A DNA stretch of 64,000 bases, taken from contig NZ_JAMQOP010000007.1 in NCBI RefSeq assembly GCF_031624495.1, positions 1-64,000 of the forward strand, given 5' to 3'. The notes beneath the pieces are model-generated. The model saw only the letters and a list, made by a program, of their open reading frames with translations. It had not been told where the DNA came from and did no database searches. The DNA comes from Halogeometricum sp. S1BR25-6. GTDB lineage: Archaea; Halobacteriota; Halobacteria; Halobacteriales; Haloferacaceae. Made by a program: the position numbers and the translations under genes. This document shows positions 1 to 64,000 of this stretch, one piece after another. Positions within the stretch are counted from its first letter, which is position 1. Each line of letters starts with the position of its first letter.

Positions 1-83
1 ACTGCGTGGCGGACGACGCGACAGAATCTCGCGGTCGCCCAAGCAGCACTCGCCTACGACGAGGCCAGTCACCAGCTCGCTGT

Positions 84-536
84 ATGAGTGAGGACGACCG
101 AGCCGGTGAGTTCGGCCCCATCTATCTACCAGCCCTCCAGCGGATTCGTGATCTCTGGCTCGAACTCGAGCCGTTAGTTGAGGAAACGTCGTACGATAAC
201 GTCGTCGCACCCACAGAACTGCAGATCAGTCTCACTGACGGGCTTGGAGATGCCGACACTGCGCGACTCGATATCCAGTGGAGCGAACTGGGAATGTATT
301 CCTTTCACTACGTCGATAGCGACGACGTCAATTGGCGCTTCGATCGTCACCCGAACACACACTCACCCGAGATTCATTTCCATTCCCCGCCCGAGGCCGC
401 GACGACAGACGCCGAACCGTCCTGTATCGATGTGACCGAAGTCTCACTCGTGACGCGTGCCGTCCATGCGATGTGGCGAGCAGCCTACGAGGACGACGAC
501 GTCGACCAGCTGAATAGCGCCTCAAACTCGCCGTGA
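84..536 (+). CDS. Hypothetical acidic protein
   Basis: Encodes about 150 residues, strongly acidic as expected in a halophile, with no signal peptide or membrane segment. I do not recognise the family. The start at 84 is preferred over the in-frame ATG at 6 because the first 26 residues from 6 are basic and unlike the rest of the protein. The last few codons overlap a decayed gene on the other strand. Confidence 0.6.
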   Translation: MSEDDRAGEFGPIYLPALQRIRDLWLELEPLVEETSYDNVVAPTELQISLTDGLGDADTARLDIQWSELGMYSFHYVDSDDVNWRFDRHPNTHSPEIHFHSPPEAATTDAEPSCIDVTEVSLVTRAVHAMWRAAYEDDDVDQLNSASNSP

Positions 537-805
537 GGCGGCATTAGCGCACGGTTCGGTCGCTACGTTGACCATCTGGTCGCGAGCGGCTTCGACATCC
601 AAGTAGAGCGCCAACGCGTGCTTGATGAGGCGGCGGTCTTCCAGAGTCTCCTCCCAACGCGTAATCACGTCGTGGCGGTCACGGAGCTCCGCACTTGCGA
701 GGTCGCCGTCGGCGAACGACTGTTCGAGCTCCTCCCACGTCTCGACGTCATAGGTCGCCTGCCACTCCTTGATCTCCTCGGTGATCGCGGTCCCTCCTCC
801 CTGCC
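522..805 (-). pseudogene. Fragment of a haloarchaeal accessory protein
   Basis: Reading the minus strand gives a good coding stretch starting ITEEIKEWQATYDVETWEEL and continuing through ELRDRHDVITRWEETLEDRR and HALALYLDVEAARDQMV. It has no start codon and is cut at its 5' end near 805, so it is the C-terminal remnant of a larger gene. The composition is typical haloarchaeal helical protein. The full-length function is unknown to me. Confidence 0.45.
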
Positions 806-913
806 AACGAGGCGGAGCCGGACATCGACGACTATACGCTCATCTATAATCTCGACGAGACGCCGGGAGATCACACGCGAACATCCGCCTCCAAAATCTG
901 TTGTCTATCCTAA
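806..913 (+). pseudogene. Short orphan coding fragment
   Basis: The plus strand reads NEAEPDIDDYTLIYNLDE and then a few residues to a stop, with no start codon. It abuts the minus-strand remnant ending at 805, so two unrelated gene fragments appear to be joined here. Very little can be said about identity. Confidence 0.25.
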
Positions 914-963
914 TGAGACAATAAGATAAACTGATAACAAAGGACTGCCATCGAACAATTAAG

Positions 964-1296
964 ATGTCGAAGGGGATGCAAAAAGGGGGAAGCGTACAGC
1001 CCGAACCGAGAATATCTCACTCAACCGTTGACCCCGTACACAACGGCAGTATCGTCAACAACCCCGAGGAGTTTGTGACGACTCTTGTCTGGCGAATTGC
1101 AGCAGAACTTGACTGCGACCCGCTGGCGCTTCCGCCACTTGGAAACCAGATTAATCTCGATGCCGTCAGGTCACTCGCGACTGACGGCCGTTCATCAATC
1201 AGCTTCACTTGCGGAAACTGCGACGTTTTCGTTGGGCACGATGGCCAGCTGACCGTCAATCGCATCGGTAAGGAGAGCAAAGATGACCTCGTCTAA
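964..1296 (+). CDS. HalOD1 output-domain protein
   Basis: A 110-residue protein whose second half matches the haloarchaeal HalOD1 pattern: an ELDCDPLALPPLGNQI segment, then a short helix, then two beta strands (SISFTCGNCDVFVG and GQLTVNRI). HalOD1 proteins are thought to be output modules of haloarchaeal signalling; the target is not known. Its 3' end overlaps the next gene by 14 bases, so the two are probably co-transcribed. Confidence 0.75.
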   Translation: MSKGMQKGGSVQPEPRISHSTVDPVHNGSIVNNPEEFVTTLVWRIAAELDCDPLALPPLGNQINLDAVRSLATDGRSSISFTCGNCDVFVGHDGQLTVNRIGKESKDDLV

Positions 1297-1747
1297 GTCC
1301 AACCCCGTTCGTGAGGAACGCTGCCCTGTCTGTGGCGGAACCAGCGTCAATAATAAATTCAGTCAGAAGACAAAGCGTCGCCAACATCCCGAGGATTACT
1401 GGTGTGGGGCCTGCAAATCACACTTTGACGACCCGATTGAACTTACGGTCGACAGCTCAGTCGTCGTCAACTCCGATACGCTACTCAATGCGATTCGGAC
1501 TAAGCACGCCTTCTCGATTCTCACGATGGCTGACCGACCGACTTCTGCGCAGGATGAGATCGACAACGGAGTCCCGGCCGGTAGCGCTCACCGAATGACC
1601 AATTCACTCACTCGAGCAGGTGGACTCGCTGAAGTAGATTTAGATGAAGACGGTGGCAAACAGTATCTTCGGCCCGCCGACGCACTGGTAATCGATTTTC
1701 GAGGAGAGTCACCGACGGCACGCTGGGAGAACCTCGACGGAGTCTAA
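1283..1747 (+). CDS. Zinc-ribbon and winged-helix protein
   Basis: 154 residues. An N-terminal zinc ribbon (CPVCGG near residue 14, CGAC near 41) is followed from about residue 60 by a segment that looks like a winged helix (TKHAFSILTMADRPTSAQDE, then a recognition-like helix and a hairpin). It is likely a small DNA-binding regulator. It overlaps the HalOD1 gene and forms a two-gene unit with it. Function is inferred from domain type only. Confidence 0.7.
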   Translation: MTSSKSNPVREERCPVCGGTSVNNKFSQKTKRRQHPEDYWCGACKSHFDDPIELTVDSSVVVNSDTLLNAIRTKHAFSILTMADRPTSAQDEIDNGVPAGSAHRMTNSLTRAGGLAEVDLDEDGGKQYLRPADALVIDFRGESPTARWENLDGV

Positions 1748-1963
1748 GCGCAAAGCGTTCTACTCGCGTGTGTTTGAACGCGACGTCATGCACATGCTCA
1801 GCTGGTTCAAACGAACGCTCGGCGGTCGGGTTTTCGACCGCCTCAACCGCCGGCAAGATTCGGGCAGAAAATGAGTACGTCGTAGGACCCGACTCCGAAC
1901 TCAAAGACTGCGGTAAGGAATGGCACGACTGTTCGATAGAGGACGCGAATCGATCGCTACCAA

Positions 1964-2146
1964 CTAATGGCGAGACTGATTCAGTTGCCACCCTGAGATG
2001 AGAATCGCAAGTAACCATGCGGCAGAAGCAATTACGCCGAGAGTTCCCCCTTCACCAATAATTACTCTATAAGCTTGTGTTGAGCCTGCGATACACGCTG
2101 CGACCATGAGGAGCAACCAGCGGCGTTGAGAGACTTCCTCTGCCAT
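1964..2146 (-). CDS. Small two-helix membrane protein
   Basis: 60 residues with two hydrophobic segments (about residues 10-22 and 36-53) separated by a short polar loop. It begins MAEEVSQRRWLLLM, a plausible N-in membrane anchor. No family is recognised. The 1748-1963 stretch beside it holds no convincing gene. Confidence 0.45.
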   Translation of the reverse strand: MAEEVSQRRWLLLMVAACIAGSTQAYRVIIGEGGTLGVIASAAWLLAILISGWQLNQSRH

Positions 2147-2229
2147 CCTTGTTTAGTGTTCAACTCGGTAGAATGTATAAGTGGACACATCCGACGGTGA
2201 ATACACTCTCTGTAGTCAGCACGCGACAT

Positions 2230-2262
2230 CTGTCAATTACTGAGTCTTTTCAACAGAACTCG
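2230..2262 (-). repeat. Solitary insertion-sequence end
   Basis: The minus strand reads GAGTTCTGTTGAAAAGACTC, closely resembling the terminal repeat of the IS5-family element at 9242-10737 (GGCTCTGTTGAAATCCT). No transposase or second end lies nearby, so this looks like a relic of a related element. Confidence 0.35.
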
Positions 2263-2365
2263 GGGTTCGTACTACAGTTGAAGTGCCCCACAGAGCACCA
2301 GCATCGGTGAGAGTCTATCGGCGCTGTGAGCCGTGCAGCGCTGCGTACAAGCGCTGGACTCACCG

Positions 2366-2782
2366 ATGGATCACCTACTACCCATAAATTTCAAACCGAC
2401 GAGTCACGTGTTGAAACGAGCACAGTACGAAGCCTTCGCGTTTTCAGTTCTCGACGGTGACATCCGAGTTCGCAACGAGAGCCACGAGAACCCAGCAACC
2501 CACGAGTACCTCGTTACCGTCGTCAACGGTATTCCGGCTACTTGTGAATGCCCCGCCGACGCTGCGTATGAAGGCCCATGCAAACATCGGGTCGCCATCG
2601 CGATTCGGCCTAGAATCCTCGAACTTGTGACGAAAGTGCAGGTCGTGGCAGACGGCGGAACCAGAGCTACCGACCACTACGAACCTGCTGAGTCGGATCA
2701 GTGTGAGTGCGATAAACTCGACGACGGATTTCCCTGCTGGGACTGCGTTCGGACTGGTCGAAAAACGCTCCCTGAGACGTAG
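2366..2782 (+). CDS. SWIM zinc-finger protein
   Basis: 138 residues from the ATG at 2366. It carries the SWIM signature CECPADAAYEGPCKH (C-x-C-x(n)-C-x-H) after a beta-rich stretch that ends HEYLVTVVNG, and a second cysteine cluster near the C-terminus (CECDKLDDGFPCWDC). SWIM domains bind DNA or protein; haloarchaeal plasmids often carry such short versions. The in-frame ATG at 2333 is possible, but the conserved part starts MDHLLPINFKPTSHVLKRA. Confidence 0.75.
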   Translation: MDHLLPINFKPTSHVLKRAQYEAFAFSVLDGDIRVRNESHENPATHEYLVTVVNGIPATCECPADAAYEGPCKHRVAIAIRPRILELVTKVQVVADGGTRATDHYEPAESDQCECDKLDDGFPCWDCVRTGRKTLPET

Positions 2783-2855
2783 GTATACACGCGCTGGTCG
2801 CGTCACCTCTGTACAACTGATATCGTATTGAACCGATTGTGTAGTCGCTCCTGCC

Positions 2856-3290
2856 TTACTCTGGCTGGTAGGGATTGGTCGCCGTGTCGAGGCGATACAC
2901 ATCCGTGGCGGCGTCGAAGTCGTCGTCGAATGCGTAGAGATATCCGAGGCCTTCAGTCTGCATGTACGCGACGATACAGGCGTCAACAAATGAAAATCGC
3001 TTGTACTGCCGGAAGAGTGCCTTCCCAGTCGCGAAGGCGTCGCCAGTCAACGAATCGATGTGAAAGTGGGTGTTCTCTTCGACACGATCCAGAAAGTCGA
3101 TAGCAGCCTCGTGACCAGCGTGTGTCGTCAGTCCGTTCAGTGTCTCGGCAAGAACGTAGTCAAGAATGACCGCTTCTGGAAGCTCAGCAGCATCAATACC
3201 TTGGAGGATGGGAAGTGCGTCATCATGTGCGCCATCCCGGCGATATGCTGCGGCGAAGAGAACAGATGTATCGACGAGTGCTTGCGGCAT
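2856..3290 (-). CDS. vapC: VapC-type PIN-domain toxin
   Basis: 144-residue PIN ribonuclease. Acidic residues expected for the Mg2+ site are visible: D7 in VDTSV, E49 in VLAETLNG, D103 in FVDACIVAYM, and the D122-D124 cluster. VapC toxins cleave RNA, commonly tRNA. It lies one base downstream of its AbrB-type antitoxin and is translated from the same operon. Full length, with no damage seen. Confidence 0.88.
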   Translation of the reverse strand: MPQALVDTSVLFAAAYRRDGAHDDALPILQGIDAAELPEAVILDYVLAETLNGLTTHAGHEAAIDFLDRVEENTHFHIDSLTGDAFATGKALFRQYKRFSFVDACIVAYMQTEGLGYLYAFDDDFDAATDVYRLDTATNPYQPE

Positions 3291-3542
3291 TTAGTTGACG
3301 TCGACGCCCCAAGCGTCGTGGTCGGTCGTCACGTCGGTTTCTTGGCTGCCGTCGTAGCCGGTAAAGTCGCCGAATGTCCCGCTTCGCTGCTGAACGATTT
3401 CGACGCGGAGAGTACCGTCGCTTTCGATGTGCCAGCGGAGCGTATCACCATCGTCAATATCGAGTTCTCGACGAATTCGAGCAGGGATATTCGCTTGATT
3501 CCCAGAGACCTTACTTTCGGAGTCGACGCTGTCATTGCTCAT
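3291..3542 (-). CDS. vapB: AbrB/SpoVT-type antitoxin
   Basis: 83 residues starting MSNDSVDSESKVSGNQANIP. The swapped-hairpin AbrB fold is recognisable: KVSGNQANIPARIRRELDID, then GDTLRWHIESDGTLRVEIV. It should neutralise the PIN toxin downstream and repress the operon. A TATA-like TTTATA lies about 25 bases upstream of the ATG, which implies a leaderless transcript, and an 18-bp perfect palindrome sits just upstream of that box. Confidence 0.85.
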   Translation of the reverse strand: MSNDSVDSESKVSGNQANIPARIRRELDIDDGDTLRWHIESDGTLRVEIVQQRSGTFGDFTGYDGSQETDVTTDHDAWGVDVN

Positions 3543-3574
3543 ATTCCAACTGATGAGACCGCGCTGTATAAACG

Positions 3575-3592
3575 TAGTGTGCATGCACACTA
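3575..3592. promoter_or_regulatory. Palindromic operator candidate of vapBC
   Basis: TAGTGTGCATGCACACTA is a perfect 18-bp palindrome immediately upstream of the TATA-like box of the vapBC operon. Its position, adjacent to where TBP and TFB would bind, fits an autoregulatory site for the AbrB-type antitoxin. That role is inferred. Confidence 0.6.
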
Positions 3593-3667
3593 ACGCCTGA
3601 GACGAACGATCGTCGTCCGGAGCGACGGGTTGGGAGTTAAACAGAATCACACCAGTACGTCCGCGGT

Positions 3668-3702
3668 CGTTTTTCTGCCCCCTGAGGGGTGCGGGGTGCA
3701 GA
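3668..3702 (+). promoter_or_regulatory. T-run/CCC-GGG promoter element of tfb
   Basis: A T-run (GTTTTTC) is followed by CCCCCTGAGGGGTGCGGGG, about 50 bases before the tfb start. The same arrangement recurs before several other accessory genes in the window. The T-run could serve as TATA box, with the CCC-n-GGG box lying between it and the transcription start. Confidence 0.55.
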
Positions 3703-3724
3703 CGAAGCACCTCGCTGATGACCG

Positions 3725-4669
3725 ATGGCAACGAGAGACATCTACGAGAGTGATTTCGACGAAGACGTATCGACGGATAATACGACGGCGTGCCCAGAGT
3801 GCAACGGACGAGTCAGAACGAACACAGCAGAGACAAACTGTGAAGACTGCGGGCTCGTTATCGACGAACAACAAATCGACCACGGACCAGAGTGGCGGAC
3901 GTTTGACGGCGAGGAGTCCTCCAATAAACGAACGGGGGCACCACTCACCGTGGCACGTCACGACCGCGGTCTCTCGACCGAAATCGGACGCTGGCGAGAC
4001 GCAAGTGGAAACCAACTCTCAGCACGAAAACGCCGACAGCTCGGCCGACTACGTCGAGAACAGCGCCGGGGCCGGTGGCGGTCGAAAAGTGAGCGGAATC
4101 TCGCGCACGGCTTGGGCGAAGTCCGTCGGATCGCGAGTGCGTTGGGACTCTCGGAGACCGTTCGTGATCAGGCCTGCCAGCTCTTCAGAAGCGCCAAGCA
4201 CGAGGACCTCCTTAGGGGTCGGTCAATCGAAGCGATCGCCGCAGCGAGCGTCTATGGCGCGTGTCGGTGCAACAGCTCAAGAGTGGCGCGAAGTGAAGTC
4301 GCTGAAAGAGCACAGGTCGAACGAAGTAGGGTTGTGAACGCATACAAGACGCTGAATACAGAGCTTGGGCTGCCGGTCAGTCCGGTCACACCCCGGTCGC
4401 TCATCCCGCGGCTGTCTTCGGAGCTAGCGGTTGAGGATGCTGTTCGGCGACGAGCACTCGAACTGGCAGAGCGGGCGCACGGTTCAGCCATCGCAAACGG
4501 GCGTCAGCCAGCAGGGGTTGCTGGCGCTTGCGTCTACATCGCCTCGCAAGAGTACAGACGAGGACTCAGACAAACGGACATCGCGGAGGTCGCTGGAACA
4601 ACTGCAGCGACGCTTCGTGCTCGACGCGACGAACTCTTGACGACAATCGATTCAGAGGACTCAGCGTAG
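3725..4669 (+). CDS. tfb: Transcription initiation factor IIB (TFB)
   Basis: 314 residues. N-terminal zinc ribbon (CPEC at 23-26, CEDC at 39-42), then the B-finger/linker region (GPEWRTFD, TGAPLTVARHDRGLSTEIG), then two cyclin-like repeats (about 125-210 and 225-305). TFB recruits RNA polymerase to TBP-bound promoters. Haloarchaea have many TFBs; plasmid copies act as alternative factors for gene subsets. It is preceded by the shared T-run/CCC-GGG element, so it could control its own block. Full length and apparently intact. Confidence 0.93.
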   Translation: MATRDIYESDFDEDVSTDNTTACPECNGRVRTNTAETNCEDCGLVIDEQQIDHGPEWRTFDGEESSNKRTGAPLTVARHDRGLSTEIGRWRDASGNQLSARKRRQLGRLRREQRRGRWRSKSERNLAHGLGEVRRIASALGLSETVRDQACQLFRSAKHEDLLRGRSIEAIAAASVYGACRCNSSRVARSEVAERAQVERSRVVNAYKTLNTELGLPVSPVTPRSLIPRLSSELAVEDAVRRRALELAERAHGSAIANGRQPAGVAGACVYIASQEYRRGLRQTDIAEVAGTTAATLRARRDELLTTIDSEDSA

Positions 4670-4695
4670 AGATGGGTGTCGACGACGAGTCTCTA

Positions 4696-4736
4696 TTAAC
4701 CAACAATAGAGGGAGCCACAGATAGATGTTGGTTAA
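4696..4736. repeat. Inverted TTAACCAAC pair, site 1
   Basis: TTAACCAACA (4696-4705) and TGTTGGTTAA (4727-4736) form a perfect 10-bp inverted repeat whose half-sites are offset by 32 bases, about three helical turns. It lies between tfb and the next gene. The same half-site recurs as a pair at 26504, 29080 and 35182. Confidence 0.65.
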
Positions 4737-4811
4737 GACCGGGCGTCTCGGTCAGGAAGAGATGACTCAGTCTAGAAACAGCTGAAATCAACTCTCACAA
4801 GGTGTAGTGAG

Positions 4812-4850
4812 CTGTTTTTATGGGGCTGAATGACTGAGCCCTCAGGGCTT
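4812..4850 (+). promoter_or_regulatory. T-run plus hairpin leader element
   Basis: GTTTTTATGGGGC is followed by the hairpin AGCCCTCAGGGCT (4837-4849). The T-run lies about 43 bases before the ATG at 4860, the spacing seen at related elements, which favours 4860 over the ATG at 4830. Confidence 0.45.
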
Positions 4851-4859
4851 TGTGATTCA

Positions 4860-5300
4860 ATGACTGAGCAACCGTCGAAAGATCCGTTTGAGGATTGTGA
4901 GCTGAGCCCCGACGCGATTCTTGGCACCCGTACCTTCGAAGACGTCCTGTTCACAGACGAGACGGAAACACCCGTGAATGTGCTCACTGGCGAGACACCA
5001 GATCATTCGCGAGCGACCGTCAACGAAGCTCGATCCTTCGCCGCAGGAATCGGCAGTGGCACGCCACACATCGCACTCCCGGCATCAGTCGAAACGCAGG
5101 TCGAAACAAAGAGCAAGCCGTACACAGCGGCTGCCTTCTTCCACTTCAAGGCGACAGGGTCACTCGAACGACATCGTGCGTACCACGCCGCCTACAACTC
5201 GGATACGTTCTCGGTTGAGTTCGAGGCTGATTACGAGACCGGGGACCTGACGATTATCGTCGAGGAGAAGGACTGTCAGTCGGAATTCGAGAACGCATAG
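4860..5300 (+). CDS. Haloarchaeal accessory protein, intact copy
   Basis: 146 residues starting MTEQPSKDPFEDCELSPDAI. A predicted beta-rich domain follows (TAAAFFHFKATGSLERHRAY, then EFEADYETGDLTIIVEEKD). Function unknown. A second, damaged copy lies at 19200-19618, with near-identical promoter DNA. This copy has no frameshift and ends FENA. The start at 4860 rests on leader spacing and on the paralogue. Confidence 0.7.
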   Translation: MTEQPSKDPFEDCELSPDAILGTRTFEDVLFTDETETPVNVLTGETPDHSRATVNEARSFAAGIGSGTPHIALPASVETQVETKSKPYTAAAFFHFKATGSLERHRAYHAAYNSDTFSVEFEADYETGDLTIIVEEKDCQSEFENA

Positions 5301-5405
5301 CCAGTGATGTCGGTTCGATTTTTTTGCGCGCCGGCGATGGGTGCCGACGCACCACGTAGCGACGCGGTATGCAGTCGTGTACGTCGGTAAATGAAAGTGA
5401 AACCA

Positions 5406-5788
5406 ATGCACATGGTCATTTACGCGCTGGTAGAAGCATCGACGAGAGACGACGCAGTGGTCACCGGCAAAGCAGTGTTCGATCAGCTGCACACGTCGAC
5501 TCTGAAGAGGGACAGAAACTCTTAGAGCGCGGTTGGGACGCGACGAAGAACGAATTCCAGCGAAATCTGGATCGAGTGCGGGAGGCGCTCGACGACCTCT
5601 CCGACGAGGAGATCATGCGCGATGAGGACCTCGCTCGGCACGCGTTTCATCAGGTCGGTGCCTACGACTGTCCCTCAATCTTCCTATACGACGAACACGG
5701 GCGCGGGATTCGTTACCAAGAGCAACTGAATCGCATCGTTGACGAGAGCGACGACATCTGGATCGTTCCAGCTGACGTTCACTTCTGA
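5406..5788 (+). pseudogene. Deleted copy of a conserved haloarchaeal gene
   Basis: The 5' part reads MHMVIYALVEASTRDDAVVT and the 3' part reads KLLERGWDATKNEFQRN through to WIVPADVHF, but they lie in different frames. Compared with the sister copy at 19747-20237, roughly 140 bases are missing in the middle. The N-terminal frame ends early at a TAG. The original product, about 165 residues, is conserved on haloarchaeal plasmids as far as I recall, with unknown function. Confidence 0.6.
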
Positions 5789-5895
5789 CAGATGCCGTCA
5801 ACCGCCGAACGACTGATGGGACAGTCGGGGGATGTCTGCCGGAGTGTTAGTGAGGAAAGATCAGATGACTGGCCTAGCGATTAGGGCTCAGAATA

Positions 5896-5918
5896 TTATA
5901 GTCTAGACTATTATAGTC
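5896..5918. promoter_or_regulatory. Palindrome with repeated TTATAGTC
   Basis: ATAGTCTAGACTAT (5898-5911) is a perfect 14-bp palindrome, and TTATAGTC occurs twice, 15 bases apart. It lies about 50-70 bases before the ATPase gene and could be its operator or promoter. Confidence 0.45.
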
Positions 5919-5967
5919 CTGTTTCTAACTTCGGAGCCCATATGTATCTCCTACAACGACAGGGAGT

Positions 5968-7383
5968 ATGGACCAGTTCGTCAATCGCATCGATGAGCTC
6001 AACCGGTTGCAGGCCCTCTATGAGAGTGACGCTGCAGAACTCGCAATAATTTATGGGCGTCGTCAGATCGGAAAGAGCGAACTCGTCCGCCAATCGATTG
6101 CCGACCGTGACGATGCTGTGTACTATCAGGCAATCCAAGGAACAGCGACGACACAGCTCAGGCGATTCGTCGAGGCAGCAGCGACGACCTATCCCGACAT
6201 CACAGCCGTCAAAGAGGAATGGGAACCGCTCTTAACGTACCTCTCCGACAGAGACGCAATCATCGTCATCGATGAATTCCCGTACCTCATCGAATCGAAT
6301 GAGGGGCTTCCCTCGGTCATTCAACACCTGTGGGATACGGCCGTCGACGAGAGTCAGTCGACGCTCGTACTCACGGGCTCTGCAATCGGTATGATTCATA
6401 CCCACGTTCTCGATGGCGGTGCGCCACTCTACGGCCGGGTGTCTCAGAGACCGAATGGTCGCCTCGAACTCACCCAGTTGCCGTTTCGCTCCATCCAAGA
6501 GTTCGTGCCGACGTACGATCCCGAAGAACGGGTGTTCGTCTATGGCGTCTTCGGCGGCACACCTCGATATCTCAGTCCTCTCGATCCGTCACAGAGCCTC
6601 GGAGAGAACATCACGCAATTGCTTTGCGATCCAGATGGCCCGCTCCATGACGAGCCCGAAACCGTCCTCCAGATGGAGCTCAACGAGGTGAACACGTATT
6701 TCTCCGTACTGGAATCGATGGCCAGCGGGAACCGCAGTCGAAATGAGATTGCCCAAGGAGCCGGCATCGAGAGTACCAATACATCGTACTACTTCGACCG
6801 ACTGGAAACGCTCCAAATCATCGAGAAACACCATCCGGCACTCGCCGATCCGACGCGTAGCAAGCGGACCCGGTACCAGATTCGAGATTCCGTATTCCGG
6901 TTTTACTTCCGGTATCTCTACGGCCGCGAGGGACAGTACGAACTCTACGGCGAAAACGCCTACGCAGATCTCATCGAACCGGAACTTCCCGACTTCGTCA
7001 GCGAAACGTTCGAATCGCTCTGTCACCAGGCAGTGCCGGCGCTCTATGCAGACTACCAGCTCACACAGGTACCAAGCCAGTGGTGGTACAAGGGCCGGGA
7101 GGTAGACGTCGTCGCACCAACCGACGGGTCGACGCTGATCGCTGGCGAAGCGAAGTTCACCAACACCCCGCTCGGCTATGATGTGCTTTCGGATCTCGAA
7201 GACGACGTGGAGCACATCGACTGGACGCCCACCACAGGTGGTGAGCCGACGTATGAATTTGCCTTGTTCAGCCGCTCTGGGTTCAAACGCTCCGTCAAGG
7301 AAGCTGCAGACGAACGTGACGACCTCCGTCTCTTCGATTTGTCCGATATCGTTGCCATGCTCGAGAGTAGAGCCGACCAGTAA
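5968..7383 (+). CDS. Archaeal P-loop ATPase with DUF234-type C-terminus
   Basis: 471 residues. The N-terminal ATPase has FVNRIDELNRLQALY, a Walker A-like GRRQIGKSELV (about 30-40), Walker B IIVIDEFPYL (about 98-107) and sensor LVLTGSAIGM. A winged helix follows (SRNEIAQGAGIESTNTSYYF), then a restriction-endonuclease-like C-terminal segment with EVDVVAP and AGEAKFT. This architecture is the archaeal ATPase/DUF234 family, often linked to mobile DNA; its role is not established. A GGGAG ribosome-binding site precedes the start. Confidence 0.85.
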   Translation: MDQFVNRIDELNRLQALYESDAAELAIIYGRRQIGKSELVRQSIADRDDAVYYQAIQGTATTQLRRFVEAAATTYPDITAVKEEWEPLLTYLSDRDAIIVIDEFPYLIESNEGLPSVIQHLWDTAVDESQSTLVLTGSAIGMIHTHVLDGGAPLYGRVSQRPNGRLELTQLPFRSIQEFVPTYDPEERVFVYGVFGGTPRYLSPLDPSQSLGENITQLLCDPDGPLHDEPETVLQMELNEVNTYFSVLESMASGNRSRNEIAQGAGIESTNTSYYFDRLETLQIIEKHHPALADPTRSKRTRYQIRDSVFRFYFRYLYGREGQYELYGENAYADLIEPELPDFVSETFESLCHQAVPALYADYQLTQVPSQWWYKGREVDVVAPTDGSTLIAGEAKFTNTPLGYDVLSDLEDDVEHIDWTPTTGGEPTYEFALFSRSGFKRSVKEAADERDDLRLFDLSDIVAMLESRADQ

Positions 7384-7532
7384 CGCCGGACGGTATTGAG
7401 AATGGTTTTTAGACCTCTGAAAGGGAGGTCAGATATCCGATAATCAGAAATCACGATTGAGCGGTACGCAACGCTCAAAGAAACGAGTGGCCTCGAAATG
7501 ACTCCAGCGCAGTCGGAATCTCACTCAAAGGA

Positions 7533-7639
7533 TTTCAGCTCAAAGACGCCCGTGAGAACATAGAGGCGCTCTGGAAGATATCCATGAATTCGTTGCAGAC
7601 ACGTATCGAATCCAGCCAGCAAATCTACACGAAGAGTGA
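7533..7639 (+). pseudogene. Remnant of a DUF7389-like small protein
   Basis: Two frames together read FQLKDARENIEALWK and DIHEFVADTYRIQPANLHEE, resembling the C-terminus of the small protein at 21577-21855 (EEAREDMETLRGYIHDLAED). A frameshift and missing N-terminus mark it as decayed. A T-run/hairpin element (ACCTCTGAAAGGGAGGT, from about 7412) lies upstream. The family name is recalled, not searched. Confidence 0.4.
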
Positions 7640-7675
7640 TTTTTTAGCTGTGGCACAGAATGGTGAAACCATAGT

Positions 7676-7942
7676 ATGGGCCCAAACACCGAGCAGAGAG
7701 CGGGGAGGTCTGATATACATATCGACCCCGACCGTCTGGCGCAACGGCTCAATGCGATTGACCAGTGGATCGAGCATGTCCGTTCAACGCCTGCGCCGCA
7801 ATGGGGATCCGAACTGAATGAGTTGATCAATTCACAGGTCAGTAGCGCGGAGGCGCTCTCGGAAGCTCGAGAGAAGGGATCCTCACAATTCGACCAATTC
7901 GATCCGGATGCGATCCGTGCAGCGGGCCAAACGACTAAGTGA
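7676..7942 (+). CDS. Small conserved haloarchaeal protein
   Basis: 88 residues with a clear coding look: DIHIDPDRLAQRLNAIDQWI, then PAPQWGSELNELINSQVSSA. Likely a helical soluble protein; no function recognised. It lies downstream of a decayed DUF7389-like gene. 7943-8064 is non-coding. Confidence 0.6.
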   Translation: MGPNTEQRAGRSDIHIDPDRLAQRLNAIDQWIEHVRSTPAPQWGSELNELINSQVSSAEALSEAREKGSSQFDQFDPDAIRAAGQTTK

Positions 7943-8064
7943 GTATCTGGATGTTGGGTTCTCGAACGTTAGCTGTAACTTCTTACTGCTCACAAACCGC
8001 TAGCGCGGTGAGTTTCTAAGGGAGTGATCAAGAAACGGTGACGGGAGAAGGGGCCCCAGGGTCG

Positions 8065-8319
8065 CTATAAGTCAGATACCCGTTCGAGACCTTGGTCAAT
8101 CATTGCCGTCGTAAAACAGTCACAGCAGAAATCGTCTGCAATCTCCAGTGCTTCACCGAGTGTCATCTCAACGTAGTCGCTCGATGGCTCCAGATGGTCT
8201 GGATCGTGAATCGACAAGTAGCCTGATTCGAGGTCACCACCAATCGTTTCGACGAAGACCGGTAATTCCCTGTCTAACTCCTCTAGATGCATTCCCGCTC
8301 TCGGTCCCACCTCGGTCAT
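8065..8319 (-). CDS. Hypothetical small protein
   Basis: 84 residues, acidic, with a DDFCCDCF cysteine cluster near residue 63 that might bind metal. It reads as a normal haloarchaeal gene (LEELDRELPVFVETIGGDLE). No family recognised. A TATA-like stretch (GGGTTTTTATCGGG on its strand) lies upstream of the start. Confidence 0.6.
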   Translation of the reverse strand: MTEVGPRAGMHLEELDRELPVFVETIGGDLESGYLSIHDPDHLEPSSDYVEMTLGEALEIADDFCCDCFTTAMIDQGLERVSDL

Positions 8320-8585
8320 TGTCTATGATACGTGTTCGACCCGATAAAAACCTCCACTGTGTGGGATACCCCTGAGTTCCACTCTCAGACTAAGCCTGGA
8401 TACCCATTCCAATCCGTTCAGGAGCCCAGAATTGACTTTGCATTCCCGAACGAAGCAATATTAACGCCTCACTCGGACAGATGTGCGACGGCGTCACCAC
8501 TGACGAGGCACACCGTCCAAACTGTCTTGAGCTGCCAACAGAGCATCCACGGACGTTTAAGTCATCGTAGAGCAATTGTGAGGAC

Positions 8586-8837
8586 ATGGCCACGGATCTC
8601 ACCGAACGGGTGCAAGAAATCGCGGAAGCGCGAGGCATCCCCGAGTCGGAGATCCTCGAACAGGCGCTGGAGCGCGGTGTCGAAGACCTCTGGGTAGATC
8701 TCATCCTCTCCCGATACACGAACGACGAAATCGATCGAGCAACAGCGATCGAACTCGTTGGTCGCGACCGCGTCAAGCGTGCAGAACGCGAGCTGCAGGC
8801 AGTCGAAGACGATATTCGGTGGGGCCTGAATGCGTGA
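8586..8837 (+). CDS. Antitoxin partner of PIN toxin
   Basis: 83 residues: an N-terminal helical segment like a ribbon-helix-helix or UPF0175-type antitoxin (LTERVQEIAEARGIPESEIL) and an LVGRDRVKRAERELQAVEDD tail. Its stop overlaps the start of the PIN-domain gene in a GTGA, the usual layout of a toxin-antitoxin pair. TTTAAG about 28 bases upstream can serve as TATA box. Confidence 0.72.
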   Translation: MATDLTERVQEIAEARGIPESEILEQALERGVEDLWVDLILSRYTNDEIDRATAIELVGRDRVKRAERELQAVEDDIRWGLNA

Positions 8838-9289
8838 TCGTTGCGGTCGCTGACACAGGCCCACTCATCCACCTCAACGAAGTTGATGCGCTTCAGTTGC
8901 TCTCAGTAGTTGATGAACTCCTCATCCCACAAACGGTATACGAGGAACTCAAGACAGGTACGGTTCCGTCGGCACTCAGTACCATCGAGTACGAGCTCAT
9001 CGAGGCAGAGATAACTGAACGCACCGCTGATTTAGACCCTGGCGAGACTGCTGCTCTTGCGGTTGCATCTGAGCGCTCAGCTGTCCTTTTGACTGACGAC
9101 CTCGCTGCAAGAGACGCTGCCGAGGACATCGATGTTGAGGTGCATGGTTCAATCGGTATCATTGTTCTCGGCTACACTCGTGGGGAACTCACTAAATCGA
9201 AAGCAGCCGAGCTGATGCGAGCACTCCAAACAGAAACCAGCGGCTCTGTTGAAATCCTCAGGGAGTTACAGGTACGTCTGGTAGTCTGA
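8834..9289 (+). CDS. PIN-domain toxin, C-terminus replaced by IS
   Basis: A DUF3368-like PIN protein from a GTG at 8834: VADTGPLIHLNEVDAL with the first catalytic D, DPGETAALAVASE, then LLTDDLAARDAAE. The reading frame crosses into the left end of the IS5-family element at 9242, so the last 15 residues or so (from GSVEIL on) are IS-encoded and the natural C-terminal helix is gone. The catalytic core appears complete; activity is uncertain. Confidence 0.75.
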   Translation: MIVAVADTGPLIHLNEVDALQLLSVVDELLIPQTVYEELKTGTVPSALSTIEYELIEAEITERTADLDPGETAALAVASERSAVLLTDDLAARDAAEDIDVEVHGSIGIIVLGYTRGELTKSKAAELMRALQTETSGSVEILRELQVRLVV

Positions 9290-9293
9290 CCGG

Positions 9294-10115
9294 ATGGAAG
9301 CCCTTCCGAAATCGCAGTTGCTCCGGTTCGTTGAGCAAGCGATCCACTTGGCACGCCGAGCTGTCAATCACTACTCATCGAAGTTCTCCAAACGCCGGTA
9401 CACACTCCACCAGCACATCGTTTTACTCTGTCTCAAAGTTCGGAAGAACACGACTTACAGGACGCTTCTCGACGAACTCATCGAGATGCCACGCATTCGG
9501 AAAGCCATCGATCTTGAGGAACTCCCCTCCCCCTCAACGTTGTGTAAGGCGTTCAGTCGGCTCGATATGGCGGTCTGGCGGGTTCTTCTCAACCTCTCAG
9601 TTACGCTTCTCCCGACCAATGGTGTCGTTGGGATCGACGCCTCCGGGTTCGACCGCAGTCACGCCTCAAAGCACTACACGAAGCGCACGAAGTTGACGAT
9701 TCAGCAGTTGAAAGTCACGCTACTCGTAGACACGAGAGCGAATGCTATCATTGATCTCCACGTGACGACGACCAGAAAACATGACTCCCAGATTGCACCG
9801 CCGCTCATCAAGCGGAATGCCGAGAATGTGACAATCCTCCTCGGTGATAAGGGATACGACGACCAGAAGGTTCGCGCGGTAGCCCGTAAGACTGGTGTTC
9901 GACCGCTCATCAAGCACCGCGAGTTCTCGTCGCTCCACAAAGCGTGGAACGCTCGGTTGGATGCCGATCTCTATGGCCAACGGAGTCAGAACGAGACGGT
10001 GAACTCTCGCCTCAAACGGAAATATGGCGCGTTCGTCCGCTCACGGCACTGGTGGAAGCAGTTCCGTGAACTCGCTGTTGGCTGTCTCACTCACAACATC
10101 GACAAGACACTCTGA
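9294..10115 (+). CDS. IS5-family transposase
   Basis: 273 residues, full length. DDE catalytic residues are visible: D in VVGIDASGFDRSHASKHY, D in LLGDKGYDD, and E in SQNETVNSRLKRKYG. Basic N-terminal region MEALPKSQLLRFVEQAIHLA. It catalyses transposition of the surrounding element. The frame is intact, so the element may still be active. Confidence 0.92.
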   Translation: MEALPKSQLLRFVEQAIHLARRAVNHYSSKFSKRRYTLHQHIVLLCLKVRKNTTYRTLLDELIEMPRIRKAIDLEELPSPSTLCKAFSRLDMAVWRVLLNLSVTLLPTNGVVGIDASGFDRSHASKHYTKRTKLTIQQLKVTLLVDTRANAIIDLHVTTTRKHDSQIAPPLIKRNAENVTILLGDKGYDDQKVRAVARKTGVRPLIKHREFSSLHKAWNARLDADLYGQRSQNETVNSRLKRKYGAFVRSRHWWKQFRELAVGCLTHNIDKTL

Positions 10116-10192
10116 ACGTAAGATGGGGAGGAACTACGAATTGTTCAGTAACCTACACCAGAGTTTTCACATAGTAGACTGGTGCCTATGTA

Positions 10193-10636
10193 ATGAACAC
10201 GCGGTGGATCTCGTTTGTCCGAAATGCTACCCTTGCGACGGTACTCCTTACGGGGTTGTATGGTCTTCGAGCGGTGGCTCCACTTGGTACCGTTCTACTT
10301 ATGTTCAATCCAGTGCGTGTTACGACGATACTGTGGATAGTCTACCCAGAAGCCTTCGAGCCAGTGGTGTTTATCGCAGAACTCTTTATTCTCGGACTGG
10401 TTGGTACCACTGCCGCTCACCTTGTTCATAGATGGGCAACCGACGCCCAACATGCCAGTTGGCATCTCGGCGTGGCTGGTGCTCTCAGTATAGTAGGTGT
10501 CCACTGGGTAAAGTGGGCAATTAAGTTCGCCGGTACGACCCACACCGATACAGCCCCGGTTGTTATTACGGGTGTTTCAGGATTGATACTGCTTGGGCTG
10601 GCCGGGTGGTTCGCTGGTAGTGGGACACAGAAGTGA
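10193..10636 (+). CDS. Four-helix membrane protein inside the IS
   Basis: 147 residues with about four hydrophobic segments (about 12-40, 57-75, 90-110, 123-141). No family recognised. It lies between the transposase stop and the right terminal repeat of the element, on the same strand as the transposase. Its AT-richer codons differ from nearby high-GC genes. It could be a passenger gene or an older gene captured between IS ends. Confidence 0.6.
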   Translation: MNTRWISFVRNATLATVLLTGLYGLRAVAPLGTVLLMFNPVRVTTILWIVYPEAFEPVVFIAELFILGLVGTTAAHLVHRWATDAQHASWHLGVAGALSIVGVHWVKWAIKFAGTTHTDTAPVVITGVSGLILLGLAGWFAGSGTQK

Positions 10637-10738
10637 ATGGTAGAGGACTGTGGAAGATATACACATTACATAAGCATACCTACCTAACGGCTGTTTCAGT
10701 GGGAAAGATGTCGAGACAATAGGATTTCAACAGAGCCG

Positions 10739-10867
10739 GAAATCTCCATCCGGCAGATTATCGTCCTCTACGCTGCCGCGGATCTGCTCATCACCGGCCT
10801 CATGCAGTGGTGCCTGACAAACTACCTGTTAGGAATCAACACGTGTCGAGAGAACGCTGCCAAGTAA
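10739..10867 (+). pseudogene. Fragment of a membrane protein
   Basis: Directly beyond the right IS end the plus strand reads EISIRQIIVLYAAADLLITG and on to a stop, with no start codon. It is hydrophobic and looks like the C-terminal piece of a membrane protein cut by the insertion or by a deletion beside it. It does not continue the PIN toxin from the left flank. Confidence 0.35.
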
Positions 10868-10994
10868 GTCTCTCCCATCGCTCATTGGCCGACATAGACC
10901 TTTGGTCGGACGGTCATTCTCTCCTCCTGTCGAACACCCCTTACTGGTCATATTGCCGCCAGTGAGGACTGTTGAGATACAGTCCACATTGGTC

Positions 10995-11812
10995 TCATTC
11001 GCGGGTATACGTGACTGTCCGACCCCAACTACTCTTCTTCCCCCAGAGGCCAGACCGAATGCATTCGAGTTCGACGATCTGAGAATTGTCGACGAAGAGG
11101 TTGACGTTCGGGCCGAAGTTCTTGATGTACCATTCGAACACCGGCGGATCAGCAGCCTCGAACACGTAGTGCTCGATGCCCACCCCGTTCGCGATCTCGA
11201 AGGCAACGTCTGTTCGCCACTCGCGGACGCGTTCAGTGATCCCCTCCAACTCGACCATGATCTTGTACGCGCCAGCGTCGAGATGGCGCTTCGCTTCATT
11301 GATAGCACTTGCCGGATCGATTGCCTCCTCGCTTTCGAGTTCTTCGACACTCGACGCACCGCCCGCGCCGAACTGGACGTTGATTTCAGGCTTCGGTTTG
11401 AGGCCGTGTTCGTCGACACGTTCGGTCAGTGCGACCATGTCGGCGGCATCGATCGCGAGGAATCCGCTGGAGATCTCAACGATGTCGAAGCCGAGATCAC
11501 CAGCTTCGGTGATGTAGTCATCGACCTTATCGTGGTCGCGCACAAGTACGTTCTCGATGAACCCCCGGTCGAGACTTCGACATCGTGTTCGTGGCAGACA
11601 TCGATGAGTTCTCGAACGGCGTCTTCGGGCATCAGGGCGAACGACCCGCCGGAGAACTTGTAAATATCAACGTACCAGCCCATCGTCTCGAGGATATCGC
11701 GGAGTTCTCGCGGCCCATCGGATCGTAGTAGGGACTACAGATTTCTGTAATACCAGTTTTGCGCGGCTTGTCCGGTCGGTGGTTCTGATGTAGGAAGCTG
11801 AAACGCTCGATC
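10995..11812 (-). pseudogene. comA: Phosphosulfolactate synthase, multiply frameshifted
   Basis: Pieces of ComA (phosphoenolpyruvate plus sulfite to phosphosulfolactate, first step of coenzyme M-type sulfonate synthesis) run in order on the minus strand: HQNHRPDKPRKTGITEI, YYDPMG, ETMGWYVDIYKFSGGSFALM, then DHDKVDDYITEAGDLGF through PEINVQFGAGGASSVEELES to the natural end GKKSSWGRTVTYTRE. At least three frame changes occur, including a missing G in a G-run near 11564 and a missing C near 11715. No start codon is evident. Confidence 0.8.
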
Positions 11813-11965
11813 TGAATCAGTTATGGCTCACGTGAACTAACGAGTGCACGTTCCTTCGTGATACTCCCCGGCCCGACTGCTTAGTCAAGCAGGGATACGA
11901 GGTCGGTAACAGTGTGGTCCTCAAGATTTTGAACCGCCTTGATGAGTTCATCGCGCCGGGAAGGT

Positions 11966-13900
11966 TTACTGCTTGAAGTCCTCGATCAACCCGCCTTGCA
12001 GCACGATCTCAATCTGGCGCAAGCTCAAACTGTGCTCGGCCGCAAACGTCGTGTCCTGCGTGGCGTTGCGCACGGTGACCTCTCGCCCGTTCTGTAGCTC
12101 CTCACGCACGGCGGGCAGTTCGAGCGTGTCGCCCTGGTCGATGGCGTCGTAGTCGGCGCGGTCGGTGAACTCGAGGGGCACGATGCCGAAGTTCACGAGG
12201 TTCTGCCAGTGGATGCGCGCGTAGCTGACCGCCAGCGCCGCCCGCATCCCCAAGTAATACGGCGCGAGGGCTGCGTGCTCGCGTGAACTCCCCTGACCGT
12301 AGTTCGACCCGCCGACAACCATCCACGGCGCGCCCTGGTCTTGGGCTCGCTTGTAGAACCCCTGCTCGACCTGGTCGAACACCCACTCGCTGATCCTCGG
12401 GATGTTCGATCGGTAGGGGAGCACGTCCGAACCAGCGGGCATTATCTCGTCGGTCGAGATGTCGTCGCCAACTTTCATCAACACCGGGCCAGTGATCGCG
12501 TCCGGGACACGTTCGAACTCGGGCAGTGATTTCACGTTGGGTCCTTTCTCGAGTTCGCCGCCCGGGTTCTCCGGCGGTGGGCTCAGCGCCGATTCGTCAA
12601 CGATGATCTCCTCGGGTTCGGTCCAGTCGGGGTAGTCGATCCCGTGCGTCTCTTCGAGGGTTCGCGGATCCGTGATCTCACCGGTGAGCGCACTCGCCGC
12701 CGCGGTCTCGGGACTGCAGAGGAACACGCTGTCCTCGCGGGTGCCGGTGCGCCCGGGGAAGTTCCGTGGGACCGTTCGGAGGCTGTTGCGGCCGGAGGCC
12801 GGTGCCTGCCCCATCCCGATACAGCCGTTGCACCCCGCCTGATGGACGCGAGCGCCGCTCGCGTATAACGCTCCGAGGTGCCCCATCTCCGTCAAATTCT
12901 CCAGCATCTGTCGGGAAGTTGGGTTCACGTCGAAGCTGACCTCCGGGGGGACCCGCTCGCCCTTCACGATCATCGCCGGTACCGCGAAGTCACGGAGCCC
13001 GGGGTTCGCGCTGGACCCGATGTAGGCTTGGTAGATGTCCTCGCCCGCCACCTCCGTTACCGGGACGACGTTTCCGGGGCTAGATGGCTTGGCGATCAAC
13101 GGTTCGATCTCGTCGAGCCGGATGGTCTCGGTCACGTGGTACTCGGCGTCGTCGTCGGCCCGTAACTCCTGGAACTCGTCCTCGCGCTCCTGCTGGGCGA
13201 GGAACTGTTTGACGGCGTCGTCGGCGGGGAAGACGGTGCTGGTGGCCCCCAGCTCGGTGCCCATGTTGGCGATCACGTGGCGGTCCATCGCAGTTAGGGT
13301 GTCCAGCCCGGAGCCGTGGTACTCGATGACACGTCCGACGCCGCCGTCGACATCGTGGCGACGGAGCATTTCGAGGATGACGTCTTTGGCGCTGCACCAG
13401 TCGGGGAGTTCCCCACGTAACTCCACACCCCAGACCTCCGGTGCGTTCACGTGGTAGGGCTCGCCGGCCATCGCCATGGCGATGTCGAGGCCACCGGAGC
13501 CGATCGCGAGCATGCCCATCGCTCCCGCGGCCGGCGTGTGTGAGTCGGAGCCAAGCAGGGTCTTGCCCGGCACGCCGAACCGTTCTTGGTGGACGGGGTG
13601 GGAGACGCCGTTCCCGGCGGGAGAGAACCAGATGCCCCACTTCTCGCAGGCACTGTTCAGAAACAGGTGGTCGTCCGGGTTCTTGTTATCCTCCTGGATG
13701 AGGTTGTGGTCGACGTACTGTGCGGAGAGCTCGCTTTCGAGGTGCTCGACGTTCATCGCCTCGAGTTCGAGCATCACCATCGTCCCGGTGGCGTCTTGGG
13801 TGAGCGTCTGATCGATCTCCAGGGCAATCTCCTTGCCCGGCTTCAGCTGACCGTCGACGAGATGGTCATCGATGAGTTTCTCGGTTACTGTTCCAGGCAT
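11966..13900 (-). CDS. acn: Aconitate hydratase
   Basis: 644 residues from MPGTVTEKLIDDHLVDG. A single-chain aconitase/isopropylmalate-dehydratase family enzyme: LLGSDSHTPAAGAMGMLAIG, the 4Fe-4S cysteine motif QAGCNGCIGMGQAP, and the swivel domain with GSNYGQGSSREHAALAP. It interconverts citrate and isocitrate in the TCA cycle. Intact and markedly GC-rich compared with flanking DNA. Its place beside a dead comA and an IS suggests a block moved from a chromosome. The upstream alternative start at 13945 adds a poor basic extension. Confidence 0.92.
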   Translation of the reverse strand: MPGTVTEKLIDDHLVDGQLKPGKEIALEIDQTLTQDATGTMVMLELEAMNVEHLESELSAQYVDHNLIQEDNKNPDDHLFLNSACEKWGIWFSPAGNGVSHPVHQERFGVPGKTLLGSDSHTPAAGAMGMLAIGSGGLDIAMAMAGEPYHVNAPEVWGVELRGELPDWCSAKDVILEMLRRHDVDGGVGRVIEYHGSGLDTLTAMDRHVIANMGTELGATSTVFPADDAVKQFLAQQEREDEFQELRADDDAEYHVTETIRLDEIEPLIAKPSSPGNVVPVTEVAGEDIYQAYIGSSANPGLRDFAVPAMIVKGERVPPEVSFDVNPTSRQMLENLTEMGHLGALYASGARVHQAGCNGCIGMGQAPASGRNSLRTVPRNFPGRTGTREDSVFLCSPETAAASALTGEITDPRTLEETHGIDYPDWTEPEEIIVDESALSPPPENPGGELEKGPNVKSLPEFERVPDAITGPVLMKVGDDISTDEIMPAGSDVLPYRSNIPRISEWVFDQVEQGFYKRAQDQGAPWMVVGGSNYGQGSSREHAALAPYYLGMRAALAVSYARIHWQNLVNFGIVPLEFTDRADYDAIDQGDTLELPAVREELQNGREVTVRNATQDTTFAAEHSLSLRQIEIVLQGGLIEDFKQ

Positions 13901-13994
13901 GGATGGAGAGACGGCCCGTTCCCTCTTTGTTCTTGTGACGCACACTCACACCATACAGCGAATTCCATCATTTACCCAGGCATGTGAAAGATTA

Positions 13995-15273
13995 CTCAGC
14001 TTTGCACGTTGAAGTAGGAGCGTGACATAGTCGGTGGCAAGGACGGATGATGCCGATTACGGACTTCTTGTCGTGCATGCACGTGTTCGACGAGTTCGAC
14101 TCGCTCTCACCGGAGCAACAACATCACGCCAAAGCCTACGCCACAGGTCTTGTTGCGGCCCGCAACAAGACCGTGGCGGGCATCGCACGCGAAGTTCTTC
14201 CAGCCAACAGCAAACGCGCCCTCAACAAGTTCCTCACCGAGTACGACTGGGACGAACAGCAGCTCAACCACGAACGTCTTGAGGAACTCCAGAAACACGG
14301 TGAAACGCGCTGGTCGAAGGACGGCCACATCATCCTCGACGACACGATTACCGAGAAAGCCGGGGACGAAGTCCCCGGCGTCGGCCACTTCTACGATCAC
14401 GCTGAAGGCGACACTGTCTGGGGCCAAGACCTCATCTACGCCTTCTACGCTGACGACAAAATGGCCTATCCGCTCACCTTCCGCCTCTATGAAAAACAGG
14501 ATGAAGATGACCAAGACCACGGCACCAATGTACGATCTCGCCCGCGAGATCGTCACCGAACTCGAAGAAGAGGTAGGTGTCCGCAGGCACACCTACCTCT
14601 TCGACTCGTGGTTCGCCCACGATTCTGGCCTTCCCGAACACATCGAATTCTACGGCAAGGATTGGATCGGCCCGCTCCGGAGCAATCGCAAGGTGACCTA
14701 CGGCGGCGAAGAACTCCGCGTCGATGCGCTGGAAGAGCGCATCGACACGGTTGAGCACGATGTCGATGACGAAACCTACCATATCTGGACGAAGAAGCTT
14801 CCCGTCTTCCAGCTGGGAGACGGGAAGCTGGTTATCGCCGGGAAAGAGACTGATGAAGACGAGGAGAATCCGGTCAAGTACCTCGCCACAAACAAGATCG
14901 ACGCACCGACCGAGCACGTGATTCGCTCCTACGGGATACGGTGGCGCATCGAGACGTTCTTCGAGGACTCGAAGCAGGATCTCGGCCTAGGAGACTGCGA
15001 GATGCAGACTGACGAAGGTGCCAGTCACGACTGGCACCTTCTGATGGTTGCCTACAGTCTCGTTCGTCTTGATCCAGAGTTGAGCGCCTTGGGGACGGTT
15101 CGCCCGAAGCGATGACGCTTTCGAGCGAACCTCGAGCACTCCCTGAAAGAAGCAGTCTACAACCTCCTCACGTGGGTTTGGGACAACGATGATCGGGGCG
15201 TCGATGATCTCATGAACGAGATTGACCACCTCTTTGTTCGCTCAACAGCCTGACGCTAACGTGCAAGGCTGAG
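13995..15273. mobile_element. IS701-like element, decayed
   Basis: Terminal inverted repeats CTCAGCTTTGCACGTT (13995-14010) and AACGTGCAAGGCTGAG (15258-15273, one mismatch when reversed) bound a 1,279-bp element. TTA occurs directly outside both ends and may be a target duplication. The single transposase gene is broken, so the element can move only if a transposase is supplied in trans. Confidence 0.75.
14047..15253 (+). pseudogene. Broken DDE transposase (IS701-like)
   Basis: The first frame covers MMPITDFLSC to LYEKQDEDDQDHGT with HIILDDTITEKAGDEVPG (catalytic region). An extra T near 14530 shifts to the frame continuing YDLAREIVTELEEEVGV, FDSWFAHDSGLPEHIEFYG and IRWRIETFFEDSKQDLGLG. An in-frame TGA at 15113 then interrupts before the natural end EIDHLFVRSTA. 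Two lesions make it a pseudogene. IS701/DDE_5 assignment is by motif similarity. Confidence 0.8.
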
Positions 15274-15417
15274 TTATACCTGATTGAGCGCATCGGACGA
15301 CTTGGGGCTAAAGCAAGACACGGCTCCCGTATGAGGGTAGTCACCCGGGTTCTGATTTTCGTCGTGTGGGTGCTTCAGTGAGGATGAAAGTACAAATCGT
15401 GTCAGTTGGTGAGCCAT

Positions 15418-15466
15418 CTAAACTGTTTAGTGGGGAAGGGAAACTATTTGTTTAGAGGCATCTAAA
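15418..15466. promoter_or_regulatory. DtxR-type operator palindromes
   Basis: Two inverted repeats lie just upstream of the regulator gene: CTAAACTGTTTAG (15418-15430, perfect with one central base) and TTTAGAGGCATCTAAA (15451-15466, 6-bp perfect arms). Both share CTAAA/TTTAG half-sites, as expected for metal-dependent DtxR-family repressors. The second begins 24 bp before the start codon, well placed to block transcription. Confidence 0.65.
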
Positions 15467-15474
15467 TCTCGCCC

Positions 15475-16176
15475 ATGGTGACCCCGAAAGTCGAAGATTA
15501 TCTGAAGGCGATATACTACCTTCAGGACGGAGACATCCCGGCCGCGTCATCCGAGATTGCGTCCGCGATAGGGGTCAAACCACCAACCGTGACGACGATG
15601 TTGCAGCGAATGGACGACGATGGTCTCGTACATTACGAGAGTTATCAGGGTGCTCGTCTCACCGAGCGTGGTGAGAAGGGGGCGCTCAAAGTGCTCCGCA
15701 ACCATCGGCTACTCGAACTCTTCCTGACCGAGGAGCTCGGATACGATTGGGCAGAGGTACACGACGAAGCAGACGTCCTCGAACATCATCTGAGCGAGAC
15801 GTTAGTCGAGCGAATCGAAGTGCTCCTCGGGTCGCCTGCGGTAGACCCACATGGAGAACCGATTCCTACTGCCGACCTCGAAATTCGAGAATGCGAGACA
15901 CAGCAGTCGTTAGCGGAGTGTCAAGAGGGAACGGTTGCGGTCGTTTCTGAGGTGCGAGAAAGCCGCGCAGACGTTCTATCGTATCTTGCGAACTCTGGGA
16001 TCTCGCTTGGAACGGAACTCGAAGTGGTCGAAACCGCGCCATTCGGGATGATCACATGCAAAGTGAGGACGACAGAGAAACCGCTCTCGCTCCCGACTGA
16101 TGTCGCTGCAGACATATACGTATCACGGCCTGCTGAACCGGCCGAAAGCGAACAGAGACAGTACAACGAGGCGTAA
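15475..16176 (+). CDS. DtxR/MntR-family metal-dependent regulator
   Basis: 233 residues. N-terminal winged helix (VEDYLKAIYYLQDGDIPAAS, ASAIGVKPPTVTTMLQRMDD), a dimerisation/metal-binding domain (LFLTEELGYDWAEVHDEADV, LEHHLSETLVERIE; the E-x-x-H and H-H residues are typical ligands), and a C-terminal FeoA/SH3-like domain from about residue 150. It represses metal uptake or homeostasis genes when Fe or Mn is bound. It heads an operon with a multicopper oxidase and a ZIP transporter. Confidence 0.9.
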   Translation: MVTPKVEDYLKAIYYLQDGDIPAASSEIASAIGVKPPTVTTMLQRMDDDGLVHYESYQGARLTERGEKGALKVLRNHRLLELFLTEELGYDWAEVHDEADVLEHHLSETLVERIEVLLGSPAVDPHGEPIPTADLEIRECETQQSLAECQEGTVAVVSEVRESRADVLSYLANSGISLGTELEVVETAPFGMITCKVRTTEKPLSLPTDVAADIYVSRPAEPAESEQRQYNEA

Positions 16177-16179
16177 TAC

Positions 16180-17442
16180 ATGCCTTCACAAGATTATTCA
16201 CAAGCAGCAAAGTTATCAGAGAGATTGGAGCAACGACTAGTAGACTCGCTCGAATCGGATTTCAAGACCACTCGACGGGCAGTTCTCGGGGGGCTTGGTC
16301 TCGCAGGGAGCGCCGCTCTCACTGGAATCGGACGGGCAGACAGCGACGAGCATCATGGTCCAGGAGAGGATTCACACGGAAATTTCGGTGCGACCGGAGA
16401 ATATAGCGACACGGACTTTGACCCACACGAGTTCCTCTACCAGTTCAACACAGGCCGTGGTGAACAAAAGAACGTCCCGCAGGACGTCTACGAGGAGAAC
16501 GGCCGAACCGTTCGGGAGTTTACCTTCCAAGCGGTCGATACCACCGTTAGCATCGCCCCTGGCATCGAATTTCCGGCATGGGCCTACAACGGCCAGGTAC
16601 CCGGCCCGACCATTCGAGCCGTCGAGGGCGATCTCATTCGTGTGAAGTTCGAAAACCTCGGACGACACGCCCACACCATCCACCCGCATCTCCGGAACCT
16701 CAATCCGGAGATGGACGGGATCCCGCAGAACGGACCGGGCGTCCTCAATACGGGTGAGTCGTTCACGTACGAGTGGATCGCTCAACCCGCAGGCGTCCAC
16801 TTCTATCACTGTCACTCGCTCCCGCTGAAAGAGCACATCCACCGGGGACTGTACGGGGCAATCATCATCGACCCAGATCCGGATCGTGTCACCCAGCGAC
16901 CAGAGGAGTACTGTGACTTCCACCGCTCGCAGATCACCGACGAACTCCGTGCGGAACTCGTCGCCGAGGCGAAAACGCGGAATCACGAGTACGCCGAGAA
17001 CGACCCCATCAACGAGATGGTGATGGTGATGAACGGCTTCGACACCAACTTCGACGGCGGCAACGAGGTGTACGCCGCCAACACGCGGGCGTTCGCCTAC
17101 AGCGTCGGCGAGACCGACGGCCGAGGGAACTGGAAAGCCGGGGAGACCAAGCGCCCGATCCAGATCGACGGCCAGCAGCGCCAGCGAGTCTACCTGGCCA
17201 ACGCGACGGAGTTCGACCTCATCAATTCGTTCCACACCCACTCGCAGTTCTTCGACTACTACGACCACGGGACGACACTGACGCCGACGCTCCAAACGGT
17301 GGACACGGTCATGCAGTGTCAGGCACAGCGTGGTATCATCGAGCTGGACTACTCCGATCACGACCCGGGACTGTACATGTTCCATGCCCACCAGTCAGAG
17401 TTCGCTGAACTTGGCTGGATGAGCTTCTTCGAGGTGGTCTAA
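16180..17442 (+). CDS. Tat-exported multicopper oxidase
   Basis: 420 residues. Tat signal TTRRAVLGGLGLAGSAALTG (RR at 32-33). Two cupredoxin-type domains: the first with HAHTIHPH, HFYHCHS and KEHIHRGLYG, the second with SFHTHSQFF and MFHAHQSEFAELGWMSFFEV, giving the copper-binding histidines. The short two-domain form resembles nitrite-reductase-like multicopper oxidases; a ferroxidase or metal-oxidising role fits the operon. Four bases after the DtxR-type gene and directly abutting the transporter gene. Confidence 0.85.
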   Translation: MPSQDYSQAAKLSERLEQRLVDSLESDFKTTRRAVLGGLGLAGSAALTGIGRADSDEHHGPGEDSHGNFGATGEYSDTDFDPHEFLYQFNTGRGEQKNVPQDVYEENGRTVREFTFQAVDTTVSIAPGIEFPAWAYNGQVPGPTIRAVEGDLIRVKFENLGRHAHTIHPHLRNLNPEMDGIPQNGPGVLNTGESFTYEWIAQPAGVHFYHCHSLPLKEHIHRGLYGAIIIDPDPDRVTQRPEEYCDFHRSQITDELRAELVAEAKTRNHEYAENDPINEMVMVMNGFDTNFDGGNEVYAANTRAFAYSVGETDGRGNWKAGETKRPIQIDGQQRQRVYLANATEFDLINSFHTHSQFFDYYDHGTTLTPTLQTVDTVMQCQAQRGIIELDYSDHDPGLYMFHAHQSEFAELGWMSFFEVV

Positions 17443-18678
17443 ATGAGCAAACCAAACACTGACGGCGACACGACTGTGAACCAAACTGAGCGCCCGCTGG
17501 GACTTCCGAAGTGGGCTGCAGCACTACTCCCAATCCTCCTGCTCGCACTCATCGCAGGTGGGTTCTTCGCGACGGCGCCGTTCGCGTCGCTCGACAACGG
17601 TGGTGCGCCACTCCCCGACGTGTCGGTGACGCATACGACCCTGCCGAGCGAAGAGACCGTCGTCCTACACGTCACGAATAACGGTCCGGACGAAGTGACT
17701 ATCTCACAGGTGCTGGTCGCAGAAGCCTACTGGGACTTCGATGTGCAGGGCGCAGGCGGTGATAACACACTCGCTCCTCGTGAGAGCGCACAGGTCGTCA
17801 TCCCGTACCACTGGAACCCAGGCTGGGACCTCGAGGTGGCCCTGCTGCTCTCGGACGGTGCAACCGTTCACCACACCATCATCGCCCCCAGCCAGTCACC
17901 GGGCCTGACGACTGACCTACTGGTGACGATGGCTGTCATCGGCCTGTTCGTCGGCGTCATCCCCGTCGCACTCGGGATGCTGTGGTTCCCATTCCTGCAA
18001 TCGATGAGTGACCGCTGGCTCCACGCGATTCTCGCCTTCTCGGCGGGTATCCTCGCGTTCCTCGCTATTGATGCCGGGTTCGAGGCTTTCGAACTCGGTG
18101 AACAAGTGCCGGGCGCGTTCGAGGGGCCCGCCCTCGTCGCGCTCGGAATCATTGGCGCACTTCTCGCCGTTCAGGCCGTCAGCGCGTGGCGACAGGGCCG
18201 TGCGGAAGCAGGTGATGCGCGTGCCCAGAGCGGTCTGTGGGTTGCCTACCTGGTTGCGCTCGGAATCGGCCTCCACAACCTCGCCGAGGGGCTCGCCATC
18301 GGGAGCTCGTTCGCACTCGGGCGCGTATCGCTCGGGGCGTTCCTCGTCATCGGCTTCATGCTTCACAACGTGACTGAAGGGCCAGCTGTCGTCGCACCCG
18401 TTGCACGTGGTGAGCGTCCGAACGTCCTCCACTTCGTCGGTCTGGGGTTCATTGCAGGTGCTCCGGTCATCCTCGGTGGCTGGCTGGGTAGCCTTGCCTT
18501 CTCGCCGACGCTCGGGGCGTTCTTCCTCGCTGTCGGCGTGGGGGCGATCCTGCAGGTCATCTGGGAACTTCGAGAGATGGTCAGTCGGAATGGACGCGTC
18601 GGTTCTGCGCTGAATCTCGTGACGTTCCTCGTCGGACTTGTCGTGATGTACGTCACTGACCTCTTCGTCGCACTCTAA
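17443..18678 (+). CDS. ZIP-family metal transporter with extracytoplasmic domain
   Basis: 411 residues. One N-terminal membrane helix (about 24-45), a beta-rich extracytoplasmic domain (about 50-150) and a ZIP-type membrane domain with about eight helices. The transport motifs HNLAEGLAIGSSFALG and HNVTEGPAVVAPVA are visible. ZIP proteins bring Zn, Fe or Mn into the cytoplasm. Starts on the base after the multicopper oxidase stop codon, so translation is probably coupled; regulated with the upstream DtxR-type gene. Confidence 0.85.
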   Translation: MSKPNTDGDTTVNQTERPLGLPKWAAALLPILLLALIAGGFFATAPFASLDNGGAPLPDVSVTHTTLPSEETVVLHVTNNGPDEVTISQVLVAEAYWDFDVQGAGGDNTLAPRESAQVVIPYHWNPGWDLEVALLLSDGATVHHTIIAPSQSPGLTTDLLVTMAVIGLFVGVIPVALGMLWFPFLQSMSDRWLHAILAFSAGILAFLAIDAGFEAFELGEQVPGAFEGPALVALGIIGALLAVQAVSAWRQGRAEAGDARAQSGLWVAYLVALGIGLHNLAEGLAIGSSFALGRVSLGAFLVIGFMLHNVTEGPAVVAPVARGERPNVLHFVGLGFIAGAPVILGGWLGSLAFSPTLGAFFLAVGVGAILQVIWELREMVSRNGRVGSALNLVTFLVGLVVMYVTDLFVAL

Positions 18679-18706
18679 ACCCCCTGAACTAACCCTTATA
18701 CAATCG

Positions 18707-19117
18707 ATGAATCGACGACAAATGCTCAAACTCAGTGGAAGCGCTCTTTTAGCAACGGCAACCGCAGGTTGTTCGTCCAACAGCAACCCCGACGGGACGA
18801 CACGTGTCTCGATGAACGAAGACTTCGCGTTCGATCCAAAGACGCTCACTGTAAGCGCCGGGACAACAGTGAGATGGGTGAACGATAGCGATGTCGGACA
18901 TACAGTGACGGCCTACGGGGATAGGATACCAACAGAGGCAGTGTATTTCGCTAGTGGAGGATTCGAGTCTGAACGAGCCGCACGAAACGACGTGAGTGGA
19001 GGGCTGCTCGCTACCGGTGATACGTACGAACACACCTTCGACGTCACTGGGACGTATGAGTATGTGTGTATTCCACACGAAGGCTCAGGGATGACAGGTA
19101 CTATAACGGTCGAGTAA
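18707..19117 (+). CDS. Halocyanin-like blue-copper lipoprotein
   Basis: 136 residues. N-terminus MNRRQMLKLSGSALLATATA followed by the lipobox cysteine (AGCSS), then a cupredoxin domain with copper ligands: H in DVGHTVTAYG, and C, H and M in EYVCIPHEGSGMTG. A membrane-anchored electron carrier, here perhaps the partner of the multicopper oxidase upstream. It follows the ZIP gene by 28 bases. Confidence 0.85.
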   Translation: MNRRQMLKLSGSALLATATAGCSSNSNPDGTTRVSMNEDFAFDPKTLTVSAGTTVRWVNDSDVGHTVTAYGDRIPTEAVYFASGGFESERAARNDVSGGLLATGDTYEHTFDVTGTYEYVCIPHEGSGMTGTITVE

Positions 19118-19199
19118 AGCTCTGAGCGGTCTTCCACTCGAGCAACAGGATCTGTTTTTCTGGGGCAGAATGACTGAGCCCTCAGGGCTTCGTGATTCA

Positions 19200-19618
19200 A
19201 TGTGTGAGCAACCATCGAAAATCCGTTTGAGGAGTGTGACCTGAGCCCCGACGCGATTCTTGGCACTCGTACCTTCGAAGACGTGCTATTCACTGACGAG
19301 ACGGAAAGGCCCGTGAATGTGTTGACCGGCGACACACCTGAATATTCGCAAGCAAGCGTCGACGAAGTTCGAGCCTTCGCCGCGGGAATCGACCGTGACA
19401 CGCCGCAAATTGCGCTCCCTGCATCAGTCGAGGCTCAGATCGAAACAGCAAGCAAACCGTACACAGCTGCTGCCTTCTTCCACTTCAAAGTAACCGGATC
19501 GCTCAAGCGACATCGTGCGTATCATGCCGCCTACAACTCGGATAGGTTCTCAGTTGAGTTCAAGGCCGATTACGAGAGCGGGAACTTGACGATCACCGTC
19601 GAGGAGAAAGACTGCTAG
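19200..19618 (+). pseudogene. Damaged paralogue of the 4860 gene
   Basis: The promoter region and coding sequence match the copy at 4812-5300 closely, but one base is missing after 19220 (TCGAAAATCC against TCGAAAGATCC), shifting the frame to an early stop. The remaining frame (from LFTDETERPVN) is otherwise well conserved. In addition the CAG found in the intact copy near its end is TAG here, so the last residues are also lost. Confidence 0.65.
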
Positions 19619-19662
19619 TCGGAACTTGAGAACGTCTAGTCAGCGTCGTCAGTACTATTTTT

Positions 19663-19700
19663 TTGAGCGCCGGCGATGGGTGCCGGCGCATCACGTAGTG
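19663..19700 (+). promoter_or_regulatory. T-run followed by perfect hairpin
   Basis: A seven-T run is followed by GCGCCGGC and GCCGGCGC around a 7-base loop. The sister copy near 5313 keeps the T-run but has a degraded stem. It lies about 85 bases before the ATG at 19747. Confidence 0.4.
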
Positions 19701-19746
19701 ACGTAGTTGTGCAGTCGCATGCGTCGGCAGACGAAGGTGAAAACCG

Positions 19747-20237
19747 ATGCACATGGTCATTTACACCCTGGTAGAGGCATCGACGCGAGACGACGCAGTG
19801 GCCACCGGCAAAACAGTGTTCGATCGGCTGGTTGGGGCCGACCCACACGCTGGCGCCGTGTTCGACTACTACGTCTGCTTTGACGAGGAGAACACGATGG
19901 TCGCGGGCAAGGCTCGATGGGCGATTTACCGGCCGCAGCCCCCGTCGACTCAGACGATGGGCAGGACCTACTCGACTGAGGGTGGGAAGCGACGAAAGAA
20001 GAGTTCGAGCGCAATCTCGAACGGGTGAAGGAAGCCATCAACGGACTCTCCGACGAGGAGATTATGCGCGATGAGGATCTCGCTCGGCACGCGTTCCATC
20101 AAGTCGGCGCATACGACGGACCGACGGTGTTCCTGTACACCGAGCACGCCAGCGGTATTCGGCATCGCGGCCAGCTCGATCGGATTCTCGACGAGAGCGA
20201 GGACCTCTGGATCGTCCCTGCCGACGTCCACTTCTAA
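19747..20237 (+). pseudogene. Damaged paralogue of the 5406 gene
   Basis: Begins MHMVIYTLVEASTRDDAVAT and includes AVFDYYVCFDEENTMVAGKARW, which is missing from the copy at 5406. A one-base loss near 19920 then changes frame. The restored frame reads GDLPAAAPVDSDDGQDLLD, an in-frame TGA, then GWEATKEEFERNLERVKEAI through to WIVPADVHF. Together the two copies allow the ancestral protein (about 163 residues) to be rebuilt. Confidence 0.65.
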
Positions 20238-20240
20238 CCG

Positions 20241-20606
20241 ATGCCCCGAATCACCAACTGGATACGGGAGAGTCGCACACCGTCGCTCGCGTATCGAAAC
20301 ACCGAGACTGGAGCCCGAGCCGTTCTCCATCGTGCATCCGACTCATACCGGTACAAGTGGCGTGGTGCAATCCTCGTCGACGACTATCCGGTCTGGTCAC
20401 GTGGCTTCGAGACGAAGCAGGCGACAGCCTTTCGGGACGCTCTCCGAGACAGATCACTCCCTGAGCTGACCTGCCCTGAGTGCCCGAACGACGACGTTCT
20501 CGTCGGTGAGAAGGCAGCTGACGGGGCGAAGGTACAGCGCTGGTTCGACTGTCCCGATTGTGGCTACGAAGCTCGCTCGAAGGTAGTCTACGGCGCTGAA
20601 CGCTAA
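20241..20606 (+). CDS. Zinc-ribbon accessory protein
   Basis: 121 residues. The N-terminal part (RNTETGARAVLHRASDSYRY, WRGAILVDDYPVWSRGFETK) is a small beta domain. The C-terminus is a zinc ribbon: CPECPNDDVLVG and FDCPDCGYEARSK. Haloarchaeal accessory family (I recall DUF7568); function unknown. Starts 3 bases after the preceding pseudogene, so the two probably shared a transcript. Confidence 0.7.
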   Translation: MPRITNWIRESRTPSLAYRNTETGARAVLHRASDSYRYKWRGAILVDDYPVWSRGFETKQATAFRDALRDRSLPELTCPECPNDDVLVGEKAADGAKVQRWFDCPDCGYEARSKVVYGAER

Positions 20607-20629
20607 GGTCACAAGACGCCCAGCGGAAG

Positions 20630-20674
20630 CGTTTTTCTGGGGCAGGAGGGGTGGCCCGATTCACACGGGCCAGA
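20630..20674 (+). promoter_or_regulatory. T-run plus GGCCCG hairpin
   Basis: GTTTTTCTGGGGCAGGAGGGG is followed by the hairpin GGCCCG-7-CGGGCC (up to 20671). The T-run is about 50 bases before the ATG at 20682. Confidence 0.45.
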
Positions 20675-20681
20675 TCTACAG

Positions 20682-21077
20682 ATGAGTCTGGACGTCATCA
20701 ACCGTCACAGCGAAGCACTGTTCGAGTTCCTCTGGTGTCCCGTCTGCGGGCACGAGGTGTTCAGCTACATCCCCTTCGAGGGCGTGTTCTGCAAGAACTG
20801 CAATACACAGGTGGAACTCCAAGAGTCGCAAGAGGATCGTGGCTACGAGGAAGCTGTCCTCGCCTGCTTCGATACCGACACGACCTGGAATCTCCACGTC
20901 GACGAAAAACTTCGTCGTGACCTGCCTGGCGGTTCGGCGAGGGTGAAAATTTTCGGCGCACCGGGTGCCTACGAGATCGACTGGTGGAGTCCAAAACCGG
21001 ACGAGGACTGGGAACCGGTCGAGCGCGGTGAGTTCGACGACGTCGAAGAACCTGCTGAGGTGTCTCACTTGGCCTAA
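20682..21077 (+). CDS. DUF7567-like zinc-ribbon protein
   Basis: 131 residues. N-terminal four-cysteine zinc ribbon (CPVCGHEVF near 19, CKNCNTQVEL near 37), then an acidic beta-rich domain (CFDTDTTWNLHVDEKLRRDL, then KIFGAPGAYEIDWWSPKPDE). Family name recalled, not checked. Function unknown. It is one of the genes with the shared T-run promoter element and neighbours other zinc-ribbon accessory genes. Confidence 0.7.
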   Translation: MSLDVINRHSEALFEFLWCPVCGHEVFSYIPFEGVFCKNCNTQVELQESQEDRGYEEAVLACFDTDTTWNLHVDEKLRRDLPGGSARVKIFGAPGAYEIDWWSPKPDEDWEPVERGEFDDVEEPAEVSHLA

Positions 21078-21097
21078 GGAGAGGGTTCGTTGGGGAG

Positions 21098-21148
21098 TTT
21101 TTCACCCCCAGAGGGGTGCGGGGGTGTTCGAACGAGCACCCCGCGAAC
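21098..21148 (+). promoter_or_regulatory. T-run/CCC-GGG element with hairpin
   Basis: GTTTTTCACCCCCAGAGGGG continues into TGCGGGGG and then a GGGGTG-n-GCACCCC stem-loop. The T-run is about 54 bases before the ATG at 21155. Very similar to the elements before tfb and before 24008. Confidence 0.55.
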
Positions 21149-21154
21149 AGAACT

Positions 21155-21559
21155 ATGAGTTGGACAAGTGATTCACAGTCATCTGGAACGTCACACACTT
21201 CGGATGAGACCGACGTCGTCTACGTCGGCTACCGACAGCGAGGCCGCGCAATCGTCGAAAAGTATCCTGGCCGCGAACCGCTGACCCCAGATCGGAGTCT
21301 CAAGCTGGCGGACCACAGTCCCTCGGGCTTCGAATGGGGGTACAGGGGGAGTGGCCCAGCGCAACTCGCGCTCGCCCTCCTGCTCGATTACACCGACGAC
21401 GAGGACGTCGCACTAGCGGAGTACATGGCGTTCAAGAACGAAGTAGTGAGCCGATTGGAGTGTGGTGGTCCCAAACAGCGCTGGCGACTCACAGGACACG
21501 AGATAGATTCGGCCCTTCGTGAGACAGTCGACGAGCCAGTCGCACCGTCCGTCAGCTAA
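21155..21559 (+). CDS. DUF6166-family protein
   Basis: 134 residues from MSWTSDSQSSGTSH. The core reads VVYVGYRQRGRAIVEKYPGR, LTPDRSLKLADHSPSGFEWG, then GSGPAQLALALLLDYTDDED. It is paralogous to the first half of the gene at 24008. DUF6166 proteins are small, widespread and uncharacterised. The in-frame ATG at 21116 is rejected because it lies inside the hairpin leader. Confidence 0.75.
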   Translation: MSWTSDSQSSGTSHTSDETDVVYVGYRQRGRAIVEKYPGREPLTPDRSLKLADHSPSGFEWGYRGSGPAQLALALLLDYTDDEDVALAEYMAFKNEVVSRLECGGPKQRWRLTGHEIDSALRETVDEPVAPSVS

Positions 21560-21576
21560 CAGTCAGAGAGCAATCC

Positions 21577-21855
21577 ATGACAGAACCCACCCAGCAGTCC
21601 CGTACGAACGCAGAATCGACCGAGAACAGCGAGCGAAAGGCATCAACTGAGTACGTTGAGCGAAGCGATGTCGGGGTTTCCCTCACTGTGAAGCTGACTC
21701 GCGGTACTGGGACTCGCGACCAGGACTAGATCATTGCCAAAGTGAAAGCGAAAACGCTCGAAGAGGCCCGCGAGGACATGGAGACGCTTCGGGGGTACAT
21801 CCACGACCTCGCCGAAGACGCCCGCCAGATCCAACCGGGGGAAGACGACGAGTAG
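21577..21855 (+). pseudogene. DUF7389-like protein with in-frame amber codon
   Basis: A 92-codon frame from MTEPTQQSRTNAESTENSER through SLTVKLTRGTGTRDQD is interrupted by TAG at 21727, then continues in the same frame IIAKVKAKTLEEAREDMETL to a natural stop. Homologues, as I recall them, have a charged residue at the TAG position. The sequence on both sides is well conserved, so the lesion is recent, or the codon is read through. Family name is recalled. Confidence 0.6.
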
Positions 21856-21904
21856 CGGGTAGGTGAGGTCTATTTCGCCTCTGTAAGAGCGGAGGCGATC
21901 ATCA

Positions 21905-22126
21905 GTGAGCAACTCAGAAGAGCAAGAACGAAATTCGGATGGACTGTCGCCAGCACAGCGACTCGAACCGCCAAACTCGCGACTCATCAACGCGGGAATC
22001 GTGACGATTCACGATATGGAAACGCTGCGAGCGTGTGTCGCGTACGAGAACGCGAATCAGCAGCGTGTTCGGATTCTTCGCCAGCTCAAGCAGCAGGCCG
22101 ACGAAATCCGTTCCCAAGAGAGGTGA
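21905..22126 (+). CDS. Small hypothetical protein
   Basis: 73 residues from a GTG start at 21905. It contains LSPAQRLEPPNSRLINAGIV and a long C-terminal helix (ETLRACVAYENANQQRVRIL to the end) likely to form a coiled coil. It lies in the accessory block, downstream of the DUF7389-like gene. No function recognised. Confidence 0.6.
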   Translation: MSNSEEQERNSDGLSPAQRLEPPNSRLINAGIVTIHDMETLRACVAYENANQQRVRILRQLKQQADEIRSQER

Positions 22127-22165
22127 GCCAACCCGCAATCGTCGTTTTCAGAGCCTTCAGTAACA

Positions 22166-23392
22166 TCATGGCTCGGTTACAGGGAGCTCCCACGAAAGGA
22201 TCACTACTGAACCAACGATGAGGACAACTCCTCCGGCAGCTAGCGCAAACAGTGGGGACACATAGTCCGAGAGAACACCGCTCCCAAGTTGAAATGGAAT
22301 GACGGCTAAGCCGCTGACCATCGCCATGGCGCTCAACACGGTTGCGCGTCCGAGCGTTTCGATTTGGTTGTTAACGTACTGTCCAGCGAACGACCGCGTG
22401 ACGTCCGAGAGCCCTCGAGCGACGAGGAACGTCGGAAGCGCGAGTATGGGAACAAAGTACATCCCGACCAGTGCTGCACCGACGATGAATGGCAGGATGA
22501 TGAACCACGTCTGGATACCGATGAACTCCTTGATCGCGCCAGTATAGTAGCTGAGTACCGCACCGACGAGACTGTACGCTGCGTAGAACCACCCCAGAAG
22601 TGATTCGACTTGTCCAGGGGAGACGCCTAAATCGACAACGACGGTCTGGAAAATCGGCTGGAGAAAGACAAACACGAGGTACGTCACAGCGGCGTAGAGG
22701 ACGTAGTAATAGAGAATGAATGCCCTGAGATTCCGTTCGGAAAGCGCCTCCTTGACGATACCAACGGTTCGGCGGAAGCTCAACTCGTCCGTGTCTGTCT
22801 TTTTGTACGTTTCAGGTTCGTCTAGTGTCAGTAGTACCACGGCTCCGAACCCAGTAACTGCAGCTGCGACGAACCACGGGTACGAGAGATCGATACTCCC
22901 GAGATACCCGCCAACAATGGCTGCACCAGCACCAACCGCGAGAGCTGCAGATTCTCCTCGCCCTCGAACGTGTGCGAACTCGTCTTCCGAGAGGTCGTCT
23001 GTGAGCGTGTCGTGCAGCCACGCATCCTCACTCCCGGATCTAAAGTTGTACCCCGCAGACCAGCAGACATAGAGAACCGCCAACGCGAAAAACGACTCAG
23101 AAAGGCCAATCCCAAGGAGCGTTACAGCAATCAGCACCGTCCCGATAAGAAGACTATTCCGTCGACCAACGCGATCTCCGATGTACCCCGTCGGTATTTC
23201 ACCGAGTAATGTGGTTAGATTGTATATCGCTTCGAGAATGGCGATTTGGGTGAAGTTGAGTCCCTGTGCCAGGAAGAAGAGGTACATAATCGGCCGGTAG
23301 AATTCGACCGCTTTGGCGGATTTGTAGAGATAGTATTTGATGATACTACCAGGTGCGGACGCATTCCAGAGAGACCCAGAGAGACGACCCAT
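22166..23392 (-). CDS. MFS transporter, divergent from nikR
   Basis: 408 residues, about 12 membrane helices. The MFS loop 2-3 motif is visible as GEIPTGYIGDRVGRRNSLL. N-terminal segment KYYLYKSAKAVEFYRPIMYL. The substrate is unknown. It is divergently transcribed from a NikR-type regulator with only about 100 bases between the two starts and a 30-bp palindrome in the middle, so it may be a nickel- or cobalt-related exporter or importer (inference from context). Confidence 0.82.
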   Translation of the reverse strand: MGRLSGSLWNASAPGSIIKYYLYKSAKAVEFYRPIMYLFFLAQGLNFTQIAILEAIYNLTTLLGEIPTGYIGDRVGRRNSLLIGTVLIAVTLLGIGLSESFFALAVLYVCWSAGYNFRSGSEDAWLHDTLTDDLSEDEFAHVRGRGESAALAVGAGAAIVGGYLGSIDLSYPWFVAAAVTGFGAVVLLTLDEPETYKKTDTDELSFRRTVGIVKEALSERNLRAFILYYYVLYAAVTYLVFVFLQPIFQTVVVDLGVSPGQVESLLGWFYAAYSLVGAVLSYYTGAIKEFIGIQTWFIILPFIVGAALVGMYFVPILALPTFLVARGLSDVTRSFAGQYVNNQIETLGRATVLSAMAMVSGLAVIPFQLGSGVLSDYVSPLFALAAGGVVLIVGSVVILSWELPVTEP

Positions 23393-23429
23393 TATTCGAA
23401 CATCGATAAGAGAGACTCAATTACGTTCC

Positions 23430-23459
23430 GTTATTTTGATTCTGAGGAATCGTAATAAC
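23430..23459. promoter_or_regulatory. 30-bp imperfect palindrome, NikR operator candidate
   Basis: Left arm GTTATTTTGATTC and right arm GAATCGTAATAAC around TGAG match at 11 of 13 positions. It is centred between the divergent MFS and nikR-type genes, 37 and 34 bases from their starts. The size and the outer half-site spacing resemble known NikR operators (two half-sites separated by about 16 bases). Confidence 0.65.
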
Positions 23460-23493
23460 AGGGTCCTAAGTAGCTCTCAACGTAAGATCGAAT

Positions 23494-23886
23494 ATGCGAA
23501 CGAGCCTCAACGTTCCACAGGAGGTGCTCGATTCATTCGACGAGACGTGGAAGTCAGAGGGGATGGAATCACGGTCACGAGCCGTCCGTGAAGCGATGCA
23601 AGAATACATCGAGCGCCACACTCGCTTAGAAGAGATTGAAGGAGAAGCTGTCGCGGCAATAGCGTTCGACTACGAACATACACTCGTCATTGGAGAACTC
23701 CATACAATTCAGCACGAGTTCGAGGACGTCATTGGAACGACCCAACATATGCACCACGGGGACTGGTGTCTGGAGACCATTTTCTGCACCGGTCCCGCAA
23801 ATCGGATTCGTGAGTTAGTGTATCAACTCCGGGATTTCGATGCTGTTGGGCGTGTGAACGTCATGTTCCTCCAGCCTGTAGCCTGA
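23494..23886 (+). CDS. nikR: NikR-type nickel-responsive regulator
   Basis: 130 residues. N-terminal ribbon-helix-helix (MRTSLNVPQEVLDSFDETWK, RSRAVREAMQEYIE) followed by the ACT-like nickel-binding domain. Likely ligands are H74, H85, H87 and C92 (in TTQHMHHGDWCLETIF), matching the His/His/His/Cys site of NikR in order and nearly in spacing. It should bind DNA when nickel is present and probably controls the divergent transporter and itself through the palindrome between them. Confidence 0.85.
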   Translation: MRTSLNVPQEVLDSFDETWKSEGMESRSRAVREAMQEYIERHTRLEEIEGEAVAAIAFDYEHTLVIGELHTIQHEFEDVIGTTQHMHHGDWCLETIFCTGPANRIRELVYQLRDFDAVGRVNVMFLQPVA

Positions 23887-23956
23887 GTCTGCGGAACTGG
23901 CTCGATTCGTCGTTTGAATAGGCTGGTTTTTGAGGAGGCGATAGATTCGCAGAGAG

Positions 23957-23995
23957 TTTTTCACCCCCGGTAGGGGTGCGGGGTATTCGACCACC
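23957..23995 (+). promoter_or_regulatory. T-run/CCC-GGG promoter element
   Basis: GTTTTTCACCCCCGGTAGGG is followed by GTGCGGGG, about 50 bases before the ATG at 24008. Nearly the same as the elements at 3668 and 21098. Confidence 0.55.
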
Positions 23996-24007
23996 CGCGT
24001 TCGACAC

Positions 24008-24694
24008 ATGAAGACGGATTCGACCGACTATCCCAGAACAGACGTACAGACTGCGAGCGACCCCTGCCCGACGAACAGAGACGAAGTCGAGTATGTGGGG
24101 ATGCGCGTCGACGACAGACCGGTCGTACTCAACCTCACCGAACACGAGCGACTCGTCCCCGACCGAAGCCTCAGTCTCGTACGACAGCACCTGTCGGGAT
24201 TCGAGTGGGGCGACACTGGTAGCGGTTCGGCACAGCTCGCCTGTGGACTCCTCCTCGATTACACCGACGACGAAGCCGTTGCCTCCCAACACTACATCCA
24301 GTTCCGCGATGACGTGGTGAGCCAGCTGGAGTGCAGTGGACCAGCCAATTGCTGGCATCTCACCGGCGACGACATCGAGGCCGCACTCGCGGGTGTCACC
24401 AAGCACGAAGCACTCACGCCGGATGGTGGAACGCCAACCCCGTCACTTCCAGTAAACTGGAGTGCCGTGAATCGGTCAGAACGGACAGTCTTCCAGCGGC
24501 GAGACATCGACCACTACGTCGTCCTCGGTGAAGGGACCGAGAAGTGGCTGCTCCTACTCTGTGCCCAGGGCGACCGTGCGTATCCCGCCCCACTCGATAT
24601 ACGAACAGTTCCGATTGAGGAGGATCCTGCTCCCGCCGTGCGGGAACTCGTTGCCGAGAGCAACGACCTCGTCAAGCCGGAGGAGGATGCGTGA
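24008..24694 (+). CDS. DUF6166 protein with C-terminal extension
   Basis: 228 residues. The first 125 are a DUF6166 domain similar to the 21155 gene (EYVGMRVDDRPVVLNLTEHE, GSGSAQLACGLLLDYTDDEA). The second part (about 150-228) is a separate small domain with HYVVLGEGTEKWLLLLCAQG. Function unknown. First gene of a tight three-gene unit: its TGA overlaps the next ATG, and that gene in turn overlaps the Mom-like gene. Confidence 0.75.
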   Translation: MKTDSTDYPRTDVQTASDPCPTNRDEVEYVGMRVDDRPVVLNLTEHERLVPDRSLSLVRQHLSGFEWGDTGSGSAQLACGLLLDYTDDEAVASQHYIQFRDDVVSQLECSGPANCWHLTGDDIEAALAGVTKHEALTPDGGTPTPSLPVNWSAVNRSERTVFQRRDIDHYVVLGEGTEKWLLLLCAQGDRAYPAPLDIRTVPIEEDPAPAVRELVAESNDLVKPEEDA

Positions 24695-24852
24695 TGGAGA
24701 CCCTTCGCTTCTCCCGGGCCACCTACCAGCTCATCGAACGTGCCGTTGAAGCACTGGAGCGTATCGGCCACGAACTCGAGCGGTACAACGACCAGCAGGA
24801 ACGTGAGAGAACCGAGAGCACAGACGTCTCGGCGGGGCGCGACGATTCATGA
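24694..24852 (+). CDS. Very small helical protein
   Basis: 52 residues starting METLRFSRATYQLIERAVEA and continuing as one long amphipathic helix rich in E and R. The TGATG overlap with the upstream gene and the ATGA overlap with the downstream gene show translational coupling, which is the main support for it being real. Possibly a partner or adaptor of its neighbours. Confidence 0.6.
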   Translation: METLRFSRATYQLIERAVEALERIGHELERYNDQQERERTESTDVSAGRDDS

Positions 24853-25430
24853 CCAGCGTCCACCACGATGATGCGACTGGCCAGACCGGGTTTCAGTTCA
24901 CACGGGCGTCGGGCGGGTGCGACTGTCCGATCCATCGCGACGGCGAACCGATTACAGCGCCGCTTGGATTGCGGTTCGCCGAGCGAGTCCAAATCGAGAC
25001 GATTCCCCGGCACGTCGCCGGCGCAATCTACGAGGACCATCACTCCTACATGGACAGCGTCCCACTCACCAACCTGGTTCATCACGGTCTGAGCTACCAA
25101 GGACATCTTATGGGTGCGATTACATGGCGACACCCGCTCATCCGGTCATTGAATCACGATAAAACCCGGTACGAAGGCGACGAGATCGTCGAGGCAGCTC
25201 GCATCTGTATCGGTGTCGACTTCCCGAACCTCGCATCGGCAGCGCTTGCACGGTCGATGGATCAGTTCATTCGACGTGAAGCACGTCGACGCGGGATTCG
25301 ACTCCTCCTGACGTTCGTTCGAGCGGATTACTCTGGATCAATGGTGAAAGCACTCCGAGCCAAGGGCTGGCACTGTACGGGAAAGCGGGGACAGGCCAAG
25401 CAGGGAATCGACCGACAAGCCGATTCGTGA
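24849..25430 (+). CDS. Mom-like GNAT-fold protein
   Basis: 193 residues. The order of motifs resembles phage Mu Mom and related GNAT-fold proteins: a VHHGLSYQGHLMGAITWRHP strand pair, EAARICIGVDFPNLASAALA, then RRRGIRLLLTFVRADYSGSM and LRAKGWHCTG. Mom modifies adenine in phage DNA to block restriction enzymes. A CDCPIH motif lies near residue 24. Last gene of a three-gene overlapping unit. The Mom relation is my pattern reading and needs a profile search; a generic N-acyltransferase is the alternative. Confidence 0.55.
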   Translation: MTSVHHDDATGQTGFQFTRASGGCDCPIHRDGEPITAPLGLRFAERVQIETIPRHVAGAIYEDHHSYMDSVPLTNLVHHGLSYQGHLMGAITWRHPLIRSLNHDKTRYEGDEIVEAARICIGVDFPNLASAALARSMDQFIRREARRRGIRLLLTFVRADYSGSMVKALRAKGWHCTGKRGQAKQGIDRQADS

Positions 25431-25761
25431 GACGCCGAAATGGCGATTCGTGTGTGAGGTATCCAGTGGTCACGATAGCACACAAACGACAGTTGAGCAG
25501 TGGTCAGCATGACGCAGAAAGCGACTCTCGATCACTTCGCGACGAGTGCGACCGAGGAATCCAGCTCGTTCACGCGATAGGAATTCACAGAAGTCTTCAT
25601 ACTCCTCGTCATTGCAGATTTCCTATCAGTTGAAATCGGCGTGCTGAATATAGAGAGTGAGTTCAGCACGCGATTGCGGTTCGTTTCACGCCGTTGGTTG
25701 CGAAACAGCTGTTCAGTAGGGCCTGCGTATCTGGCGTTATTGGTGGCACAACACCAGCCGG
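25431..25761. other. Gap with inverted repeat and coding relic
   Basis: No intact gene. A stretch near 25590-25675 reads VFILLVIADFLSVEIGVLNI on the plus strand without a start. Inside it GCGTGCTGAA and TTCAGCACGC form a perfect 10-bp inverted repeat around 13 bases (about 25646-25678). Related GTGCTGAA-type sequences occur near 26310, 31880 and 32285. Confidence 0.4.
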
Positions 25762-26184
25762 TCACTGTTCACGACCTGATTTCCAAAATATCCAAGCCAA
25801 CCACAGGGTGATTGCAATTAGTGCGGCGAGGACGAAGTAGAAGGCCATCATTTGTTGGTCCTTACCCTCGGTACTCAGAAGTACAGAACCTATGGTTACG
25901 CCGCCGAATAGGAGAAAGAAGGTTATCGACGAGATACGGAGCAATCCGGCCTGCTTTCGACGGTCAGCCGCAAGGATCTCCGCCGTACCCATACAGAGAA
26001 ATGCAAACGCCAGAAGAATGAACCTTGGTTCTATCTTGATTTGTTCACTCCAACCAGTAGTGAACAAGATTCCGCCGATTAGGACTAAAATCAATAGAAG
26101 CCCGAATCCGATAGGTACTACGGACCACTTATCTCCGTTTGGCTCTCTAAACAACTCGGCTTTCACCCGTCGTAGGATGTTCAT
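25762..26184 (-). CDS. Four-helix membrane protein
   Basis: 140 residues from MNILRRVKAELFREPNGDKW. Four hydrophobic segments follow (about 24-43, 54-70, 80-100, 112-132). The spacing suggests a small integral membrane protein of unknown function. The ATG at 26184 is preferred over a TTG three codons upstream. AT-richer than neighbouring genes. Confidence 0.6.
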   Translation of the reverse strand: MNILRRVKAELFREPNGDKWSVVPIGFGLLLILVLIGGILFTTGWSEQIKIEPRFILLAFAFLCMGTAEILAADRRKQAGLLRISSITFFLLFGGVTIGSVLLSTEGKDQQMMAFYFVLAALIAITLWLAWIFWKSGREQ

Positions 26185-26503
26185 TTCCCACAATTGTGTC
26201 AGGCAGACGTATAAATGACTCTGGTATTGGACTAGTCGATAAGTTCCCTATTCTGAGCAATGCGAGTCTCTCACAGCAGGCGCCAAGTCCGTGACCGATT
26301 CGCGCTCTCTATTCAGCACGGTCCGTTTATCAGCCACAGAGAAGCACGTCAATCGATTGTATGAGAACTTCTGCTTATAGAAGAGCAGCTTCCCACGCTG
26401 GGATGTACATCCCTGGGTGCTGAATCCGGAGCAGGTACGCCGACGACACTCCTCTGACGAGTGATCAGTGGAGGGCAGTCCAGCTCCGACTTCGTTCAGA
26501 TCA
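26185..26503. other. Non-coding gap with repeat relic
   Basis: No gene is supported. On the minus strand 26260-26320 reads GTGCTGAATAGAGAGCGCGA then ATCGGTCA, very similar to 32255-32290 (GTGCTGAACTCAGGGGGCGA then ATCGGTCA). This shared sequence may be an insertion relic or a duplicated promoter region. Confidence 0.35.
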
Positions 26504-26545
26504 TTAACCAACAGGAACCCCTCCTATGCTGTTTCTGTTGGTTAA
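26504..26545. repeat. Inverted TTAACCAAC pair, site 2
   Basis: ATTAACCAACAG (26503-26514) and CTGTTGGTTAAT (26535-26546) form a perfect 12-bp inverted repeat, the longest of the four related sites. It lies about 80 bases before the DUF6610-like gene and just upstream of that gene's T-run element. Confidence 0.65.
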
Positions 26546-26561
26546 TTGCTTCCAATAGCCC

Positions 26562-26602
26562 GGTTTTATCTCTCCCTGAAGGGGTGTGGGGCGGCCAGAA
26601 GT
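26562..26602 (+). promoter_or_regulatory. T-run/CCC-GGG promoter element
   Basis: GGTTTTATCTCTCCCTGAAG continues GGGTGTGGGG, then a CGGCC-n-GGCCG hairpin. The T-run is about 57 bases before the ATG at 26623. Confidence 0.45.
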
Positions 26603-26622
26603 GGCCGTTCCGGGCCCTACTC

Positions 26623-27623
26623 ATGTCGCTCGATATCAGTTCCAGCAGTAGCACCGCACGTGAGATTGACGCTGCAAAGCAAACTGACTACATGGCGTTC
26701 CTCCATCGGGCTCCGTTCGCTCTAGACGCCTTCACACTCGGCTTCCTGCCCGGGTATCGTGAAGACTGTAGTTATCAGCAATCCCAATTTCAGGGGTTAG
26801 AGATTCCCGTCGGGATGCTCGATAACGACTTTCGAAGTCCCGACCTGACTCGATACGTCGACCGGTTTTTCGAACACGAGCCGCGAGTCGGCGCCATTGG
26901 TGACGCGTACGAACCCGACGATGTCGGTGATTACGTCGCTGCTGCTCTCGAAATCCAAGCGAGCTACCCCGATGCAGAGCTCGTCATCGTGCCCAAGTGC
27001 AGGGAGGTGATCGAGATGATTCCAGACGACATCGTGCTCGGCTACTCCCGGGGCTACGCTGATCGGTTGGCCCACGAGTTCTCCGAGCCGACCGACTGGC
27101 GTGGCCGGCGCGTCCACATCCTCGGTGGGAGCCCGCCGAAACAGCTTGACGTCATTCAGCAGTTGACCCGACCGACGCTCACGAATGACCCACCCGCAGA
27201 TATCGTCGGCGTTGACTGGAACGGCCTCCATCGTGGCGCGCAGTTCGGAGAGTTCTGGACAGCGGCCGGATGGGACGACAGCGGTCGGGACGCAGACCAT
27301 GTCACAGTTCGGAAGACCGTTCGTCACAGCCTTGGTCGACTCCGAGAGTTCTGGCAGGAACACGGCGTCTGGCCAGATTCGATACCGCAAGATGCCGGTC
27401 TGGATGTAGGGTACGAGGGGCCATCACCGAGTGATCTCGACGGTGCTGCCTGTACTGGATGCGGAGCGAATGTCTGGAGAACCCCTCGTGGTCCCTTGTT
27501 GCCGAGTATGATACGGGAGATGTCTGTGGATACTGCAGCTACGACTGCTACTTCTCGCATCGGCAAAGAAACAATCTCGAGGAAATAGCCGGCGAGCAGA
27601 GCGTCTACTTCCCACCGGCGTGA
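26623..27623 (+). pseudogene. DUF6610 protein, frameshifted near C-terminus
   Basis: Starts MSLDISSSSSTAREIDA. The core looks like an alpha/beta barrel: IPVGMLDNDFRSPDLTRYVD, GDYVAAALEIQASYPDAELV, IVPKCREVIEMIPDDIVLGY, VHILGGSPPKQLDVIQQLTR, DIVGVDWNGLHRGAQFGEFW. These features resemble TGT/DpdA-type enzymes that insert 7-deazaguanine bases; this is tentative. Near 27497 one T seems to be missing; the other frame restores a zinc-ribbon end (CTGCGANVW, then CGYCSYDCYFSHRQRNN) to the TGA at 27621. The shift may be a sequencing error. Confidence 0.6.
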
Positions 27624-27629
27624 CTCGGA

Positions 27630-27662
27630 GATTGTTTTTCGAGCCCTGAGAGGGCGAAGGCT
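27630..27662 (+). promoter_or_regulatory. T-run/CCC-GGG promoter element
   Basis: GTTTTTCGAGCCCTGAGAGG then GCGAAGGCTCC, about 52 bases before the GTG at 27686. This spacing matches the others and supports that GTG as start. Confidence 0.45.
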
Positions 27663-27685
27663 CCATCGAGAGTCTTCGTCCAGAG

Positions 27686-28042
27686 GTGAATCAAGTGAGT
27701 CAGCGACAGCATGCGAACGATGTCTCGGTCGATGGGATTCCAATCGATATTTCGAACACACAGTCCGGGGAAATCGAGCCAGGTGATGTTCCTGCGGAGA
27801 TCGAATCCATCACTCGCGGACTGGCGAGTGAACAACCGCCGACGAATCCACTCGTCGTTCTCAAAGCGGCTCGGTGGTGGTACATCCACGGCAAAGGTGG
27901 GTCCGATCCCGCGTTCCGGTGGGCCATCGAGTGGGCGCGACACCTCGCGACCGACGTACCGAGCGACGTCGAGCGGTTCGACGCGTATCTCGAATATCTC
28001 GTTACAGTCGGGTTCGCGGACGAACCATACGAACTCCGGTAA
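27686..28042 (+). CDS. Hypothetical accessory protein
   Basis: 118 residues from a GTG start. The C-terminal two-thirds look like a conserved helical domain: NPLVVLKAARWWYIHGKGGS, FRWAIEWARHLATDVP, then RFDAYLEYLVTVGF. Unknown function. It lies between the DUF6610 and ArdC-like genes and carries the shared promoter element, so it belongs to the same block. Confidence 0.65.
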   Translation: MNQVSQRQHANDVSVDGIPIDISNTQSGEIEPGDVPAEIESITRGLASEQPPTNPLVVLKAARWWYIHGKGGSDPAFRWAIEWARHLATDVPSDVERFDAYLEYLVTVGFADEPYELR

Positions 28043-28054
28043 CTCTCAAGGGGA

Positions 28055-28088
28055 GTTGTTTTTCGCGCCCTGAAGGGTGCGGCGCGTT
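28055..28088 (+). promoter_or_regulatory. T-run/CCC-GGG promoter element
   Basis: GTTTTTCGCGCCCTGAAGGG then TGCGGCGCG, about 70 bases before the ATG at 28130. CGCGCC and GGCGCG can pair around the box. Confidence 0.45.
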
Positions 28089-28129
28089 CCGAATTGACGC
28101 GGTTGCGGTGAACCCGGTTCAGTGAAATT

Positions 28130-29056
28130 ATGGCTACGACCAGTGACTCGTCAGTCTCCTTCGACGAGACCGACACGCGATCCGACGAGATGAACAGCAC
28201 TATCAAACAGTGGGTCGACGACCTCGTCGCCGGCGTCGACGACGCGCAGGCCAGCGAGGAGTTCCAGGAGTGGCTCGATGTCCAGAGTCGTTTCCACGAC
28301 TATTCCTACCGGAACACGCTCCTGATCAAGCGCCAGTGCCCCGAGGCGACCCGCGTCGCTGGCTATCGGACATGGCAAGAAGACTTTGACCGGCACGTCC
28401 AGGAGGGAGAAAGCGCGATCTGGATCTGGGCACCGATCATCACAACGCAGTGCCCGGAGTGCGAGAACTCACCGAGCTATCACGAGAACAGTGACTGTGA
28501 CTACGACCAGACGCCACCCGAAGAGTGGTCGAAGGGACTCGTTGGGTTCAGACCCGCGCCGGTGTTCGACATCTCCCAGACGGACGGTGAGCCGCTTCCG
28601 GAACTCGATACGGAAGCGACCGGGGACGCCGGCAATCTCGTCAGCCGGCTAACCGACGCCGCGGATGAACTCGGCGTGACGGTGCGGATCATTCCGGCCG
28701 ACGAGTGGACCCACGGTGAGGCGAAGGGCACCTGCAAGCAGCTGAGTCTCGTCGATATGCAGCCGCGTGTCGAGGTTCGGGATCGAGAGAACGACGCCGA
28801 TCTCGCCCGGACGCTGGTTCACGAGTACGCGCACGCCCTGCTCCATTTCGATGTCGACGACGACACCGAACGGTCGAAACGCGAAGTCGAGGCCGAAGCC
28901 GTCGCGTACGTCGTCGGGCGGTACTGTGGGCTCGACACCAGCGGCTCGGCGTTCTACTTGGCTGCCTGGGAGTCGGACGATCCCGAGATTGTTCGCGAGC
29001 GGCTCGGGCGGATCAGTCGAATATCGACAGAGATCATTACGTTGCTTGAAGATTGA
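28130..29056 (+). CDS. ArdC-like anti-restriction protein
   Basis: 308 residues. The N-terminal ArdC-type domain reads DVQSRFHDYSYRNTLLIKRQ, then ATRVAGYRTWQEDF. The middle part has an inserted cysteine knuckle (CPECENSPSYHENSDCD). The C-terminal ImmA/IrrE-like metalloprotease has HEYAHALLHF (zinc histidines at 231 and 235) and EAEAVAYVVGRYCGLD. ArdC proteins protect incoming plasmid DNA from restriction. Full length. Its place beside the Mom-like and DUF6610 genes suggests one DNA-protection module. Confidence 0.8.
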   Translation: MATTSDSSVSFDETDTRSDEMNSTIKQWVDDLVAGVDDAQASEEFQEWLDVQSRFHDYSYRNTLLIKRQCPEATRVAGYRTWQEDFDRHVQEGESAIWIWAPIITTQCPECENSPSYHENSDCDYDQTPPEEWSKGLVGFRPAPVFDISQTDGEPLPELDTEATGDAGNLVSRLTDAADELGVTVRIIPADEWTHGEAKGTCKQLSLVDMQPRVEVRDRENDADLARTLVHEYAHALLHFDVDDDTERSKREVEAEAVAYVVGRYCGLDTSGSAFYLAAWESDDPEIVRERLGRISRISTEIITLLED

Positions 29057-29079
29057 ACCGACGCTGAACCAGAGTCTAC

Positions 29080-29120
29080 TTAACCAACGCAGCTTTGCTC
29101 CTGGCGTCTGTGTTGGTTAA
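29080..29120. repeat. Inverted TTAACCAAC pair, site 3
   Basis: TTAACCAAC (29080-29088) and GTTGGTTAA (29112-29120), offset 32 bases as at site 1. The right half-site ends 15 bases before the ATG at 29135, so a bound protein would cover the promoter. Confidence 0.65.
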
Positions 29121-29134
29121 CACAACGGTGACCC

Positions 29135-29455
29135 ATGTCCAATTACCCACCAAAGCCGCCTCAGAACGTACCAAGCGGTATCGCTGAGAAACTTACCGAC
29201 CAGTCACCAGATGTACTTCGAGACATCGCTCGATACGCTGATGAACTCGCCGAGCATCGAGAGCGTGAGGCGCAACTCCCAGAACAGGACGAACAGGATG
29301 AAGACGTCGAAGTGGAAGCAGACCGCCCGGATGACGTCTTCTCAAAGGTGACGATTACGGTCAAAGAGATCAACAACCATCGCTACTACTACTAGTGGCG
29401 GGTGGGTGAGAAGATCAAGTCGAAGTACAAAGGGCTAGTTGGGTCAGATAGTTAG
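29135..29455 (+). pseudogene. Small accessory protein with in-frame amber codon
   Basis: Reads MSNYPPKPPQNVPSGIAEKL, an acidic linker, then DVFSKVTITVKEINNHRYYY, a TAG at 29393, and in the same frame WRVGEKIKSKYKGLVGSDS to a second stop at 29453. The intact relative at 35222 has NSNEYWYWQWRDGEKIRSQY in this place, so the TAG replaces a glutamine codon. Without readthrough the product is 86 residues lacking its conserved tail. Confidence 0.6.
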
Positions 29456-29505
29456 TCGGCAAAATTGCTTGGGAGTGTAATCAAAGCTGGTTCTCGAGTG
29501 CCGCA

Positions 29506-30030
29506 CTATTCGTAGTCGTCTGGGAGTACATCATTGACACTGTCGACCGGGGCGTAATAGCCACGTTCGGTAGTCCATGTGTGCAACCATTCGTTAGCGA
29601 GGGTAAGCAAAAGGTCACCTCTCACAACACCCCGAACGAGTAATCCAATCGAACCAGTTACGTCGACGTCCTTGTCTTTCGCTACCCGACGACCAGCAGC
29701 ATCATCAGTTACGAGCGTCCATCCGTTCTCCCACGCTAAGAGAAAGGCTTCAAACTCACCACGGTCAAGGCGATCTCTTTCAGACTCAAATCGGTCTGCC
29801 ACTGTCGAATCGACAGCAGGAATCTGAAACTTTCCAGCATCAAGTGCCGTCTGTGCTGGTTCGAGAAATGCGTGTCCTGTGTCTATGCCCTGAGCGATTT
29901 CATCTCGCACTGCAGGAACAGTATATATTTGGTCAAATTCTGTAGTTAGCCAGTCGATTGAGTCAGAGCTCGCGAAATTGCTGAGTACAGTTGCATCAAA
30001 AACAAGCGCTACCGAGTCTTCCTCACTCAT
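29506..30030 (-). CDS. PIN-domain toxin of third TA pair
   Basis: 174 residues. PIN features: VFDATVLSNFASSDSIDWLT with the first D, then LDRGEFEAFLLAWENGWTLV, TDDAAGRRVAKDKDVDVTGS and IGLLVRGVVRGDLL. This is the DUF3368-like group, also seen at 8834. It should be an RNase toxin. Its start overlaps the stop of the upstream small antitoxin gene by 4 bases. Confidence 0.82.
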   Translation of the reverse strand: MSEEDSVALVFDATVLSNFASSDSIDWLTTEFDQIYTVPAVRDEIAQGIDTGHAFLEPAQTALDAGKFQIPAVDSTVADRFESERDRLDRGEFEAFLLAWENGWTLVTDDAAGRRVAKDKDVDVTGSIGLLVRGVVRGDLLLTLANEWLHTWTTERGYYAPVDSVNDVLPDDYE

Positions 30031-30254
30031 TCAAGATTCAAGGCTGTCGTGACCTCGTCGTCAAGTTCGTCTTGAGAGCGAGGACCGTACCGACGGTCCA
30101 CACCGGCATCCTTCAGGATAGATTCCATCTCCCAGCGAGAGACACCGGCGTGCTCGGCAGCTTTTCCAAGGGAGATCTCCCCGAGAATAAACAACCCAAT
30201 AGCCTCTGCAAGGTCGTTGTTACCCCCTCCGCCGGAATCAACTCGGGTTCCCAT
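30027..30254 (-). CDS. UPF0175-type antitoxin
   Basis: 75 residues from MGTRVDSGGGGNNDLAEAIG. The conserved part LFILGEISLGKAAEHAGVSR and WEMESILKDAGVDRRYG is typical of UPF0175 antitoxins, a small helix-turn-helix-like fold. Paired with the overlapping PIN toxin. A TTTTAGG-rich segment just upstream may be the promoter. 30261-30372 has no gene. Confidence 0.8.
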   Translation of the reverse strand: MGTRVDSGGGGNNDLAEAIGLFILGEISLGKAAEHAGVSRWEMESILKDAGVDRRYGPRSQDELDDEVTTALNLE

Positions 30255-30372
30255 AGTCACCTAAAATTGAGTGCTACTGCCTCTTGAATCTACCCGACAA
30301 TCAAAGAGATACCGTCTGGCGAAAGACGAGAAGAGGCTGTTAAGATATCAAAGATAGAATAATTATCTATGC

Positions 30373-30623
30373 TGTCTTAGAGTTTCTTTCACGGTGGGGT
30401 CTAGCAAAAGGGACACGAACGAAGTAGATGCTTCTGATGATTACTGAAATGAGTTGAGAGCCCTCTATTGTCGTGTACAAGGTATAATTTCGGGAGTGGT
30501 TTTTTCGCGGTGCCAAATTCAGTTTCAGCAATTTCTAAGAAGTCTAAGACAGTATAATTATCTATGCTCGTTAAACTAACTCGTTACTACCCATTGTCTG
30601 ACGAACTATTAAGACGTCTAAGA
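30373..30623. repeat. parS-like TCTAAGACA repeats upstream of parA
   Basis: TGTCTTAGA (30373-30381), TCTAAGA (30534-30540), TCTAAGACA (30543-30551) and TCTAAGA within TTAAGACGTCTAA (30617-30623) cluster before parA. A 15-bp direct repeat ATAATTATCTATGCT occurs near 30358 and 30554. The same TCTAAGACA box occurs inside the downstream gene and at 32425. This layout suggests a centromere or operator for the partition system. Confidence 0.55.
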
Positions 30624-30645
30624 TTGCATAACCAGCAAGTAAGAT

Positions 30646-31413
30646 ATGACAACGAAGATTGCGTGTACGAATCAGAAAGGTGGTGTTGGGAAGACAACCA
30701 CAGCGATCAACGTCGCTGGTGCATTGTCAGAGCGCGGTCACGATGTACTCTTCATCGATCTTGACCCACAAGGACACGCAACCGAAGGGTTGGGACTTGG
30801 GCAAGCGTACGAATCCGAACCTCCGCATTTAGGTACCGTCCTTGTCGAGATCGGCGAACAAGAACGCGTCAACGACCTCATATACGAACATGAGGAGATG
30901 GACGTCCTCGCAGCGAACATCGATATGTTCACACTCGAAACCGATCTCACGGGGGCGATGCGGTCGCGCGAGCGCCTTGAGATGGTCCTCGACGAATTAG
31001 AATACGAATACGACTTCGTGGTTGTCGACTGTCCGCCCTCGCTCGGCCATCTCACCGACAACGCACTCCTCGCATGTGGGAATCTCCTCGTGCCAGCACT
31101 CGCCGAAGGGACGAGTATCCGAGCCTTAGAAATCCTCTATGACCAAATCGACTCGCTTGAACAGGGGTATGAGACGACCATTCGAGAGGTAGGCCTTGTT
31201 GCAAACCGCGTCGAGACAGACGGCGAAGCTGAGGAGATGATGGAGTGGTTCGAGGCAACGCTTGGAGATCAGATGCCAATCTGGGAGATTCGAAAGCGTG
31301 TCGCACTCAAGCGTGCCTGGAACGAGGGTGTCTCGATTTTCACGCACAGCGAGGAGTGCGACATGGAAGCCGTCTACTTGGACATTGCAAGGTATCTGGA
31401 GGATCTCGAATGA
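30646..31413 (+). CDS. parA: ParA partition ATPase
   Basis: 255 residues. Deviant Walker A KGGVGKTT at 11-18 (TNQKGGVGKTTTAINVAGAL), switch I region FIDLDPQGHATEGLGLG, Walker B FVVVDCPPSLGHLTDNAL. ParA ATPases move and segregate low-copy plasmids together with a DNA-binding partner. The downstream partner gene overlaps by ATGA. Upstream lie the TCTAAGACA repeats, which could be both centromere and operator. Confidence 0.92.
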   Translation: MTTKIACTNQKGGVGKTTTAINVAGALSERGHDVLFIDLDPQGHATEGLGLGQAYESEPPHLGTVLVEIGEQERVNDLIYEHEEMDVLAANIDMFTLETDLTGAMRSRERLEMVLDELEYEYDFVVVDCPPSLGHLTDNALLACGNLLVPALAEGTSIRALEILYDQIDSLEQGYETTIREVGLVANRVETDGEAEEMMEWFEATLGDQMPIWEIRKRVALKRAWNEGVSIFTHSEECDMEAVYLDIARYLEDLE

Positions 31414-31790
31414 GCGACCGAAACGAACGGTCTAGTCGGCTTCGACGTCGGTTCGATGATGATCTAGACGACGATGAATCTGAGACAGAACAAGAGAAGA
31501 CAGTGGCAGAGTCTAAGACAGAACCGTCAGATAAGCCGTCTAAGAAATCTAAGACAGATATGCAGTCTGAGACAGCACAACCAGATGAGCTCTCTGTGAA
31601 AGATCGACCGAGCGTGCTGATGTATCTCCCCGAGGACATCAGACAGGAGCTCGACATCCGGTTTGACGAACTCAATGCCAAGTACAAACGTGAACACGGC
31701 GAAGCGTTAGAGAAAAATCGCGATTACTACCCTGCTGTGATTAGAGCCGGGTTAGAAGGGAAAGATCTCGAAGGCGTCTTAGACATCTAA
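31410..31790 (+). CDS. ParA partner, likely centromere-binding protein
   Basis: 126 residues. A long disordered, acidic and S/K/T/E-rich N-terminal half (about 1-65) is followed by a compact helical domain (RPSVLMYLPEDIRQELDIRF, then NRDYYPAVIRAGLEGKDLEG). Overlaps parA by 4 bases. The family is not ParB-like in sequence; an RHH-type centromere binder is likely by analogy. The repeated SKTE/SETE codons are written as TCTAAGACA or TCTGAGACA, the same box found upstream of parA. Confidence 0.7.
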   Translation: MSDRNERSSRLRRRFDDDLDDDESETEQEKTVAESKTEPSDKPSKKSKTDMQSETAQPDELSVKDRPSVLMYLPEDIRQELDIRFDELNAKYKREHGEALEKNRDYYPAVIRAGLEGKDLEGVLDI

Positions 31791-31975
31791 TCTCTCTAAG
31801 AGATGATCTGAGCAGTTCTACTGAAGTCTTCAGCATGAAGAAACTGTATGGACTTCTCCAAAAATTGTCAGAAGCGGCGTGCTGAACTTAGAGGTTGAAT
31901 CTCTTACGGAGGTCTCGTTAATTCCGTCTCATTGGCGCTGAACTGGCTGCTAAGTGGGTATGCGAGAAGATTAGG

Positions 31976-32242
31976 TCAGATGTCGAATCCGTTTCGCCTG
32001 AGTGCCTCTGCCAGCTCCCCGTCAGGGTCAGCCACAAACTCAACCAACGATGACTCAGGCCTTGTTGTCGTATATAGTTCAGAGTCAATATTGTCGGGGA
32101 TTTCGTTCGCGTACGTCTTGTCTACAACTGCAACTGATATTTTTGGCCTCGTGTTCGCGTCTTTTGACTCACTCATTAACTGATGGTACAGAGAAGGGAT
32201 GTTTGGCTTTTGCCATCGAGTGTGAAATTCCAATTTGCCCAT
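31976..32242 (-). CDS. Hypothetical protein between par and orc genes
   Basis: 88 residues from MGKLEFHTRWQKPNIPSLYH. Looks coding: KISVAVVDKTYANEIPDNID, VEFVADPDGELAEALRRNGF. The upstream part of the frame (to 32293) lies in the repeated GTGCTGAAC/GAATCGGTCA sequence and is unlikely to be translated. Convergent with the partner gene. Function unknown. Confidence 0.55.
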   Translation of the reverse strand: MGKLEFHTRWQKPNIPSLYHQLMSESKDANTRPKISVAVVDKTYANEIPDNIDSELYTTTRPESSLVEFVADPDGELAEALRRNGFDI

Positions 32243-32497
32243 AGTGAGTGCCGAATCGATGACCGATTCGCCCCCTGAGTTCAGCACGACCACAAAAACC
32301 TATCACCAGTATAGGCATTCTACTGATCGATTCTCTCCAAAGTCCCGACTGTATTTGGAACCTCTTTTTCTGCCAACTTAGAGAAGTAGTTTAGATAGCA
32401 AAGAGAGATATGGTAGGTATGACGTCTAAGACAGTTAAGAGACAAGTGAATCTCCAGTCGCCTCTTTGGCCGGAAAGAAAACAGAATCAAAAAGGGG

Positions 32498-33877
32498 TTA
32501 TTTACTGACGATGCTAATTAGCTTCTGGCGCATCCGAGAGTCAATCGGAATCTGTGAACAGCGGCCGTCCAGGCCAACCGACTGTAGTAGGAGACTTGCT
32601 TCGTCAAGCAGTGACAGTTGGAGATACGTCCCCTCTCGATACCCATCACTCGTCCGTGTCATATCGATGATCGTCAGTGTCTCGTATTCACGGAGTTGGT
32701 CAGTGATGCGCTTCTGTCCAAGCACCTTCATACCGATCGCTTCAGCAAACATACGATACACCTGATACATTTCCGCTGCTTTGAATTGTGACTGGTTTGT
32801 GAACTCATCCATCGCAGCAAGTGCAGCAATCGCAATCTTGGCCTGTGTCGGACAGCCACGAATCAAATCCTGAATACGGGTCACTTCAGCATCGTCGTTG
32901 GCGGTTCGAACATGTTCCCCTCGAACTTGCCCAGCGTCATCATCACGAGCGACTTCGCCAGCAAGTCGAAAGAGGTCGAGTGCACGGCGTGCGTCCCCGT
33001 GTTCTTGGGCAGAAAAGGCCGAGCAGAGTGGGATAACATCGTCTGAGAGAACGCCTGATCGGTATGCGTCGCGACGTCGTTCGAGAATGTCTCCGAGTTG
33101 GTTGGCGTCGTACGCAGGGAACACAATCTCATCCGGCGCAAAGGAGCTCTCAACTCGAGTGTCTAGGCGATCACCATACTTGAGGTCGTTACTGATACCA
33201 ACAACCGTGATGCTGGCCTCGACATCGTTCTCTTCTCCTGCTCGGGACAGTTGCATCAGGAGTTTGCTGTCCTCAGCTTCTTCAGGAGGAACATTTCTCG
33301 CGTCGTCAGGTGGTGCAAGACGATCGATCTCGTCAAGGACAACAATGACTGCGTCGTAGAGTTCGTCGATGATTGTCCACAGTCGGTCGTAGTACGCCCC
33401 AGTCGCAATACCGGAGTGTGGAATCGTGACACCGGTCTTCTCAGAACGGTTCAGACCCTTCGCGAGATGAATGACTGTTTGGACCTCTGAGCGACGTTGT
33501 GCGCAGTCAATGATTGCGCGACCAATACGAACATCGTTGTTCATCCCTCGTTCTTCGACCTCGCGACTGACGTATCGAGTCACGAGTGTTTTCCCCGATC
33601 CGGATTTCCCAAGAAGAAGTGTTCCCTTACCCGACCCACCAGAAATTGTCGGCTTCAATCGACGGGCGACAGTCTCGATTTGACTGTTTCGCCCGACAAT
33701 CTTGTCCTGGTCTGGGATGTGGTCGATACGAAGGAGATCCTCGTTGGCGAAAATTGGATCCTCCTCATCAAGGACAGATAGGGGGTCGTCCCGAGAACCG
33801 GAGCGAGAGTGAGCGACAGCGCCATGCTCGGTGGCGTAATCGCCAAGCGTTCTTGTCTGCTCCGTGCTTGAGGGCAT
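32498..33877 (-). CDS. orc1: Orc1/Cdc6 origin-binding protein
   Basis: 459 residues from MPSSTEQTRTLGDYATEHG. AAA+ domain: VGRNSQIETVARRL, Walker A GKSGSGKT at about 90-97, Walker B VIVVLDEIDRL near 190, then a C-terminal winged helix (about 375-455, IRGCPTQAKIAIAALAAMDE). It recognises the replicon's origin and loads MCM. The nearest origin repeat touches its start codon, so initiator binding should also repress the gene. An ATG three codons upstream is a possible start. Confidence 0.92.
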   Translation of the reverse strand: MPSSTEQTRTLGDYATEHGAVAHSRSGSRDDPLSVLDEEDPIFANEDLLRIDHIPDQDKIVGRNSQIETVARRLKPTISGGSGKGTLLLGKSGSGKTLVTRYVSREVEERGMNNDVRIGRAIIDCAQRRSEVQTVIHLAKGLNRSEKTGVTIPHSGIATGAYYDRLWTIIDELYDAVIVVLDEIDRLAPPDDARNVPPEEAEDSKLLMQLSRAGEENDVEASITVVGISNDLKYGDRLDTRVESSFAPDEIVFPAYDANQLGDILERRRDAYRSGVLSDDVIPLCSAFSAQEHGDARRALDLFRLAGEVARDDDAGQVRGEHVRTANDDAEVTRIQDLIRGCPTQAKIAIAALAAMDEFTNQSQFKAAEMYQVYRMFAEAIGMKVLGQKRITDQLREYETLTIIDMTRTSDGYREGTYLQLSLLDEASLLLQSVGLDGRCSQIPIDSRMRQKLISIVSK

Positions 33878-34267
33878 ACACCGCATTTCAGATGAATTTG
33901 CCTTAGTTCTTTTCCCTACCACATCTTCAAAGGTAGAATTCGATTAGAGAGTTGATTCTATCCCAAGATTTCCATCGTGTCTGTCTCTTAGAGAGTCAGA
34001 ATTGAAAGTGAATTAGTCAACACCATGTTTCAGATGAATTAGTGGGTAAGTACAGTACTCGATGTCCCACACCGTATTTCAGATGAATTCGCGTGATAGT
34101 GTGACTTGTTTGCGAGATATAGAACACACCCACACCGTATTTCAGATGAATTTAGCCGGTTACAGAAAAGAATTCGAACGGGCCCGAGATGTTGGTCTGT
34201 CTTATGAAACCCGGTGAAACAGCAGCAAGAGACGTTGTGAGTGGGAAATCATCTGAAATGTGGTGTC
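33878..34267. other. Replication origin with repeated boxes
   Basis: Four direct copies of ACACCGTATTTCAGATGAAT (starting near 33878, 34019, 34068 and 34131, with small differences) and one inverted copy (34246-34267, ATCATCTGAAATGTGGTGTC) flank the orc1 start. Repeats of this type next to orc1/cdc6 are origin recognition boxes in haloarchaea. Opposed orientation of the last copy defines the two sides of the origin. Confidence 0.82.
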
Positions 34268-34670
34268 CGAGTTAGTGGCCGATTGGAACCGCACGGAATA
34301 TTCACGGCGGTGTCTACTCATCAGCCAAATTCTCGGTTAGTATATAAAGATGGCTGAGATCACCAGTTCTTCTCTGTGGAAATTCGCTGTATTGGTTGAA
34401 ATTAGGACTTTTAGCTACTCATTACTACTACTACTTTACCTATACAGTTAATTATATAATAACGCGGGTAGTGCCTCGTTCTCCACGAGAATCATAGCAT
34501 CGGTTATTCATACAAGAGACGCCCAATTGCCGTCAAATTGGCTTTCTTCGCCCCGTACCTACAAGCCTTCACGAGTCAGTCCTCCACTTCCCGTGGAGCC
34601 GAATTCATTTGAAATCCGGGGAGGGGGTGTCGAAGTTTCTTGATAGGCGTCGTCCGAAAAGATGACAAGG
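34268..34670. other. AT-rich unwinding region and degenerate box
   Basis: No gene. 34330-34470 is markedly AT-rich (TATATAAAGATGG, TTAATTATATAATAACG) and is a likely DNA unwinding element. At 34601 GAATTCATTTGAAATCCGGG then GAGGGGGTGTC looks like a diverged, inverted origin box with a G-run. Confidence 0.5.
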
Positions 34671-34838
34671 TTAACTCTCACTTATATTCTTAGGTGGTGC
34701 TCCGTTGATTACTGGCTGCAACGCATTCCGGTACTTCTCAAGTTCGTTATCTCGTTCCTGGATCTCCTCCGGCTGGTAGTTCTCACGTAAGGGATACTCG
34801 TCCGAGAAAATGTTCTCATCCGGAGTAAACATCGCCAT
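34671..34838 (-). pseudogene. Truncated second orc1/cdc6 gene
   Basis: A 55-residue frame reads MAMFTPDENIFSDEYPLREN, YQPEEIQERDNELEKYRNAL, then QPVINGAPPKNISES and stop. This is the N-terminus of a canonical Orc1/Cdc6, normally followed directly by the Walker A motif (NIFLYGKTGVGKT). Everything from the P-loop on is missing. It sits on the far side of the origin from the intact orc1. Confidence 0.7.
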
Positions 34839-35181
34839 CTTAACTTGTGGGGACGTATTGACGTCTGGTAAAGACCGAAGGTTCCTGAGTGTCTTGAGCC
34901 CGTTGGTTTTTATGCTATGACCTATCTCAACGGCTCCTGTCAGACACCACTATTTCCCGAGTTCTAGGTCAAAAGGGAAGGCCAATTTAGGAACACGCAA
35001 CACTATAACTTATGGAAAACTTTATCATGGTATCTACATATCCATAGCTGCAAACCACCTAAGCGGAGTGGTTTGTTTGTAGGGTTCTAGAAAGAAAGCG
35101 TGGTTTTCGAGCGGTACAGTCGGTTTCGTGAGGGGGCTCGGGAAATGGTTGTGTCTCTCTGCACGATATCAACCGATAGAA
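34839..35181. other. Non-coding stretch
   Basis: No gene supported. A-T-rich parts near 35000-35050; nothing else recognised before the TTAACCAAC repeats. Confidence 0.4.
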
Positions 35182-35214
35182 TTAACCAACGAGACAGTCA
35201 AGGACTTAACCAAC
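35182..35214 (+). repeat. Direct TTAACCAAC pair, site 4
   Basis: TTAACCAAC at 35182-35190 and again at 35206-35214, here in the same orientation and offset by 24 bases. The second copy ends 8 bases before the ATG at 35222. Confidence 0.6.
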
Positions 35215-35221
35215 AACGAGC

Positions 35222-35527
35222 ATGCGCGATGTACCTGACGACATCGAAGACCGGCTTGAGGAACTGACTCCCCGGCAACTGGACCAGGTCTCACGACTAG
35301 CTGAGCGACTGGCCGAGGATCAACGACGTGAACAAAGGATAGAGGAGAAAGAAGAACGAGACGATGAGGTACGGACGGATATTCGGGGAGACAATCTTCC
35401 GGACGGCGTCCCAGGTAAAGCGACGTTGACGAAGAAGAAAATCAACAGCAATGAGTACTGGTACTGGCAGTGGCGGGACGGAGAGAAGATCCGCTCACAA
35501 TATAAGGGACCTGTTGACAGCAGCTGA
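35222..35527 (+). CDS. Small accessory protein, intact relative of 29135
   Basis: 101 residues starting MRDVPDDIEDRLEELTPRQL, with a charged helix in the middle and the conserved tail KATLTKKKINSNEYWYWQWR then KIRSQYKGPV. The tail looks like a small beta domain found in haloarchaeal plasmid proteins. Both this gene and 29135 have paired TTAACCAAC sites at their promoters, so they may share a regulator or be one. Confidence 0.65.
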   Translation: MRDVPDDIEDRLEELTPRQLDQVSRLAERLAEDQRREQRIEEKEERDDEVRTDIRGDNLPDGVPGKATLTKKKINSNEYWYWQWRDGEKIRSQYKGPVDSS

Positions 35528-35675
35528 TGGGTCACTGTCAGAGATTCTACGAATCGTTCGGTACAGGAGAGCCACGAATCGAACGCCACTGGTTCGGGAA
35601 ACATTTCTTCAGTAGTGTAGTGACGACGGCCACACATCCATACGCTTTTGAGTCTCCTGAGTGACTTTCCCCCTC

Positions 35676-35960
35676 ATGACTTCTCCAGAGGATAGAACAG
35701 ATAGTGAGCATGATGTCGGATTTGACGAGCAGGCATTGTATGTCGTTGTTCGGAAAGCTGTTGAAGATGGAATTCTTGGAGCAACCGGGAAGCTCGTGCA
35801 AATCGGGGTTTCAGTTTTAATCGTCTGGTTCGGGATGCTGAGTGCTTTCTCAGAACAATCGATTATCGCATCCGTGAGTTGGGTTGTGGTGGCTATTCTC
35901 GGACTCTATCTCATTGCCACAGCCTTAGAAATCATCCCCTCTGTTCGAGACTGGTTTTAG
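35676..35960 (+). CDS. Small membrane protein
   Basis: 94 residues from MTSPEDRTDSEHDVGFDEQA. Two hydrophobic helices at about 41-58 and 62-83, with an amphipathic lead-in. Unknown function. The ATG at 35676 is preferred over a GTG at 35661. Confidence 0.5.
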   Translation: MTSPEDRTDSEHDVGFDEQALYVVVRKAVEDGILGATGKLVQIGVSVLIVWFGMLSAFSEQSIIASVSWVVVAILGLYLIATALEIIPSVRDWF

Positions 35961-36032
35961 GAAATCGCTCAATTCGCACGTCCCCACTGAACGGCTGTTT
36001 CACATCCATCTACTGCAGAAATAAGTGTTGAA

Positions 36033-37124
36033 CTACTCGTCGAGGAGTCGACTAGCGGTCTCACCGCGCTCTGAAGCGTCGATGTGCGAGTACGCTTCCT
36101 TCGTCACCGAAAGACTGGAGTGCCGAAGGATATCGGACGCTAGTCCTCGATCTTCCCGGAACAACGCATCCCCGAGGCCGCGACGAGCACCATGCAGCTT
36201 CGGTTTCTCACCGTCGACGTCGACGCTAGCGTCCTCAGCAATCCGCGCGAGAACCCGACGAGCACCGTGAGTCGTAATCGCTGGCGGAGCAATCTCTAAC
36301 TCGTGGAGAACCTCGTCGACGTCGGCGTCACCGAGGAGTGCGTCCGCGTCGTCGCGAGCGTCGCGGACCGCCGCGTACTTCGACGGCCCGTGTCCGGTCG
36401 GGAACACCGGCCACTCGTCGGTCGGAGGGTTCTGCACGCGCTTCCACTGCCGTATCGCCTCACGCGCCTGTTCGAGCACGGAGACGTCCTCCCACGACTG
36501 GGACTTTCCCCAGACACGGAACGTCCACGAGTCCGTATCGACGCGTTTCCAGGTGAGTCCCTGTCGGCCCGAGCGGTCGTCGCCGCTCACGCGGAAGACT
36601 TCCGCTCCTCGGACGCCCGTGTACGCGAGGACGTGGATGAACGTACGGTCTTGGACGGCCTGTGTAGCGTCGAGACCGTCCGCTTCGATTGCTTCGTACG
36701 CGCGGTCGTTCGTGTACTCGACGAGTTGCTGGCGAACGTCGGGCGTCCAGAACTGCTGGGTGCGGTCTTCGTCGTCGCGGGGCAAGGGCTCGCGAGCGCG
36801 ATCTGTGAGCGCCGGATTCTGTGAGAGGACGCCGTCGCGGACACAGTAGCCGATAAAGCCGCTGACGACGTTATAGTACATCTGTGCCGTCGATGCTGCG
36901 ATTCCATCTGCCTCGACGCGCTGGTTGAGTCGGTCGGCATATCGGCGAAGGATCTGCTCGCCATCGTTCTCGAAGGAGTCGAAGGAATTGAAGTCGCGAC
37001 CTCGAAGCCAGACGGTGAACTGGTTGAGGACGGTTTCGGCGGTCTGGCGGTACTGATCGGAGTCACCGTTGGATCGTAGGTAGCGGTCAACAGCTTGGGA
37101 GAGCTCGGAGTCATCGTCGGTCAT
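36033..37124 (-). CDS. Tyrosine recombinase/integrase
   Basis: 363 residues. N-terminal SAM-like core-binding domain (about 1-110, ETVLNQFTVWLRGRDFN). Catalytic domain with R in LAYTGVRGAEVFR, the H-x-x-R box THGARRVLARIAE/LHGARRGLGDALF, and H-Y in ILRHSSLSVTKEAYSHID. Such enzymes integrate or resolve plasmids and islands. It marks a boundary: DNA to the right (to about 43 kb) is clearly more GC-rich. No attachment site or tRNA could be identified. Confidence 0.88.
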   Translation of the reverse strand: MTDDDSELSQAVDRYLRSNGDSDQYRQTAETVLNQFTVWLRGRDFNSFDSFENDGEQILRRYADRLNQRVEADGIAASTAQMYYNVVSGFIGYCVRDGVLSQNPALTDRAREPLPRDDEDRTQQFWTPDVRQQLVEYTNDRAYEAIEADGLDATQAVQDRTFIHVLAYTGVRGAEVFRVSGDDRSGRQGLTWKRVDTDSWTFRVWGKSQSWEDVSVLEQAREAIRQWKRVQNPPTDEWPVFPTGHGPSKYAAVRDARDDADALLGDADVDEVLHELEIAPPAITTHGARRVLARIAEDASVDVDGEKPKLHGARRGLGDALFREDRGLASDILRHSSLSVTKEAYSHIDASERGETASRLLDE

Positions 37125-37680
37125 GTGATCCTCCGTGATGCTGGAGTGGCGTTTCGAGGGTCGTAGCCCCTGGATTCTGTGGTTGGCATCGGATGGGATG
37201 AGGGTACAGCGTCGACCCCCTTAGTTCTACGTTCGTGTACTCATCTACACGTACGTGGACCCTCCTTCATCATTCGTTGCTACAGAGAACGCCTATACCT
37301 GCCGAATATAGTATTTTTACGTCTTGAATCTAACCCGTAAATCCTATGATGATATACTAATATACGGACCGTGAAGTTGCAGAGTTTCGGAGGATGGATT
37401 ATTTTTGCGCGTTGCTGGAGATTTTCATGGTTCGGACAGCCACTACGATGTCGCATCAACTACCTTTCTCGGTGAAACGCCACCGAATGCGCGCAAACAG
37501 CCGCAAAATTTGATCTCTCGCAGAGGGTTGCCACTCACAACAGGCAGTCCGTGCTGGCGTAGAGCGCTAGTCAGGCGGGATTAGTGCCGAGGAGACTAAT
37601 CGACGCATTCTCCGGCGGTCAATACCGGTACATACTCCATCTGTTCACCGACAGCGGCTTTTAGTAGGAAGTCCGTGACG
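37125..37680. other. Non-coding gap beside integrase
   Basis: About 550 bases without a supported gene. It includes an AT-rich part near 37300-37370 and the small palindrome CACGTACGTG near 37248. An attachment site could lie here, but I see no clear repeat pair. Confidence 0.35.
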
Positions 37681-38019
37681 ATGCCGGTATACGACATTGT
37701 GCACGTCTGGCGCGGGAACTACTGGTCGGAAGCACCCGGTGTCAGAGAGACGCAGCACGGGCGTCTCCGTCGGTCGTACCGACCGACCGGTCCGGTTGAT
37801 AGCGCAGTCGGTCGCGTCCATCATGCCGAGACGGTCGCCCACTCGCCGGCGGTCACGCTCCTCCGCCAACTCCAGCAGTTCGTCCCCAGATTGCGAACGG
37901 GCGGCGTGGTCGACCCGGTAGCCGACCCCATTCGGGAGGACGCGGTCGATCGAGTCTATCGGAGGTACAACCGAACCGGGAAGGGAGTCGACGATGATCC
38001 GTGGGACTACCGGTCCTGA
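37681..38019 (+). CDS. Possible hypothetical protein
   Basis: 112 residues starting MPVYDIVHVWRGNYWSEAPG. Charged and lacking membrane segments. The frame is open and codon choice is GC-biased, but the opposite strand is also open, so coding is uncertain. No family recognised. Confidence 0.35.
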   Translation: MPVYDIVHVWRGNYWSEAPGVRETQHGRLRRSYRPTGPVDSAVGRVHHAETVAHSPAVTLLRQLQQFVPRLRTGGVVDPVADPIREDAVDRVYRRYNRTGKGVDDDPWDYRS

Positions 38020-38169
38020 CCGTCGCACCGCTCCGTCCGTTGTTACCACCTTTCGTTCTCACATTCGGAGGTTCTCGAAGGAACTCACCCTGCTCCGACA
38101 ACGGTTCCATGTCATAAACGCCGTCTCGTAGCGTCGTGTTGAGTAACGTGCGGCGAAATGTCGTATTCA

Positions 38170-38353
38170 TCCTTTCGGCGATGGCGGAGACGTAGACGGC
38201 GTCGATCGATTCTCGACGTGCGGTGGATCCGCCACGTGGACTGCCGTTGAAAACCACCGCTTCGATCGCTCCGACGTAGCCCGATACTCCTCTCCTACCG
38301 ACTCCACCGAGCAAGCCGAGTATCCGCCGACGAGAAACGGGTCTGTCAACCAT
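38170..38353 (-). pseudogene. Decayed P19-like (DUF7350) lipoprotein gene
   Basis: Minus-strand pieces MVDRPVSRRRILGLLGGVG, then in another frame ADPPHVENR, then back to IDAVYVSAIAERMN match the N-terminus of the three intact DUF7350 genes in this window (for example PPLVENRLSAVYVPTHVERM). The lipobox cysteine is replaced by tyrosine, a base is lost near the ENR motif, and the rest of the gene is missing. Confidence 0.6.
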
Positions 38354-38530
38354 CACGTACCTCTCGAAACGTACGTCGTCCCCGTGAGAGCCTCATCGGT
38401 AGTACTCGGGTGGAAGAGAACAAAACTCCAGGCGGAGTTCCGGAGGGCGTACTATTATTCGGCGAGTAGAGACGTCGAACGAGGCGCTCGTTCCGCGTTC
38501 GTTTTGTGCTCAGAAGCGGTAGCACGAACG

Positions 38531-39949
38531 ATGCGCGACCGAGTTTCCCGTCGGGGCGTCACACGCGCTCTCGTGGTTGCCACCGCACTCGCGTTCGCCG
38601 CCCGACCGGTCGCAGCTCACCAGTTCGCGACCCGGTTCGACGCTCCCGTACCGCTGGAACTACTCTACGCGGGTGCGGGGTTCACCGTCGTCTTGACCGC
38701 AGTTCTCGTCGCGCGACTCGATTCAACGCCGAACCGGACCGCGACTGTGGGCGTGATTCCGCGCCGCTTTCTCGTCGCCCTCCGGATGCTCGGTCGCGTC
38801 GGGTTCCTTCTCGTCTTCCTCGCCGTGCTGGTACATGGAGTGCTCGGACCGCGCGCTCCGGGCGAGAACGTCGCGACGCTCGCCACGTGGGCGGTCTGGC
38901 TGAAGGGCGTCGCCCTCGTCGCGATACTCGTCGGCAGTCCGTGGCTGACCCTCTCACCGTGGCGAACGGTCTACCACGCCCTCTGCCGGTTGGAAGGCGA
39001 AGCGATACGGTTCCGGCGGTATCCGGAGCGATTCGGAGACTGGCCCGCGCTGCTCGGATTCGTTCTCCTCGTCGGCGTCGCCGAGAACCTCACTCGGATC
39101 CCGCAACTCCCCGAAGTGACCGCTGTCGTCGTCGCGTCGTACGGTCTCGTGATGCTTCTCGGAGCGCTCGCGTTCGGCCCCGCGTGGTTCGACCACGCCG
39201 ACCCGCTGGACGTGTTCTATCGGCTCTTGGGGAGAGTTGCTCCGCTCCGCGTCCAAGACGCAGACGACGGAACCGCCGAACTCGTCGTCCGGTATCCGTG
39301 GCAGGGCTGTGCCCGTTCGCTCGAGTCGCGAACTTCGGCCGCATTCGTCGTCGCGATGGTCTACACGGTCACCTTCGACGGGTTCGCCGAGTCGCCGACG
39401 TATCGCGACCTCTACTTCGGCGCGCAGGAGGTGCTCGGCGTCGGTGGCACGGTGAGTATCCTCCTGTACTGTCTCGGACTGCTCGGGTTCGTGGGTTGTT
39501 TTGCGGGCGTAACAGCGATTGTCAGCCGATTGCTTCGAGAGGGATTCGCGCGCGCTGGTACGAGTCGTTCGTCGCGAGCAGAGTCCGACGGCGGGTCCGT
39601 CCCCCCGACATCGGTCGTTCTGGCACCAACGCTCCTTCCCATCGCGGCGGGATACGAGTTCGCGCACAACTTCAGCTACGTCCTGACGTACGCGGGGCGA
39701 CTTCCGCGCGTCGCCGGTCTCGAATCGGTCGACCCGCTGTGGTGGCTCTCGCTCCCGCTGTTCTGGGGGATTCAGGTGTTTCTCATCGTCGCGGGTCACG
39801 TCGTCGCCGTCGTCGCGGCCGACGCCGTTACCCAACGTCTCGCGCCCACGGAGCGATGGGCGTTGATCGCCCACGCGCCGCTGGTCGTTCTTATGGTCGG
39901 TTACACTGTCCTCTCATTGTGGGTCGTCTCGCTCCCCGTCGCGGTCTGA
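38531..39949 (+). CDS. Polytopic membrane protein, paralogue A
   Basis: 472 residues from MRDRVSRRGVTRALVV, about 10-12 membrane helices. Its second half matches the protein at 60945: GALAFGPAWFDHADPLDVFY, PIAAGYEFAHNFSYVLTYAG, then VGYTVLSLWVVSLPVAV. Conserved histidines (EFAHNFS, AGHVV) within helices could handle metal or heme. In both places the gene is divergent from a DUF7350 lipoprotein gene, so it is probably its membrane partner. The ATG at 38384 would add an unlikely N-terminal extension. Confidence 0.7.
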   Translation: MRDRVSRRGVTRALVVATALAFAARPVAAHQFATRFDAPVPLELLYAGAGFTVVLTAVLVARLDSTPNRTATVGVIPRRFLVALRMLGRVGFLLVFLAVLVHGVLGPRAPGENVATLATWAVWLKGVALVAILVGSPWLTLSPWRTVYHALCRLEGEAIRFRRYPERFGDWPALLGFVLLVGVAENLTRIPQLPEVTAVVVASYGLVMLLGALAFGPAWFDHADPLDVFYRLLGRVAPLRVQDADDGTAELVVRYPWQGCARSLESRTSAAFVVAMVYTVTFDGFAESPTYRDLYFGAQEVLGVGGTVSILLYCLGLLGFVGCFAGVTAIVSRLLREGFARAGTSRSSRAESDGGSVPPTSVVLAPTLLPIAAGYEFAHNFSYVLTYAGRLPRVAGLESVDPLWWLSLPLFWGIQVFLIVAGHVVAVVAADAVTQRLAPTERWALIAHAPLVVLMVGYTVLSLWVVSLPVAV

Positions 39950-40012
39950 GCCGCCCGCTTCCGAGAGCGACACCAGAGCACTCACGTCGTATCGGGTGCG
40001 AGCTCAGTTCGA

Positions 40013-41248
40013 ATGAGAGCGACGACGCTCCTGGCGGTCCTCGGTATTGTCCTGGTTCTCGGAACCATCGTCGCCCTCGGATTCACCGGTGGACTCGGCA
40101 GTGACGGTCTGGAGGCGACGTGGACGAGCGACACCGGTCGGGACATCTCCTCGAATCACCACGCCGTCGCAGTCGGCGACGAGCGAGTGTACGCGCCCAT
40201 CAGCGGCGCGGATCGAACTGGAAACTGCGCGCTCGTCGCCGCGAATGCAACCGACGGGTCGACAGTGTGGCAGTACACGCTACCCGCGGCGAACTGCACG
40301 ATTCACTCCGTCGCCGACCCGACGGTCGCGGACCTCGACGGCGACGGGCGACTCGAAGTGCTCGCGGCGACGACCGAACGGGAGGTCGCAGTCTTCGACG
40401 CGGAGTCCGGCGACGTTCGGACGCGACTCGGCCTCTCGAACTACGGCTACACGAAACCTCTCGTCGCCGACCTCGCCCCCTCGCCCGGGCGCGAAATCGT
40501 CGCCGTCGACGTGACCGGAACCGCGTTCGTCTTCGCGTCGAACGGCTCCGAACTGTGGACCGCAGACCTCGACGGTTACGTCTGGGCACAGCCGACGGTG
40601 GCCGACTTCGATGGCGACGGCGAACCCGAACTGCTCGTCGGCAAGCGGACGGGTGAGACAGTTCTCTTTGCCGGAGATGGCTCCGTCGAGTGGAACGAGA
40701 CGGTGACGACGAACGGGTCGGTGACGTGGGGGACGTACGGACAGGCCGACGACGACCCGGCCCTCGAAGCGGTGTTCGCGACCGTCGACGGCGACGTGGT
40801 CGCCGTGGACGGGCACTCCGGTTCGGTCGAGTGGCGAGCGAACGTCGGCGAGTTCGCCGCCGTACACGCGTTCGGTGACGGCGACGGAGACGGCGACGCC
40901 GAAGCGTACGTGACCGCGAAGGACGGGACGATCCACGCGCTCGACGCCGCGACCGGACGGACCGAGTGGTCGACCGAAATCGTCGTCGATCGGGTCCAGA
41001 TGATGCCCCCGCCGACCCTCGGGGACCTCGACGGCGACGGCTCGCCCGAACTCTTCGCGGCCGGGAACGACGGCAGCGTGACCGTGCTGGACCCCGCGAA
41101 CGGCGACGTGTTGTCGACGTACAGTCGCAACGTTCCGATATTCACCCACGCAACGCTCGCGGACGTCGACGACGACGGCGCTCAGGAGGCGTTCGTCATC
41201 TACGCCGACGGACGCGTCGTGCGACTGGAGTACGAAGGCAGGTCGTGA
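40013..41248 (+). CDS. Exported FG-GAP/PQQ-like beta-propeller
   Basis: 411 residues. N-terminal membrane anchor (about 5-27), then seven or so repeats with Asp-rich loops: VADLDGDGRLEVLAATT, VADFDGDGEPELLVGKR, LGDLDGDGSPELFAAGN, LADVDDDGAQEAFVIYA. Between them PQQ-like strands (VAVFDAESGDVRTRL, IHALDAATGRTEWSTEI). Calcium-binding loops are likely. Extracellular, role unknown. It starts 63 bases after the membrane protein gene and is followed by SCO, probably one operon. Confidence 0.75.
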   Translation: MRATTLLAVLGIVLVLGTIVALGFTGGLGSDGLEATWTSDTGRDISSNHHAVAVGDERVYAPISGADRTGNCALVAANATDGSTVWQYTLPAANCTIHSVADPTVADLDGDGRLEVLAATTEREVAVFDAESGDVRTRLGLSNYGYTKPLVADLAPSPGREIVAVDVTGTAFVFASNGSELWTADLDGYVWAQPTVADFDGDGEPELLVGKRTGETVLFAGDGSVEWNETVTTNGSVTWGTYGQADDDPALEAVFATVDGDVVAVDGHSGSVEWRANVGEFAAVHAFGDGDGDGDAEAYVTAKDGTIHALDAATGRTEWSTEIVVDRVQMMPPPTLGDLDGDGSPELFAAGNDGSVTVLDPANGDVLSTYSRNVPIFTHATLADVDDDGAQEAFVIYADGRVVRLEYEGRS

Positions 41249-41287
41249 GACAAGAGGCTCAATACCATGCACCACTCAGAACTGACT

Positions 41288-41974
41288 ATGCGGCGTCGAA
41301 CGTTCCTCGCCGGACTCGGGACCGCGGCATCTGTCTCGACCGCGGGTTGTGTCGGTTCGCTCGGCGGCGGGAACGAGAATACGGTTCTACGGAAACCGGA
41401 CCGTGGCGGCACGACGAGCGCCGATTTGCCGTATCCGGCATGGGGCGAACGAATCCCCGACGTGACGGTCCCGGCACCACTCCAAGACGCATCAGTGTCG
41501 CTCCGATACGTCGAGACGTCATTCTTCACGACGTTCTTCTACACGACGTGCCGAACCGTCTGCCCAACGCTCATCAGCACGCTCAGGCAGGTACAGGCGC
41601 ATAGCGTCCAGAACGAGTACACCGATGAGGTCGGCTTCTATCCCATCGACTTCGACCCCGCACGGGACACCGTCGACGTGCTCGAGTCGTACACCGATCA
41701 GATGAACATCGACACGGACGCCGGAAACTGGGCCTTCCTTCGACCCGAGGACGAGGCCGCGGCGAAAGACGTCGTCACGGACGAGTTCGGCATCGTCTAC
41801 GAGCAGGTCGAGTCGGAGTACAGCGAGTACGAGTTCGTCCACACGACCATCATCACCCTCGCGAACGCCGATGGGTACGTTGAGCGAACCTATCGTCTCG
41901 GTGGAGGCGGCTTCGATCAGATACGACTGATAGAAGACCTTCGGACCGTACGGAACGGAGGCGGGATACTGTGA
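41288..41974 (+). CDS. SCO1/SenC-type copper chaperone lipoprotein
   Basis: 228 residues. Tat-type lipoprotein signal MRRRTFLAGLGTAASVSTAG with the lipobox Cys at 21. Thioredoxin-like SCO domain with copper ligands C88 and C92 (TTCRTVCPTL) and H185 (EFVHTTIITL). SCO proteins deliver copper to the CuA site of cytochrome oxidase or related enzymes. Its stop overlaps the next start (GTG at 41971). Confidence 0.85.
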   Translation: MRRRTFLAGLGTAASVSTAGCVGSLGGGNENTVLRKPDRGGTTSADLPYPAWGERIPDVTVPAPLQDASVSLRYVETSFFTTFFYTTCRTVCPTLISTLRQVQAHSVQNEYTDEVGFYPIDFDPARDTVDVLESYTDQMNIDTDAGNWAFLRPEDEAAAKDVVTDEFGIVYEQVESEYSEYEFVHTTIITLANADGYVERTYRLGGGGFDQIRLIEDLRTVRNGGGIL

Positions 41975-42294
41975 ACACGATCGCTGTCGCGCACGCCGCA
42001 GTCGTCGACACATCGCTTCCCATCGTCCTCGGCGTCGGCACAGTCGGGGGGCTGTCTCTCCTCGTTATGGGTGTCTTTGCGTACAGGCGCCGCCCGACCG
42101 TCTCGTACCTGCTTCTGACCCTCGCCATCGCCGCTCTCGTCGGACGAGTTGGCGTCGGTGGCCTCGCGTTCGGCGGTCTGATAGACGGGTCGATCCACCA
42201 CTTGGTCGAACACGGCCTCGATGTCGTGACGCTGCTGGCGGTCATCGGCGCGATATACCTCGCGCGACGGAACCACGGAAATCGAAATACATGA
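41971..42294 (+). CDS. Three-helix membrane protein
   Basis: 107 residues from GTG. Three hydrophobic segments (about 17-38, 43-65, 80-97). Histidines HHLVEHG between helices 2 and 3. It is translationally coupled to SCO upstream and to the regulator downstream (ATGA overlap). I recall similar haloarchaeal small membrane proteins paired with such regulators, with no known function. Confidence 0.65.
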   Translation: MNTIAVAHAAVVDTSLPIVLGVGTVGGLSLLVMGVFAYRRRPTVSYLLLTLAIAALVGRVGVGGLAFGGLIDGSIHHLVEHGLDVVTLLAVIGAIYLARRNHGNRNT

Positions 42295-42824
42295 ACACGA
42301 GAGAACGCGTGGCAACGGCGGTTCGAGAGAATCCCGGCATTCACTTCAACGAACTCCGGAGGCGCCTGGAACTCGCCAACGGCCAAGTACAGTACCACGT
42401 CCGCAAACTGAAGCGGGCGGGAGAGATCGACGAGGAGTCGTACTTCGGACGAACGCACTACTACGCTCCCGATTTCGACCCCGAGACGAGGAAGACCGTT
42501 GCCATGCTTCGGCGGGAGACGGCACGGGATATTTTGTCCGTTCTCCTCGAGAACGGTCCGAGTCGACCGACCGAACTCATCGAGTCCCTCGGTATCGCGC
42601 GAAGCTCCCTCGAATACCACCTCAACCGTCTGATCGACTGCGAACTCGTCGAGAAGCACCGCGGCATCGGTAACCACGTGACGGTCGCCGTCGACGACCG
42701 ATCGACCGCGGTCGAACTGCTCGAACTCGTTCGGCCGTCGTTCCCCGACCGGATGGTCGACCGGTTCACGCGACTGTTCGACGGTGTGTTGTACGAGCAC
42801 GGAAACGACGAGGACGAGTCGTAA
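42291..42824 (+). CDS. Two-winged-helix transcriptional regulator
   Basis: 177 residues. Two winged-helix units: ENPGIHFNELRRRLELANGQ-VQYHVRKLKRAG (about 14-45) and NGPSRPTELIESLGIARSSL-EYHLNRLIDCE (about 97-128). This tandem is common in haloarchaeal membrane-linked regulators. Last gene of the SCO operon by 4-base overlap; it may control the operon in response to copper or redox state (inference). Confidence 0.78.
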   Translation: MNTRERVATAVRENPGIHFNELRRRLELANGQVQYHVRKLKRAGEIDEESYFGRTHYYAPDFDPETRKTVAMLRRETARDILSVLLENGPSRPTELIESLGIARSSLEYHLNRLIDCELVEKHRGIGNHVTVAVDDRSTAVELLELVRPSFPDRMVDRFTRLFDGVLYEHGNDEDES

Positions 42825-42907
42825 TCGGGCTCCCGTTTCAGTTCCGGAGAACGCACCAGAATCAGTTTGAACGCGCGGTACCGAACGCGAGTATAAGACG
42901 ACGTCAG

Positions 42908-43945
42908 ATGCTCCTCGGGGTCGGGACGGTCGCGCTCAGATCGTTGACCGGATGCACGGGGAGTGTCTCGAACATGTTCGAGATGTCACCCGGCAACACA
43001 CCTCCTCTCGTCGAGAACCGTCTGAGTGCGGTGTACGTCCCTACCCACGTGGAAAGGATGAACATGGTCGGGACAGGCACACTCGGTGAGATAAGGGTCG
43101 GGCTGATGTACTCGTACCCACACCGATTTTGGACGATAGAGAAAGAGAACGGCGAGTACGTCACGAACCAAGTGAAGATTCGACAGGAGGATTCGGTGCA
43201 TCTGATGGCGATCCCGTGGGACGGTGAGACCGGGACGGTTCTCCCGAACACCGGACTCTCCGTCGAGATAACGCGCGACGGCGAGTTGGTGAGCGAGGAG
43301 GTCATCTACCCGATGCTCTCTCAGCGGATGGGATTCCATTACGGCGCGAACTTCTCGCTCGACGGTGACGGCACGTACGATGTCACGGCCAGCGCCGGCG
43401 GGGTCAGTATCCCGCGGTACGGTTCGTTTGAAGGGATGTTCGGTTCGGCCGCCGAGACCACCGTCACGTTCGAGTTCTCCGAACGCGAACTAAACGACAT
43501 TCCATATCAGCTATTGCGAGACAAGCAGGGCCAGCGCGGAGCGGTGAAGCCGATGGAGATGGAGATGATACCGACCGGATATGCCCCCGACTCGCTTCCG
43601 GGCACACCGCTCGGACGGGGAACCAGCGGGGACGCCGTATTCCTCGGAAGTGTCGTCGAAGCCGAGCGGTTCGGTTCCGGTCCGTACCTCGCTCTCTCCG
43701 CCCGCACACCACACAACGGCCTCGTTATCCCCGGAATAGCGCTATCAGCGTCCATCGACGGTTCCGATCCCGTCGAACTCTCTCCGGCGCTCGACCCCGA
43801 ACTCAATTTCCACTACGGCGCAACCGTCGACGACCTCTCTGCTGATAGCGCGGTAGAGGGAACCGTCGACGTCCCGCCGCAAGTCGCTCGGCACGAGGGG
43901 TACGAGACGGCGTTCTTGGTGATGCCCACGTTTGGCCTTGAGTAG
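42908..43945 (+). CDS. P19-like (DUF7350) metal-binding lipoprotein 1
   Basis: 345 residues. N-terminal segment ends in lipobox LTGC. The first domain (about 35-190) carries the P19/Tp34 iron-transport-like pattern: MYSYPHRFW, SVHLMAIPWDGETGTVLPNT, YPMLSQRMGFHYGANFSLDG. A second domain follows from about 200 (FLGSVVEAERFGSGPYLALS, LNFHYGATVDDL). P19 proteins bind copper and help periplasmic iron uptake. The residues RRRQ directly upstream of the ATG look like a lost Tat motif. Confidence 0.72.
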   Translation: MLLGVGTVALRSLTGCTGSVSNMFEMSPGNTPPLVENRLSAVYVPTHVERMNMVGTGTLGEIRVGLMYSYPHRFWTIEKENGEYVTNQVKIRQEDSVHLMAIPWDGETGTVLPNTGLSVEITRDGELVSEEVIYPMLSQRMGFHYGANFSLDGDGTYDVTASAGGVSIPRYGSFEGMFGSAAETTVTFEFSERELNDIPYQLLRDKQGQRGAVKPMEMEMIPTGYAPDSLPGTPLGRGTSGDAVFLGSVVEAERFGSGPYLALSARTPHNGLVIPGIALSASIDGSDPVELSPALDPELNFHYGATVDDLSADSAVEGTVDVPPQVARHEGYETAFLVMPTFGLE

Positions 43946-43991
43946 CGATATGTCGCTCTCTCCTGACCGCTGTCAAAAAGAGTCCGGAGGT

Positions 43992-44600
43992 TTACGTCGA
44001 TTCGTTCGTGTCTCCGATCACTTCGATGAGTCTCTGCACGAGGTCCTGATCGGATACCGTGTTGCCGTACACGCGTACCTTGCCGACCCCCCCGTACCCG
44101 TGCTCTCCGGATTCGTCCCGTTCCCAGTAGAGCCATACTGTATCTTCGTCACCTTCGAGTCCCATATCGGCGACGGGGAATTCTAGGGAGAGCGATTCTT
44201 CGCTCTCTTGGTTTCCGTGTCCGCTACTGGTTTCGACCGTCTCACCGTCGTTGAGAGGACGAGCTCCGTTCCCATCGTCGAGTGTGGTCCACGACCCGAA
44301 TCGGTATCGGACGGCTCTCTTGACTGGGTCGAACATTTCCATCTCACCGTCCGAGTTTACGAATTGGGTAGGGTGGACGACGACCTCAACGGATTCGTGC
44401 TCGTCTAAATCGATGAAGTTCTCTTCGTTTCCAGGTTGGACATCGATATCAAGTTCAGTAGGAAAATGCGCTGCGGCGGTCCCGCTGAGTAACGGAAGTG
44501 CTCCGGCTGTGATTGCGATTGCACCTGTACCCTGAATGAGCCGTCGTCGAGTGAGGTCGAGGGATTTCGTTCCGTTTTGTGTCTTGCTGTCTTCTCGCAT
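43992..44600 (-). CDS. Tat-exported hypothetical protein
   Basis: 202 residues. Tat signal DLTRRRLIQGTGAIAITAGA then cleavage near TAAAHFP. The mature part is acidic and beta-rich: ELDIDVQPGNEENFIDLDEH, VVVHPTQFVNSDGEMEMFDP, then WLYWERDESGEHGYGG. Looks like a small extracellular Ig-like domain. Unknown role; not linked to an operon. Confidence 0.65.
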   Translation of the reverse strand: MREDSKTQNGTKSLDLTRRRLIQGTGAIAITAGALPLLSGTAAAHFPTELDIDVQPGNEENFIDLDEHESVEVVVHPTQFVNSDGEMEMFDPVKRAVRYRFGSWTTLDDGNGARPLNDGETVETSSGHGNQESEESLSLEFPVADMGLEGDEDTVWLYWERDESGEHGYGGVGKVRVYGNTVSDQDLVQRLIEVIGDTNEST

Positions 44601-45046
44601 TTGCATGAGCACAAAAGGTCTTGTAGAGTCTGTTTCTTATGGTGTATCTCTCGTATTTGGTTTTATATCGCATTGTTATTCAAAGTTATCACTTTATATT
44701 GGTATTTATTCTACAGCATATATGGACTCGGAACTCGGATCGGTATTTGTAGTACTCCGTATGTTTTCATAATTGGCCTTTGAAGACCTATTCACCGGCG
44801 AAATTGACTCTCTTGAGTCATAGTTGTTATAGTCATAATAAAATATTTCTCAGTATAGCTGTAGGCTCACCTCGAATACTAATAGTCAATAACCAATGTA
44901 GTACGCCAAACCGAGTGAGTGTGAGAAACGAGCATACAAGTATATTCCAAGGCAAAGACGAGTTCGCGCATGGCGTTTCATGGGAGGTACCGAGACATAA
45001 CGGGTAGGTTCTAGCTGCTCAATCGACAGGTAGTGGATGGATGCAG
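44601..45046. other. AT-rich non-coding gap
   Basis: About 440 bases, clearly AT-richer than both flanks, without a convincing gene. Short repeats of ATATTGG/TATTTG type occur around 44650-44720. A compositional border between the GC-rich island and the next block. Confidence 0.4.
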
Positions 45047-45349
45047 TTAGATGACATCGTCGGGGGCGTGAGTATCGGCCATCCGTTTGGCCTCGGTGGC
45101 GTACTGGTCTTCTAGGTCAGAGTCGTCGACTGAGCCGAGATTGCCGGGACCGACGTCAACGGCTGCGGTCGTGTCGCGCACATCGCTGAAGCTGGTGAGC
45201 GCCCGTTCCTTGCGGAAATACCGCTCACCGTCGGTTGTGGCATAGGTGAGGATAATGAGGTTCTGCTCGTCGTCGGAGTACGTCCGCTCGACCAACCAGA
45301 CGCGAATGTTGTCAGGGTCGTCTTCCATACCAGCACGTTTGCAAGCCAT
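45047..45349 (-). CDS. Hypothetical acidic protein
   Basis: 100 residues: MACKRAGMEDDPDNIRVWLV then ERTYSDDEQNLIILTYATTD and GERYFRKERALTSFSDVRDT, a small beta-rich domain with an acidic tail. Family not recognised. The gap 45350-45831 upstream of it holds no other gene. Confidence 0.6.
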   Translation of the reverse strand: MACKRAGMEDDPDNIRVWLVERTYSDDEQNLIILTYATTDGERYFRKERALTSFSDVRDTTAAVDVGPGNLGSVDDSDLEDQYATEAKRMADTHAPDDVI

Positions 45350-45831
45350 GCAGAAGTGCGTGGTGGAGGAGACTGCCCCCGTACTAGCGCTAGGCGGTCG
45401 GTGACGATGTATTCAAAGAGGTGAGAGACTCTCTCGGTACAGTCTTGGCGACAAGTTGACCCCTCCACGACGTCATCTCACGTGTAGTCGGACGATGTCG
45501 GAGAGGACGCATTGATGGTCCGTGGATTTCTAAAAGTGCTTCTTAAAGATTTCAGCCTCTACTTTCAAATTTTTTCTACAATCTAGCTGTTGAGAGCCTT
45601 CTCAGTACCATTTATTCTCTCACGGACGGTTGCTGTTGGTTTGATTAGGAAGCCTATCTCGGTATATCTTCTGAATGGTGTACTGCCCGCTCTACTTAAC
45701 GGTAGGCGTCAGTAATCCACTACTCTCTATTCCTTTCACCACTGTCATCGTGAGTCAACCGTTAGGACCGTCTGGCGATTGCGGACTAAATTTCGCAAGG
45801 TAAAACTCCACTGAGCCCAGAATAGCTGGTA
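45350..45831. other. Non-coding gap
   Basis: 480 bases between divergent genes. AT-rich from 45530 on; no coding pattern or clear repeat. Confidence 0.4.
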
Positions 45832-47028
45832 ATGAAGCTACCCTGGAGGGGAGAAACAGAGACTGGTCTTCGTGGCGGGTCACGATGCTACAGACGAACA
45901 CGCATACTTTCTGTCCTTCTATCGTTGATCTTCGTTCTTACGCAGGCCTCAGTCGTGTCTGCCCACGGCGGCTCGAGCGTCGGGGGTCTCTCTCAGTCGG
46001 ACGGAATCCTCATTGCCGTTAGTGGCGCCGTGCTCCTCGGTGGCGGAGTCTTACTTAAACGAACGAGCCGTATTACCCCGACGACTGCGCTTTATACTGT
46101 GTTTCTGGGACTCGCGCTTACTGCCTTCGGAGCGATTCTCTTCGAGAGTTTCTCACCAGATCCCACTTACTCTGCGGCTTCGATTCCGTTCCCGCGGGCG
46201 TGGTACACACCGATTTCCTTAGTAGGTGGAATTCTGATAATGGTTGGGAGCCTTGTCGCTGGACGGCTCCGATGGCCGGATAGGCCTCGTTACACGTTCC
46301 TCGGCATTTTGTTGGGAGCATGGATCTCGTATCCCGGTATCGTTCCCGACGTAGGAAGCAGCTCTCATCCGCTAGGATATCTTCTGGTATTAGGTACGCC
46401 AGTTCTCGTCGGATATATCGTCTGGAAAGATGCGTCGACTGTGCTTGCAGCGGTTCTCCGCGATCCGGTCGCTCGCCGATTTGGCATCGGCGTCGGCTTC
46501 CTTGTTGGACTCTTCTTCATGTCTGTGAGTGGCTATCTATCGTTCTTCTGGGAGGAAGGAGCGCCTCACGAGATGATTGTTACTGTCCTACCAGTGACCT
46601 ATCAACTTGTGACGTGGCCTATGCTTGAGGTTTGGCTTCCGCAGATACCGCTTCTCTTCGCAATCTCTCCTGGTCATCTTATCGTTGTAGGATTACTGAG
46701 CGCTCTTACTGGACTGAACGCGGCAGTGGTTGCTAGTCACTGGCGCGCTGAGGAACGAGCGGGTACAACGGAGGGTACAGCAGGAACAGCAGCCATCGTG
46801 GGTTCGTGTACGTGTGGATGCTGCGGTCCGTTAGTTGCGAAGGTCGCAATCTTAGTAGCCGGGCCCTCGGTGGCTGCACCACTCTATTGGATTTTCGTAG
46901 ATTCTGCGTCACCCTTGAGTTCACTATTTATCGTCCTCAGCATTGCCCTTTTCACCGGAAGTCTCGTCTATTCGGTAGCGTCTGCACGTCGTCGCGGCCA
47001 GTCAACATCTATCGTTCCAGCGGATTGA
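45832..47028 (+). CDS. Polytopic membrane protein with CTCGCC motif
   Basis: 398 residues. Signal-like first helix (ILSVLLSLIFVLTQASVVSA), then about nine more helices. Near residue 325 a cysteine cluster reads GSCTCGCCGPLVAKVAIL at the start of a helix, a likely metal- or redox-binding site. No family recognised. It is followed at about 115 bases by an exchanger-like gene; the two may be co-expressed. Confidence 0.65.
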   Translation: MKLPWRGETETGLRGGSRCYRRTRILSVLLSLIFVLTQASVVSAHGGSSVGGLSQSDGILIAVSGAVLLGGGVLLKRTSRITPTTALYTVFLGLALTAFGAILFESFSPDPTYSAASIPFPRAWYTPISLVGGILIMVGSLVAGRLRWPDRPRYTFLGILLGAWISYPGIVPDVGSSSHPLGYLLVLGTPVLVGYIVWKDASTVLAAVLRDPVARRFGIGVGFLVGLFFMSVSGYLSFFWEEGAPHEMIVTVLPVTYQLVTWPMLEVWLPQIPLLFAISPGHLIVVGLLSALTGLNAAVVASHWRAEERAGTTEGTAGTAAIVGSCTCGCCGPLVAKVAILVAGPSVAAPLYWIFVDSASPLSSLFIVLSIALFTGSLVYSVASARRRGQSTSIVPAD

Positions 47029-47143
47029 ATCCGCCGATTTATATTTTCCCCCAACGACAGCTGAATTTAGAACCCTATGATGGGGTCTTCTATCTTATTG
47101 TATCCTACTTTTTGCACCGCGAAAGTGTATCTATCTCATCACG

Positions 47144-48217
47144 ATGGTCCAGTTGACCGTATGGATATGGGTCGGTGCGCTCATCGTCGGGGTCTTTGCG
47201 GCTCACTGGGGAGCTGAACGCTTTGCAAAACCTTTGAAGAAGCTTCGTCGACAGTGGGGTCTTACGGCGGTGGCTGGCGGTGCGTTCGTCGGACTTGCAG
47301 CAGCTAGTCCTGAGATCGGTATCAACGTCGTGAGTGCACTTCGCGGCGTCTCGGACATCGGTCTCGGAGTCATGTTCGGCTCGAATATTGTCGCAATCCC
47401 ATTGATGGTGACTACTGCATATATCGCCTCTCGAACGAACTCGCTCGGTGATCGCGATAGTAGCGAACGTTCACAGTCGAACTCAGAGGCCCAAGAACAG
47501 TCCCAGCAGCCAAAGACAGCTGAGCATGAACGACATCGTCAGGAACACCTTCTTCGCGTTGAGCGAACTGCAGTTTCCGTGTTGGCACTCCCATATCTAG
47601 GAATATTAGGATTAGTTGCCGTTCTCACGCTTCCTGCTCTATGGCGAGGTTTCCAACCTATTGATGCGGGGATAATAGCGGTTGCCTACCTCGCCTTCCT
47701 CGGACAAGCCGTCCTTCGGGGACGAGAAGAAAGTGAGTCCGTGAATTGGGAGACACGAGAGATAGCGACCGCGGCTGCTGGACTAGCCGTATTAGCGGTC
47801 GGGACGTACTTGACAGTCCGTTCGACCGAAAATATCGTCTCTGCGCTCGGCATCTCGAGACTCGTCGGTGGGCTATTCATTACTGCACTGATGACGGCGT
47901 CGCCGGAGTTATTCGCCACGTGGAGTATTGTCCAAAGCGGACAGGTAACGGCTGGAACCACCAGCGTACTTGGTGACCACGCTGTCACCATGAGCGTCGC
48001 GTTCGTTCCGCTTGCACTTATGACTGTTCCAGTCGAGAATTTCCAACTCTATCTGGTGAACTTATTGTTCGTTGTAGCCATGCCTGTGGCCTACGCTGGG
48101 CTTATCCACTTCGGTTCTGACGAACACGGATTCAAGCGGTGGGAGGTAGCTACACTAGACCTCTTATATGTACTTTATGTCGCTATCGTTGCATTCTGGG
48201 TACTTAACATCATCTAA
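47144..48217 (+). CDS. Sodium/calcium exchanger family protein
   Basis: 357 residues, about ten helices in two halves separated by a charged loop (about 105-140). The alpha repeats of the CaCA superfamily are visible: AFVGLAAASPEIGINVVSAL with VMFGSNIVAIPL in the first half, FITALMTASPELFATWSIVQ with SVLGDHAVTM in the second. Such proteins exchange Ca2+ or other cations for Na+ or H+. Direction and cation cannot be read from sequence alone. Confidence 0.78.
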   Translation: MVQLTVWIWVGALIVGVFAAHWGAERFAKPLKKLRRQWGLTAVAGGAFVGLAAASPEIGINVVSALRGVSDIGLGVMFGSNIVAIPLMVTTAYIASRTNSLGDRDSSERSQSNSEAQEQSQQPKTAEHERHRQEHLLRVERTAVSVLALPYLGILGLVAVLTLPALWRGFQPIDAGIIAVAYLAFLGQAVLRGREESESVNWETREIATAAAGLAVLAVGTYLTVRSTENIVSALGISRLVGGLFITALMTASPELFATWSIVQSGQVTAGTTSVLGDHAVTMSVAFVPLALMTVPVENFQLYLVNLLFVVAMPVAYAGLIHFGSDEHGFKRWEVATLDLLYVLYVAIVAFWVLNII

Positions 48218-48295
48218 CTCACAGTTCAAGCGTGAGTCGTAGCCGCTTGCTGACCTAGCTGCGATCTCGATTGAGGGTTACGGTTCTGTACAGTA

Positions 48296-48448
48296 CTACC
48301 TCGTCATGGGGGCTTCAACTGGATTAACCCCAGTTACGATTTTAGCGTCCATCCCCTGCTCATCCCGTTTGTGTTCTTTGAAGGCCGTCGCCATCTGGTT
48401 TTGTCCGGCGTTCCCACCACAGACGAGTGTGAGAGTTTCATGCTCTCA
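48296..48448 (-). pseudogene. Fragment of arsenate reductase/LMW phosphatase
   Basis: The minus strand reads HETLTLVCGGNAGQNQMATA then FKEHKRDEQGMDAKIVTG, the N-terminus of a low-molecular-weight phosphatase or ArsC (consensus VCxGNAxRSQMA). The catalytic arginine is replaced by glutamine, there is no start codon, and the rest of the domain is absent. It follows the broken arsenic permease gene, so an arsenic operon has decayed here. Confidence 0.55.
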
Positions 48449-48480
48449 CGTTGCAGGCGTAGCGACAAGAAGGCGAGAGA

Positions 48481-49481
48481 TCAATCGCTTCGTACCTTGT
48501 GAGTAAGTGAAATCGGCGACGGTGACTCTGGGAGGAGCCACCTCGGAACCACCCGTGTGAGAACCACCATCCCGGTGAGTTCAACAAGCGTCTGAGTCAT
48601 GACAACAGCGGGGGCCAACCCGTAGCCCGCTGGGAGTGCGAGCGCTAACGGAAGGACGACCAGGGAGTTCCGGGTGACAAACGTGAATACGAGCGCGGGA
48701 CTCTCCTTGACGTCCATCCGGAATAGCCCCGCCGCCAGCCGTCCGAGTACGGGCATAACGACGATAAATGCGACATACACAGGAACGACAACCGCAATCT
48801 GACCGATTAAGTCTTGAACCTGTGGGAGTTGAGAGGCGATGACAACGAACAGGGTCACGCCCATCATGGGGACGGGTAGCCACCCCATCGTCTCTTGCCA
48901 AGTCGCTCCTCTCTGCGACCGTTCTGCCCACGCTTCCGTGAGCCACGCGAGCGTTAACGGGAGTGCGATGATTATCAGAAATGCCTCGATAAACGGCCCG
49001 GGTTCAATGGCCTCGGCTACATCCGCTCCCCTGAAGAGCCAGAGATACAGCGGAAGCAATAGCAGTTGTACGAGCATTAGAGCCGGCGTCGCCGCAGTAA
49101 TCTGCTCCGAGTTACCGCCTGCGAGCTCGGTGAAGGTAATAACGTAGTCGATACAGGGTGCCAGAAGAACCATGAACGCGCCTACAAGGATGGCTGGTTC
49201 TGAGGGGAGAACCGAGTGAGTCCCCAGACGACGACAGGAACGACGAGGAAGTTTATCCCGAGAGCCGCCGCCATGAATTGACCGTTCGTAAACGCGCGAC
49301 GAAGCCGGATGAACGGAATTTCGAGAAAGGTGACGTACAGGAGAACCGCCAATACGGGGTCAATGAATTGTTCGATGAGTGGAGCAGAATCTGGACGGTT
49401 TATTCCGACTCCAATTGCCAACGTGACTGCAACCGCGTAAACAGCGACCTGATGCCGTTGGATCCAATTGTTCAAATCCAT
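48481..49481 (-). pseudogene. Arsenite efflux permease (ACR3-like), frameshifted
   Basis: Part one (49481-49182) reads MDLNNWIQRHQVAVYAVAVT through VVPVVVWGLTRF. Part two, in another frame (to 48481), reads MVLLAPCIDYVITFTELAGG through TFVTRNSLVVLPLALALPAG. Together they form one bile-acid:sodium-symporter/ACR3-type permease of about 333 residues with the CIDYV motif of arsenite pumps. A single T seems missing in GGTTCTCC near 49220, which may be a mutation or sequencing error. Confidence 0.7.
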
Positions 49482-49745
49482 TTATGTACTGTTTCGGAAC
49501 CAGGAGAGAAACCCTTGTTACCATGTATTCCGGTGTATTGAGCAAACCGCCATTCTATCACCGTCAGAAGGCCGGTGAGGGGAGACCGTGTCCCAGCTAC
49601 GACGGCGGATCCGATCAAGAATCAACCTATTCGACTCTTGTTCTTGCTCTAACTCATCGATACGCCGTTCAAGCTCACGACGGCGGGTTCCTTGTTATTG
49701 GGAATCTGCGATCGGTCTTTATTCGGTAGGCTCTAAGAGAGACGT
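49482..49745. other. Gap with coiled-coil coding relic
   Basis: On the minus strand 49500-49690 is open and reads RRELERRIDELEQEQESNRL then ILDRIRRRSWDTVSP but has no start codon. It may be the end of a lost gene. Nothing else recognised. Confidence 0.3.
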
Positions 49746-50318
49746 ATGGAGCGCCGACAGTATCTGAAGGCGACTAGTATCACTGCCACGGGTGGTCTGA
49801 TGACCCTCGCAGGATGCAGCAGTTCTGGCACACAGAGCGATAACGGCGACTCAACGAGCGAGTCGCAACACACAACCGATAGCTCCGGTGAGGCGACCGG
49901 GGACTCAAATACGGTGCTGATGGTCACCGAAGGAAGTCAGTATTACTTCGACCCCATCGGATTGTTCGTCGAAACGGGTGATACCGTCACGTTCAAGATT
50001 CGGAGTGGGAACCACTCCGCAACGGCGTACCAGAAAGGGAACGGTCCCGCTTCGGTGACCCGCATTCCGGACGGAGCACAAGCCTTTGATAGCGGAACTC
50101 TGAGCGAACGGGGGGCGACTTTCCAGTACACGTTCGAGACAACCGGGACGTTCGATTACTACTGTCTCCCACACAAAACTCTGGGTATGGTCGGCCGAAT
50201 AGTCGTCGGTAAACCAGGTGGTCCAGCTGAGGGAAGCATGCCGCCAGACGGAAAGGTGCCGAAAAGCGAAACAATCGTCGATAACGGTCGGATTTCCTCC
50301 AGCGACTTTAGTAGGTAA
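49746..50318 (+). CDS. Halocyanin-like blue-copper lipoprotein 2
   Basis: 190 residues. N-terminus MERRQYLKATSITATGGLMT with lipobox LAGC. A Ser/Thr/Asp-rich linker (25-55), then a cupredoxin domain with H in RSGNHSATAY and C, H and M in YYCLPHKTLGMVG as copper ligands. A short C-terminal tail follows. An extracytoplasmic electron carrier. It precedes an ASST-like gene by about 55 bases. Confidence 0.85.
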   Translation: MERRQYLKATSITATGGLMTLAGCSSSGTQSDNGDSTSESQHTTDSSGEATGDSNTVLMVTEGSQYYFDPIGLFVETGDTVTFKIRSGNHSATAYQKGNGPASVTRIPDGAQAFDSGTLSERGATFQYTFETTGTFDYYCLPHKTLGMVGRIVVGKPGGPAEGSMPPDGKVPKSETIVDNGRISSSDFSR

Positions 50319-50374
50319 CCGCTTTCTAGCATCGATATCCAAACACTCAATATGCGCTAAACGGGTAAAATATT

Positions 50375-51772
50375 ATGGATCGAAAGCGGTTGCTTCGGCT
50401 CTTCTTCGCCTTCGTTCTCGGGGTTTCGAGTCTCGGTCTCGTGTACGGATACGCTGCGGGAGCGACGAACGATACGTTCGAGAACCATCTCTCGAATCAG
50501 GGAATCGACGATCCCGACGAGAAAATCGTTCCGCCTCGTGACAACATCACCGTCATCGCGACCGATTCGAACTCGTGGCGGGGTGAGGCGAGCGGCGGTC
50601 CTCGCGCCCGAGCGGAACTCGTCGGATTCAATCCGAACGGGAGCGTCCTCTACTACAACGATTCGCACACTCGCTACTGGGACGTCGACCCGGTCGCCGG
50701 GACGGAATCGACCGTTGAGTACATGTTCGCGGATCATCTTGACCCGTCGGCGTGTCCGAGTAGTGCGGATCTTTCCCAGCGCCGGGTTAACGAGAGCACG
50801 TGGACAGAGTACGAACGCGCCCGATCGACGGACGCTTGCACGCGGAACGGCTACGAGCGGGTCAATCTGACGACCGGCGAGGTGACCCGAATCTGGAGCG
50901 AGACCACACCCGGGAAGGAGGCGACACGCTATCACGACGCCGACCGACTCAACGACACACACCTCGTCGTCGCAGATATCTACCTCGACCGAGTGTTCGT
51001 CGTGAACACGACATCCAACCAAACTGAGTGGGTATGGAACGCCAGTTCCTCGTTCTCTCGGGAAACTGGCGGACCGTTCCCCGAAGATTGGACCCACATC
51101 AACGACGTTGAGGTCCTTGACGACGGTCGATTCATGGTAAGTGCCCGAAACCAAGACAGAGTCGTTTTCATCAACCAAAGTGGTCTTAACCGCGAGTGGA
51201 CGCTCGGCGAAGAGGATAACTACAACATCCTCTACGAGCAGCACAACCCCGATTATATTCCGTCCGAACGCGGCGGGCCATCCGTACTCGTCGCGGATTC
51301 CGAAAACAACCGCGTCGTCGAGTACCAACGAACGAACGAGAGCTGGCGACAGTCGTGGGTTTGGAGGGATGCGCGGATGCAGTGGCCTCGTGACGCTGAC
51401 CGGCTTCCGAACGGTCACACGCTCGTCACGGACTCAAACGGAAATCGCGTATTCGAGGTGGACAAGTCGGGAGAAGTCGTTTGGAGCGTCAACATCGCGT
51501 TCCCCTACGAGGCGGAACGACTCGGAACTGGGGACGAAAGTAGCGACGGTCCGAGTGCAGCGCGTGCGAATCTCGATTCCAACACCGGTGATCTCAGCGA
51601 CCGATTCGTGATCGCTATCAAACAGTATATCCCCGGGAAGTATCTGAACGGCCTCATGTACATCACTCCCGTCTGGATGGGAATCTTGGAGGTACTCGAA
51701 GTGGCGATGATACTCGGGACCGGTCTACTGTGGGTTGGAACCGAGTTCGTCTGGTGGAGGCAGGATAGATGA
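50375..51772 (+). CDS. ASST-like beta-propeller membrane protein 1
   Basis: 465 residues with a membrane helix at each end (about 10-28 and 430-455) and an extracytoplasmic propeller between. Repeats resemble arylsulfate sulfotransferases: DADRLNDTHLVVADIYLDRV, WTHINDVEVLDDGRFMVSAR, NQDRVVFINQSG, PRDADRLPNGHTLVTDSNGN. A catalytic role is not proven; some family members are probably binding proteins. Paralogue at 52801. Confidence 0.78.
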   Translation: MDRKRLLRLFFAFVLGVSSLGLVYGYAAGATNDTFENHLSNQGIDDPDEKIVPPRDNITVIATDSNSWRGEASGGPRARAELVGFNPNGSVLYYNDSHTRYWDVDPVAGTESTVEYMFADHLDPSACPSSADLSQRRVNESTWTEYERARSTDACTRNGYERVNLTTGEVTRIWSETTPGKEATRYHDADRLNDTHLVVADIYLDRVFVVNTTSNQTEWVWNASSSFSRETGGPFPEDWTHINDVEVLDDGRFMVSARNQDRVVFINQSGLNREWTLGEEDNYNILYEQHNPDYIPSERGGPSVLVADSENNRVVEYQRTNESWRQSWVWRDARMQWPRDADRLPNGHTLVTDSNGNRVFEVDKSGEVVWSVNIAFPYEAERLGTGDESSDGPSAARANLDSNTGDLSDRFVIAIKQYIPGKYLNGLMYITPVWMGILEVLEVAMILGTGLLWVGTEFVWWRQDR

Positions 51773-51955
51773 GATTGAGTAGTAAGAACCGAGTGTGAGG
51801 TGGGACCGCTCCTCTCTGAAAGCGATTCAACGCCGATGTGAGGAAGCCTATCGTTCCGTCCTTATCGCAGCGATGAGTCAGTGGTATCTGTCCAGTCTGT
51901 AACGTAAGAGTGTACGTCAAATTTCCGCTCAGTGAGAGTCCCCCGTCTATCCCGT

Positions 51956-52153
51956 TCATTGGAGTTTTTTGCTACTCACTATGCTCTCTGTCGTACTGGT
52001 GCCGATTACGTGCTTCTCGTAGCGCGTTCGTATCCACTTTCTATACATCGTCTGACTGACGGGTGATGTCACTGTAAATCCACCCGAGAATCCGAAAGGA
52101 GATGCAGATGGAAATCGGATAACGTATCCCGGCGGACGTTCATCATCGAACAA
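51956..52153 (-). CDS. Possible small protein
   Basis: 65 residues starting MFDDERPPGYVIRFPSASPF. It has haloarchaeal-looking codons and is divergent from the HTH gene. No family recognised; coding status uncertain. 51773-51955 beside it shows no gene. Confidence 0.35.
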   Translation of the reverse strand: MFDDERPPGYVIRFPSASPFGFSGGFTVTSPVSQTMYRKWIRTRYEKHVIGTSTTESIVSSKKLQ

Positions 52154-52167
52154 GAAGTGGAGTCACA

Positions 52168-52529
52168 GTGCCGTCAGAAACCAACTTAGCGTTACAGGAT
52201 GTCCCCGATGCGCTGGATGACCCCGCCTGTCAGGCGATCCTTTGGAGACAAGCGATCCCATGACCGCCAACGAACTCGTCAATAGATGCGGAATTCTCCA
52301 ATCGACGCTGTATCGGTCATTAGACGTCTTCGGCTTGGCCGCGCTTCTCAGAGAGCGGGACAAGACTAACCCTAGCGGCGGTCGAACCACCTACTGCAAA
52401 CGCACTTTCGACGATGTCACGATTTCGGTAGAAGAGACTGGTGTATTCTCCGTAACTGTCGAATACGGTTCCCAGACCACCGACGAACGAATCGCAGACA
52501 TCTGGTTGATGATAGAAGACGAACTATGA
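52168..52529 (+). pseudogene. HTH regulator with frameshift
   Basis: Starting at GTG 52168 the frame reads VPSETNLALQDVPDALDDPA then CQAIL. A one-base loss near 52242 moves the frame to ETSDPMTANELVNRCGILQS then TLYRSLDVFGLAALLRERDK, a winged helix of the type that pairs with DUF7521. The two parts together make a normal-length regulator. The second part alone could still be expressed from an internal start. Confidence 0.55.
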
Positions 52530-52804
52530 ACGAAATCGTGACCGCCATCGTCCTTGTGCGGTCGGGAATTTTGCTCCTCGCCAGTGGAATTACCTATATC
52601 GCGTTTAACGCGTACCGTCGAACTGGAGAGCGCACTCTGCGTGCGCTTGGGCTCGGCTTTGGCGTGATAACCGTCGGCACGCTTACCACGAGTAGTGCCA
52701 ATCAATTCTTCTCGGCCCCCCTCGAAATCGGGATACTCGTGAACAGCATTTTTGTCGCTGTTGGCTTCGCAATTATCACGTATTCGCTGTACACTCAACG
52801 ATGA
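52526..52804 (+). CDS. DUF7521-type membrane protein
   Basis: 92 residues with three hydrophobic segments (about 7-27, 42-62, 70-88). Overlaps the HTH gene by 4 bases, the common haloarchaeal HTH-DUF7521 pair (name recalled). Probably a membrane sensor or anchor for the regulator. It also overlaps the following ASST-like gene by 4 bases. Confidence 0.7.
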   Translation: MNEIVTAIVLVRSGILLLASGITYIAFNAYRRTGERTLRALGLGFGVITVGTLTTSSANQFFSAPLEIGILVNSIFVAVGFAIITYSLYTQR

Positions 52805-54123
52805 AATCGATAACAGACCTGCCTCTCGGTCGAATTCGTCGCGGAACAGGACTAATCACTGTCGGCTGTGTGCTCTTGGCGACGACGTTGCTCGTCAGCG
52901 CGACACTCGCTCCTGCGATCGGAGCCGGCTCCGATGGGGAACGAACCCCAGAAACGCTCGTCGGCTCGCAGGGTGGTGGACCAGGGTGGCACAAGTTCGG
53001 GAGCGTCTACCATCTCAACGGAACGAACGTCACGTGGCGCGAATCGAGCGCAGACAGCTACTTCGATGTAACGAAGACTGAGAACGGCACTGTCCTCGCG
53101 GGGTTCATGGATTCCGGCTATCAAAAGTGCGGCCCGTACGACGCACCGTGTACTCGCACCGGGTTCCGTGTCATCGACCCAAGTCCCGAACCGCGCGTCG
53201 TGTCAGAGTACAGTTTCCCAGTACGGTCGAGTTCGAACAGCGAAGTTCACGACGTCGAACGACTCGAATCGGGAGAATATCTACTGACGGATATGGAGTA
53301 CGAGCGCATCTTCACCGTTAAGGATGGCGAGGTGACGTGGCAGTGGAACGCGAGTGAATTCTACGACGCGCCTACCGACCCAACGACGACTGACTGGCTT
53401 CATATCAACGACGTCGACGTCATCGGAGAAGGTCGGTATCTCGTGTCCGTCCGCAACGCAAATCAGCTACTTGTCGTTCAACGCGGCGAGGGCGTCACTA
53501 ACGTCATCAACAAGGACACAGACGATTCGAACGACGGAAGCTGTCGGAAATCGGATCAACTCGCGGATTACGACGGCGACGGTGAGGTTCGCTGCGGTGA
53601 CCCGACTGTTCTCGATCACCAGCACAATCCGCAGTGGCTCGGAGACGGAGCGGTACTCGTCGCCGACAGCGACAACGACCGCGTGGTCGAACTCCACCGC
53701 ACCGAGAACGGTGCGTGGGAACCGGCGTGGACGCTTTCAGGTGCCGGCGGTATTCCGTTTAATTGGCCCCGGGACGCCGACCGACTCCCGAACGGAAACA
53801 CGCTGATCACGGATACGTTGAACCGGCGTCTCGTCGAGGTGAACGAATCGGGTGAGATCGTCTGGAGCGTCGAGACAGACCGAATTCCGTACGAGGCTGA
53901 TCGGCTTCCGGTTGGCGAATCGGTCGGTGGCCCTCGATACGATTCGAACGGGACCACGATCGAAGACCCGTCCGGTGACGTCCCCGTTCTTTCGCTTATG
54001 CTCGTGGGTCTCCGGGCAGTTGTCCCGTCGACACCGTTCTGGTTCCGAGAGCTACAACTCGGTCTGACCATCCTATCGGCGACCCTCGTCATTGTCGGAG
54101 AAATCGACCGATATCGCGACTAG
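52801..54123 (+). CDS. ASST-like beta-propeller membrane protein 2
   Basis: 440 residues, same architecture as the 50375 gene: N-terminal helix (about 15-40), propeller (HDVERLESGEYLLTDMEYER, HINDVDVIGEGRYLVSVRNA, DADRLPNGNTLITDTLNRRL) and C-terminal helices near 400-435. It has an inserted Asp-rich loop DYDGDGEVRCGDPTVLDHQH not present in paralogue 1. Translationally coupled to DUF7521. Confidence 0.78.
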   Translation: MKSITDLPLGRIRRGTGLITVGCVLLATTLLVSATLAPAIGAGSDGERTPETLVGSQGGGPGWHKFGSVYHLNGTNVTWRESSADSYFDVTKTENGTVLAGFMDSGYQKCGPYDAPCTRTGFRVIDPSPEPRVVSEYSFPVRSSSNSEVHDVERLESGEYLLTDMEYERIFTVKDGEVTWQWNASEFYDAPTDPTTTDWLHINDVDVIGEGRYLVSVRNANQLLVVQRGEGVTNVINKDTDDSNDGSCRKSDQLADYDGDGEVRCGDPTVLDHQHNPQWLGDGAVLVADSDNDRVVELHRTENGAWEPAWTLSGAGGIPFNWPRDADRLPNGNTLITDTLNRRLVEVNESGEIVWSVETDRIPYEADRLPVGESVGGPRYDSNGTTIEDPSGDVPVLSLMLVGLRAVVPSTPFWFRELQLGLTILSATLVIVGEIDRYRD

Positions 54124-54351
54124 CTGTCCCCATTATCGTATTGTACCGTAATCCGGTTTCACTTATCGGTCGTTCGGAGATTCCCTGAGTTTCACAGAAT
54201 TTGTATCCGCTCGCTGTGAGACAACGCACGAATGTCTCCGTTTCGAACGGTTGGTGTACGTTGGACATCGATTGGTGTCCGAGACGAGAAGAGGCGACGA
54301 ACAGGTCCAATACGTCCCGAACAGGACGATGTTTAGTATAACAATGAAATC
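54124..54351. other. Non-coding gap
   Basis: No gene supported between the ASST-like gene and the convergent broken gene. Confidence 0.35.
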
Positions 54352-54702
54352 CTATTTGCGAGTAGTCCCGTCAGACTCATCAGTTTCTCGGTGGAGGTTA
54401 TCTGAAGGTGAGATATCGACGTAGCCGATACCGCGTTTGAGGTACGTCACCGTCGGTTCGCCTCGGTCCAAACAGACGATAGTGGGATTTCCGATTGTTC
54501 CGTCGTACGTGATGGATCGTCTACGTCGACGACAGTGGTGTGTACTCCGGCCACGGAATCGTCGATTCCTCTAATTCGATCGGTTGTGACGGCACGATGG
54601 GAAGTCCACATCACAAGTTCGGTATCGACTGTGCGACCGTTTCGTTCTATCCGCTTGAGGATGCCGTCGGTCAGGAAACCTTCCTATTGCGTTCGTTTTC
54701 AT
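54352..54702 (-). pseudogene. Small gene after CDF, two frameshifts
   Basis: Three pieces in order on the minus strand: MKTNAIGRF, then in another frame LTDGILKRIERNGRTVDTEL and VMWTSHRAVTTDRIRGIDDS, then TYDGTIGNPTIVCLDRGEPT and VTYLKRGIGYVDI to the stop. The original product would be about 115 residues. It starts just 2 bases after the CDF stop, so it was the last gene of the metal operon. Family not recognised. Confidence 0.45.
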
Positions 54703-54704
54703 CC

Positions 54705-55628
54705 CTAGTGCCCGTGGCTCGTGCGGGCCGTCGACTCGACCTCGGCATCAGCCGCCCCGAGGAGTTCGACAGTCGCGTGATCCACACCGGCCTCGGTGAG
54801 CTGTTCGTGTGCCTGTTGGCGGATCGTCTGCTGGTCTTCGAGCGTTTCGACGTCGTCTCCGAGACGAACGGTCGCGACGGTCAGCTGGCTGCACACCTGC
54901 CAGACGTGGAGGTCATCGACCCGTTCGATGCCGTCGATGGACAGCAGTTCATCCCGAAGTCGGTTCGTGTCGAGCGGACTGCGCTGTAGCAGTATCGAGG
55001 TGCTCTCCCACAGCACCTTTCCGGCGGACCAGAGCACCAACACGGCGATGAGTACCGCCGCAATTGGATCTGCGATGGGCACCTTGAAGACCGCGATCGC
55101 AGCCGTTGAAACGATCACCGCGATTGACCCGCCTGCATCACCGAGCAAGTGGTAGAACGCTCCTCGTTCGTTGAGACTCATCTCACCGCCCTGTAACACG
55201 TAAACGGACCCGAGGTTAACGAGTAACCCCCCGGTCGCGATAATCAGTGTCATCGTCGGGTCGATGCTCACTGGATCGAGGAACCGCTGGTACGACTCCC
55301 AGAGAATATAGCCGATCATCGGAACGAGCAGTATACCGTTCAAAAACGCGGCGGCGGGTTCGAGGCGGTGTAATCCGTACGACCACGTCTGTCCGCCACC
55401 GTACCGCTCTGCGGTGTAACTTGCGCTAAACGCCATCGCGTACGCGAGCATGTCGAACAGCATGTGTATCGCGTCGCTTATCAGCGCTACCGACCCGAAC
55501 AGGATCCCTCCAGCTAACTCAACGACGAATCCCAAGAAGTTGATGGCTGCGACGATTGCGAGCGTTCTCGTACTCCCTCCCGAGGCGGATTCGAGAGCGT
55601 TCATCTCGTCGTGGTCGTGTCCAGACAT
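54705..55628 (-). CDS. CDF-family metal cation efflux protein
   Basis: 307 residues. His/Asp-rich N-terminus (SGHDHDE), six membrane helices with the CDF metal site ALISDAIHMLFDMLAY (helix 2) and HLLGDAGGSIAVIVST (helix 5), then the cytoplasmic ferredoxin-like domain with HVWQVCSQLTVATVRL. It exports Zn2+, Cd2+ or Co2+ in exchange for protons. Downstream of a Zn/Cd-type P-ATPase in the same operon. Confidence 0.9.
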   Translation of the reverse strand: MSGHDHDEMNALESASGGSTRTLAIVAAINFLGFVVELAGGILFGSVALISDAIHMLFDMLAYAMAFSASYTAERYGGGQTWSYGLHRLEPAAAFLNGILLVPMIGYILWESYQRFLDPVSIDPTMTLIIATGGLLVNLGSVYVLQGGEMSLNERGAFYHLLGDAGGSIAVIVSTAAIAVFKVPIADPIAAVLIAVLVLWSAGKVLWESTSILLQRSPLDTNRLRDELLSIDGIERVDDLHVWQVCSQLTVATVRLGDDVETLEDQQTIRQQAHEQLTEAGVDHATVELLGAADAEVESTARTSHGH

Positions 55629-55633
55629 GGGGA

Positions 55634-56092
55634 TCAGTCCTGTTTCGTGCCGTCTGCTCCGCTTTGATCGTTTGTCTTCGATGTTGACGCCTCTGTCGCC
55701 TCCGACGAAGCACTATCAGTCGTCTGTGACGGCTCTGGACGCGGTTGATCCGTATTCGACGCTTGACGTTCGCTCTCTTCTACCTCGTCCTGTTCGTCCT
55801 CTTCCGCCTCGTTCCGCTCGGACCAATCTTGTGCGTCAGTTCCGACGATTTTCAGCGGCCGAATCCAGACGTACCACACGACGAAGATCGTCGTCCCATA
55901 CCCGACAATCCACACGATGTCCGCCGCTAGGGGGAGGTTCGCCTCTTCGAGTACGGCCACCCCGAGTCCGGGCCCGATCAGGCCGATTGTGATGACGACG
56001 AGAAACGACAGTCGAGACGACAGTCCGAACGGATACCGACGAGATTCGTCGTCGGATTCGCGCGTACTGTCTGATGTCACTTGGTCCCCCAT
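55634..56092 (-). CDS. Membrane protein with acidic tail
   Basis: 152 residues. Two membrane helices (about 27-48 and 55-75) and a long disordered, very acidic C-terminal tail (about 88-152). It sits between the P-type ATPase and the CDF gene with 3- and 5-base gaps, so all three are co-transcribed. The tail could buffer metal ions or act as a chaperone, but this is speculative. Confidence 0.65.
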   Translation of the reverse strand: MGDQVTSDSTRESDDESRRYPFGLSSRLSFLVVITIGLIGPGLGVAVLEEANLPLAADIVWIVGYGTTIFVVWYVWIRPLKIVGTDAQDWSERNEAEEDEQDEVEESERQASNTDQPRPEPSQTTDSASSEATEASTSKTNDQSGADGTKQD

Positions 56093-56095
56093 CGT

Positions 56096-58720
56096 CTATC
56101 GTTGAGGCGTCTCGGCTAATTGCTCGTCGGTGTTCTCCGGCCGGATGCGAGAGAGGCGCATGGCGTTCCCGGTCACGCCGACGGTCATCCCCGCATCGCC
56201 CGCGAGGACGGCCAGCCAGATGGGGACGAGACCGAACGGAACGCCGATAGCGAGCGCCGCCTTGACTCCGAGACTCGCCCAGATGTTCTGGCGGATGACG
56301 CTGTTCGCGTCGTTCGCGAGCTCGTACAGGTACGGTAGCTTCGAGAGGTCGTCCGCCATGAGCGCGATGTCGGCGGTTTCGAGCGCGGTATCAGTACCGG
56401 CAGCGCCCATCGCGACGCCGACGGTGGCCGTCGCGAGCGCGGGTGCGTCGTTGATTCCGTCGCCGACCATCGCGACGCCGTCGTACTCCTCGACGAACTC
56501 GTCTATCGCCGACACCTTCTCGTCCGGAAGCAGTTCGGCGCGGAACTCGTCGACACCGACTTGTTTGGCGATTGCCTGTGCGGTTCGCTCGTTGTCCCCT
56601 GTGAGCATCACGGTGTGCTTGACGCCGAGGTCCTTCAATCGAGCGATAGTCCGTTTCGCCTGCGGTCGGATTTCGTCCGCGACGGCGATGATACCCTCTA
56701 GCTCGTCCTCCGTTCCGACGAGGATGACGGTCTTCCCCTCGGATTGGAGTTTCGGGACGGCGTCTTCGAGTAGGTCGAGGCAGTTGTGACGGTCGCAGAG
56801 TTGACGGGCGGTCTGGGTGACCACACCGCCGTCGGTCGTCGCATGGACGTGCGAGAGATCGAACCCGAGTTCCTCGAAGAGACCGGGCTTCCCGGCGAAG
56901 TGTGGCTTTCCGTCGAGCGTCGCACGGACGCCCTTTCCGGTGATGCTCTCGAACTCGTCTATCTCACGTCCTTCGACGCCAGCGTCGGTCGCTTCTGCGA
57001 CGATGGCTTCGCCGATAGGGTGTTCGCTCCGCTGTTCGAGGCCGCGCGCGCAGTTCAGTACGTCTTCCTCGCTGTTCCCGTTCAGGGGGACGACGTCTGT
57101 CACAGCGAGTTCACCCTTGGTGAGCGTGCCCGTTTTGTCGAAGGCGACGACGTCGACAGCGCCCATCGCTTCGAGATGGTTTCCGCCCTTGATGAGGACG
57201 CCGTTCTTCGCGGCACTCGTGATACCCGAAACGACGGAGACAGGTGTGGAGATGACGAACGCACACGGACATGCGAGAACCAAGAGCGTGAGACCGTAGA
57301 CGACTGCAGTCGACCACGACGTGCCGAGAACGTACGGACTGCCGAGTGTGACGAGGATGGCGATTCCGACGACGACAGGTGTGTAGTACGCCGAGAACCG
57401 TTCGACGAACTGTTCACGTTCGGTCTTGTTGGACTGGGCGTCCTCGACCATCTCGACGATTCGCGAGAGCGTGTTGTCGCTCGCTTCGGAGGTGACCTGA
57501 ATCTCGAGGTAGCCCTCCTCGTTGATAGTCCCGGCGTACACCTCGTCCCCGGTCGTCTTGTCGACGGGGACGCTCTCGCCGGTGATGGGCGCTTGATTGA
57601 CCGCGCTCTCCCCGTCGGTGACTTCGCCGTCCATCGGTATCTTCTCACCGGGTTTGACCACCACGACGTCGCCGACAACGACGTCGTCGACGGGGACGGT
57701 CACCTCCTCGCCGTCACGTTTGACGGTCGCCTCGTCGGGCGAGAGATCCATCAACTCCTGCAGCGAGTTGCGGGCGCGGTCCATCGAATAGCGTTCGAGC
57801 AGTTCGGCGACGCTGAAGAGGAACGCGAGGGTCGCAGCCTCGAAGTACAGCGCTTCGCCGAACGCGAGACTGGCGACCAGTGCGCCGACGATAGCGACGG
57901 ACATCAGGAAGTCGATGTCGAGGTTCAGGTTTCGGGCCGAGTAGTACCCGTTTCGGAGTATCTCTTGGCCACCGACTGCGATAGCCACCAAGAAGAGGAC
58001 GTCGGCGACGAACAATTCCCGACTGACGACGGTCGCCACTTCGGCGTTCTGTCCGACGAGGAAGAACTCGAACAGCAATCCGAGCGCGACGAAGCCACCA
58101 CTGATCCAGGTCTTAATCGCGCGGGTGCTCGTCCAGATGCTCTCTTCGGAGTCCTCGCTTCTGGAACCTGAGCGTCTCCCCGTCGTCGTGTCAGTCACCT
58201 CGTAGCCAGCACTCTCAATGGCGGCGACGATGTCCGACTCGCTGGTAGCGGACTCGTCGTATGTGATGGTCACCTTCCCCGTGGTAGGTTGAGTAGCGTA
58301 CGTCGAGACGCCGTCGACGCGGTCGAGGGCGTTTTCGATCTTTCCCGCGCAGGAGGGGCAGTCCATCTCCGGCACGGTGAACTTCGCTGTGATTTCCCCG
58401 TCGTCTTCCACGCGGTAACCCGCCTTTTCTATGCGGTCGCTGATTGACGCTGGTGTCGTCTGCTCGGGGTCGTAGGAGACGGTGAGCGTCCCGGTCGTAA
58501 CCGCCGGGTCGACGCCGTTGATTCCGTCGAGTTTGCGGACGCTGTTTTCGACCTTTCCCGCGCAGGAGGGGCAGTCCATCTCCGGCACAGAGAACTGCGC
58601 GACATCTCCTCGATCCATCGATTCTGACGTCGGCTCCGTCGGTCCGTGATCGTGGGTGTGGTCGTGATCGTGCGACTGTGAGTCCTCTGGCTCGTTTGGC
58701 TCACGATGCGGAGAGGTCAT
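56096..58720 (-). CDS. Zn/Cd-type P1B ATPase
   Basis: 874 residues. A His-rich start (HDHDHTHDHG), then two heavy-metal-associated domains with CPSC at 50-53 and 121-124, eight membrane helices with the CPC motif (LACPCAFVISTPVSVVSG), phosphorylation site DKTGTLT, MLTGDNERTA and GDGINDAPALATATVG. The C-terminal GTDTALETADIALMADDLSK is typical of the ZntA/CadA subgroup. It pumps Zn2+, Cd2+ or Pb2+ out. First gene of the resistance operon. Confidence 0.92.
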   Translation of the reverse strand: MTSPHREPNEPEDSQSHDHDHTHDHGPTEPTSESMDRGDVAQFSVPEMDCPSCAGKVENSVRKLDGINGVDPAVTTGTLTVSYDPEQTTPASISDRIEKAGYRVEDDGEITAKFTVPEMDCPSCAGKIENALDRVDGVSTYATQPTTGKVTITYDESATSESDIVAAIESAGYEVTDTTTGRRSGSRSEDSEESIWTSTRAIKTWISGGFVALGLLFEFFLVGQNAEVATVVSRELFVADVLFLVAIAVGGQEILRNGYYSARNLNLDIDFLMSVAIVGALVASLAFGEALYFEAATLAFLFSVAELLERYSMDRARNSLQELMDLSPDEATVKRDGEEVTVPVDDVVVGDVVVVKPGEKIPMDGEVTDGESAVNQAPITGESVPVDKTTGDEVYAGTINEEGYLEIQVTSEASDNTLSRIVEMVEDAQSNKTEREQFVERFSAYYTPVVVGIAILVTLGSPYVLGTSWSTAVVYGLTLLVLACPCAFVISTPVSVVSGITSAAKNGVLIKGGNHLEAMGAVDVVAFDKTGTLTKGELAVTDVVPLNGNSEEDVLNCARGLEQRSEHPIGEAIVAEATDAGVEGREIDEFESITGKGVRATLDGKPHFAGKPGLFEELGFDLSHVHATTDGGVVTQTARQLCDRHNCLDLLEDAVPKLQSEGKTVILVGTEDELEGIIAVADEIRPQAKRTIARLKDLGVKHTVMLTGDNERTAQAIAKQVGVDEFRAELLPDEKVSAIDEFVEEYDGVAMVGDGINDAPALATATVGVAMGAAGTDTALETADIALMADDLSKLPYLYELANDANSVIRQNIWASLGVKAALAIGVPFGLVPIWLAVLAGDAGMTVGVTGNAMRLSRIRPENTDEQLAETPQR

Positions 58721-58889
58721 TACCAGAAACGAAGAACTCCGGAGTTATTAATCCAACTGCTACTAGTTCAGGTATAGGTACGTAAGATTAATAATATATT
58801 GCCGAAGAGTTACTAACACGTTCCTTCAATCGAATTGTCTGAGGCCGAGAATAGGAGGGACTTAGAGAGAGGAGAAACATCGTAGGTGC

Positions 58890-59150
58890 ATGGAAGAGAT
58901 TGCCCGAACGCTGAACGGGAAGACCGTATTCGGTTCGGTTTTCGCGGCCAGTATCGTCATCGGCGCGGTGTTCGGCTTAGTCCTCGGAACGAGTACGAAG
59001 ATACAGCAGATCTCAATTTTCGACTGGATCACGTTTCATCCGACTCCTACCGGAATGGCTCTCTACGGGGCGACGGCCGCTGCCGTCTTGGTCGGTGCGG
59101 TCTTGGGCATCGTATTCTTTCTCTCCCGTTTCGACGAAGATGCGATCTGA
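58890..59150 (+). CDS. Two-helix membrane protein
   Basis: 86 residues with two hydrophobic helices (about 14-33 and 55-78). Divergent from the P-ATPase gene, with about 170 AT-rich bases between. Unknown function. Confidence 0.55.
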   Translation: MEEIARTLNGKTVFGSVFAASIVIGAVFGLVLGTSTKIQQISIFDWITFHPTPTGMALYGATAAAVLVGAVLGIVFFLSRFDEDAI

Positions 59151-59425
59151 CAGCTGGTTTTTCGACAACCAGGGATGTCTGACGTGAGACGGATGATCGA
59201 ATAGAATTATCAGTACTGCTTCCGAGTAGGAGCGCATGTGCATCTATTGCAACGACAAAGAAGAATCGTCGGAAGACGAGGCGACTCGAGCAAGTACGAA
59301 CGAGGCGACGTCCGCAGACGAAGCGTTGAATCGAACTACTGGAGGAGTACTCTCCCGAATAAAGGCCTTTGTTGTCACGTGCGTCCAACACTGAGCATCG
59401 TACGTGCCGACTACTGGACAGAGTT
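59151..59425. other. Non-coding gap
   Basis: No gene supported. A short open stretch starting MHLLQRQRRI is unlikely to be real. Confidence 0.35.
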
Positions 59426-60508
59426 TCACTGAGTTACCGAACTGACGGTACATCTCGCTGGAGGCATGTCGAGAAATGCGGTCTCGTACCCGTCGTGACG
59501 GGCGAGTTGCGGAGGGGTCACCGTCTCGATCACGACCGAATCGCCGGCTTGTAACTCCTCGACGGGAGCACGATAGTAGCATCCGATCTCGGGATCGATA
59601 GTTGCTCGAAGTTTCCGCTTTAGGATCGTCGTCTGTTTTCGGTTCACGGACCCCGTGAGTGCCATTCGAGGAAGCATGACACGATCGTACGGTGTTCGCG
59701 GGGAGACGAGTAGCGTAGGCTGGCCGTTCTTGCTGAATCGAGAGTCTCCGTCTATCAGACTGATGAGAAAAGACACGTCGTCTGAAGACACTTCTCCGAT
59801 CGACTGTCCTGGAAGTTCTTCTTTCGGGGGAACGCGAGATGATGGAACGGATTTCATATCCATCAACTCAACCGTCCCTTTCGTACCCGCTTTCTCCCCC
59901 AACCGCCGAATCGGGAGGTTGTAGGTTTCGCTCGTGTCGAACGTAAAATCCAATGTTACCGATTGAGATTTCGTGAATCGCCCATCAAGTGCGCCTGTTC
60001 GATCTGTTTGAAGTGGCCCCGATCTGATTGTGGCTCGGTAGTCCCCCTCTCCGTTTAGTGCGACGTTGTCGCCGTAGTGAAAGCCCATATTAGGGGAGAT
60101 CATAGGCCATAGATTGGTGTTCGTTACTTTACCGTCGCTATCTTCGATCGTCACAGAGAGATCAATCGGGAGGATCGTATCGCTCTTTGCATCCCAAACG
60201 CTTGCCATCAGGTGAAGCGAGTCATCAGACTGAACGACCACTTTCTCCTTCCTTGTACCTGTGAGATTCCAGAATCGGTGCGGATATGAGTACACGAGGG
60301 CGACTCCCAACCCGTTTTTGGTGACTGTACCGTACATGCCCATCCCCTCCACGATGGCCGGATAGTACACCGCATTGGGTCTATTCTTGACCTGAGGTGG
60401 GTCCCGCCACGCTGACTGCGTCTCGAACCCGAGACGGCTGAGGCACCCCGTTAATCCGATGCAGCTCGCCAGTCCGGTCCCTCGTTTGAGAAACGACCTC
60501 CGTCTCAT
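59426..60508 (-). CDS. P19-like (DUF7350) metal-binding lipoprotein 2
   Basis: 360 residues from MRRRSFLKRGTGLASCIGLTG with lipobox LTGC. The conserved N-terminal domain has PPQVKNRPNAVYYPAIVEGM, VYSYPHRFW, SLHLMASVWDAKSDTILPID and WPMISPNMGFHYGDNVALNG. The second domain has YETAFLDMPPARCTV near its end. Paralogue of the genes at 42908 and 62531. Divergent from a zinc-finger gene and membrane protein B. Confidence 0.75.
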   Translation of the reverse strand: MRRRSFLKRGTGLASCIGLTGCLSRLGFETQSAWRDPPQVKNRPNAVYYPAIVEGMGMYGTVTKNGLGVALVYSYPHRFWNLTGTRKEKVVVQSDDSLHLMASVWDAKSDTILPIDLSVTIEDSDGKVTNTNLWPMISPNMGFHYGDNVALNGEGDYRATIRSGPLQTDRTGALDGRFTKSQSVTLDFTFDTSETYNLPIRRLGEKAGTKGTVELMDMKSVPSSRVPPKEELPGQSIGEVSSDDVSFLISLIDGDSRFSKNGQPTLLVSPRTPYDRVMLPRMALTGSVNRKQTTILKRKLRATIDPEIGCYYRAPVEELQAGDSVVIETVTPPQLARHDGYETAFLDMPPARCTVSSVTQ

Positions 60509-60694
60509 ATCGGTTACGTGTCTCTGCGTAAGGGAGAAGTTTCTGGTGTGGATACCGAAGCGGAACATCGCTGTAGACGACGCGGAAGCCGAGTTCTCGT
60601 GCCCTGCTACTGGGTTGCAAAAGTGCTCCGAATGCTGAACCAGAACGATTTCAAAGACGCACTGAGTAGTTCCGTGTACCGGTCACCGATCAAA

Positions 60695-60961
60695 ATGTCA
60701 CAGATACAAACAACCGTTCCAGAGGGTGAAACGCCCGCAGGCACGTGTGAGTACTGCGGACATCCGTTCCCGACCATCGACCGTCTTGTGCTTCACAGAG
60801 GTAGAGAACATAGCCAGCGGCTTGACGACATCGACAAGGAGAAGTTCAAGTCCGCATTTACGGAAGAAGAAGACGCTCTCCGCAGTCTGCGTTTGAGAGC
60901 GCTCGCAATACTGGTCATCTTGTACTTTGGGTTGTTGAATATCTATGCCGTCTTCGCCTGA
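60695..60961 (+). CDS. C2H2 zinc-finger membrane-tail protein
   Basis: 88 residues from MSQIQTTVPEGETPAGTCEY. One C2H2-like finger (CEYCGHPFPTIDRLVLHRGREH region, residues about 18-39), a charged linker and a C-terminal membrane helix (LRALAILVILYFGLLNIYAV). I recall a haloarchaeal family with this layout (DUF7410). Overlaps the next gene by 17 bases, so both are co-translated. Confidence 0.72.
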   Translation: MSQIQTTVPEGETPAGTCEYCGHPFPTIDRLVLHRGREHSQRLDDIDKEKFKSAFTEEEDALRSLRLRALAILVILYFGLLNIYAVFA

Positions 60962-62456
60962 ATCGACCTCCAGTGAATCGGTCAATCTAAACGAACAATC
61001 GGAACGCCGGCCAGCTCGAGATCAACTGAAAGCGATCCTCTCGCTGCCCCGATTCAGGGTCGCTGTACAGTGCCTACTCTGGATAGCTGCATTGGTCCTA
61101 TTTGCGGATACTGTGATCGCGGGGAACGGAATGACCCTCTCGAAGCAACCCAGAGACACACTCGCAGTTCCTCGATGGCTCTATCTCGCCACTGGGGGCG
61201 CCACTATCGGTGCGTCGGCTCTCCTCGCGAGTTTTGTGACCGATCGAGCGTTTATCCGTTATCTTCACAACTGGTCGAAGACCCTCCCAACGATTGAGAG
61301 TTGGTGGCAACCAGTAGTCTGGATCGCACGTGGTCTCGGCGTCACCACCCTCGCTCTCACAGTATATCTCGGATACGTAGGTCCCCAACTTCCGACCTCA
61401 AGTCTCGCCATCTTGGTCACGTTCGCTGGAGTTCGTGCTGGCCTGCCCATCTTCACGTATCTTGTCGGAAATATTTGGCCAGTACTCAATCCGTGGCGGA
61501 CCGTCGCATCCGTCCTCCCATCTGGATGGCTCGAATATCCAGGCTCGCTCAAGCGATGGCCGGCGGTTGTAGGGCTGTTGGGTCTCGTCTGGGTCGAAGT
61601 TATCTTTCCCGTCAGTACTGTCCCGGCAGTGCTCGCGACCGCAATTGTACTATACACGGCAGTCACGCTCGCCGGTGCGCTCGTGTTCGGCCCCGAACCG
61701 TGGTTCGGAAACGTTGACCCCCTCTCCGTACTCTTCCGATTTTACGGTGCCGTCTCTCCTCTCACACGACACACAGGAACCGTAGAGATGAAGCTCCCTG
61801 GAGGGGATCTCCAACACTCGGACGTCGTTGCTGATACCTCTGACATCGCATTCATCATCGCACTCGTTTGGGAACTGACGTACAGCGGGTTCATCACGAC
61901 GAGTGCTGGATCAACGACGATCAGGACCATCGTCGAACTCAACTTCCCTGGGTTCGTGAGTGCGGAGGTTCGTGCAGTCGCCGTATACACACTCTTGCTC
62001 CTCGCTGGATATCTCGTCTTTTTCGCCGCATACTGGTACGCTGGTCGCGTCTCACGGCGCCGTACCGGCACCTACATCACTGCTCGAACGATCAGGTATC
62101 AGTTCGCGTCCCCACTCTTAGCGATCGCGGCAGGGTATCATCTGGCTCACTACGCAGGGCTGTTCGTCTCTCTAAGTCCTGCGCTGGTACTCGCTCTCAC
62201 ATCACCGCTCTCTCCACCGTCGAATCCGCTGGTCCTCTCGCCACCGGGCTGGTTTGACGGATTCAACATCGCGTCTATCCTCGTCGGACATCTACTCGCC
62301 GTCTGGACGGCTCACACTCTCGGATACGACCTCTTCTCCAGCCGACTCGCTGCGGTTCGAAGCCAGTATCCGTTCGTTGCTGTCATGATCGGTTACACGG
62401 TCGTCAGCCTCTGGATTATCTCCCTTCCCGGTGCGATTCCCCCGTATCTATCCTGA
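60945..62456 (+). CDS. Polytopic membrane protein, paralogue B
   Basis: 503 residues, about 12 membrane helices after a 40-residue polar N-terminus. Similar to 38531 in GALVFGPEPWFGNVDPLSVL, AIAAGYHLAHYAGLFVSLSP and IGYTVVSLWIISLPGA. A conserved His in GYHLAHYAG lies within a helix. Its place between two DUF7350 genes and next to DyP suggests a role in iron or copper handling. No REXXE motif is present, so it is not an FTR1-type permease. Confidence 0.72.
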   Translation: MPSSPESTSSESVNLNEQSERRPARDQLKAILSLPRFRVAVQCLLWIAALVLFADTVIAGNGMTLSKQPRDTLAVPRWLYLATGGATIGASALLASFVTDRAFIRYLHNWSKTLPTIESWWQPVVWIARGLGVTTLALTVYLGYVGPQLPTSSLAILVTFAGVRAGLPIFTYLVGNIWPVLNPWRTVASVLPSGWLEYPGSLKRWPAVVGLLGLVWVEVIFPVSTVPAVLATAIVLYTAVTLAGALVFGPEPWFGNVDPLSVLFRFYGAVSPLTRHTGTVEMKLPGGDLQHSDVVADTSDIAFIIALVWELTYSGFITTSAGSTTIRTIVELNFPGFVSAEVRAVAVYTLLLLAGYLVFFAAYWYAGRVSRRRTGTYITARTIRYQFASPLLAIAAGYHLAHYAGLFVSLSPALVLALTSPLSPPSNPLVLSPPGWFDGFNIASILVGHLLAVWTAHTLGYDLFSSRLAAVRSQYPFVAVMIGYTVVSLWIISLPGAIPPYLS

Positions 62457-62530
62457 GCACAACTAGAATACATCTCACCGGAGAATTTGTGGGTGTGATC
62501 GAGAGCTTTAATTTCGGCTCAGTTCCGCCG

Positions 62531-63592
62531 CTAGAGCGTCAGCGTCATCGTTTTCATATCGACAAACGCAGTTTCGTACCCCTCGTGGCGAGAGGTTTGG
62601 GGTGGCGAATCGATAGTTATTGTGAACTCGTCACCAGACTGCACGTCCGAGACGACCGCGCCGTAGTGATAGCGCAGTTTGGGATCGATCGTCGACTGTA
62701 AGATTCCATCGAACACCGTGGACCCATCACGAGTCAACGTTCCCGAAACAGACATCATCGGGAGCATAGTTCGATTGTAAGGTGTCCGTGGCGACACGGC
62801 TAGATACTGCTGATTTCGATCTCCACCGAACCGCGATGCATCTTTGAGTATCGTCACTACAAATTTTGCGTCCCCGCTCGTCGTCGTTCCACGGACATCG
62901 CCAGGAAGCGCACCGGGTTTCGGGACCTGAGAACTCGGCAACGTCTCCATATTCATCAGATCAACTGCGCCCCTCGTTCCTTCCTTGTCTGCAGGGATAT
63001 CCGTATACGATATCTCTTCGAGTGTAGATTTTCTAAACTCAAACTCGAACGCGAATGAGACGTTTCCTTCGTTCCCTGACAGAGACCCCACCCGCCGAGT
63101 TGACGGACCGCCGACCCGTACTTCGACCGTATAGGAACCGTCTCCATTGAGTTGAGCGTTGTCACCGAAGTGGAACCCCATCGGTTGGGAGAGCATCGGC
63201 CACGGTGCGAACTGATCGACCGAGTTCCCGTTTTGAGTGATGTAGACCTGGGGGTTGATATCGGGAGGAATGATTTCCGTTTCTGTCTCCCATACGACCG
63301 GCATCAAGTGAAGCGAATCCTCTGGCTGGATGTCTACTTTTGAGATACCGTCCGGCTTCATTAGCCAGAATCGGTGGGCGTACGAATAGGTGAGTGCACA
63401 GCTATAGCCGCCTTGAGTCTTCACGTTCGATGTTTTCATCCCCTCGTAGTGGCTCGGGAAGTAGACGGCATCTGGTCGATTTTCAGGGAGTGGCGGGGCC
63501 CGCGCGGACTGCGTCTGAAACAGCCCTGTGCATCCCGCGAGGCCGATTAAGGACGTTCCTCCGAGAGTTCCGAAAACTTCACGACGACGCAT
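62531..63592 (-). CDS. P19-like (DUF7350) metal-binding lipoprotein 3
   Basis: 353 residues from MRRREVFGTLGGTSLIGLAG with lipobox LAGC. Same architecture as the other copies: PPLPENRPDAVYFPSHYEGM, TYSYAHRFW, SLHLMPVVWETETEIIPPDI, WPMLSQPMGFHFGDNAQLNG, and a second domain with KFVVTILKDASRFGGDRNQQ. Its start overlaps the end of the DyP peroxidase gene by 14 bases, so they share a transcript. Confidence 0.78.
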   Translation of the reverse strand: MRRREVFGTLGGTSLIGLAGCTGLFQTQSARAPPLPENRPDAVYFPSHYEGMKTSNVKTQGGYSCALTYSYAHRFWLMKPDGISKVDIQPEDSLHLMPVVWETETEIIPPDINPQVYITQNGNSVDQFAPWPMLSQPMGFHFGDNAQLNGDGSYTVEVRVGGPSTRRVGSLSGNEGNVSFAFEFEFRKSTLEEISYTDIPADKEGTRGAVDLMNMETLPSSQVPKPGALPGDVRGTTTSGDAKFVVTILKDASRFGGDRNQQYLAVSPRTPYNRTMLPMMSVSGTLTRDGSTVFDGILQSTIDPKLRYHYGAVVSDVQSGDEFTITIDSPPQTSRHEGYETAFVDMKTMTLTL

Positions 63593-64000
63593 TGTCTACC
63601 CCTTGAGGATTCTCAGACGGAAGTACGGGCGGAAGTGCACGCAACGGCCGTGGTGGCACTAAGTAGTTACCGCGGTGCTCTGTCTGAACATACTGGAGAA
63701 TCCCGTTATTGTTTCGTTGTCCAACCGCTGATTGTTCAACCACGTCAGTCCCGTTCATCGCTTCCCGCGTCGCCACAAAATCACTAATCCCTCGTTGGAG
63801 CGCCAGAAAATGGAGGCCTGCCTGTCCGCCGTCGGTTGAATCAAAATCCCGCCGGAGGATAACTGGGCTGTTGTTTTCGCGGGCGGATGTCATCTTCTGA
63901 GAATGACCGACGACACCCATTTCACGGGCGGTCTCAGTCGCGGGTCCGCAGTCCTCGACCTGACTACTCGTTCCGAGGTTATCTCCTGGTCCTTCCACGA
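63579..64000 (-). CDS. DyP-type peroxidase, C-terminal part
   Basis: The last 139 residues, cut by the window edge. Heme-side histidine in MGVVGHSQKM, the conserved arginines in PVILRRDFDSTDGG, and the GLHFLALQRGISDF strand identify a dye-decolorizing peroxidase. In EfeUOB systems a DyP (EfeB) supports iron uptake; here it is followed by a P19-like lipoprotein in the same operon. The real start lies outside the window. Confidence 0.8.
   Translation of the reverse strand, partial: VEGPGDNLGTSSQVEDCGPATETAREMGVVGHSQKMTSARENNSPVILRRDFDSTDGGQAGLHFLALQRGISDFVATREAMNGTDVVEQSAVGQRNNNGILQYVQTEHRGNYLVPPRPLRALPPVLPSENPQGVDNASS

Follow-up and report, generated by a model that had tools for sequence, protein, structure and literature searches.

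Two genes diverge from a gap of exactly 101 bp at positions 23393–23493 of the window, our term for the whole 64-kb stretch of DNA that was analysed. On one side lies the gene for an MFS transporter of 408 aa (22166..23392, minus strand), recognized by its open reading frame, Pfam matches and a fold model; on the other is a nikR-family gene encoding 130 aa (23494..23886, plus strand), recognized by its open reading frame, Pfam domains RHH_1 and NikR_C, and alignment. The gap holds a 30-bp palindrome at 23430..23459, a feature without strand that we regard as a putative operator from its sequence and its conservation in MFS relatives. It reads GTTATTTTGATTC-TGAG-GAATCGTAATAAC, and its arms are complementary at 11 of 13 positions, just the imperfect palindrome that a preliminary description of this DNA had reported; the placement midway between the two starts also held up, the distances being 37 nt to the MFS start and 34 nt to the nikR start. 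The two half-sites are GTTATTAC, read from 23459 on the minus strand, and GTTATTTT, read from 23430 on the plus strand. The strong arm, GAATCGTAATAAC (23447..23459), carries a TATTACGA core and has a half-site score of 12.6, and the weak arm, GTTATTTTGATTC (23430..23442), scores 2.4. Promoter elements probably lie on either side. For the MFS gene the BRE/TATA region, GGAACG followed by TAATTGAG (23416..23429, minus strand), adjoins the palindrome and is assigned from spacing and partial conservation; for nikR the TATA-like promoter element, CCTAAGTA (23465..23472, plus strand), 22–29 nt before the start of the gene, is assigned from position and conservation, with ACTTAG conserved on the other strand.

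The regulator matches Pfam NikR_C at 64 bits (cut-off 22) and RHH_1 at 23.4 bits (cut-off 20.5), and it aligns with the solved NikRs of Pyrococcus horikoshii (3e-13), Escherichia coli (8e-6) and Helicobacter pylori (6e-6 and weaker). In an alignment that leaves out the row of locus L109, residues H74, H85, H87 and C92 match the His/His/His/Cys positions of the E. coli and P. horikoshii proteins, which we take to be the four metal ligands of NikR; the identity proposed earlier for this gene is sound at the level of the family. Compared with the NikRs of E. coli and P. horikoshii and with cbiM-linked NikR, the window protein and its closest relatives lack one residue in the stretch from HxH to Cys, and the window protein falls under every NCBIfam NikR cut-off, coming closest with 94.8 of 111 bits (PRK01002). 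From these scores we class it as a divergent NikR-family member rather than a certified NikR equivalog; three plasmid records label the regulator merely a CopG-type protein. The organism's own genome has three further NikR-family genes. One, whose product is 66% identical to the window protein, is divergent from a nicO-type gene; another, 30% identical, is divergent from cbiM (PF01891, 6.3e-61); and the fourth family member is 32% identical. Below, NikR1/2 denotes the window type together with the 66% type.

The transporter has an MFS_1 domain (82.7 bits, cut-off 33.4), and its model has the MFS fold (pLDDT 83.7). A fold search of the PDB found generic MFS proteins only, the best at a TM of 0.72 and 12% identity, so no substrate can be read from the fold; a sequence search of solved structures found none related. 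Many relatives are plasmid-borne. A second copy in the same genome (locus L008, 2293-3519) is 79% identical and sits beside a P-type ATPase-type gene, the product of which has a histidine-rich N-terminus; upstream of this copy there is only one clear half-site (CTGTAATAAC), a one-sided form also seen upstream of several Halorubrum MFS copies. When 49 named haloarchaeal loci with the MFS gene were examined, 19 had a NikR match nearby: seven are directly divergent, two divergent with nicO between, nine tandem downstream and one convergent, with the regulator genes of L014 and L038 matched partly or in two pieces. At L014, from Halorussus aquaticus, only the first 31 nikR residues match (3808-3900) and the operator and MFS gene are intact, possibly a natural truncation of the regulator.

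The surroundings have features of their own. Related genes flank the MFS–nikR pair on both sides (window 21116-21559 and 24008-24694, one of them DUF6166), and likewise in Haloparvum (L013, 2700-3479 and 5834-6277), as if the pair were cargo within a repeated gene. A run of metal genes on the plus strand (15475-19117) includes a DtxR/MntR-type regulator with a FeoA domain, a multicopper oxidase, a ZIP-like transporter (below cut-off) and a plastocyanin-type copper protein. A frame-shifted DDE-type transposase gene (14047-15115, plus strand) contains five near-perfect inverted repeats with 13-nt arms (14144-14174, 14567-14602, 14716-14750, 14795-14830 and 15012-15043), and its sequence, treated as RNA, gives a much better fold than 20 shuffled versions do (z -7.7).

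Taken alone, the palindrome is only mildly unusual and is weak evidence. When the 101-bp gap was shuffled 3000 times with its dinucleotides kept, 50 of the shuffles contained an equally good or better one (13-nt arms, at least 11 matches, spacer 0–10), and across the 64-kb window the same criterion gives 48 matches, many of which are a single place read at shifted positions. A search of the organism's own genome for the exact palindrome pattern gave no match beyond itself; a half-site search there gave 7 forward and 8 reverse matches, nearly all with two mismatches, as against 2 forward and 2 reverse for a reversed-pattern control. At 10562 the window has a second motif match (score 17.6), which appears coding by eye and was rated as chance. 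What makes the site convincing is its conservation in relatives, not the palindrome by itself.

When eight divergent loci were aligned, the longest run of invariant columns fell in the palindrome. For the wider comparison we used a half-site matrix trained on eight 31-bp sites from nikR loci, all eight with nicO present and none with an MFS gene, a set chosen to keep the MFS test non-circular; near-duplicate upstreams, those sharing over 90 of their final 100 bases, were removed before counting. At a score of at least 9, a cut-off picked after looking at the data, 45 of 53 distinct upstreams from MFS relatives (at least 66% identity) carry the site. Dinucleotide shuffles of these upstreams reached that score in 36 of 1060 cases, and background windows drawn from the same named loci in 7 of 1241. 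At a score of at least 15 the corresponding numbers are 27, 3 and 0. The passing best matches of L031 and L044 are out of register, and in the sub-threshold upstreams of L015, L049 and L008 a site or half-site is recognizable by eye. More distant MFS proteins have the site in 5 of 20 upstreams. Among 33 sites of 30 bp, which span 15 named genera, conservation at the individual positions is 88–100% in the core TATTACGA and 79–100% in ATAAC at the far end. The consensus over relatives is (G)TTATTAC-N14/15-GTAATAA(C). Over these relatives the architecture is that of a NikR operator; in the window one arm fits it well and the other poorly.

The site is not confined to MFS genes. As expected of a NikR operator, it also stands upstream of nickel transporter genes, preceding nicO (in L021 and L038) and cbiM. 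Other nikR genes were scanned over 300 bp upstream, with a score of at least 9 counted as a pass. Where nicO is near, 12 of 13 nikR genes pass; nine of those 13 loci supplied or repeat motif sites, and three of the other four pass, the fourth, which fails upstream of nikR, having the site before nicO itself. All three nikR genes with an MFS gene near pass, as do 14 of the 16 in the cbiM-type set, exactly the loci where cbiM was found (in one, L139, the best match is off register); in the single NikR1/2 locus with cbiM the site fails. Among nikR genes with no nicO, cbiM or MFS gene in the fetched stretch the site passes once in 13, so it follows transporters, not nikR. We also considered autoregulation of nikR as a general rule and rejected it: 12 of these 13 transporter-less genes score below 9.0 and the last, L121, counted here as the one pass, scores exactly 9.0. 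With two of 73 loci left out, NikR1/2 is encoded somewhere in the genome for 46 of 49 site-bearing MFS loci and 12 of 22 site-less ones (Fisher 2e-4, kinship uncorrected), and among close MFS relatives for 42 of 44 and 4 of 8, respectively (0.003, kinship uncorrected). The exceptions are three site-bearing loci with no NikR1/2 detected in the genome and 12 site-less loci with it.

A further gene enters through the same motif. In L024 (5675-6061), L026 (5779-6165) and L031 (5690-6076) the site lies 33–34 nt before the start of a DUF7475-type membrane gene (Pfam match 27.4 bits, under the cut-off of 31.3), a candidate new regulon member. The palindrome recurs at matching MFS and nickel/cobalt transporter genes in many species and is therefore very probably a shared metal-control switch. 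In our judgement it is very likely the operator of a haloarchaeal NikR-family regulon that includes nicO, cbiM and the DUF7475 membrane gene. The preliminary description had called it a NikR operator serving the nikR–MFS pair; what stands, by comparison of sequences, is a conserved site common to nikR-linked nickel/cobalt transporter genes, and the predicted regulon is wider than that pair.

How does the site compare with NikR signals already described? The delta-proteobacterial signal, in the available text of its description, is GTGTTAC-[N13/14]-GTAACAC, with GTaTTAC at one site (PMC545781). Shared features, from the same text, are an inverted repeat some 28 bp long, half-sites whose inner ends read TTAC/GTAA, a spacer that varies by one base, and a position upstream of nik/cbi-type transporter genes. 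The haloarchaeal site differs from the signal excerpted there (PMC545781) in its half-site, (G)TTATTAC or GTATTAC, its spacer of 14/15, its archaeal promoters and its targets, which include MFS, nicO and DUF7475 genes. Some cbiM promoters (L137–L152) have AATAATAC or GTAATA in place of GTATTAC at one or both half-sites, recalling the reversed NikR half-sites of Desulfotalea psychrophila given in that text (PMC545781). The E. coli operator is reported as GTATGA-N16-TCATAC (PMC7055735). It shares with ours about the same half-site distance, a nickel transporter target and an RHH regulator that is encoded divergently and has the ligand set in common; it differs, as far as the available text goes, in its half-site and in its target, the importer NikABCDE, with export under RcnR (PMC7055735). 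A literature search with most subscription journals outside it returned no paper that deals with NikR sites in haloarchaea or with an MFS protein under NikR control.

The preliminary description had held that MFS proteins are not known as nickel transporters, and here it needs correcting. NreB is an MFS Ni2+/H+ antiporter that confers resistance, a role based on deletion and heterologous expression in the available part of the report (PMC9195940). Like the window protein it is an MFS protein tied to nickel, and it is plasmid-borne, as are many of the window protein's relatives; according to that part of the report, nreB of S. mirabilis is close to the gene for an ArsR-family regulator (KmtR), not NikR (PMC9195940). 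Our comparison of the two proteins is by model and description rather than by direct sequence, and TIGR00900, the model reported for NreB, is absent from the 10 NCBIfam matches of the window protein at 1e-3, from a library that may lack the model. A 2009 survey, in its available portion, lists Nik/CbiMNQO, NikABCDE and NiCoT as archaeal nickel/cobalt transporter families and CbtX as a predicted cobalt transporter (PMC2667541).

We think it probable that the window MFS protein moves a metal; Ni2+ is most likely the metal of the regulator, with Co2+ possible. As to direction, a search of the organism's own genome for urease and NiFe hydrogenase found neither. Across 195 genomes of the order, one or other of these nickel enzymes occurs in 2 of 27 with a close MFS relative and in 58 of 168 others (p=0.003, kinship uncorrected), whereas NikR1/2 occurs in 23 of the 27 and 87 of the 168 (p=0.0013, kinship uncorrected). 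Nickel supply for urease was tried as the purpose of the circuit and rejected: NikR1/2 is present in 28 of the 47 genomes with urease and in 82 of the 148 without it (p=0.74). Since the genome has neither enzyme and the MFS gene is rarer where nickel enzymes occur, the evidence leans toward efflux, a reading that draws also on the paralog beside the P-type ATPase gene and on the existence of MFS nickel exporters. The NCBIfam matches of the nicO proteins are to nickel/cobalt efflux models, very weak ones (PRK10019, 17 to 26 bits of 195). On balance we favour a nickel/cobalt efflux pump.

The position of the site relative to the start codons bears on the sign of control. Of 16 distinct MFS sites, 13 lie 36–38 nt from the start, and 9 of 13 nicO sites lie 34–38 nt from it, the organism's own nicO gap being 33 nt on a favoured start two codons inside the query start. 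At cbiM the gap is 23–28 nt in 9 of 13 sites, with three more at 33 nt and one off. If transcripts are leaderless, as we assume, the cbiM site would cover the TATA element, and the MFS and nicO sites would lie just upstream of BRE/TATA. In archaeal promoters a regulator seated over TATA suits repression, and one just upstream of BRE/TATA allows activation. The MFS and nicO sites are about one helical turn further out than most cbiM sites, and opposite regulatory signs are therefore hinted at. That metal-loaded NikR activates the MFS gene is a tentative proposal, to which we give somewhat less than an even chance. A fuller version, in which metal-NikR over the cbiM TATA represses import and, one turn upstream, recruits basal factors and so activates the MFS and nicO exporters, is more doubtful.

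The picture we lean to, slightly, is thus of an operator of a NikR-family regulon serving an MFS metal exporter, with the sign of control left open. A metal-loaded NikR tetramer would bridge two TATTAC-type half-sites; these adjoin the BRE/TATA elements of both divergent promoters, so nikR and the MFS gene would be controlled together, and the MFS protein would export the metal. Judged from spacing, metal-NikR might shut off cbiM and stimulate the MFS and nicO genes. Against this picture, NikR with metal bound is known above all for repressing import, and a repressed exporter would fit badly with that. The first alternative is that the MFS protein imports Ni2+/Co2+, or a chelate, and that metal-NikR, by keeping TFB/TBP off the two promoters, represses both the MFS gene and nikR. 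NikR is indeed a metal-dependent repressor of nickel import in the available account (PMC7055735), cbiM, which encodes an importer, has the same site, and on either side the operator borders BRE/TATA. Cobalt uptake for B12 might be a use. We find this alternative possible, if on the unlikely side, because the genome has no urease or NiFe hydrogenase and nickel enzymes are fewer in genomes with a close MFS, because its cbiM already has a NikR of its own, and because the MFS site lies farther from its gene than most cbiM sites do from theirs.

The sub-cut-off NCBIfam scores and the shorter metal loop mean that the metal may differ. The regulator could be NikR-like in form and sense Co2+, Cu+ or Zn2+, with the MFS protein handling that metal or a complex of it, and copper-type neighbours at some loci (a P-type ATPase, DUF326, ArsP with YHS), together with the multicopper oxidase/halocyanin cluster in the window, point the same way. 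This we consider unlikely: all four ligand positions are kept, and the steadiest partners of the site are the nickel/cobalt transporter families nicO and cbiM. A palindrome that arose by chance or belongs to an unrelated regulator, as its poor arm and the shuffles might suggest, is very improbable, given an almost invariant core in 15 named genera, a motif trained on other genes that finds the site, and a site that is rarer where NikR1/2 is missing.

For the haloarchaea, the favoured reading of a regulon operator with an MFS metal exporter supplies a testable consensus for NikR-family sites, and it would connect metal homeostasis with an MFS family that is often plasmid-borne and with a membrane protein of the DUF7475 type. 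The contrast in spacing between import promoters and presumed export promoters bears on the way in which a regulator in archaea might change its sign. If the reading of that spacing as opposite control is true, the MFS proteins would be a new family of archaeal nickel/cobalt exporters, and NikR would be the induction switch of haloarchaeal metal efflux, the job that RcnR does in E. coli.
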